Assembly (NCBI GenBank): GCA_902524285.1 | Contig: CABZCR010000009.1 | Span: forward strand, 1-32,189 | Length of the DNA stretch: 32,189 bases | Origin: an uncultured Pelagibacteraceae bacterium | GTDB lineage: Bacteria > Pseudomonadota > Alphaproteobacteria > Pelagibacterales > AG-422-B15 | Direction of reading: 5' to 3' | Part shown: positions 1 through 32,189 of the stretch, one piece after another | Layout of the letters: the number at the start of each line of letters is the position of its first letter | Position numbering within the stretch: position 1 is the first letter of the stretch | Notes under the pieces: generated by a model | What the model was told of the DNA's origin: nothing | Databases searched by the model: none | Seen by the model: the letters and a program-made list of their open reading frames with translations, nothing else | Translations under genes and position numbers: made by a program

Positions 1-28
1 ATAATTATAAAAGTATAGAATTCGTGCT

Positions 29-1372
29 ATGAGAGCTTCAAAATTAGGACGATACTCATGGACAATGTTTGATTGGGCAAATCAGCCTTTCTATACATTA
101 ATTATGACTTTTGTTTTCTCTGTCTACTTTACTGACGTCTTTGTTGCTGGCGAAGATGGTGCTCAAAAATTAACTCTTACCCAAACAATTTCAGGTCTAG
201 CTATTGCTCTTTTGAGCCCAGTTCTTGGATCTATTACTGACATAAAAGGAAACCGAAAACTATTAATGGGCACTACATCAGTTTTATTTATGATTGGTAT
301 GGTGTTGCTTTGGTATTCACCCCCGGGCGCTCCCAATGGTATTTGGCTTGTTATGTTTGGATTAATACTTGCGTCAGCAATGGTTGGGTTTTCTGAGGTT
401 TTTAATAACTCAGTTCTAGCAACTATCGAAACTCCTGAGAATTCTGGTTGGTTAAGCGGGATGGGTTATGGGGTTGGCTATATCGCAGGCCTCATCGCGT
501 TAATTTTATTTTTAATAATATTTGTTTGGCCTGGTGGAGAAACGAAAAATTTGTACGGTTTGGATACAAATGAATATGAACATATAAGAATTGTTGGACC
601 GCTATGCGCAATATGGTATGCGGTATTTATTATTCCTTTATTTTTATTTACTCCAGATCTTAAAAAAAGTGATGTTACTGTGATTAGCTCAATAAAGATT
701 GGACTTACTAATTTTATCAATACTTTTAAAGAAGCCAGAAAATATCAAAATATCTTCACATTCTTGATTACAAGGATGTTTTATCAAGATGCCTTGAATG
801 CGCTGTTTGTAGTGGGTGGAGTTTACGCAAGTCTTGTAGTCGGGATGTCGCTCACTCAAGTCTTAATACTTGGAATTATTTTAAATATCTTGTCAGGACC
901 CAGTTCAATTTATGGAGGTTATTTAAATGATCTAATTGGTTCTAAGAATGTAATAAACTTATCTCTCTGGGGATTGCTAGTTTCAGGACTTTTAGGCTTA
1001 TCAATTGATAAAGATACGATATTTTATTTTTTTACAGTTAATGAATATTCATCTGGTGTTGAAGAATTTACATTTGGAATATTTAATTCTGTAAGTCAAG
1101 TAACATATATTTGTGTTGTCATTGGTATTTCAATTTTTTATGGTCCTGCACAAACTGCCTCAAGAGCATTAATGGTGAAACTTTCCCCACAAGAAAAGAT
1201 GACTGAATTTTTTGGTCTTTATGCGTTTGCAGGAAAATCAACAGCGTGGCTAGTTCCTGGATTGATGTCAATTATTCTAGCTTTCACCGGAAGTCTTCAA
1301 TATGCAATGATTTCGATAGTGTTGTTTAATCTAATTGGTATTGTAGGAATGTATTTTGTCTCAGAACAATGA
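29..1372 (+). CDS. UMF1/Atg22-type MFS transporter
   Basis: This is a 447-residue polytopic inner-membrane protein of the major facilitator superfamily. The N-terminal stretch around residues 12-33, with FDWANQPFYT followed by a helix ending in VYF, is the signature of the UMF1 group (Atg22-like permeases). About 12 hydrophobic segments are spread over the whole length, and the length is normal for the family. Atg22 exports amino acids from yeast vacuoles, but substrates of the bacterial members are mostly unknown, so none is assigned. The ATG at 29 lies only 28 bases from the window edge; no good Shine-Dalgarno is visible, though the N terminus aligns with the family as expected. The stop overlaps the next start as ATGA, which indicates translational coupling and an operon with the following membrane protein and FkbM methyltransferase. 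Family certain, substrate unknown. Confidence 0.88.
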   Translation: MRASKLGRYSWTMFDWANQPFYTLIMTFVFSVYFTDVFVAGEDGAQKLTLTQTISGLAIALLSPVLGSITDIKGNRKLLMGTTSVLFMIGMVLLWYSPPGAPNGIWLVMFGLILASAMVGFSEVFNNSVLATIETPENSGWLSGMGYGVGYIAGLIALILFLIIFVWPGGETKNLYGLDTNEYEHIRIVGPLCAIWYAVFIIPLFLFTPDLKKSDVTVISSIKIGLTNFINTFKEARKYQNIFTFLITRMFYQDALNALFVVGGVYASLVVGMSLTQVLILGIILNILSGPSSIYGGYLNDLIGSKNVINLSLWGLLVSGLLGLSIDKDTIFYFFTVNEYSSGVEEFTFGIFNSVSQVTYICVVIGISIFYGPAQTASRALMVKLSPQEKMTEFFGLYAFAGKSTAWLVPGLMSIILAFTGSLQYAMISIVLFNLIGIVGMYFVSEQ

Positions 1373-1893
1373 TCAGTAAATATCTTGAATTAGTTTCCAC
1401 TACTAAGTCTCAAATTACAATATTTGTACTTCTAAATATTTGTGGTCTTATTTTTCTTTTTCTTCCACATAACATTTTTTATAACATGCTCGATCTTGAG
1501 TTATTTTACGATAAAAATAACGTTATCAAAAATTTCAATGCAATAGGTTCTGATGGTCGTAGTGTTTATGTTCTTTCTTCACTTCTACTTGATACAATCT
1601 ATCCCATTTTATATACATCATTATTTCTTGGAGCCTTCGTAAAGTTATTTAAAAGATCTCAAACAATTTTATTTTTACCTTTAACAGCCTTCAGTTTTGA
1701 TATTTTAGAGAATATTCAGATTACAATACTAAATTTAAACTTCCCCAATATTAACGAAACTCATGTTTATTTATCAAGTATGGCTACATCGGCTAAATGG
1801 ATTGCTATTTTAGCTTCAATGCTTGTGTTAATTTATGGAATAATAAAAAAGCAAAAAAATAGATCTGCTGATGTTCAAAAAAAGAATTCATAA
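1369..1893 (+). CDS. Four-helix membrane protein of unknown function
   Basis: This 174-residue protein has four predicted transmembrane helices (roughly residues 16-34, 67-90, 98-118 and 142-160) and a lysine-rich C-terminal tail, so it is probably an inner-membrane protein. Between helices 1 and 2 is a polar loop with a GSDGRSVY motif, and a DILEN motif lies at the start of the third or fourth helix region. These look like conserved motifs of a small uncharacterised membrane family, but I cannot name it. It starts inside the stop of the MFS transporter (ATGA overlap) and overlaps the FkbM gene by 23 bases, so all three are very likely co-transcribed. No function is assigned. Confidence 0.8.
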   Translation: MISKYLELVSTTKSQITIFVLLNICGLIFLFLPHNIFYNMLDLELFYDKNNVIKNFNAIGSDGRSVYVLSSLLLDTIYPILYTSLFLGAFVKLFKRSQTILFLPLTAFSFDILENIQITILNLNFPNINETHVYLSSMATSAKWIAILASMLVLIYGIIKKQKNRSADVQKKNS

Positions 1894-2626
1894 ATTAAGA
1901 AAAAGTTTTTTAAAACGGTTTTTATTTTTAATAAGAAAACAGCAATTTGAATTTGTATATAAACAAATAAAATTTCAATTGGATTTAAGAGACTCAATCG
2001 ATCGTGAAATTTTTTTTAATAGTTATTATGAAGAAAACCAAATTCAATTCTTAATTGACAGTATAAAAAAATATAACATAAAACATTTTATCGACGTTGG
2101 TGCAAATATTGGAATATATTCATTAAGAGTTGGGAAAAAATTTCCTCAAATAAAAATAAATTCTATTGAACCACACCCCTTAGCGTTTAAAAGGCTACGG
2201 GCAAATATTGAGCTCAACAAATTAAGCGATACTATCAAAACACATAATATCGCCTTGTCTGATGTCACTGGTCCTGGCTTTCTAAGTTCGGCATTTGATA
2301 CGCAATCAGGAGGAGCAAAAGTTGAGCAAACAGATCATAACAGATTGAATATTACGAAAATAAAATTAAAGAGGGCTGAAGATATTCTTAATTTAAAAAA
2401 TGAAAGGGTTGCCATTAAAATTGACGTAGAGGGTTTTGAAAGTCGTGTTTTAGATGGGTTCAGAAATTTGCTGATCAGTAATGAAATTGTATTGCAAATA
2501 GAAATCTTTGATGAAAAGCTGAGTGAGACCACAAAATTTTTAGAAGACTTTAATTTCAAATTAATTGGAAAGGGTACGTTCACTCATCAGGATACAGTAA
2601 AGGATTACTTCTATATTAATTTTTAA
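1871..2626 (+). CDS. FkbM-family SAM-dependent methyltransferase
   Basis: This 251-residue protein is a class I methyltransferase of the FkbM type, which usually O-methylates sugars, polyketides or glycolipids. The SAM-binding motif I, DVGANIG, is at residues 75-81, with the acidic end of strand 2 at E100 (SIEPHP). The family hallmark KIDVEGFE is at residues 183-190. The basic, hydrophobic N terminus (residues 1-35) could place it at the membrane surface. The ATG at 1871 lies within the end of the upstream membrane protein gene. It is flanked by two polytopic membrane proteins and follows a transporter, which suggests modification of an envelope or exported glycan or lipid, but this is inference. 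No glycosyltransferase is visible in the window. Confidence 0.88.
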   Translation: MFKKRIHKLRKSFLKRFLFLIRKQQFEFVYKQIKFQLDLRDSIDREIFFNSYYEENQIQFLIDSIKKYNIKHFIDVGANIGIYSLRVGKKFPQIKINSIEPHPLAFKRLRANIELNKLSDTIKTHNIALSDVTGPGFLSSAFDTQSGGAKVEQTDHNRLNITKIKLKRAEDILNLKNERVAIKIDVEGFESRVLDGFRNLLISNEIVLQIEIFDEKLSETTKFLEDFNFKLIGKGTFTHQDTVKDYFYINF

Positions 2627-2641
2627 AGTAATAACTATACA

Positions 2642-3241
2642 TTGAACAAAATTATACCTCAGTTTATTTTTTTTATTCCTGTATCAACTGTTATTATTTC
2701 ATATTTTATTTCTTCTTTTGGTGGATTTGTTGACTGGTGTATACCGTTAATAGATGGCTGCACATCAATCAGTAAGGTTGGCAGATATGGTATTTCTTTC
2801 TATCTATATAAAATATTTATTATCCCATCTGTCATCTTAATGATAATTTTTTGGTACCAAGTAAATAACTATATTTATAAAAGTAACTTGCTTTTGTTTC
2901 TAAGCATCACCTCTTGTATTTTTTTAATTATATATCTTTTAGCTTTAGGATTTGATGGAAAAATTTACAGATTTATGAGAGAAATCGGAATATTTATATA
3001 TTTTATACTCACTCCGATGAGTCAAACTTTGTTAGCATTTTCAATTTCTAATAAAAAAATAAGATCAAAGTTGTTTCTTTACGCACTCATTTGTATGTAT
3101 CTTGTTTGTGTGGGAGCCTATTTACTTATTTTACCTCTTGATAACTCTAATTATGAAAATGTGATTGAGTGGAACTTCGCACTTTTAATATTTTTATTCT
3201 TCCCTTTATTTTCAGGTTTATTAAGAAAAACTAATGTCTGA
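2642..3241 (+). CDS. Six-helix membrane protein, possibly Frag1/DRAM/Sfk1-like
   Basis: This 199-residue protein has about six hydrophobic segments. The first extracytoplasmic loop holds a conserved-looking patch, DGCTSISKVGRYG (about residues 39-51), and the last loop has an IEW motif just before the final helix. The layout resembles the Frag1/DRAM/Sfk1 superfamily, but the match is only by pattern and is weak. The start is a TTG at 2642; there is no in-frame ATG before the second helix, and the TTG places a complete first helix at the N terminus, which supports it. No strong Shine-Dalgarno is visible. It follows the FkbM gene by 15 bases and its 3' end overlaps purH on the other strand by 11 bases. 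Function unknown. Confidence 0.7.
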   Translation: MNKIIPQFIFFIPVSTVIISYFISSFGGFVDWCIPLIDGCTSISKVGRYGISFYLYKIFIIPSVILMIIFWYQVNNYIYKSNLLLFLSITSCIFLIIYLLALGFDGKIYRFMREIGIFIYFILTPMSQTLLAFSISNKKIRSKLFLYALICMYLVCVGAYLLILPLDNSNYENVIEWNFALLIFLFFPLFSGLLRKTNV

Positions 3242-4796
3242 AGTGACGAGTTCCTGTAAACACCATTGAAATACCCGCTTTATTTGCAGCTTCAATGACC
3301 TCATCATCTTTAACAGAGCCCCCAGGTTGAATAACTGCTTTTGCTCCAGATGAAATTGTAACCAGCAATCCATCAGCAAATGGAAAAAATGCATCTGATG
3401 CAACCACTGAATTTTCAAGCGAGTTTTCTTCAGACTTTTCCATTTCACCATTTTTTTGTGAGGCAATTTTAGCACTATCAACTCTGCTCATTTGTCCAGC
3501 ACCGATACCAATTGTTTTTTTATTTTTGACATAAATAATTGCATTTGACTTTACATGCTTGCAAACTTTAAACGCAAACAACATATCTTCAATTTCACTA
3601 TCACTTGGTTTTTTTTCTGTAACAACTTTTAAGTCAGATTTATTTGTATTCTCATCATCGTTTGATTGCACTAAAATTCCCCCTTCAATACTTTTAAAAT
3701 TTTGTGAGTTATTTTTTTCGTGTAATGAATTTAAAATTAAAACACGTAAATTATTTTTTGATTTGAAAATTGCTTTGGCTTCGTCTGTAATGTCTGGTGC
3801 TATTATAACTTCGGTAAAAATTTTTACGATTTCCTCGGCGGAGTCTTTATCGATTTTTTGATTGAGTGCAATGATGCCACCAAATGCGCTTGTCGTATCA
3901 CATGAAAACGCTTTTGTGTACGCTTCATGCAAAGTTGATCCACTTGCAACGCCACAAGGATTTGCGTGTTTAATAATAGCAACAGTAGGAGTTGCTTCTT
4001 CAAATTCTCTAATTAATTGTAAAGCAGCGTCAGCATCATTTATGTTGTTATAACTTAATTCTTTTCCTTGTAGTAATGCTGCTTGAGGAATACCTGAATT
4101 TTGAATTGATGACTTATAGAGACTCGCAGATTGGTGTGGATTTTCACCATATCGAAGTGTCGATGATAATTTTCCTGCAGTTGAAAATTTTGCTACCTTT
4201 TCAATTTTTCCTCGATAAAACCAATTACTGATAAGAGAATCATAGTAAGCGGTTGTAGAAAAAGTTTTTGCTGCAAGTCTCTTTCTAAATTCTAAAGTCG
4301 TTGATCCTTTATTTTTCTTTATTTCATCAATTAATTCGTCGTAATCTTCCGCATCAGTTATTACAGTTACAAATTTGTGGTTTTTGGCAGCTGATCTCAA
4401 CATTGCTGGGCCACCGATATCTATATTTTCGATACAAATTTCTTCATTTTCCTCTGATTTTATTGTTTCTTCGAAGGGGTAAAGATTTACGATTATTAAG
4501 TCTATGTCTTCTATTCCATGCTCCTCTTGAGACTGAACATGGTTCTTGACATCTCTTTTTGAAAGCAAGCCCCCGTGCACATTTGGGTGCAAAGTTTTAA
4601 CACGTCCATCCATCATCTCTGGGAAATTGGTCAAAGAAGATACATCTGTTACATCAACACCCATGGCTGAAATCGATTTTGCCGTACCACCTGTTGAAAC
4701 TATTTTAATATTATGTTCTTTAAGTGATTGAACAACTTTATCTAAACCCGATTTATCTGAAACAGAAATCAGTGCAGTTTTAATTTTAATATCCAA
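3231..4796 (-). CDS. purH: Bifunctional AICAR transformylase/IMP cyclohydrolase
   Basis: PurH catalyses the last two steps of de novo IMP synthesis: formylation of AICAR from 10-formyl-THF, then ring closure. The 521-residue length is normal. The N-terminal MGS-like cyclohydrolase domain covers about residues 1-150, with STGGTAK near 34-40 and the GRVKTLHP motif near 64-71. The transformylase domain follows, with the catalytic KH pair at K276-H277 in KHANPCG and the FPFADGL motif near residue 470. The C terminus GTRHFRH is typical. The gene starts one base after the rpe stop, so rpe-purH is an operon. FolD, which supplies the folate C1 donor pool, is elsewhere in the window. The 3' end overlaps an unrelated membrane protein gene on the + strand by 11 bases. 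Confidence 0.97.
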   Translation of the reverse strand: MDIKIKTALISVSDKSGLDKVVQSLKEHNIKIVSTGGTAKSISAMGVDVTDVSSLTNFPEMMDGRVKTLHPNVHGGLLSKRDVKNHVQSQEEHGIEDIDLIIVNLYPFEETIKSEENEEICIENIDIGGPAMLRSAAKNHKFVTVITDAEDYDELIDEIKKNKGSTTLEFRKRLAAKTFSTTAYYDSLISNWFYRGKIEKVAKFSTAGKLSSTLRYGENPHQSASLYKSSIQNSGIPQAALLQGKELSYNNINDADAALQLIREFEEATPTVAIIKHANPCGVASGSTLHEAYTKAFSCDTTSAFGGIIALNQKIDKDSAEEIVKIFTEVIIAPDITDEAKAIFKSKNNLRVLILNSLHEKNNSQNFKSIEGGILVQSNDDENTNKSDLKVVTEKKPSDSEIEDMLFAFKVCKHVKSNAIIYVKNKKTIGIGAGQMSRVDSAKIASQKNGEMEKSEENSLENSVVASDAFFPFADGLLVTISSGAKAVIQPGGSVKDDEVIEAANKAGISMVFTGTRHFRH

Positions 4797-4797
4797 T

Positions 4798-5454
4798 TTA
4801 ATGGCCTCTTAGTTTTTCAATATTGTTTGCATACTCACTTGGACCACCTTTAAAGGTTGTGGTACCTGCAACAATCATGTCAGCTCCAGCATCGATTACC
4901 GATTGAACATTTTCAAAATTAATTCCCCCATCAACTTCTAAATGAATTTCTCTACCAGACTTATTAATTTCTTCTCGAAGATTTGATAATTTATCAAGAG
5001 CTGTTGGAATAAATTTCTGACCGCCAAAACCAGGATGAACACTCATTACTAAAATGAGATCAAGTTTATCCATAAAAGGTTTAACGACTTCCCATTCAGT
5101 ATCTGGGTTGATTGCAAGCCCAGCTTTTATCTTTAATGATTTAATTTTATTCAAACATGCTTCTGTATCATCTTTTGCTTCTGGGTGAACTGAAACAATA
5201 TCTGCTCCAGCTTCAACAAATTTTTCAATATAAGGCTGTATAGGATCGATCATCAAATGAACATCAAACGGCAATGAAGATTTATCTCTTATAGATTTAA
5301 CAACATCTGGACCTATTGTGAGATTAGGAACAAAGTGTCCATCCATTACATCTACATGTATGTAGTCAGCCCCGGCTTGAGTGATATTAACAACTTCATC
5401 TCCTAACGATGAAAAGTCTGATGCTAGTATAGAAGGTGATATTTTAACCGACAT
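4798..5454 (-). CDS. rpe: Ribulose-phosphate 3-epimerase
   Basis: Rpe interconverts ribulose-5-phosphate and xylulose-5-phosphate in the pentose phosphate and Calvin pathways. This 218-residue TIM barrel has the normal length. The N terminus ISPSILASDF is diagnostic. The metal ligands are visible as H33 and D35 in HVDVMDGHFVPN, H66 in DVHLMI, and an aspartate in the VDGGIN motif near residue 175. The MSVHPGFGGQ motif near residue 137 closes the active site. The ATG at 5454 is the only reasonable start. It is the first gene of a two-gene operon with purH, with a one-base spacer. It is divergent from the SDHAF4-like gene, with a shared upstream region at 5455-5551 in which I see no clear conserved element. 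Confidence 0.97.
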   Translation of the reverse strand: MSVKISPSILASDFSSLGDEVVNITQAGADYIHVDVMDGHFVPNLTIGPDVVKSIRDKSSLPFDVHLMIDPIQPYIEKFVEAGADIVSVHPEAKDDTEACLNKIKSLKIKAGLAINPDTEWEVVKPFMDKLDLILVMSVHPGFGGQKFIPTALDKLSNLREEINKSGREIHLEVDGGINFENVQSVIDAGADMIVAGTTTFKGGPSEYANNIEKLRGH

Positions 5455-5551
5455 TATTGTGAAGCATTATTTCTCTGTATAACAGAAAGGTTTGCTGTTT
5501 CCCACTATTTTCATACTTTGATAAGCGATAAATAGAGATTACATTACATAT

Positions 5552-5707
5552 ATGAGCGATAAAAAAACAGAAGCTGCCGAGGACAAAGAAGATAAGAAAA
5601 CTGACTCCAAACTACCTAAGAAGAAAAAAGAAATAGGCGGTGCAGATGGTCCAGAACCAACTCGTTTTGGAGACTGGGAAAAAAAAGGAATTACCTCAGA
5701 CTTTTAG
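5552..5707 (+). CDS. SDHAF4-like DUF1674 protein (51 aa)
   Basis: This small gene encodes 51 residues beginning MSDKKTEAAEDKEDKK. The N-terminal two thirds is a charged, lysine-rich, probably disordered segment. The C-terminal 19 residues carry the hallmark of DUF1674: GPEPTRFGDW, then a KG, and a SDF terminus. In mitochondria the homologous SDHAF4 binds flavinylated SdhA and helps assemble succinate dehydrogenase, so a role in complex II maturation is likely here, although no sdh gene is in the window. The ATG is at 5552 and the stop TAG at 5705-5707. It stands alone on its strand, divergent from rpe and convergent with the DUF985 gene, with only six bases between the two stops. Confidence 0.9.
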   Translation: MSDKKTEAAEDKEDKKTDSKLPKKKKEIGGADGPEPTRFGDWEKKGITSDF

Positions 5708-5713
5708 AATATC

Positions 5714-6130
5714 TTAGAGCTCTTGATCAAATTTTGATGGCTTCCAATCCTTTGGGGCCAGTTCTAAATCTTCAAATTCAAAAGCGGGTGCAACGGAGCA
5801 TCCAATTAAGCTATATGCTCCAGTAGATTTCAAGGCAAACCAAGTTCCTTTTTCAACAGTGTACATAAAATTATTATTAGATCCTATCTGATCAATTTGA
5901 AATTCCTCACCGTCTTTTGATGTGTATACGTTTAGAGGACTGCCTGAGTAAAAATGTAAAGTTTCAGTTTTTGTTATTCTGTGCCAGTGTGAGTTTTCAT
6001 GTGCTTTAAGTAAAAAATATATATGAGTGACATCATCATTTCTAAAAATCTCAACGTAATGACCTCCCTCAGGATGTGGATTCATTTTGTGTTCTTTAAT
6101 TAAATCTCTAATAATATTTTTATCACTCAC
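5714..6130 (-). CDS. Cupin_5 (DUF985) family protein
   Basis: This 138-residue protein is a single-domain cupin of the DUF985/Cupin_5 type. Visible family motifs are NPHPEGGHYVEIFR at about residues 17-30, the SHWHRITKTETLHFY block in the middle with potential metal-binding histidines, and a GCSVAPAFEFEDLEL block near the C terminus. Members are soluble small-molecule-binding or enzyme-like proteins without a firmly established general function, and no substrate is assigned. It follows acs by six bases on the minus strand and is probably the last gene of the tsaD-gpsA-EVE-acs transcription unit. Confidence 0.9.
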   Translation of the reverse strand: MSDKNIIRDLIKEHKMNPHPEGGHYVEIFRNDDVTHIYFLLKAHENSHWHRITKTETLHFYSGSPLNVYTSKDGEEFQIDQIGSNNNFMYTVEKGTWFALKSTGAYSLIGCSVAPAFEFEDLELAPKDWKPSKFDQEL

Positions 6131-6136
6131 AAGAAG

Positions 6137-8077
6137 TTACTTGTTCATTCGATTTTCAACCAAATCATTGACCACAGCTGGCTCTGCTAGTGTAGATGTA
6201 TCTCCTAAATTACTGTAATCGTTTTCAGCAATCTTTCTTAAAATTCTTCTCATAATTTTTCCAGATCGAGTTTTTGGAAGACCTGGCGCCCACTGTATTA
6301 AATCAGGTGATGCGATTGGACCAATTTCTTTTCGAACCCATGCAACAAGTTCTTTATATAATTCATCTGATGTTTCTTCTCCTGCATTAAGCGTAACGTA
6401 AGCATAGATCCCTTGACCTTTAATATCATGAGGGTAACCAACAACTGCTGCCTCACTAACTTTAGGATGAGCAACTAGTGCAGATTCTACTTCTGCTGTT
6501 CCCATTCTGTGACCAGATACGTTTATGACATCATCCACTCTTCCAGTGATCCAGTAATAACCGTCTTCATCTCTCCTGCAGCCATCGCCCGTAAAATATT
6601 TTCCATCAAATTGAGAAAAATAGGTTTCAATAAATCTTTTATGATCTCCGTAAACTGTTCTCATTTGTCCAGGCCAAGAGTCTGCTAAACAAAGTGAACC
6701 TTCGCAAGCACCTTCAAGGATATTTCCTTCAGCATCTAAAATTTCAGGTTTGACCCCAAAGAAAGGTTTTGTTGCTGATCCTGGTTTTTGAGCAATAGCA
6801 CCTGGAAGAGGTGTTATTAAAATTCCCCCTGTTTCAGTTTGCCACCACGTATCAACAATCGGACATTTTTTATCACCAACGACATTATAATACCACATCC
6901 ATGCTTCTGGATTTATTGGCTCACCAACAGTACCAAGCAATTTTAGTGAGGACCTGTTTGTTTTTTTAACAGGGTCTTTACCTTCTCGCATCAATGCTCT
7001 GATTGCGGTTGGTGCAGTATAGAAAATATTAATCTTATGTTTATCAACCACTTCCCAAAAACGAGAGGCGCTTGGATAGTTTGGAACACCCTCAAACATA
7101 ACAGTGACAGCTCCATTTGCTAACGGACCATATACAATGTAACTGTGTCCTGTAACCCAACCCACATCTGCAGTGCACCAATAAACGTCACCATCTTTAT
7201 AATCAAAGACATATTGATGTGTCATCGAGGCATAAACCATATAACCACCAGTGGTGTGCATAACTCCTTTTGGTTTGCCAGTTGATCCAGATGTATACAA
7301 TATAAAGAGAGGATCTTCTGCTGACATTTCTTCAGGTAGACAATCATCAGATTCTTTTTCAGTCAGTTCGTGATACCAAACATCTCTGTCATCAATCCAA
7401 CTAATATCTCCACCTGTTCTTTTAACAACAATACAATGACGAACTCCACCTGAGATTGAAATTGCTTCATCCGTGTTTTTCTTTAATGGAATTGATTTAC
7501 CGCCTCTTACGCCTTCATCCGCAGTAATCACAATATCTGATTTACAATCACTTATTCTTCCAGCTAACGAGTCTGGAGAAAAGCCTCCAAATACAACTGA
7601 GTGAATTGCACCAATTCTTGTACACGCTAGCATTGCGTAAGCTGCTTCAGGAATCATTGGCATATAAATAGTTACACGGTCACCTTTTTTAACACCAAGA
7701 GATTTCATGCCATTAGCAAGTTTTGATACCTCACTGTGCAATTCTTTATAAGTAATGTGTTTTGAGTCAGCTGGATCATCGCCTTCCCAAATGATTGCGG
7801 TTTGATCTGCTTTATCTTCTAAATGTCTATCAATACAGTTGCTTGATGCGTTGAGTGTACCGTCATAGTACCACTTGATTGAGAAATTATCTTTATTGTA
7901 AGAAACGTCTTTTACTTTTGTATATGGTTTAATCCAATCAATTCTTTTTCCGTGCTCATTCCAAAATTCTTCATTGCTATTGAGCGAATTTTCGTACCAC
8001 TCATTATATTTAGCTGAATTAACCTGAGCTTCTGCAGACCATTCACTACTTACTTCAAACTTTTCATTTTCACTCAT
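6137..8077 (-). CDS. acs: Acetyl-CoA synthetase
   Basis: Acs activates acetate with ATP and CoA through an acetyl-AMP intermediate, feeding free acetate into central metabolism. The 646-residue length fits the AMP-forming family. The phosphate-binding loop [11 protein letters not shown] is at residues 261-271. WWQTETGG, the adenylate-binding motif, is in the middle, and the hinge and [17 protein letters not shown] block marks the C-terminal domain. The catalytic lysine that is acetylated in regulated homologues is K607, in [11 protein letters not shown]. No regulator or acetyltransferase gene lies beside it. It sits 12 bases after the EVE gene and six bases before the DUF985 gene, consistent with one transcription unit. 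Confidence 0.97.
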
Positions 8078-8089
8078 AGGGAAATAATC

Positions 8090-8506
8090 TTATTTGATAC
8101 CACCAAGATTGCAAATAATTGTCCATGACTTTTTATCGATTGGCATTACCGAGAGACGCGACTGTTTGACCAAGGCTAAATGATTGAGTTTTGGATGATC
8201 TTTTATTTGAGACAGGTTTACTTTATTTTTAAGGGCCTTTACAGCAGCGACGGATACCATGCCAAAACGCTTTGATTTGTCAGTAGGATCAGGATGATAT
8301 TTCTTTACGACTTTTACGATACCAACAATATCTCTTTCTTTAACAGAGTGATAAAAAAAACAAAGATCGCCTAACTCCATTTTTTTCATATTGTTGGATG
8401 CTTGGTAGTTTCTCACACCATCCCAGCCCTCACCTTTACTGCCAGCTTTTACTTGTTGCTCCCAAGACCATGTTTCAGGTTCTGATTTCATTAACCAGTA
8501 GTTCAT
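8090..8506 (-). CDS. EVE domain-containing protein
   Basis: This 138-residue protein consists of one EVE domain, the PUA-like fold also found in human THYN1. The start YWLMKSEPETWSW, the WDGVRNYQASNNMKKM block at about residues 29-44, and the GDLCFFYHS motif are diagnostic. EVE domains belong to the PUASH group thought to recognise modified nucleic-acid bases, so a role in reading modified RNA or DNA is likely but unproven for this stand-alone form. It follows gpsA with a one-base gap. In many alphaproteobacteria an EVE gene follows tsaD-gpsA, sometimes after a YCII-type gene; here no YCII gene intervenes. Confidence 0.93.
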   Translation of the reverse strand: MNYWLMKSEPETWSWEQQVKAGSKGEGWDGVRNYQASNNMKKMELGDLCFFYHSVKERDIVGIVKVVKKYHPDPTDKSKRFGMVSVAAVKALKNKVNLSQIKDHPKLNHLALVKQSRLSVMPIDKKSWTIICNLGGIK

Positions 8507-8507
8507 T

Positions 8508-9506
8508 TTATTCCTTTATGATCGGTCTATTTAAAAGTTCTTGAATTGTAACATCAATATTTTTCTTACGGTATAGAACTTTGTAAATAGCATCATTGAT
8601 TGGTAAATCTAATTTTTTTTCAATCGATAGTTTCTTAAGGGCTCTCACAGTAAATACCCCTTCAGCGATTGAAAACTTTTTTTCAATAATTTGATTAAGT
8701 GTTTTCCCTTTTGCAAGATCAGTTCCTAAAGAAAAATTTCTAGACTCTTTTGATGAACATGTAAGAAATAAGTCTCCCATACCAGACAGTCCGGCAAGTG
8801 TACTTTTTTTTGCATTCATAGATTGAGCTACAATTTTTATTTCAGCAAAACTTCTTGATATGATTGAAGCTACAGCATTTTCACCGTATTTTTTTCCAAA
8901 AACAATACCACTTGCAATTGCATAAATGTTTTTTAAAGCTCCTGCTATTTGTGAACCGATAATATCATCAGATAAGTAAGGTCTTAATATTGGCGATTTA
9001 ATTAACAAAGCAATTTTATTAGCTACCTGATCACTTTTGGATGCAACGACTGTTGCAGCCGGTAGTCCTCTCGCAATCTCTGATGCAAAATTCGGTCCTG
9101 AAATTACAGCAATTTTATTTTTTGGAAATAATGAAGATACAATTTCACTAGGCAGTTTAAGGCTATTCATTTCTATTCCCTTCGAGCAGCAAACAAAAAT
9201 CGTTTTAGCTTTAATATTTTTTTTTAATTTTATTAAATTACTTGATAAATATTGAACAGGCGAAACTAAAAATATTATTTCACATTCGGCAACATCAATT
9301 ATTGATGTTGTGCATGTTATTTTTTTACTTAACTTTATCTTTGGCAGGTATCTTTTATTTTCAGAGAGTTTATTGATATTATCACAAACACTTTTTTCTT
9401 TTGCCCACAAAATGACTGTTTGTTTTTTAGCTAAAATATTTGCAAGTGCAGTTCCCCACGCGCCCGCCCCAATTATTGCTATTTGCTTTTTAGTATTAGC
9501 CTTCAA
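8508..9506 (-). CDS. gpsA: Glycerol-3-phosphate dehydrogenase [NAD(P)+]
   Basis: GpsA reduces dihydroxyacetone phosphate to sn-glycerol-3-phosphate, the backbone precursor of phospholipids. The 332-residue protein has the dinucleotide-binding motif IGAGAWGTALA near residues 12-22, the substrate-site stretch GPNFASEIARGLPAA in the middle, and the catalytic lysine in GALKNIYAIASG. The start is a TTG at 9506, inside the end of tsaD; no in-frame ATG lies near it, and a purine-rich AAAAGGAAAAAG lies about ten bases upstream. The gene overlaps tsaD by 11 bases and is followed directly by the EVE gene. This tsaD-gpsA arrangement is widespread in alphaproteobacteria. Confidence 0.96.
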   Translation of the reverse strand: MKANTKKQIAIIGAGAWGTALANILAKKQTVILWAKEKSVCDNINKLSENKRYLPKIKLSKKITCTTSIIDVAECEIIFLVSPVQYLSSNLIKLKKNIKAKTIFVCCSKGIEMNSLKLPSEIVSSLFPKNKIAVISGPNFASEIARGLPAATVVASKSDQVANKIALLIKSPILRPYLSDDIIGSQIAGALKNIYAIASGIVFGKKYGENAVASIISRSFAEIKIVAQSMNAKKSTLAGLSGMGDLFLTCSSKESRNFSLGTDLAKGKTLNQIIEKKFSIAEGVFTVRALKKLSIEKKLDLPINDAIYKVLYRKKNIDVTIQELLNRPIIKE

Positions 9507-10578
9507 TGATTCTTTTTCCTTTTAAAAATTTTGCTTTTTTATCCAAGGGCCATCGTGGGCGTGGTTTAAAATCCAGTTTATTGAATTTTTTTCTCTCAAA
9601 TCTCTCAATGCCTGCAAGAGCAATCATCGCCCCATTATCTGTACAGTACTTAATTGATGGAAAGAGAAATTCACAATCAATTTCTTCTTCTAGTTGCTTC
9701 AGAGTTTGCCTGATGCTTTTGTTTGCAGCTACTCCTCCTGCAACAACAATTTTAATGTCTTTATTTTTCTTTAATATTTTTTTATATTCTGAAATCGCAT
9801 TTTTTGTTTTTGTATAAATTATCTTGTTGATTGTTTTTTGAAAAGAGGCCGACATATCTCTTTTAAATTTTTCAGTGCATCTGTGTTCATTAACTATTTT
9901 AGCAACTGCTGATTTAAGTCCTGCAAAAGAAAAGTGAGAAGTTTTTTCGTTAATTAAAGGCATGGGCAAAATAAATCGGTCTTTGTTTCCTTTCTTGGCA
10001 TAACTTTCAATCTGAGGCCCACCAGGATAACCAAGGTTCAACATGCGGGCTGTTTTATCAAATGCTTCACCCAAGGCATCGTCGATTGTTGTACCTAACC
10101 GCTGATAAGAATTAAAATTCTTTATAATCGTAAATTCTGTATGCCCGCCCGAAACTAACAGCAACAAATAAGGATAACTAATGTCTCTTTCCAACTTAAT
10201 TGATAATGCATGCCCCTCTAAATGATTTATTGCAATAAATGGTTTCTTTAAGAAATGTGCGAGCGTTTTACCGGCGACCACTCCAACAAGCAATCCTCCA
10301 AGTAAACCCGGGCCAGCCGTTGCTGCAATTGCATTGATTCCTCTGAAAGAAACCTGCGCTTGCTTCAATGCCATTTGAATTAAATTGTGTATTACATCAG
10401 AATGGGCCCTGGCAGCCAGCTCGGGAACTACCCCACCATAAAGTTTATGAATATCGGTTTGAGACTTAACAATGTTGGAAAGCACATTAAAACTGTTTCC
10501 TTTTTTTTCTACGACTGAGACTGATGTTTCATCACAGCTTGATTCAATGCCCATAACCCGTATTGAATTTTTTCTCAT
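9496..10578 (-). CDS. tsaD: tRNA N6-threonylcarbamoyladenosine synthase subunit TsaD
   Basis: TsaD transfers the threonylcarbamoyl group to A37 of ANN-decoding tRNAs, working with TsaB, TsaE and TsaC in the cytoplasm. The 360-residue length is slightly above the usual value of about 340. The Kae1/Qri7 motifs are complete: GIESSCDET near residues 10-18, the metal ligands H119 and H123 in NHLEGH, the VSGGHTE motif near 142-148, and D314 in CTDNGAMIA. The ATG at 10578 is followed by a basic N terminus and then the conserved core. The gene is divergent from hemC, sharing an 88-base upstream region. That divergent tsaD-gpsA / hemC-hemD arrangement is a familiar alphaproteobacterial neighbourhood. 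Confidence 0.97.
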   Translation of the reverse strand: MRKNSIRVMGIESSCDETSVSVVEKKGNSFNVLSNIVKSQTDIHKLYGGVVPELAARAHSDVIHNLIQMALKQAQVSFRGINAIAATAGPGLLGGLLVGVVAGKTLAHFLKKPFIAINHLEGHALSIKLERDISYPYLLLLVSGGHTEFTIIKNFNSYQRLGTTIDDALGEAFDKTARMLNLGYPGGPQIESYAKKGNKDRFILPMPLINEKTSHFSFAGLKSAVAKIVNEHRCTEKFKRDMSASFQKTINKIIYTKTKNAISEYKKILKKNKDIKIVVAGGVAANKSIRQTLKQLEEEIDCEFLFPSIKYCTDNGAMIALAGIERFERKKFNKLDFKPRPRWPLDKKAKFLKGKRIIEG

Positions 10579-10666
10579 AACTTTAAAATTGCATTCCGAT
10601 TTATATTAATATGTACAGTTATATGTTGTCTCAGTGTATCATATAAATAATAATGCTTAATAATTA

Positions 10667-11635
10667 ATGTCAAATTTAAGAAAAGTTCTGATCGGAATAA
10701 GAGATAGTAAACTGTCTATCGCTCAAACGAATTTTTTTCTAAAAGAAGCAAATAAAATAAATGAAATAAAGAATTCATTTTCGTTTGAAATTAAGACAAT
10801 AAAAACAAAAGGAGATATTCATAATAATCATCGTCTTGACCAATTGGGAGGCAAGGGATTATTTGTCAAGGAGATTGAAGAACAAATTCTTTCTGGAGAC
10901 ATTGATATTGGCATTCACAGTCTTAAAGATTTACCAGCTGTGGAAAACTCTCCAAGTTTAGAAATCGGTTGTTGGCTAAAGAGGTATGATGCGCGCGATG
11001 CTTTAATATCAAATAATGGGCAAGGAATTGGTGAACTTGAGCCTAACTCTGTTATAGGAACTAGCTCTATTAGACGAAGATCACAAATATTAAATTTTAG
11101 AAAAGATCTAAAGATAAAGCTGTTGAGAGGAAATGTGGATACTCGATTGCAAAAGTTAAAAGATAATGAATATGACGCAATCATATTAAGTTTAGCAGGG
11201 CTGCAAAGAATAAACGCAGAACATCTTGTGACCGAAGTATTATCTTTTGACTATTTTTTGCCAGCCTCCTGTCAAGGCGCTGTAAGCTTACAGGTAAAAA
11301 AAAATAATAATTTAGATCTAATCTTTTCAAAACTTAACCACAGTGAAACACAAATCGCATGTACTGCTGAAAGAGAAATTTTAAAAACAATCAACGCAAA
11401 TTGCAACAGTCCTGTCTCTGTTTATGCACATATAAATAAAGAAGAGATTAATATCGATTGTACTTTATACAATCATGAGGGTGATATGATTTTTAAAACA
11501 AAAAAAACGAATTATAAAAAGGATTTTATAAAATCAAGTCATGAAATCGGAAACGAAATTATCAGAGCTGTTGGTCAAAATACAATAAATGAATTAGATG
11601 AATTAAAAAATGATTTTGATTACTCGCCCATCTGA
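10667..11635 (+). CDS. hemC: Porphobilinogen deaminase (hydroxymethylbilane synthase)
   Basis: HemC condenses four porphobilinogens into hydroxymethylbilane in heme biosynthesis. The 322-residue protein has the catalytic aspartate D88 in HSLKDLPA, the basic GTSSIRRRSQ motif at 131-140, the LRGNVDTRLQKL motif near 153-164, and LPASCQGAV near 198-206. The cysteine that carries the dipyrromethane cofactor is C246 in NANCNSPV, close to the expected place. The ATG at 10667 begins immediately before the conserved IGIRDSKL stretch. The 3' end overlaps hemD by 26 bases, so the two consecutive pathway enzymes are coupled. The hemX/mitofilin-like gene that often follows hemD in alphaproteobacteria is not present. 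Confidence 0.97.
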   Translation: MSNLRKVLIGIRDSKLSIAQTNFFLKEANKINEIKNSFSFEIKTIKTKGDIHNNHRLDQLGGKGLFVKEIEEQILSGDIDIGIHSLKDLPAVENSPSLEIGCWLKRYDARDALISNNGQGIGELEPNSVIGTSSIRRRSQILNFRKDLKIKLLRGNVDTRLQKLKDNEYDAIILSLAGLQRINAEHLVTEVLSFDYFLPASCQGAVSLQVKKNNNLDLIFSKLNHSETQIACTAEREILKTINANCNSPVSVYAHINKEEINIDCTLYNHEGDMIFKTKKTNYKKDFIKSSHEIGNEIIRAVGQNTINELDELKNDFDYSPI

Positions 11636-12341
11636 GGAAGCGCAAATTCTTGCAAAAGAATTTACAAAGCTCAATCTGAATACCGTTATGGATCCTTTGA
11701 TCTCCTTTAAATCAACTTATAAAAATATAAAATTCAAAGAGAACAATTATTATTTGGTTTCAAGCCTACAAGCAGTTAAATCATTATTAAAATATCAAAA
11801 TCAATACAGTGATATTTTAACTGAAGGTCGTTTCTTAGTTATTGGAAAAAAAGTCCGAAATGAACTCGAAAAAAATAATAATATAAGAATAAAAAAAACC
11901 GCTGAAAACAGTGATGAGATGTATGATTATCTAATTAAAAATAAATTGTTATTTAAAAGTAAATTTAATCTAACTTATCTCTCGGGTTCAATCACAAACA
12001 ATGATTTTCTAAGAGCACTTAAGCACAAAAAAATTTCTGTGAAGAGAGTAATCATATATAAAGTCATACCCACAAAGAAACTGAAAAGAAAGACAGTAAG
12101 CTTGCTGAGACAAAATAAAATTAAACAAATTGTTTTGTTCTCAAGTTACACCGCGCAGACTTTGATCAAACTGTTAAGTTCAGAAAAGCTAAAAAAAAAA
12201 GTATCAAAAATCCAAGTATTTTCATTAAGTGACCGTATTGACAAATATGTTAAAAAAAGTCGTTTTTTTGAGAAGACATTTGTATCAGCCAAGCCGAACC
12301 AAAAGTCATTAATAAAAGAACTGACATCAAAAAAACAATAA
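11610..12341 (+). CDS. hemD: Uroporphyrinogen-III synthase
   Basis: HemD closes hydroxymethylbilane with inversion of ring D to give uroporphyrinogen III. This 243-residue protein is divergent, as is usual for the family, but the pattern fits: ILITRPSEEA at the N terminus, a YLSGSITN stretch near residues 124-131, RVIIYKVIP near 145-153, and an LFSSYTAQTLIKLL helix near 177-190. Position directly after hemC with a 26-base overlap makes the assignment firm. The protein is very rich in lysine, in line with the AT-rich genome. A 14-base AT palindrome (12335-12348) covers its stop codon but has no GC core or T-run, so I do not call it a terminator. Confidence 0.9.
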   Translation: MILITRPSEEAQILAKEFTKLNLNTVMDPLISFKSTYKNIKFKENNYYLVSSLQAVKSLLKYQNQYSDILTEGRFLVIGKKVRNELEKNNNIRIKKTAENSDEMYDYLIKNKLLFKSKFNLTYLSGSITNNDFLRALKHKKISVKRVIIYKVIPTKKLKRKTVSLLRQNKIKQIVLFSSYTAQTLIKLLSSEKLKKKVSKIQVFSLSDRIDKYVKKSRFFEKTFVSAKPNQKSLIKELTSKKQ

Positions 12342-12445
12342 TTATTGTAAAAATGGCTGTTTTTAAAGAATATTATGCATTAGTGATTGTTGCAGAATTG
12401 CATCAATAAAAGACCAGTATTACTAAAAATAATCATTATAATTGT

Positions 12446-12474
12446 TTGACTTATTGGGATAATGTAAGTTTAAT
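12446..12474 (+). promoter_or_regulatory. Candidate sigma-70-type promoter of the DUF1302 gene
   Basis: TTGACT at 12446-12451 and TTTAAT at 12469-12474 are separated by 17 bases, a good match to a housekeeping -35/-10 pair. A start near 12481 would give a leader of about 80 bases carrying the inverted repeat at 12492-12512 and the ribosome binding site AAGGGG at 12547-12552. Predicted from pattern only. The rest of the 219-base gap at 12342-12560 holds only an 18-codon ORF (12353-12409) and AT palindromes, which I do not regard as real features. Confidence 0.4.
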
Positions 12475-12491
12475 TACCTAGTTTTAGGAAG

Positions 12492-12512
12492 CAAAACGGT
12501 TAGATCGTTTTG
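12492..12512. promoter_or_regulatory. Perfect inverted repeat upstream of the DUF1302 gene
   Basis: CAAAACG at 12492-12498 and CGTTTTG at 12506-12512 form a perfect 7-base inverted repeat around a 7-base spacer. It lies just downstream of the candidate promoter and about 50 bases before the ATG. This position fits either a repressor operator or a 5'-leader hairpin. It is not followed by a T-run, so it is not a classical terminator. The binding protein is unknown, and no transcription regulator is encoded in the window. Confidence 0.45.
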
Positions 12513-12560
12513 TGACATTTATGTACTAGAATAAATATATTTATTTAAGGGGAATAAATT

Positions 12561-15554
12561 ATGAGACCAAATATAATTAAGACAAGTTTGTCTTCAGCTT
12601 TAATTTATGCACTTACTTTTTTTGGAAGTGCTTATGCTGCTGACATTAACACTCCAGGTTTTACTGGAACTGCAAACCATACAGTAACTTCTGGTTTCAG
12701 CATTAGGTCCGCAGACTATGACTGCAATCTTTATACTGGATATACTTTTACTGACACAAGAATTACAACTGGTTTAGCATCTGTTACAAGAGGTAACGGA
12801 GAAGGTTGTGGTTTTAATCAAGGCAATATTCCATATTGGACAGATATTTACGGTAACACCGCAACAAAGTATAACAACTATCAAGGGTCAAACCCGAACA
12901 ATGACGATGGTAGTTTAAACTTTGGTCCTGGCGATATCTTCAGTGCAAAACAAAAAATATTTGGATCTATATCTGGAACAACATCTCAAGGTCTCGGTGT
13001 TGAACTTTCTTATAGTGCTGCATACAACCCAGCGTTGAACATCAATTCCCCTGCTTTTAAAAAGCTAACATCAGACGCTGAGGATGCATTTGAACAAGAC
13101 TTCGCAATTTATGATGCTTATGTAACAGGATCATTTGACTCACCTAATGGAAACTTTGTTGATTATCAAATCGGTCGATTTGCAACAAGCTGGGGTGAAG
13201 CTACTTTCATACCTGTTGGAGCTAATGGATTGGTAACAAACGCCCTTGATACTTCTAAGATCAGAGGTCCGGGTGCATCCATTCGTGAAGCGTTGATGCC
13301 AACTGAGCAAATAACTGTTTCAACTGACCTTGATGGTATTTCCCTAGAAGCATATTATCAAATTGGTGCAGAAACAGTACAAGTTGATCCTTCAGGTTCT
13401 TACTTTGGAGCTGATTTCATCGGTGAAGGTTCAGGAAGCCTTTATGCTGGTGGAGCATATGATTATGAAATTGCAGGTGGAAGCACATGTAACTTATCTA
13501 CTCAAACAGGTGTAACTTGTGATGCAACATCACTTGCAGCTTCTAGATCAAATACAACTGGAATACTAAATCAATTAGATAACGCTTACACTGAGATCCT
13601 CGATAATGCGACTGGTTTAACATTAGCAAGTAGTCAATTTGCCATCACTACGTTCGGTAGTGAAGCTGGTAACCAGGGTCTTGGATCAGACTTAGAGGAT
13701 AACGTAGTTCTAACTGCTGGAAATGCTACTCTGGGTATTGCTGCAGGCACTAATGCAACCGCTTCTACTCAAACGGGAGCTGGATCTGAAGTTTTCTATA
13801 CAGCTGGAGCAGCTGGATTCTTAGATAGTTTAACAACGCTATCGGGGTTAACTGCTTATTCTGCAAATCAACGTGCTGGTGTAGAAATTTTACCAGATGC
13901 ACAAAAACATGTTTATGCAGATGACGGTGGCGAATGGGGTATTCGTCTAGGTACATATCTAGATGATGTTGGTACCGGCGTTGATTTAAGTTTCTATTAT
14001 GCAAATTATCACAGTAAAGCTCCTTATGTGAGAATTAAGGGAATGAAAAATATGTTTGCTGGCGACTACTATGCTTTAATGCGTGCAACAGTTACAGACC
14101 ATTTCGGATTTTATGACGCTGGTCCTCTATCCGCACTTGCTGGTAGTTTAGAATCAAACGGTGGTGATACATTATATACTGCAATTAAAGATGTAGCATA
14201 TGGTTCAACAATTTGTTCAGCTGTGTTTGGTGGAACAGCTGGTGTAACATCTATGCAGACGTTAACTGGTGACTCAACGATCACTAAGCTTACTATCACT
14301 GATCAGCATAAGGCATTGTACATGGACAGAACTTTTGGAACCTCAATTGATGGTGAAAAAGCTCTTGTTCATAACTCTGCTGTTTGTAACGCTACTGCAA
14401 ACGGAGCAGACGCTCTTTCAGGAGGTGGTAATGGAACATTAAATGATACAAACTTCGCATTGGAACTTACTGGAGTCGGTGTCCTAGCTGCAATTACTCC
14501 ATTGAATCAGGCAACGTATCAATTTATTTACCCTGAGGACAATCAAATCTTTGGTGCTAGCTTTAGTACAAACGTTGGATCCACAACTGTACAGGGTGAA
14601 GTTTCTTACAGACCTGACTTCCCACTTGCAACACCGGCTTCAAGTCAGATCAACCAGATTGCTGACGCGAGTGGTGCAACGCAAATGTTGAACTGGGTTG
14701 CTTTCACTGGATTGAACGCTCTGGGTTCGAATACGAATACAGGTCTAACCGGTAGCGGAACATCAGCTGCTAAAGCAGCTGAAGACGGAGTTCAAGCTCT
14801 ACTTTTTGCAACGGTAGCAGGTACAAATGCTGTTGGAGGTACTAATGCATATTCAAATGCAGTAAGAGATTTTAAACGTTCTTCATTACCTGCTATTTCT
14901 CAAGACACAGTTAAAGCTGGCGATTACTATAGTACCCCATTCATCGAATATGACGTTTTATCGATTGATGTTGGAACTACTACATCATTCACAGCATCTG
15001 ATCCAGTCACGGTAAGCCTTGGTGCCGACTCTGCTGCAATAGTTACTGAGTTAGCAATGGTTCAAATCCAAGACCTTGATAACAGCAAGGGTTACGTCAA
15101 CAGAGGAGGTTACTCTGCTGGTGGAGACGCACCTGCAAAATGCATGGGTGCAGTTGGAACTAATATGGCTCCAGCATCCGGGGCTTCTGTTTCAAACCTT
15201 GGTGCTTCGATCCATGACGGACTATTTGGTAATGGTGGATATTGTGAAAATCAGCCAGGTGCTGATGAGAGATCTTTTTCATACAGAATAGTTGGTACTG
15301 CAACTTATAATAACTTCAACAACACTCGTTGGGCATTAAGTCCTAACTTTGCATTTGCTCATGATCCTAGAGGCTATGGACCATCATCTCTTGGAGGTTT
15401 CGTAGAGGATAAAATGTCTCTGTCTTTAGGTGTTAACGCTACATCTGGTGGAACATCATTGGGTTTAAGCTATGTTAACTACATGGGTGACGAGAGAGTT
15501 GGAAGTGGAACAGATAAAGATTACATTACTGCATCTGTTTCGCACTCATTTTAA
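12561..15554 (+). CDS. Very large DUF1302-family outer-membrane beta-barrel protein
   Basis: This 997-residue protein begins with a signal peptide (residues 1-26, cleavage after SAYA) and ends in a phenylalanine preceded by alternating residues, as expected of an outer-membrane barrel inserted by BAM. Family hallmarks are in order: an IGRFATSWGEATFIPVG block near residues 202-218, GPGASIREALMPTEQ near 236-250, YYANYHSKAP near 480, a YPEDNQIFGASF block near 659-670, GEVSYRPDFPL near 680, and the C-terminal AFAHDPRGYGP block near 930. Members are usually about 550-700 residues; the excess is in Gly/Ala/Thr/Ser-rich insertions, mainly about residues 280-450 and 540-640. The ATG at 12561 has a strong AAGGGG site eight bases upstream. 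DUF1329 follows after 17 bases. The transported compound is unknown. Confidence 0.9.
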   Translation: MRPNIIKTSLSSALIYALTFFGSAYAADINTPGFTGTANHTVTSGFSIRSADYDCNLYTGYTFTDTRITTGLASVTRGNGEGCGFNQGNIPYWTDIYGNTATKYNNYQGSNPNNDDGSLNFGPGDIFSAKQKIFGSISGTTSQGLGVELSYSAAYNPALNINSPAFKKLTSDAEDAFEQDFAIYDAYVTGSFDSPNGNFVDYQIGRFATSWGEATFIPVGANGLVTNALDTSKIRGPGASIREALMPTEQITVSTDLDGISLEAYYQIGAETVQVDPSGSYFGADFIGEGSGSLYAGGAYDYEIAGGSTCNLSTQTGVTCDATSLAASRSNTTGILNQLDNAYTEILDNATGLTLASSQFAITTFGSEAGNQGLGSDLEDNVVLTAGNATLGIAAGTNATASTQTGAGSEVFYTAGAAGFLDSLTTLSGLTAYSANQRAGVEILPDAQKHVYADDGGEWGIRLGTYLDDVGTGVDLSFYYANYHSKAPYVRIKGMKNMFAGDYYALMRATVTDHFGFYDAGPLSALAGSLESNGGDTLYTAIKDVAYGSTICSAVFGGTAGVTSMQTLTGDSTITKLTITDQHKALYMDRTFGTSIDGEKALVHNSAVCNATANGADALSGGGNGTLNDTNFALELTGVGVLAAITPLNQATYQFIYPEDNQIFGASFSTNVGSTTVQGEVSYRPDFPLATPASSQINQIADASGATQMLNWVAFTGLNALGSNTNTGLTGSGTSAAKAAEDGVQALLFATVAGTNAVGGTNAYSNAVRDFKRSSLPAISQDTVKAGDYYSTPFIEYDVLSIDVGTTTSFTASDPVTVSLGADSAAIVTELAMVQIQDLDNSKGYVNRGGYSAGGDAPAKCMGAVGTNMAPASGASVSNLGASIHDGLFGNGGYCENQPGADERSFSYRIVGTATYNNFNNTRWALSPNFAFAHDPRGYGPSSLGGFVEDKMSLSLGVNATSGGTSLGLSYVNYMGDERVGSGTDKDYITASVSHSF

Positions 15555-15571
15555 TTAGGAAAGGGTTAAAA

Positions 15572-16789
15572 ATGAATAATACGAATATAAAAAATCTAAT
15601 TATATCTGTTGTTGTAGCTTTAGGCTTTACAGTAACTACGTCTGTTGCTGACGGGCATAAGTACACAGTGGATAGTTCAAACTATACTGAATATACAGAT
15701 ATGTTGTCACCGGGGCAGATTACAATGTTTTCTGCTTATCCAGACACATATAAAATTCATGTGTATGACAACAGTGGTGCATGTCAGGTACCGCCAGAGA
15801 TAATGTCCATCTCTCAAACTAATGGTACACTGATAAATGATAACGAAGGTTTTGAAGTTGCTAATATGGGTCAAATTCCTTTCCCAAACCCATCAGAAGC
15901 TCAACACTTTATTTGGAACATGAGATTGAATTCAAGTTTAGTATCATCAGTTTTCCGTGTTGCAACATCAACAAATGTGCAAGCTGATGGGTCTATAATT
16001 GTTGGTCAGCAAGAAACAAATATCGTATTCCCGCGTAATCCGAATACGGTTTCACAGTATGCCGATAAAAACATCTATGCGATGTTTATGCAGAAAAACT
16101 TGGGCCCACCAAGATCAGCAGGAACGACAACACTAGTGCATGACTTTATTGACAGTTATGTTCAGCCGCGTAAAGCATGGCAGTATAACCCTGCTACAAG
16201 ACGTGTGAGAAGAGCGCCTGATATCACTTATGATACAGTTCTTTTAGCTGGTGGTGGTATTGTTGTTGTTGACCAGTATGGTGGTTTTAATGGAGCTCAA
16301 GACAAGTACGATTGGACCTATGAAGGTAAGAAAATGATGATCGTGCCTGCAGCCAACGAAGCGCTTGCGGAGAATGCAATCGAGACAACTCACTCACAAT
16401 ATCATTTAAATCCTGATTATGTTCGTTATGAAGAAAGAGACGTTCACGTTGTTCATGCACAACTTAAGCCTGGACAAAGACATCTTTACGCATCACGAAC
16501 ATTCTACATAATGGACGATGATTTCTACAATCTGTCTATTATGGATGCTTATGATGATAATCAAGAACTCATGAGACACCAAATTGGAACAATGGTTAGA
16601 GGTATTGAAGGAACAGAAGCTGATGAGTGCAATATTCAAGGTGAGTTTACTTTTGACTTTGCAACAAGAACATACACTGGTAACAACCAACTAGGTACTG
16701 GTTTCAGTACAGTTCCAACTGTCTATAACGGTGAGGAAAAACCTGCAAGCTTCTTTACTCCTGATGGATTGAGAAGATACGCTAGGTAA
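15572..16789 (+). CDS. DUF1329-family periplasmic protein
   Basis: This 405-residue protein has a signal peptide (residues 1-26, ending SVA) and is probably periplasmic; no lipobox cysteine is seen. The central and C-terminal parts carry the DUF1329 signature: RKAWQYNPATRRVRRAPD near residues 201-218, FNGAQDKYDWTYEGKKMMIVP near 235-255, YVRYEERDVHVVHAQLK near 287-303, and a YIMDDDFYNLSIMDAYD block. DUF1329 is described as related in fold to LolA/LolB, proteins that carry lipids or lipoproteins in a hydrophobic cavity; that link is family knowledge and is not visible in this sequence alone. A strong AGGAAAGG site at 15557-15564 precedes the ATG. It is co-transcribed with the DUF1302 gene, and a terminator follows at 16819-16851, so the pair may form a closed bicistronic unit. 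Confidence 0.92.
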   Translation: MNNTNIKNLIISVVVALGFTVTTSVADGHKYTVDSSNYTEYTDMLSPGQITMFSAYPDTYKIHVYDNSGACQVPPEIMSISQTNGTLINDNEGFEVANMGQIPFPNPSEAQHFIWNMRLNSSLVSSVFRVATSTNVQADGSIIVGQQETNIVFPRNPNTVSQYADKNIYAMFMQKNLGPPRSAGTTTLVHDFIDSYVQPRKAWQYNPATRRVRRAPDITYDTVLLAGGGIVVVDQYGGFNGAQDKYDWTYEGKKMMIVPAANEALAENAIETTHSQYHLNPDYVRYEERDVHVVHAQLKPGQRHLYASRTFYIMDDDFYNLSIMDAYDDNQELMRHQIGTMVRGIEGTEADECNIQGEFTFDFATRTYTGNNQLGTGFSTVPTVYNGEEKPASFFTPDGLRRYAR

Positions 16790-16818
16790 AAATACTTACT
16801 TTTTTCTTTTTTTAATTT

Positions 16819-16851
16819 AAAACCCGACTTGAAAATTTTAGGTCGGGTTTT
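16819..16851 (+). terminator. Rho-independent terminator after the DUF1329 gene
   Basis: AAAACCCGAC at 16819-16828 pairs perfectly with GTCGGGTTTT at 16842-16851, giving a 10-base stem with a GC core and a 13-base loop, followed by a T-rich tail. It is the only convincing intrinsic terminator I found in the window. The symmetric A and T flanks could let it work on either strand, but the downstream gene is also on the + strand. Confidence 0.85.
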
Positions 16852-16867
16852 AATTTTAGTATGGTCT

Positions 16868-17998
16868 ATGAAAACTAAATTTATAATCATAATTTTTAAT
16901 TTGTTGCTATTAACAAATTTAGGTTTTTCTTCACAATTCAATTTTGGAACCGAATTCGCTGCAATATCTCCGAATGCACACAAAGCCTTGATTAATGCAT
17001 TGGAGAAATCTGGAGATAGAATATTCGGCGTTGGTGTGCATGGAATAATTGTTTATTCAGACGATGAAGGAGAAACTTGGACTCAAGCTGAAGAAGTGCC
17101 TTTTACGAAAACATTAACTGACATAAGTTGTCCGACCCAAATTAAATGTTGGGCTACAGGTCATGACGCTACTATTCTGCATTCAAGTGACTCTGGTAAA
17201 ACTTGGCAAATTCAGTACCAAGATGTTGAATTTGACGCTCCATTCCTGTCGATTCATATGTATGATGATAACGAAGGTGTTGCCATAGGTGCGTTTGCAT
17301 TATCACTTAGAACTTCAAACGGAGGCAACAGTTGGGATTATTTGTTTATTGACGATGATGAATTTCAACCTCACCTGAATTATACCTATGGTGACAACCA
17401 GGCTTGGAGAAAGTCAGCTGAAAATGAAGGTTATGCTGTTGGAGAGCTTGGTAAATATTATGTTACAGATGACCGCGGGTTGAATTGGCTGGCAATTGAA
17501 ACTGGTTATCTTGGCTCTTATTGGTCTGGTATTAAAGTTGACGATGGACAATCATTATTATTAGGAATGTCTGGAAATATTACGTTAGCCACCCTCTACG
17601 AGTTAAATGAGACTGTTCCTCCTGAAAAAGCTACAGCAATAGCATGTTATGAATCAGGATACTATCGTGGTGACTGCAAAGTTTATGCTTTTGACGATCT
17701 GTTTATAGGAACAAAAAATAGTTTAACTAATGCTAGTTTATTAGATGATGGACGAATTGTCTTAAGTGGAAATGGTGGCGTTATTAGTGTTATTGATATG
17801 GTCAGAGAAAAAAACATTAAAACATGTGTTCGTTCAGATCGACTGAGTAATACATCTGTTATTCCATTAAGTATTGATAATTTTTTAATTGCAGGTGAAA
17901 ACGGCATGCGCAAGCATAGTATGGAACAATGTTATAAAAACTTTGTATCAGAAGATTCAACTTCTCAAGATGCCTTTTACGAAATCAGTATCAATTAA
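16868..17998 (+). CDS. YCF48/BNR-type beta-propeller, exported
   Basis: This protein of 376 residues has a signal peptide (residues 1-20, a run of isoleucine, leucine and phenylalanine ending GFSS) and a repeated beta-propeller. Repeats of the YCF48 type are visible as GVHGIIVYSDDEGETW, HDATILHSSDSGKTW, FALSLRTSNGGNSW and GELGKYYVTDDRGLNW, spaced 40-70 residues apart. YCF48 itself is a photosystem II assembly factor, but bacterial relatives occur beside DUF1302/DUF1329 genes with no link to photosynthesis. I chose the ATG at 16868, because a longer reading from a TTG at 16829 would start inside the terminator loop and put charged residues before the signal peptide. The stop overlaps the next ATG as TAATG. 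Role inferred as an accessory of the envelope module. Confidence 0.87.
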   Translation: MKTKFIIIIFNLLLLTNLGFSSQFNFGTEFAAISPNAHKALINALEKSGDRIFGVGVHGIIVYSDDEGETWTQAEEVPFTKTLTDISCPTQIKCWATGHDATILHSSDSGKTWQIQYQDVEFDAPFLSIHMYDDNEGVAIGAFALSLRTSNGGNSWDYLFIDDDEFQPHLNYTYGDNQAWRKSAENEGYAVGELGKYYVTDDRGLNWLAIETGYLGSYWSGIKVDDGQSLLLGMSGNITLATLYELNETVPPEKATAIACYESGYYRGDCKVYAFDDLFIGTKNSLTNASLLDDGRIVLSGNGGVISVIDMVREKNIKTCVRSDRLSNTSVIPLSIDNFLIAGENGMRKHSMEQCYKNFVSEDSTSQDAFYEISIN

Positions 17999-18768
17999 TG
18001 TCGCGTGTAGAAGGTAAAGTCGCAATCATTACAGGAGCGGCATCAGGATTAGGTTACGCAGCTGCAGAGAAATTGATGAGTGAAGGTGCTAAAGTAATGC
18101 TTTCCGATATCAATAAAGATGTGTTAGATACCATGCCTGAAAGATTAAAAAATTTTAGTCAAACTCAATTTAGTACATTTGTTCATGATGTGACAAACGA
18201 GGAAGCGTGGATTGAACTCATTGAAAAAACAGAAAATGAATTTGGTAAGATTAATATTCTTATAAATAGTGCGGGAATATCTCTTGGTGCAGATATTGTT
18301 TCAACTGAATTTGATGTGTGGAAAAAAGTTCACCAAGTAAACTTAGACAGTGTTTTTCTTGGTTGCAAGTATGCAATTCCAAAAATGAGTAAGTCAGGTC
18401 AGGGCTCTATAATCAATATTTCATCAATTTCTGGAATTGTTGCAGGATGGAATACCGCTGCCTATAATTCCTCAAAAGCTGGTGTTCGATTACTCAGCAA
18501 ATCTGTTGCATTATACTGTGCAAAAAAAGGATATGATGTTCGATGCAATTCAGTTCACCCTGCATTTGTTAATACGCCAATACTTGACCCTATAAAACAG
18601 GCTTTTGGAGCAGAAGAGGCAGTCGCCAAGCTTGCACGTCAAATACCAATGAACAAAATTGGTGATACAGATGATGTTTCTTATGCAATTTTATATTTAG
18701 CGTCTGATGAGTCAAAGTTTATGACAGGAACAGAAATTGTTCTTGATGGCGGTCTCAGCGCAATGTAA
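17998..18768 (+). CDS. Short-chain dehydrogenase/reductase, NAD-preferring
   Basis: This 256-residue classical SDR has the cofactor motif TGAASGLG at residues 12-19 and D37 at the end of the second strand, which favours NAD(H) over NADP(H). NSAG is at 90-93, N115 is present, and the catalytic S143, Y156 and K160 are complete. The length and C terminus (TGTEIVLDGG) are typical of FabG-like enzymes and of hydroxysteroid or cyclic-alcohol dehydrogenases; the substrate cannot be told from sequence. It overlaps the YCF48 stop by one base (TAATG), so it is translationally coupled to the envelope module. That suggests it may oxidise or reduce the compound the module handles, which is inference. Confidence 0.93.
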   Translation: MSRVEGKVAIITGAASGLGYAAAEKLMSEGAKVMLSDINKDVLDTMPERLKNFSQTQFSTFVHDVTNEEAWIELIEKTENEFGKINILINSAGISLGADIVSTEFDVWKKVHQVNLDSVFLGCKYAIPKMSKSGQGSIINISSISGIVAGWNTAAYNSSKAGVRLLSKSVALYCAKKGYDVRCNSVHPAFVNTPILDPIKQAFGAEEAVAKLARQIPMNKIGDTDDVSYAILYLASDESKFMTGTEIVLDGGLSAM

Positions 18769-18784
18769 CTTCGTTCCTGTAACG

Positions 18785-19480
18785 ATGAAGTCAAAAAAAG
18801 CATTAATGATTGTTCACCAGCCTCGATCGAGCACAGGTGACGTTGGGTTAAAACTGCGAGATAGAGGTTATGAATTGGATGTTCGACGTCCAGTCATTGG
18901 TGAAAAATTACCTAACTCAATGAATGACCATGATGTTGCAGTGATTTATGGTGGACCGCCAAGTGCCAATGATAATTTAGATTATATCAAACTTGAAATC
19001 GATTGGATTACAGTTGCCTTAGAATCTAAAAAACCTTTGCTTGGCATATGCCTTGGAGCCCAGATGCTTGCAAAAAATTTAGGTGGAACTGTCCAGCGAG
19101 CTAAGGATCAACAATTTGAAATTGGATTTTATGATTTACAACCAACAGGAGATGGTCATAAAATATTTCAAAATCAAAAAACATTTTTTCAATGGCATAA
19201 AGAGGGCTTTAAGGTAACAAAAGACTGTGATGTTCTTGCTTACGGCGAAACTTTTCCGCAACAAGCATTTAAGTATAAAAATGCAGTGGGTATTCAATTT
19301 CACCCTGAGGTGAATCTTAAAATGCATTTGCGATGGCTGTATTATGCGGGCTACATGTTAAGAGAAAAAGGTGCTCAAAAACGTCAATATCAAATGGATC
19401 AAAGACTTAGTCATGGTAAAAAAATTAATATGTGGTTAGACTCATTTTTAGATAATTATTTTCTTATAGATAAATCATGA
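18785..19480 (+). CDS. Class I glutamine amidotransferase (GATase1) protein
   Basis: This stand-alone GATase1 protein of 231 residues resembles the glutaminase half of GMP synthase and YP_-type predicted amidotransferases. The nucleophile C89 lies in GICLGAQ and the other triad residues are H174 and E176 in QFHPEV, so it should be able to hydrolyse glutamine or a gamma-glutamyl bond. The acceptor is unknown. I start it at the ATG at 18785, 16 bases after the SDR stop; an upstream TTG at 18737 in the same frame would add 16 residues that overlap the SDR gene and do not look like the family N terminus. It overlaps the YggT gene by ATGA, so it is part of the same run. Confidence 0.9.
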   Translation: MKSKKALMIVHQPRSSTGDVGLKLRDRGYELDVRRPVIGEKLPNSMNDHDVAVIYGGPPSANDNLDYIKLEIDWITVALESKKPLLGICLGAQMLAKNLGGTVQRAKDQQFEIGFYDLQPTGDGHKIFQNQKTFFQWHKEGFKVTKDCDVLAYGETFPQQAFKYKNAVGIQFHPEVNLKMHLRWLYYAGYMLREKGAQKRQYQMDQRLSHGKKINMWLDSFLDNYFLIDKS

Positions 19481-19770
19481 ACTCACTCATTATTCTTATT
19501 GACCAAATTATAAATCTCTATACATGGGTTTTGATCATTAATGTAATATTCAGTTGGTTGATTGCTATGAGTATTTTCAATACTCAGAATAGAATTATTA
19601 TCGCAATTTATTTTGGAACAAAACGATTAACAGATCCTCTTCTAAATCCAATAAGAAATTTTCTTCCAAATCTTGGAGGAATAGATATATCGCCAGTAGT
19701 CCTAATCCTGATACTTTACTTTATAAGAAACTTACTTTACGAGTATTTTTACTTGGGAATTCCAATTTAA
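19477..19770 (+). CDS. YggT-family membrane protein
   Basis: This 97-residue protein has two hydrophobic segments, around residues 14-34 and 70-88, with the family block [26 protein letters not shown] between them, which matches the YggT/YlmG signature. YggT proteins are linked to osmotic tolerance and, in plastids and cyanobacteria, to membrane-associated division or thylakoid assembly; a precise role in alphaproteobacteria is not settled. It shares an ATGA overlap with the glutamine amidotransferase gene and is followed after one base by folD. In many alphaproteobacteria a small DUF167 gene lies between yggT and folD; it is missing here. Confidence 0.93.
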
Positions 19771-19771
19771 T

Positions 19772-20656
19772 ATGTCTGATGCAAAAATTATTGATGGAAA
19801 AGTAATTGCGGCTGATCTTAGAGCTGAAACAGCTATCAAAGTTGAAGATTTTAAAAATAAATTTAATAAAACCCCGACCCTTGCAGTTGTACTTGTTGGT
19901 GAAGATCCAGCCAGTCAGGTTTATGTAAATACAAAGTCTAAAATGGCAAAAGAGATAGGAATGGATGTTGAGGATCATTTTCTGGATACCACTGTATCCG
20001 AAGAAAAGCTCTTGGAATTAATCGAGAAACTTAATAATGATCAAAAAGTAAATGGAATTCTTGTTCAATTGCCACTTCCATCACATATTGATTCAAGAGT
20101 TATTATTGATGCAATTGATCCAGTAAAAGATGCCGACGGTTTTCATGCAATAAATGTTGGCAGAAATTCAATAGGAGGTGACTTACTAAGTAAAACTTTT
20201 ACTCCTTGCACACCTCTCGGGTGCTACTTAATGTTGAAAAAAAGTATTTCTGATTTGAAAGGTATGCATGCTGTAATTATTGGACGATCTAATATTGTCG
20301 GCAAACCGATGGCGCAACTACTCCTTGAAGAATCATGTACTGTTACGATCGTTCATTCTAAAACTAGAAATATTGAAGAAATTACTAAACAGGCTGATAT
20401 TGTTGTTGCTGCAGTTGGGCGTCCTTTAATGGTTAAAAAAGATTGGATTAAAGAAGGAGCTGTCGTGATTGATGTTGGTATTAATCGAGTAGACCATCCA
20501 GATAAACCTGGCAAAACAAAACTTGTTGGAGATGTTGATTACGATGATGTATTCAGTCATGTGTCAGCAATTACACCTGTCCCAGGTGGTGTGGGTCCTA
20601 TGACAATTGCATGTTTATTAAAAAATACGGTAGATGCTGCTTTTAGACAGCAATAG
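19772..20656 (+). CDS. folD: Methylenetetrahydrofolate dehydrogenase/cyclohydrolase
   Basis: FolD interconverts 5,10-methylene-THF and 10-formyl-THF, providing the formyl donor used by PurH and for initiator tRNA. The 294-residue protein has the catalytic pair Y51 and K55 in YVNTKSK, the QLPLPSHID motif near residue 103, [10 protein letters not shown] near 126-135, the Rossmann motif GRSNIVGKP near 171, and the C-terminal [10 protein letters not shown] block. Length is normal. It is the last gene of the + strand run from the DUF1302 gene or from the YCF48 gene, and converges with argG with only one base between the stops. No terminator is visible at that junction. Confidence 0.97.
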
Positions 20657-20657
20657 G

Positions 20658-21851
20658 TTATTTTTTTTCTCTTAATCTAAGAGCGTTTAATTTTATAAAA
20701 CCTTCAGCATCTTTTTGAGAATATACTTGATCTGATTCAAATGTTGCAAGACTTGGATTATATAGGCTTAAAGACGATTCCCTTCCTGTAATCATTGTAT
20801 TACCTTTAAAGAGTTTAAGTCTTACTTTACCCTCCACTTTTTCTTGTGATTTATCAACCATTGATTGCATCATCTCTCTTTCAGGTGAGAACCAATAACC
20901 GTTATAAACAAGCTCGGCATATTTAGGCGCTAATTCGTCTTTCATATGCGCAGCCTCTTTATCAAGTGTAATACTCTCTATTGCTCTGTGTGCGTGATAG
21001 AGAATGGTTCCACCAGGAGTTTCGTAAATTCCTCTTGATTTCATTCCAATGTATCTATTCTCAACAAGATCAACTCGTCCAATTCCATGTTTCCCACCAA
21101 GCTCATTAAGAGATTTTAATATTTCAAACGGCGTTAAAGCCTTTCCGTTCAGTGCACAAGCATCACCTTTTTTAAATTCAATTGTTATTTCTTCTGCATT
21201 ATCAGGTGCTTCTTCAGGTGAAACACTTCTGGTGTAAACATAATCAGGCGCTTCAATCCATGGATCTTCAAGAACCTTTCCTTCAGCAGAGGAGTGTAAA
21301 ATATTTTCATCAATGCTAAATGGTTGTTCCCCTCTTTTATCTTTTGCTATTTCAATCCCGTGCTTATCAGCGTATTCGACAAGTGATGTTCTTGATGATA
21401 AATGCCATTCTCTCCAAGGACTTATTATTTTTATATCAGGCTTATAATAATAGTATCCAAGCTCAAATCTTATTTGATCATTTCCTTTTCCTGTTGCACC
21501 ATGGGATACCGCATCGGCTTTAATCTGATTTGCAATTTCTATCTGTTTTTTTGCAATTAGAGGTCTTGCGATAGAAGTACCGAGTAAGTAGTAGCCCTCA
21601 TAAAGTGGATTAGCTCTAAACATTGGGAAGACATAATCACTTACAAATTCTTCTTTAAGGTCTTCGATAAATATTTCTTTTGTTCCTTGCTTTTCAGCCT
21701 TTGCTTTTACTAAATCATAGTCTTCATCTTGACCTAGATTTGCTGTAAAAGTTGCCACTTCACATTGATACGTTTCTTTCAGCCACCTTAAAATGACTGA
21801 TGTGTCTAAACCGCCTGAATATGCAAGAACTACTTTGTTTATTTTATCCAT
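20658..21851 (-). CDS. argG: Argininosuccinate synthase
   Basis: ArgG joins citrulline and aspartate using ATP in the penultimate step of arginine synthesis. The protein of 397 residues begins [19 protein letters not shown], with the N-type ATP pyrophosphatase loop at residues 10-17. Other family motifs are [18 protein letters not shown] near 114-131, an [14 protein letters not shown] block near 140, and [11 protein letters not shown] near the C terminus. I start at the ATG at 21851; a GTG at 21866 in frame would add five residues and cannot be excluded. Either start lies inside the 3' end of rlmN, so rlmN-argG are coupled. The ialB-rlmN-argG order is common in alphaproteobacteria. Confidence 0.96.
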
Positions 21852-22941
21852 TTGCTCTGATTTCACTTTTTCTAATTTTTATACTGGAGGACTTTAATTG
21901 ACCACACGCAGCCATAATATCTTGCCCCCTGGTTTTTCTAACTGGGCTTGCATAACCTGCATTTTTAATTATGTCACTAAATTTCTTGATTTCTTCCTTA
22001 CTAGAGCATTCGTAAGGTGAATTAGGCCAAGGATTAAAAGGGATAAGATTTATTTTTGCAGGAATTCCAGAAATTAGCTTAACAAGTTTACGTGCATCTT
22101 GCGCTGTATCATTTACTCCCTTTAACATGACATATTCAAAAGTTATTCGTTTAGAATTTTTTGATCGAGGATATTCTCTGCACGCCTTTATAAGCTCTTT
22201 AAGAGGAAATTTCTTATTTATAGGAACAATATCATTTCTCAATTCATCGTTTGTTGCGTGCAAAGAAATTGCCAATCTTGAGTCAACTTCATTACCCCAT
22301 TTAACAATTTCAGGAACAATGCCTGAAGTGCTTAGGGTAATTCTCTTAGTAGACAATTGTATACCCTCTTTGTCTCCCATAATTTCAGCAGCATTTTTAA
22401 CATTTTCATAATTATAGAGAGGCTCTCCCATACCCATAAATACAATATTTGAAATTTTACGATCTTTTCCATTCGGCCAATCTGAAAGATTGTCCTTTGC
22501 CAAAAGAAGTTGTGAAATAATTTCACCTGAAGTTAAATTTCGAACCAGTTTTTGTGTTCCGGTAAAGCAAAACTTGCAGTTTAGTGTGCAACCAACTTGT
22601 GATGAAACACATAATGTTCCCCGATTTTCTTCAGGGATAAAAACCGTTTCAATTAAGTTGCTATCATTTAATTCCAAAAGCCATTTTTGTGTACCATCTT
22701 TTGATATTTGATGTGATTTTACTTTTGGTCTTTGAATAATAAAATGATCTTTTAGTTTTTTTCTAAGGTCTTTCGAAACTGTCGTCATTTTGTCAAACTC
22801 AGTTTCACCTCTAAAATAAAGCCAATGCCAAAGTTGTTTGGATCTAAATTTTTCTTTAGCTTGTATTAAATCTTTATTAATTAAAGTTTCAGATATTTCT
22901 TTAAGACTTAATCCTATTAAGTCGAGTTTATCTTCTGTCAT
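21844..22941 (-). CDS. rlmN: Dual-specificity 23S rRNA/tRNA A2503/A37 methyltransferase
   Basis: RlmN is a radical-SAM enzyme that methylates C2 of A2503 in 23S rRNA and A37 in some tRNAs. The 365-residue protein carries the iron-sulfur cluster motif C118-x3-C122-x2-C125 in GCTLNCKFC, the GMGEPLYN motif in the middle, and the second catalytic cysteine C346 in [11 protein letters not shown] near the C terminus. The length is normal, and the C-terminal extension after C346 is short and basic. The ATG at 22941 follows the ialB stop by six bases. The 3' end overlaps argG. Nothing unusual is seen. Confidence 0.97.
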
Positions 22942-22947
22942 TGTATT

Positions 22948-23466
22948 TTAAGAGCAGGCTTTATCGATTGCTGCTAATGCTTTTGTAAATCCGATTAAAG
23001 AATATGTATCTGTAATTTTCGTTCCACGGCTTGAGGTGCTTTTAACTTTCACACGCGCTCCATTTTTCATATCCTTAATGAGTTGTTTGCCGTTCTCTCC
23101 ATCTGCTAACCAAGCTCTTGATTCAACTGTAAAAAATTTATACTTATTACTGCCAATACTTACCTCAACCATGCTTTTGGGTTTAAACGTGAAGCCGGTA
23201 TCCACACTTGGCTCATGAAAAGTCTTATCATCTTTGAAATTCGTAATCATCAGAGCATGCTCGCCGCGATTAAGATCTGACGGGTTTGTTGCTATCGGCT
23301 CTGATATAATATAGCAAATCTTTGCTGTACCATCTTTAAACTCTTTAGCTTGCCATGCGCCACTTTTGCCAAATGAGCCCAGATGCACGACATCAATTAC
23401 TGCAAAAGCACTTATTGAACTCAACAGTAAAATTGATAGAATAAGTTTGAAATTTATAAATTTCAT
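22948..23466 (-). CDS. Invasion-associated locus B (IalB) family protein
   Basis: This 172-residue protein has a signal peptide (residues 1-22, hydrophobic run then SAFA) and an IalB-type domain. The family pattern includes a W-containing start (SGAWQAKEF), KICYIIS near residue 49, an ALMITNF-like strand, and the SRGTKITDTYSLIGFTKAL block near the C terminus, ending in a cysteine-containing ACS. The two cysteines could form a disulfide in the periplasm. IalB was named in Bartonella for erythrocyte invasion, but the family is widespread in free-living alphaproteobacteria, where its role is unclear; the name should not be read as evidence of virulence. It heads the ialB-rlmN-argG unit and is divergent from the quinone oxidoreductase gene, with only 30 bases between starts. 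Confidence 0.9.
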   Translation of the reverse strand: MKFINFKLILSILLLSSISAFAVIDVVHLGSFGKSGAWQAKEFKDGTAKICYIISEPIATNPSDLNRGEHALMITNFKDDKTFHEPSVDTGFTFKPKSMVEVSIGSNKYKFFTVESRAWLADGENGKQLIKDMKNGARVKVKSTSSRGTKITDTYSLIGFTKALAAIDKACS

Positions 23467-23496
23467 ATTCGCTAATTTATATCGAGATTCACAATT

Positions 23497-24510
23497 ATGA
23501 AAGCAATTGTTTGTAAAGAATTTGGCCCACCAAGCTCGCTAGTTTACGAAGATGTTGAGTTACCTGAACTTAAAAAAAGTCAAATACAGATCGATGTACA
23601 CTCTGCTGGAGTCAATTTTCCAGACACTTTAATTATTCAAGATAAATATCAAGTTAAACCTCCTCTTCCTTTTTCGCCAGGAGGTGAAATCTCAGGAGTC
23701 ATCAGTGCGACAGGTGAAAGCGTTTCTGATTGGAAGGTTGGTGATGAGGTTGTTGCTATGATAGGCTTTGGTGGTTTTAGGGAACAAGTAATAACAAGTC
23801 CATCCAATATATTTCGAAAACCAAGTAGTATGGATTTTACCACCGCTTCTTGTTTTACATTAACCTACGGCACATCTCACTATGCTCTAAAAAATCGCGG
23901 TCAACTTAAAGAGGGTGAAAATTTACTTGTCCTAGGAGCTGCAGGTGGTGTTGGTATATCAGCTGTTGAAATTGGAAAAGCAATGGGTGCCAGAGTTATT
24001 GCTGGTGCATCTTCTGATGAAAAATTAGAAGTATGCAAAGAGTATGGAGCTGACGAAGTTATTAATTATGGGAAGTATGATTTAACCAACCGAGATCATG
24101 TGAAAGAATTTAGAGCAGAAATTTCAAAAGCAACGGGTGGTAAAGGACCAGATGTAATCTATGACCCAGTTGGAGCAGATTTCACTGAGCCCGCTTTACG
24201 AAGTATTGCATGGAATGGACGCTTCTTAGTTATAGGTTGGGCGGCTGGTTATATTCCAAAAATACCAATGAATTTGTATTTAATTAAAGGTTGTTCAGCT
24301 GTTGGGGTGTTTTGGGGTCAATTTACAGCTTTAGAACCACAGGAGCATTTAGCTAACATGAACCAACTTACTGGTTGGTATGAAGAGGGTAAGCTTAAAG
24401 CTCCAGTTACTGAGATTCTCCCACTTGAAAAGGGTCAGCAAGCACTAGAAACAATTCTTGCTCGTAAAGCTACAGGTAAAATAGCTCTCACTACCTCTTT
24501 TTATAAATAA
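23497..24510 (+). CDS. NADPH:quinone oxidoreductase, zinc-free MDR family
   Basis: This 337-residue protein is a medium-chain dehydrogenase/reductase of the quinone oxidoreductase group. The N-terminal catalytic domain has the HSAGVNFPDTLI motif near residues 35-46, without the zinc-binding cysteines and histidine of alcohol dehydrogenases. The NAD(P)H-binding domain has LGAAGGVGISAVEIGKAMG near residues 147-165, and the GKIALTT C terminus is typical. It probably reduces quinones or alpha,beta-unsaturated carbonyls. It is transcribed alone, divergent from ialB across 30 bases that must hold both promoters or their parts, and converges with the M23 peptidase gene seven bases away. Similar placement beside ialB-rlmN-argG occurs in other alphaproteobacteria. 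Confidence 0.93.
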   Translation: MKAIVCKEFGPPSSLVYEDVELPELKKSQIQIDVHSAGVNFPDTLIIQDKYQVKPPLPFSPGGEISGVISATGESVSDWKVGDEVVAMIGFGGFREQVITSPSNIFRKPSSMDFTTASCFTLTYGTSHYALKNRGQLKEGENLLVLGAAGGVGISAVEIGKAMGARVIAGASSDEKLEVCKEYGADEVINYGKYDLTNRDHVKEFRAEISKATGGKGPDVIYDPVGADFTEPALRSIAWNGRFLVIGWAAGYIPKIPMNLYLIKGCSAVGVFWGQFTALEPQEHLANMNQLTGWYEEGKLKAPVTEILPLEKGQQALETILARKATGKIALTTSFYK

Positions 24511-24517
24511 AAGTAAA

Positions 24518-25663
24518 TCAATCTATACATTTGACAGGAAGAGTTAATTTGTTTTTTTTATACTCTTTACCTGAAATAAAACATTCAGGCTTACCTCTTC
24601 CTCCACTCCAAAATAGATGGGGGTTTTGAACACTTTTCGAATTTCCAATTACTTGTCGTTCAAGAATTTCACAAGATTTGCATGGAGGAGGGCCCATGTT
24701 TGATATTGAAAAATCTAAGTGTTCTAAATAACCGCCATCACCATTCTTTATCGCTTTGCCACTTTCCGCTATTATTTGACCTCTTTTTACTTTATCTCCT
24801 ATCTTAACCATTATTTCACCAATATGTCCGTAAGTTGAATAAAGACTAGGACCGTGCTTTATCGTAAGAATTCTACCAAAACTCTCAGCACGTACATATT
24901 TGTTTAACATAACCACCTCACCATCAGCTGCTGCCAATAATGGTTCGCCAAGTTTAACGTAGAAGTCAATACCTGTATGCAACAACCCAGATGATCCTGC
25001 TCCAGTTCTAGTTCCTCCTAGTACTCCATATTTAGATCGATAGTCCGAAATGATAGGAGGTGAATTCTTGGGCAGCTTAACATCTATAGTATGAGTTTTA
25101 TTTTCTTTATGGTATTTCAAGATAAAACCAGTATGTCCATTATTTTCAATAATTTCATCAAATTTTGTTCGGGGTATATCATAATGAGTTCCCCCACTAG
25201 TAGTTAGTGTGTATCCAATATAATCAGTATTTACTTTTTTATCAGACAGATCGTAATACTCTTCTGCCAATTTTTTAGTAAATTCATCCTCATAAACCAC
25301 ACGATCATTTTCAGCAAAAATAAAGCAAACGTCACTGTCCAATTTAGACTCATTACAATGTTTTAAAGCATCTTTTCTTGCTTGATCCATAGTATCCCAA
25401 TCCCAGCTCCATCCATAAGCAAAATAATGACTTGGATCCCAATTATTTTGCTCATTTTCATTTATTTTTGAAAATGCAAGTGCTTTATTCTTTGCAAGGC
25501 GTTTATATAAATGAAGACCATCTATAGGACTACCAATTTTAAAAAAATCTGAAGTGGCATTAAGAAAATCATCAGCTCTTTCAAAGGAATGAGAAACAGA
25601 AGTTAATAAAAAAAATGTTATTAAAAAAATTAATATTTTTACCTGTTCTAATATTAATTTCAC
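24518..25663 (-). CDS. M23-family peptidase with DUF4189-like N-terminal region
   Basis: This 381-residue exported protein has a signal peptide or N-terminal anchor (hydrophobic residues 9-24). Residues 55-135 contain a block with AYGWSWDWDTMDQARKDALK, C103 and C113, which resembles DUF4189-type repeats. Residues 210-325 form a LytM-like M23 domain that in relatives cuts peptidoglycan cross-links. Visible active-site residues are H229 and D233 in HTGIDF, H280 in YGHIGE, and H315 in HLDFSI. The usual HxH motif reads HLD, so the third zinc ligand is D317 instead of histidine; the codon GAT is unambiguous. It may be an active variant or a regulatory pseudo-enzyme. It overlaps the pterin dehydratase gene by four bases and is last in the run. 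Confidence 0.9.
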   Translation of the reverse strand: MKLILEQVKILIFLITFFLLTSVSHSFERADDFLNATSDFFKIGSPIDGLHLYKRLAKNKALAFSKINENEQNNWDPSHYFAYGWSWDWDTMDQARKDALKHCNESKLDSDVCFIFAENDRVVYEDEFTKKLAEEYYDLSDKKVNTDYIGYTLTTSGGTHYDIPRTKFDEIIENNGHTGFILKYHKENKTHTIDVKLPKNSPPIISDYRSKYGVLGGTRTGAGSSGLLHTGIDFYVKLGEPLLAAADGEVVMLNKYVRAESFGRILTIKHGPSLYSTYGHIGEIMVKIGDKVKRGQIIAESGKAIKNGDGGYLEHLDFSISNMGPPPCKSCEILERQVIGNSKSVQNPHLFWSGGRGKPECFISGKEYKKNKLTLPVKCID

Positions 25664-25938
25664 GAGTTCATTTTTTTTGCAAGATCAATATCAAGCTGTG
25701 TTACTCCCCCAGCATCGTGCGTTGATAATGTCACTTCAACCGTACTGTAGACATTAAACCATTCCGGATGATGATCTTTTTTTTCCGCATAGATCGCCAT
25801 CGATGTCATCCACCCAAACGCTTCTTGAAAGTTACTAAACTTAAATGTTTTAGTAATTGCACTTCGCCCTTTGACCATCTTCCATCCAGACAATCTTTTC
25901 AATTTTTTGGTAAGTTCAGCTTGAGAGATTTTTTTCAT
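25660..25938 (-). CDS. phhB: Pterin-4a-carbinolamine dehydratase
   Basis: This 92-residue protein dehydrates 4a-hydroxytetrahydrobiopterin in pterin recycling; some members also act as transcription co-factors. The active-site motif is complete: KKDHHPEWFNVYSTVEV with H56-H57-P58, and H74 in STHDAGGVT, then the C-terminal D-LAKKM helix. Length is normal. It overlaps the aldo/keto reductase gene by one base and the M23 gene by four. No phenylalanine hydroxylase or pterin synthesis gene is in the window, so its partner is unknown; orphan copies like this are common in marine bacteria. Confidence 0.93.
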   Translation of the reverse strand: MKKISQAELTKKLKRLSGWKMVKGRSAITKTFKFSNFQEAFGWMTSMAIYAEKKDHHPEWFNVYSTVEVTLSTHDAGGVTQLDIDLAKKMNS

Positions 25939-26993
25939 TATGGCGCAGGATTTGGAATTTCTTTGTGAATACTTCTTATCTCATTGATAATTTCTTTTGT
26001 TATATCAAGGTCAACACTGTCTATACATGTTTTTAACTGTTCCATTGTAGTCGCTCCAATAATTGTTGATGTGACAAATGGTTGAATGTTACAAAATTGA
26101 ATAGCTAGTTGAGCAGGGTCAATTTCGTATTTTTTCGAAAGATTTACATACATTTCAATCGCTTGTTGTGTTTTATCTCCTTTATATCTCATCATTAAAG
26201 GACCGTCACCAAAGAGTGCGAGTCTTGAACCTTGAGGCATCTGTCCACCTAAATATTTTCCAGTTAATGTTCCTTGTGCTAAAGGCGAGTAAGCAAGTAA
26301 ACCTACTTGTTCATGCATCGCTACTTCAGATAAACCAATTTCAAAACCTCTATTAACAAGGTTATAAGCATTCTGAATTGAAGCAACACGTGGCAGGGAT
26401 TTCGTTTCAGCGAGCTCTAAATATTTCATCGTTCCCCATGGCGTTTCATTAGATAAGCCAATCTGCCTGACTTTGCCTTGCTTAACTAATTCGCCGAGAG
26501 CCTCAAGAGTTTCTTCCAAAGGAATGGAGTCTGATGTATCCATATGTTTGTACTCAAGCCTTCCTGAAAATGCTCCAAAAGGTCTATCAGGCCAATGAAC
26601 TTGGTAGAGATCAATGTAATCTGTTTGCAGTCTTTTGAGACTTTGCTCAACTGCATAGAAAACATGTTCTTTGGACAAACGTGGTATTTCCTCATTTTCT
26701 CTAAGCCACGACATCCCAGAACGACCAGCCACTTTAGTTGCAAGAACAACCTTATCTCTGTTGCCTCTCGCTTTGAACCAAGTACCGATATATTTTTCTG
26801 TTAAACCCTGAGTTTCAGCTTTAGTTGGCACAGCATAAATTTCAGCTGTATCGATAAAATTAACTTCATGATCTAGAGCATAATCCAATTGATCGTGAGC
26901 ATCGGCCTCGGTATTCTGTTCTCCCCAGGTCATGGTACCCAAGCATATCAAACTTACATCAATATCTGATCTACCTAATTTTCTGTATTCCAT
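25938..26993 (-). CDS. Aldo/keto reductase, Tas-like
   Basis: This 351-residue NADP(H)-dependent oxidoreductase is a TIM barrel of the AKR superfamily. The catalytic tetrad is intact: D48, Y53, K87 and H133 (in QVHWPD). The N terminus MEYRKLGRSDIDVSLICLGT and the Tas-type segment WLRENEEIPRLSKEHV match bacterial Tas/YajO-like enzymes. The C-terminal cofactor block TSTIIGATTMEQL is present. The substrate is probably an aldehyde or ketone, otherwise unknown. Its start touches the stop of the upstream reductase (one-base overlap) and its stop touches phhB, so it lies in one tightly packed run of three reductases, phhB and the M23 peptidase. Confidence 0.93.
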   Translation of the reverse strand: MEYRKLGRSDIDVSLICLGTMTWGEQNTEADAHDQLDYALDHEVNFIDTAEIYAVPTKAETQGLTEKYIGTWFKARGNRDKVVLATKVAGRSGMSWLRENEEIPRLSKEHVFYAVEQSLKRLQTDYIDLYQVHWPDRPFGAFSGRLEYKHMDTSDSIPLEETLEALGELVKQGKVRQIGLSNETPWGTMKYLELAETKSLPRVASIQNAYNLVNRGFEIGLSEVAMHEQVGLLAYSPLAQGTLTGKYLGGQMPQGSRLALFGDGPLMMRYKGDKTQQAIEMYVNLSKKYEIDPAQLAIQFCNIQPFVTSTIIGATTMEQLKTCIDSVDLDITKEIINEIRSIHKEIPNPAP

Positions 26994-28003
26994 TATTTTG
27001 TAATTAATCCAAGTTCTTCAAATTGTTTTACAGTTTGAATGATTGCCTCATCTGCACTTTCGAAATTAAATTTTAGAATATTTTTAGCATTTACGGAATT
27101 AGTAAATTTTGTTTTACCAACAAAGCCTGATATAGCTCCAGCTTCTTTGCTAAATAAACCTAAAACTTTCATTAAAATATTTGGAGCCTCGATTGAAGGA
27201 GCTTTTTTATACCCATGCTCTCTTAAAAGCTTATTCATATCAGATAGCCACATACATTTTTCTGCGAGTATGAATCTTTTTCCACTTGCATCTGGATGTA
27301 TCATTGCTTCAACGTGTGCTCTTGCTGTATCTTTAACAGTAACCCATCCAAAATGAACTTTTGGCACAACGGGATAGGAGCCGTCCAACATTCTTTGAAT
27401 AAATACATTTGAAGTTCCAACATCATCAGATAACGATGGACCTACAACCAAAGTAGGGTTTATTGCAACGGCTTCTATTTTTTCATTGTCATTGAGACTA
27501 TTTAAGTAAGACCACATCTCTTTTTCGGCAATTGCCTTACTTTTATTGTATGCTCCAATATTTTGACTTGGATCAGTCCAATGGCTCTCATCATATATTT
27601 TTTCTTCGTTCCCATAGCCCACAGCTGAAAATGATGAAGTCATAACAAATCTTTTAATCTTGTTTTTTATTGAGCTTTTAAGTGCTCTTAAAAGACCTTC
27701 CTTGGCAGGCTGAATGATTTCATTTTCATCATCAGGAGCTTTGTCTGTTAGAGGAGATGCAACGTGCAATACATATGTACAGCCAGCGACTGCCTCATCC
27801 CATCCTTCATCCTTTAGCAGGTCTAATTTACAAAACTCTAAATTATTTTTTGCATCAACTTCTTTAGCTATCGCTTGTCTTACCTCTGCTTCACGATTTT
27901 CAGAGCGTAATGAAGTTTTTACAGAGTAACCTTTTTTGAGTAATTCAGCTATGCAATGCTGCGCTATGTATCCTGAGCCTCCAGTAACTAGAACTTTCTC
28001 CAT
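26993..28003 (-). CDS. Extended-SDR reductase, dihydroflavonol-4-reductase-like (copy 2)
   Basis: This 336-residue extended SDR has the nucleotide-binding motif VTGGSGYIA at residues 6-14, with R33 downstream of the second strand suggesting NADP(H). The catalytic residues are S123/S124 in TSSFSAVG and Y152-x3-K156 in AYNKSKA. It resembles bacterial aldehyde reductases of the dihydroflavonol/cinnamoyl-CoA reductase group, so reduction of an aldehyde or ketone is likely. It is a paralogue of the upstream gene at 28006-29019: the two share most of the first 60 residues and begin MEKVLVTG. The gap between them is two bases. It is followed by the aldo/keto reductase with a one-base overlap. Confidence 0.92.
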   Translation of the reverse strand: MEKVLVTGGSGYIAQHCIAELLKKGYSVKTSLRSENREAEVRQAIAKEVDAKNNLEFCKLDLLKDEGWDEAVAGCTYVLHVASPLTDKAPDDENEIIQPAKEGLLRALKSSIKNKIKRFVMTSSFSAVGYGNEEKIYDESHWTDPSQNIGAYNKSKAIAEKEMWSYLNSLNDNEKIEAVAINPTLVVGPSLSDDVGTSNVFIQRMLDGSYPVVPKVHFGWVTVKDTARAHVEAMIHPDASGKRFILAEKCMWLSDMNKLLREHGYKKAPSIEAPNILMKVLGLFSKEAGAISGFVGKTKFTNSVNAKNILKFNFESADEAIIQTVKQFEELGLITK

Positions 28004-28005
28004 AA

Positions 28006-29019
28006 TTAGGCTTTATCCTTAATTGCCTCAATGGATTTTGCATGTTCAATAAAGGCTTGTTCCCATGGCATAGGTTCCCAGTTAAGTATCTTAACAGTTT
28101 GAGAGTTATCGCACGGTACATACTTATCCAGCATTGGTACTAAGCTTCTTGTCTTGTTATCAAACAAGCCAATCAATTTGAGCATGAATGAAGGTGCCTT
28201 CTTCAATTTGATTTTTTCATATCCAGCTGCACTTAAGACTTCCGCTACTTGATACATCCAAGTAGGTTCAGAATGTGCTGCAATAAATCTTTTTCCATCA
28301 GCATCGGGCGTGGTCATAGCTTTTAAATGAAGAATGGCTACATCTCTCACATCAATGAATGGGAATGACAAAGCGGGTATCATTGGAAACTTTCCAGAAA
28401 TAAGTTGTGAAACTATTTGAGTTGAAGCGCCGCCTAAGTCATTTCCAAGTTGAGGACCCATTACGCCACCAGGATTAATAACTGCCAACTCCATTTTATT
28501 GCTGTTGTCTTGATTATTATAAAAATCCCAAGCAGCTCTTTCTGCAATTGTTTTACTTTTTTGATAAGGAGTAACATACTTACTATTAATATCCGTCCAA
28601 GTTGTATGATCGCTTGTTCCAGACATCATATGTGAGTTAACAGCAGCAACAGAAGAAGTGAGAACAACTCTTTTTATACCAGCTTTTTTTGCTGCATTGA
28701 GTGCTCTAAGAGTTCCTTCCTTTGCAGGCTTGATCAGTTCATTTTCATCTTTTGGATCTTCTATTACAAATGGAGAAGCAACATGCATTAAATAATCACA
28801 ATCCCACATTGCATCTTCCCAACCGTCATCTTCAAGTAGATCAAGTTTGCAAAATTCTAATTTAGTGTCATCTGTTTCAGTCTTTACTGCGTCTCTTACT
28901 TCTTGTTCTCTATTCATTGACCGTAGCGATCCCTTTACTGAATAGCCGTTTTTAAGAAGTTCAATAATACAATGTTCAGCTATAAATCCTGAAGCTCCTG
29001 TGACTAAAACCTTTTCCAT
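28006..29019 (-). CDS. Extended-SDR reductase, dihydroflavonol-4-reductase-like (copy 1)
   Basis: This 337-residue extended SDR has VTGASGFIA at residues 6-14, R33 favouring NADP(H), S122/S123 in TSSVAAVN, and the Y152-x3-K156 pair in PYQKSKT. It is the first gene of the minus-strand run ending in the M23 peptidase, and a tandem paralogue of the next gene. The copies are very close in the cofactor-binding half and diverge in the substrate-binding half (after about residue 160), which suggests duplication followed by a change of substrate. A purine-rich AGGAGAAA ribosome binding site is seen just upstream of the ATG at 29019. Substrate unknown. Confidence 0.92.
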   Translation of the reverse strand: MEKVLVTGASGFIAEHCIIELLKNGYSVKGSLRSMNREQEVRDAVKTETDDTKLEFCKLDLLEDDGWEDAMWDCDYLMHVASPFVIEDPKDENELIKPAKEGTLRALNAAKKAGIKRVVLTSSVAAVNSHMMSGTSDHTTWTDINSKYVTPYQKSKTIAERAAWDFYNNQDNSNKMELAVINPGGVMGPQLGNDLGGASTQIVSQLISGKFPMIPALSFPFIDVRDVAILHLKAMTTPDADGKRFIAAHSEPTWMYQVAEVLSAAGYEKIKLKKAPSFMLKLIGLFDNKTRSLVPMLDKYVPCDNSQTVKILNWEPMPWEQAFIEHAKSIEAIKDKA

Positions 29020-29140
29020 TTATTTCTCCTAACTAATTGAAATTACTTAATAAAATCTTCACAATTTATAACTTGTATTGATCCTATTTATAATTATGTA
29101 TTAAAATATACTTAACAAATAATACAAGAGGTTTTTCTAT

Positions 29141-29875
29141 ATGGAATATCAAACTAAAGCTCAATCATCACCCGCAATTGATGCTGGCTTAAGACAATAC
29201 ATGCTAAGTGTTTATAACTATATGGCATCAGGTTTAGCTTTAACAGGTTTAGTCGCATACATGTTATTTCAAGCCACTGCCGTAATGGGTCCAACGGGTG
29301 AAATTGTTGGCCTAACAAACTTAGGCGTTACTCTTTATACAGGTCCAATGATGTGGGTAGTTGCATTAGCGCCTCTTGGTATTGTTATGTATATGAGTTT
29401 TGGAATACGTGGAATGTCTGCTTCTCGAGCACAGACAATGTTTTGGGTATTTGCGTTTCTTATGGGCCTATCTTTATCAACTATTTTTTTAACTTATACA
29501 GGCGCTAGTATCGCACGAGTATTTTTTATAACTGCAAGTACATTTGGCGCAATGAGCATATATGGTTATACAACAAAAAGAGATCTCACTAATTTTGGAT
29601 CGTTTTTATTCATGGGATTGATTGGAATTATAATCGCATCAATTGTAAATATATTCATGCAATCACCCGCATTATATTATGGTATATCTATTCTAGGTGT
29701 TTTAATTTTTGTCGGTTTGACAGCTTACGATACGCAAAAGATTAAAAATATGTACATGGCATATGATAGTGGAGAAGTTGCTGCTAAAAAAGCCATCATG
29801 GGCGCATTAACACTTTATCTTGATTTTATAAATCTATTTATAATGTTACTGAGACTTTTTGGTCAAAGAAGATAA
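29141..29875 (+). CDS. Bax inhibitor-1/YccA family membrane protein
   Basis: This 244-residue protein has seven hydrophobic segments and an N-terminal cytoplasmic stretch with GLRQYMLSVYNYMASGLALTG near residues 17-37, the start of the BI-1 (TMBIM/UPF0005) domain. The C-terminal block FVGLTAYDTQKIKNMY near residues 191-206, followed by ALTLYLDFINLFIMLLRLFG, is the family hallmark, and the aspartate in AYDTQ corresponds to the pH-sensing, calcium-leak site of the characterised homologue BsYetJ. It probably acts in the inner membrane in ion homeostasis or protease control. The upstream gap (29020-29140) has a possible promoter, TTGATC at 29078 and TAAAAT at 29102 with 18 bases between, and an AAGAGG ribosome binding site. 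It converges with the DUF2794 gene two bases away. Confidence 0.95.
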   Translation: MEYQTKAQSSPAIDAGLRQYMLSVYNYMASGLALTGLVAYMLFQATAVMGPTGEIVGLTNLGVTLYTGPMMWVVALAPLGIVMYMSFGIRGMSASRAQTMFWVFAFLMGLSLSTIFLTYTGASIARVFFITASTFGAMSIYGYTTKRDLTNFGSFLFMGLIGIIIASIVNIFMQSPALYYGISILGVLIFVGLTAYDTQKIKNMYMAYDSGEVAAKKAIMGALTLYLDFINLFIMLLRLFGQRR

Positions 29876-29877
29876 AA

Positions 29878-30231
29878 TCAGGCTATACGTTTTACAGAAA
29901 CTTTAAGATATTTTGTAATATCTGATAGATATTCACTTTCCTTGATTTTTTTATTATTAAAATTGATTAATGTGAATGTTACATGCTTTCCTTTATTTTT
30001 ATTTTTAATTATTCTTAAAAAAGCATTCTCGAAAGTGCTTCGATAAATTGAAAAAACTGCATTGTATTCTCCATGATCTATTGCATAGTCTTTCCAATGT
30101 CCTTGACTGACTTTTTGAGCGTAAACAGAAAGTATGAGATTAAGTTCAGTTTTATGAAAGCTAGTAAACTTTTTTTTTGATCGATTAGAGCCCTTAAAGG
30201 ATAAATCAGGACTAATGTAGTGTATTGTCAT
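29878..30231 (-). CDS. DUF2794 family protein
   Basis: This 117-residue soluble protein matches DUF2794, a family found almost only in alphaproteobacteria. The visible core is F-x3-EL-x2-IL (FHKTELNLIL near residues 25-34), then GHWKDYAIDHGEYNAVFSIY near residues 44-63, and a later NKGKHVTFTLIN strand. The C-terminal part ends in a short basic tail. The function of the family is unknown. It is a useful taxonomic marker here. It is convergent with the Bax inhibitor gene and divergent from htpG, with 129 bases between its start and the htpG start. Confidence 0.85.
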   Translation of the reverse strand: MTIHYISPDLSFKGSNRSKKKFTSFHKTELNLILSVYAQKVSQGHWKDYAIDHGEYNAVFSIYRSTFENAFLRIIKNKNKGKHVTFTLINFNNKKIKESEYLSDITKYLKVSVKRIA

Positions 30232-30312
30232 TGTTATCTCATGTTACCTTGAAAAATGTTAAAAAAACAACGAAAATTGGGAAAAATTTCGCGATAACAT
30301 CATCTAAATCGC

Positions 30313-30341
30313 CTTGAATTTCGATGAATAATTCCAATATA
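30313..30341 (+). promoter_or_regulatory. Candidate heat-shock (sigma-32/RpoH) promoter of htpG
   Basis: CTTGAA at 30313-30318 and CCAATATA at 30334-30341 are separated by 15 bases. This resembles the RpoH consensus (CTTGAA-type -35 and a C-rich, AT-ending -10), and it sits about 20 bases before the htpG ATG, where a heat-shock gene would have it. Predicted from pattern only; the -10 half is imperfect. Confidence 0.45.
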
Positions 30342-30360
30342 GTTTCTGAGAATAAAAATT

Positions 30361-32189
30361 ATGCCTAAATCAGAAAAATTAGAGTTTCAAACAGAGGTCA
30401 GTCAATTACTCAAATTGATGATAAATTCTGTTTATTCAGAAAAAGAAGTATTTGTAAGGGAGCTTGTATCAAATGCTTCTGATGCATGTGATAAGTTAAG
30501 ATACCTTTCAAATACTAAAGAAAAACTCATAAAGGATGATCCTAATTTCAAAATTCAGATCACTATTAATAAAAAAAATAATCTAATCACAATTTCCGAT
30601 AACGGAATTGGAATGAATAAAAAGGATCTTGTTTCTAACCTAGGAACAATTGCACGCTCTGGCACTGCACATTTTTTAAAAGAACTGTCTGAGTCCAAAA
30701 CAAAAGACCTTTCACTCATTGGTCAATTTGGTGTCGGCTTTTACTCCGCTTTTATGGTTGCTTCACAAACCAAAGTTACTACACGCAAAGCTGGAGAAAA
30801 TAAACTTTGGATGTGGACGTCTGATGGAGAAAGCAGCTTTACCATTGAGGAGAGTGAAGACTTAAATCTTCTAGAATCGAATAGAGGAACCTCAATAGAA
30901 CTTACCTTAACGAAGGAGTCTAAAGAGTATTTAGACAAAGATAGAATTGAAAATATAATTAAAAGATATTCAGATCATATAAGTATTCCAATTTATGTGA
31001 GCGATGGCTCTGAAAAAAAAGATGAAAAAATTGATTCTGTTAATTCTGCATCAGCTATTTGGACGCGACCTAAAAATAAAATTACTGAGGAACAATATAA
31101 AGAATTTTATAATCATGCAGGACAGATGTTTGATGATCCTTGGATGACATCTCATTATAAGGCTGAAGGAAAAATTGAATATACAGTATTAAATTTTATT
31201 CCATCAACCAAACCTTTTGATCTTTATGATCCTGCAAGAGAAAACAGGCTAAAACTTTATGTTAAAAGAGTGTTTATCACAGACAATTGTCCAGAACTTA
31301 TTCCTCCTTATCTTCGTTTTCTAAGAGGTATCATTGATTCAGAAGACCTTCCGTTAAACATAAGTCGCGAAATGCTTCAAAATAATCCAGTCGTTACAAA
31401 AATAAGATCATCTCTAGTTAAAAGAACAATTTCTGATCTCAAAAAAAAGATTGATAAAGACAGGGAGTCATATGAAAAATTCTGGGAAAATTTTGGTCCA
31501 GTTCTAAAAGAGGGAATTTATGAGGACTTTGAGAGAAAAGACTCAATTCTAGAAATATCATTATTTAAGAATTCAAAATCAAAAAAACTCATCACATTAA
31601 ATGAATACATAGAGTCAATGGGTAAAAAACAAAAGGATATTTACTTTATGACCGGTGATAGTTATGAAAACATAATCAATAATCCGAGTTTAGAGGGCTA
31701 TAAGTCAAGAGATATTAATGTGCTTATATTGGATGACCCTGTAGACAGCTTTTGGACTTCATCAACCCCATCATATCAAGAGAAGAGTTTTAAATCTGTT
31801 ACGAGGGGAATGGATGACCTGAATAAAATTGATGGAGAAAAGAAAGATGATAAAAATGAAAAATCTGTTGAACCGCTTATTAATCTACTTAAAGAAAAAT
31901 TAAAAGAAAAAGTTAAGGACGTTAGAGTCTCCTCAAGACTTACGGATAGTCCTGTATGTCTTGTAAGCGACGAAGGGGCAATGGACCCTCAGCTAGAAAA
32001 AATACTTCAGCAGCACAATCAGCTCAATCAGGGTCTTTCTCTGAAAGTTATGGAAATTAATCCTCAACATAAACTTATCAAAAAATTGGCTAAAATGAGT
32101 AAAGATAAAGCATCAATTAGTGAGGTAGAAAATATTTCAATTTTATTATATGAACAATCTAAGATACTTGATGGTGAAAAACCATCTGA
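30361..32189 (+). CDS. htpG: Chaperone protein HtpG (Hsp90), 3' end cut by the window
   Basis: HtpG is the bacterial Hsp90, an ATP-dependent dimeric chaperone in the cytoplasm. From the ATG at 30361 the frame is open for 609 codons and two more bases to the window edge, so the gene is incomplete only because the window stops; the apparent TGA at the end is out of frame. The N-terminal GHKL ATPase motifs are intact: FVRELVSNASDACDKLR with E34 and N38, ISDNGIGMNKKDL, and GQFGVGFYSAFMVA. The middle domain has the catalytic-arginine region RGIIDSEDLPLNISREMLQ. The C-terminal dimerisation domain is nearly complete and the last visible residues LDGEKPS lie about 15 residues before the usual end. 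A candidate heat-shock promoter lies upstream. Confidence 0.95.
   Translation, partial: MPKSEKLEFQTEVSQLLKLMINSVYSEKEVFVRELVSNASDACDKLRYLSNTKEKLIKDDPNFKIQITINKKNNLITISDNGIGMNKKDLVSNLGTIARSGTAHFLKELSESKTKDLSLIGQFGVGFYSAFMVASQTKVTTRKAGENKLWMWTSDGESSFTIEESEDLNLLESNRGTSIELTLTKESKEYLDKDRIENIIKRYSDHISIPIYVSDGSEKKDEKIDSVNSASAIWTRPKNKITEEQYKEFYNHAGQMFDDPWMTSHYKAEGKIEYTVLNFIPSTKPFDLYDPARENRLKLYVKRVFITDNCPELIPPYLRFLRGIIDSEDLPLNISREMLQNNPVVTKIRSSLVKRTISDLKKKIDKDRESYEKFWENFGPVLKEGIYEDFERKDSILEISLFKNSKSKKLITLNEYIESMGKKQKDIYFMTGDSYENIINNPSLEGYKSRDINVLILDDPVDSFWTSSTPSYQEKSFKSVTRGMDDLNKIDGEKKDDKNEKSVEPLINLLKEKLKEKVKDVRVSSRLTDSPVCLVSDEGAMDPQLEKILQQHNQLNQGLSLKVMEINPQHKLIKKLAKMSKDKASISEVENISILLYEQSKILDGEKPS

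Follow-up and report, generated by a model that had tools for sequence, protein, structure and literature searches.

Gene content of the DUF1302 locus

The window analysed here is a stretch of 32,189 nt, contig C9 of the draft genome G000 (0.96 Mb, 69% complete), whose lineage is probably a family of SAR11-type bacteria (Pelagibacterales). In all counts, family and order are group codes of the genome collection, and we infer the names of both. The central genes of the window are hemC and hemD, a DUF1302 gene, the genes of a DUF1329 protein and a YCF48 protein, two syntenic neighbours and folD (Table 1). The 997-aa DUF1302 protein claimed by the sequence-only reading is real: PF06980 matched it from end to end (residues 9-997, profile positions 3-541 of 541), with 308.3 bits against a gathering score of 23.2. 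The YCF48 protein of the window was 26-33% identical to the YCF48 proteins of plasmid DUF1302 cassettes.

Table 1. Positions of the genes and of the predicted DUF1302 outer loops in the window
Feature	Position	Strand	Remarks
hemC	10667..11635	+	Within divergent block
hemD	11610..12341	+	Within divergent block
DUF1302 protein, putative outer-membrane barrel (AmeA-like)	12561..15554	+	997 aa; PF06980, E 1.7e-91; 18 strand-like segments
Predicted outer loop after strand 1, residues 51-128	12711..12944	+	Insert ~61-106; C55/C83
Predicted outer loop after strand 7, residues 273-456	13377..13928	+	Insert ~301-440; C310/C320
Predicted outer loop after strand 9, residues 489-652	14025..14516	+	Insert ~503-640; C552/C609
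Predicted outer loop after strand 11, residues 687-794	14619..14942	+	Insert ~703-780; no Cys in this protein
Predicted outer loop after strand 13, residues 839-905	15075..15275	+	Insert ~843-900; C861/C895
DUF1329 protein, putative periplasmic LolA-like (AmeB-like)	15572..16789	+	PF07044, E 4.4e-88
YCF48/BNR protein (AmeC-like)	16829..17998	+	PF14870, E 7.9e-15
SDR oxidoreductase	17998..18768	+	Syntenic neighbour
Class-I glutamine amidotransferase (GAT)	18737..19480	+	Syntenic neighbour
folD	19772..20656	+	Conserved right flank

DUF1302 occupied the slot between hemD and DUF1329 in all six relatives that were compared gene by gene (L084, L085, L091, L036, L096, and L097). In the sister family, whose neighbourhood was read in four genomes, the DUF1302 cluster was absent. 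There, folD followed directly after hemD in G057, a 364-aa gene separated hemD and folD in two of the four genomes, and G053 was without hemC-hemD at the corresponding place. This comparison indicates that the cluster was either inserted into or lost from a single slot. The slot gene of G054 (L151:7553-8644), the one of the two scanned with Pfam, is MscS-like; G062 has a slot gene of the same size. In another genome, DUF1302 is spread over two open frames of 425 and 563 aa (L080, G006:C67:23581-26392), either a disrupted gene or an assembly error.

The extra length of the DUF1302 protein is a lineage trait

The length of the protein had been read as an unusual insertion, and this part of the reading did not survive the comparison with close relatives, which are equally long. 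The 40 complete homologs in the family measured 878-1144 aa, which rules out a genome-specific insertion, and the extra length is a trait of the lineage. The 25 DUF1302 proteins aligned at class level ranged from 581 to 1306 aa; several of them, of 841-931 aa, and the one of 1306 aa also had enlarged loops, which means that the trait is not confined to the family. The alignment omitted loci whose place was represented already (L001, L084, L035, L036, L085, L069, L067, L068, and L070), L059, which has the score and length of L058 but lies in another genome (G521), fragmentary genes at the ends of contigs, and L080, which is split. Among the class proteins, L039, L064, and L065 were missing from the phmmer list and L062 was cut.

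Alignment against the 12 short class proteins (<720 aa) resolved the extra length into five inserts (Table 1). Over these inserts, the short proteins filled on average 0-55% of the positions in 20-residue blocks, against 78-100% in most blocks of the core. The two largest inserts lie close to the regions named from the sequence alone (residues about 280-450 and 540-640), and three further inserts had been missed. The reported richness in Gly, Ala, Thr, Ser, and Asn and the scarcity of charged residues were borne out by measurement: G+A+T+S+N made up 0.58 of the inserts and 0.44 of the core, and D+E+K+R+H 0.12 and 0.17, respectively. The term low complexity was an overstatement. Only three twelve-residue windows had an entropy of 2.2 bits or less, starting at residues 722-724 and thus outside both named regions, which rules out simple low complexity.

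The inserts are most likely disulfide-pinned outer loops

To place the inserts in the protein, strands were sought by an amphipathicity scan of the alignment, and their boundaries were then set by eye. There were 18 amphipathic strand-like segments, the last closing with the C-terminal Phe, as would be expected of an 18-strand barrel fold. Within the family, the inner turns were nearly constant at 2-11 aa. All five inserts follow odd-numbered strands (1, 7, 9, 11, and 13) and share the parity of the loop preceding the C-terminal strand. In known outer-membrane barrels, the N and C ends are both periplasmic. Taken together with the parity of the inserts, this would place the insert-bearing loops on the outer side, and the five long loops are predicted to be exposed at the cell surface. 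The earlier suggestion of long extracellular loops thus finds support in the parity, the short inner turns and the confinement of cysteines described below. The topology rests on the alignment because AlphaFold, given the protein aligned with L035 and L036 only, returned an unusable model (pLDDT 26, pTM 0.18). A PDB sequence search with the protein found no relative up to E 1.

The several cysteines that had been noticed number eight, seven of them inside the inserts as bounded here and all eight in outer loops. Between 39 and 41 of the 41 family members conserve each of the pairs C55/C83, C310/C320, C552/C609, and C861/C895, and the loop after strand 11 carried a cysteine pair in 21 of the 41. 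Every cysteine-bearing outer loop contained an even number of cysteines, in 184/184 cases in the family (41 proteins) and 57/57 in the class (25 proteins), in a count that leaves aside the cysteines N-terminal of strand 1 (5 in the family, 14 in the class). The strands and inner turns of the same 41 and 25 proteins contained none. When cysteines were placed at random, weighted by length, the all-even pattern arose in 1.7-15% of the draws per protein; it was observed in all 12 lineage representatives and in all 19 cysteine-bearing class proteins. From one protein to another, the cysteine numbers of the loops differ by whole pairs. The even counts are most simply read as an intraloop disulfide in every cysteine-bearing loop, by which four of the five long outer loops of the protein would each be pinned. 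The inserts, which occur lineage-wide, are most likely disulfide-pinned outer loops, and the cysteine rule provides a simple, testable description of large outer loops in DUF1302 barrels. A DUF1302 protein at the cell surface is also known from Pseudomonas aeruginosa, where PA3923 is reported to bind laminin (PMC6890786); this is a 69.6 kDa protein of a pathogen, likened here by family and surface location alone.

An Ame-like system with an unlinked RND pump

The adjacent genes for DUF1302, DUF1329, and YCF48 follow the order of ameABC. In Castellaniella defragrans, AmeABCD is described as a DUF1302 protein, a DUF1329 protein, a COG4447/YCF48 protein and an HAE3 RND protein (PMC6394551). A candidate for the fourth part lies on another contig of the G000 genome (L093, G000:C2:90092-92773) and encodes an RND protein of 894 aa. 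Two stretches of it share 44-60% identity with the RND that a P. aeruginosa plasmid carries in a DUF1329/DUF1302/YCF48 cassette, and its identity to the RND of the plasmid cassette of Pseudomonas sp. MPC6 was 36-42%, whereas the other two RNDs sampled gave weak partial matches to the plasmid cassette RND (about 17-30%). Its best NCBIfam match was the HAE3 model TIGR00921 (E 7e-57), at 192.9 bits and below the cut-off of 351.9. We regard this protein as AmeD-like, judging by its similarity to plasmid-cassette RNDs and not to AmeD itself. It has roughly 80-100 extra residues around positions 590-705 compared with the plasmid cassette pumps.

Since the RND gene on C2 lies outside the DUF1302 cassette on C9, the system is likened to AmeABCD in its working and is not classed as a canonical cassette. 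It agrees with AmeABCD, as described, in the A-B-C gene order, the protein families and an HAE3-like RND partner in the genome, and differs from it in that the RND is unlinked and that AmeA has 605 aa compared with 997 aa here (PMC6394551). The DUF1302 protein here also differs in its large loops with cysteine pairs, and no monoterpene link is known for it. A DUF1302/DUF1329 pair apart from its efflux transporter is likewise reported for Pseudomonas putida (PP_0765/PP_0766 with PP_2018/PP_2019), but there the periplasmic PP_2018 is numbered beside the transporter, while here YCF48 remains with DUF1302 (PMC10866462). By this analogy, DUF1302 would be the outer-membrane barrel (AmeA type) of an RND system that handles lipids or other hydrophobes, and the system as a whole may serve hydrophobe transport.

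DUF1302 occurred in 46 of the 53 family genomes (G000 included) and in none of 244 others of the order. For the remaining parts, the counts were 50/53 for DUF1329, with one weak match among 94 other genomes, 46/53 for YCF48 and 47/53 for the AmeD-like RND, both with 0/94. The DUF1302 system thus marks the family and is essentially absent elsewhere in the order. Most family genomes also carry a second DUF1329 gene of about 430 aa away from DUF1302, similar to that of G042 (L090:8590-9864), whose neighbours include N-formylglutamate amidohydrolase and alanine dehydrogenase-like genes. A further RND (783 aa) on G000:C3 (L094:5301-9641) stands beside a LolA-like protein of 272 aa and another protein, of 404 aa, without a family match; this gene group is possibly a second lipid-handling system.

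Divergence peaks at DUF1302 and the hem genes

The neighbourhood was compared in 37 family genomes besides G000, with one genome per species for comparisons at species scale. Close pairs were defined by at least 95% identity in folD and at least 94% in p20658, which gave 117 genome pairs. In these pairs, the median identity of DUF1302 was 37%, and 107 of 117 were below 60%. The upstream genes were divergent as well, with medians of 27% for hemD (95 close pairs) and 59% for hemC (103 close pairs). DUF1329 reached 85% and YCF48 84%; the remaining genes of the comparison lay at 88-98%, most of the flanking ones above 90%. In the 160 kb surrounding the locus, 207 reciprocal best pairs linked G037 with G016 at a median identity of 96.4%, and among these hemD ranked first, DUF1302 second and hemC 15th in divergence. 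DUF1302 was the most divergent of 87 genes between G026 and G037, and between G026 and G016 hemD ranked first and DUF1302 second of 94.

The sequence-only reading had proposed to see whether the insertions vary between close strains. Between species, variation is strong, but it extends to the barrel itself and takes the form of allelic replacement. Within the nearest allele group, core identity was 0.78-0.87 and insert identity 0.58-0.71, the exposed loops being more variable than the barrel. For G022, dS was 1.16 in the DUF1302 core and 1.84 in hemC, against 0.46 in folD and 0.53 in p20658, indicating that the alleles are old and that their divergence is more than rapid change of the protein sequence. 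In comparisons with the nearest alleles (NG86), dN/dS was about 0.15-0.22 in the loops and about 0.06-0.08 in the core, that is, net purifying with no sign of recent positive selection in the loops.

Within the same 160 kb, a second hyperdivergent block separates G037 and G016 at G037:C1:401735-411202 (L178-L179), where nine genes show 39-67% identity on a 96% background. It includes a Porin_4 outer-membrane protein, an L,D-transpeptidase, a TPR-sulfotransferase, a weak LptE-like match and leucyl-tRNA synthetase, and may be another barrel-centred exchange block.

DUF1302 alleles are exchanged across clades

The backbone genes divided 34 genomes into clade A (20) and clade B (14), with SH-aLRT values of 100 and 95; G009 was omitted from the clade and AU-test trees because it had too few backbone genes. 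The fewest changes of the A/B label rose along the locus from 2 for p9496 to 6 for hemC, 7 for hemD, and 12 for DUF1302, and fell again to 4 for DUF1329, 3 for YCF48, and 2 for SDR. One change each was needed for acs, folD, and p20658, low counts that are partly circular since the clades were defined on these genes and p8090. The independent controls p8508, GAT, and the unlinked RND (a tree of 20 relatives and G000; 17 A, 4 B) also required a single change. For the DUF1302 tree, 85% of shuffled labels gave 12 changes or fewer, indicating that this tree has no memory of the clades. The AU test on the DUF1302 tree, which was built with a quick method and has two long branches flagged, rejected clade A as a unit (p 5e-102).

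The nearest DUF1302 belonged to the genome's own clade in 18 of 35 genomes, compared with 33 of 34 for folD. The DUF1302 of G000 was 46-48% identical to those of G049 and G050 from another genus and 43% identical to that of the clade-A genome G026, whose folD is 97% identical to the G000 folD. Conversely, L036 of G027 (clade A) and L035 of G042 (clade B) shared an allele type at 72% identity. Exchange crosses species and genera, and the gene content of the locus stays fixed. DUF1302 looks like an allelic-exchange hotspot, a stronger finding than the inserts, and hemC-hemD are apparently dragged along with it.

Discussion

The reading we prefer, at a probability of roughly 0.55, is that DUF1302 is a surface barrel whose whole alleles are exchanged between species, with rare types favoured through recognition of the loops by phages or grazers. 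Homologous recombination in the conserved flanking genes would import whole DUF1302 alleles between species and genera, and these would drag along hemC-hemD and, to a lesser degree, DUF1329-YCF48. Phages (or grazers) recognising the exposed loops would favour rare types by frequency-dependent selection; ancient allele types would thereby be retained, while the periplasmic and inner-membrane partners would stay more conserved. Recognition by phages or predators is our best inference for the role of the loops. In viral contigs scanned with the protein, there were three pattern matches, none of them a relative. Two findings speak against this explanation: divergence extends to the barrel core, where recognition of the loops would not by itself have to produce it, and dN/dS in the loops is well under 1. 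For the scrambled hemC and hemD to be hitch-hikers, breakpoints would often have to fall upstream of both, and hemD may be fast-evolving on its own account.

Comparable patterns are known. In Klebsiella pneumoniae, OmpK36 backbones are reported to be scattered by recombination, with phage susceptibility varying with the backbone (PMC12421954). The recombination-scattered barrel alleles and phages as the proposed driver resemble the present case, but OmpK36 is a porin within one species, while here exchange crosses species and genera in an RND-linked family (PMC12421954). The hypervariable regions HVR1-4 of SAR11 share with our locus a surface-related variability in a conserved genome; HVR2 is described as varying in gene content (LPS genes), whereas here gene content is fixed and barrel alleles are swapped (PMC2217521).

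The main rival, which we consider unlikely, is that the system handles different hydrophobic molecules according to niche and the exchanged barrel sets the specificity. The core of the G000 protein does diverge along with its loops (37-61% identity outside its own allele group), and related systems are reported to serve monoterpene tolerance (PMC6394551) and growth on Tween 20 (PMC10866462). However, pumps of clade A are 87-97% identical to one another, DUF1329 and YCF48 largely track the clade lines, and the greatest divergence lies in the outer loops. A lower probability still falls to a neutral origin, in which an intrinsic recombination hotspot or relaxed constraint produced diversity that is not selected. 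The low dN/dS of the loops and the involvement of hemC and hemD agree with it, but the tree is scrambled beyond what relaxed constraint alone would give, as the AU test shows, the raised dS in the block marks the alleles as old, and the exchange peaks at a surface gene.

Most genomes compared are incomplete drafts, G000 among them, so foreign alleles assembled or binned into a variable block were considered too. Such an artefact is very unlikely, given that the locus lies with unchanged gene order inside long contigs (660 kb in G037, 376 kb in G016, and 410 kb in G042) and that L036 and L035 match across the clades at 72% while G026 and G000 within clade A reach only 43%. The least credible alternative is hidden paralogy, that is, several ancestral DUF1302 copies with differential loss. 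G047 does have a second, unlinked DUF1302 of 1158 aa with other neighbours outside the hemD-folD slot (L066, G047:C9:31149-34550), but nearly all genomes have a single copy, and the slot between hemD and DUF1329 was constant in the relatives compared gene by gene.

Allelic exchange of a surface barrel under recognition by phages or grazers would suit what is reported for these bacteria. Marine SAR11 are described as having among the highest recombination-to-mutation ratios recorded, and variability selection on phage receptor proteins has already been proposed as the cause of this recombination (PMC4053759). O-chain clusters of Pelagibacterales are reported to be mainly vertical, with arms races likelier at single genes (PMC11898729). 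In the literature collection searched, no paper turned up that links DUF1302 with SAR11. The DUF1302 locus offers a named candidate gene for the proposed selection on phage receptors, with a measured exchange that peaks on DUF1302. More tentatively, and with doubts outweighing confidence, DUF1302 could serve phages as their main protein receptor (or grazers as their target) throughout the SAR11 family, maintained as a trans-species polymorphism with alleles that are older than the species and pass between hosts by recombination, irrespective of the host tree. If this is true, swapping of a single barrel gene would give these cells a fast-changing surface, while the transport machinery behind it would be far more conserved.
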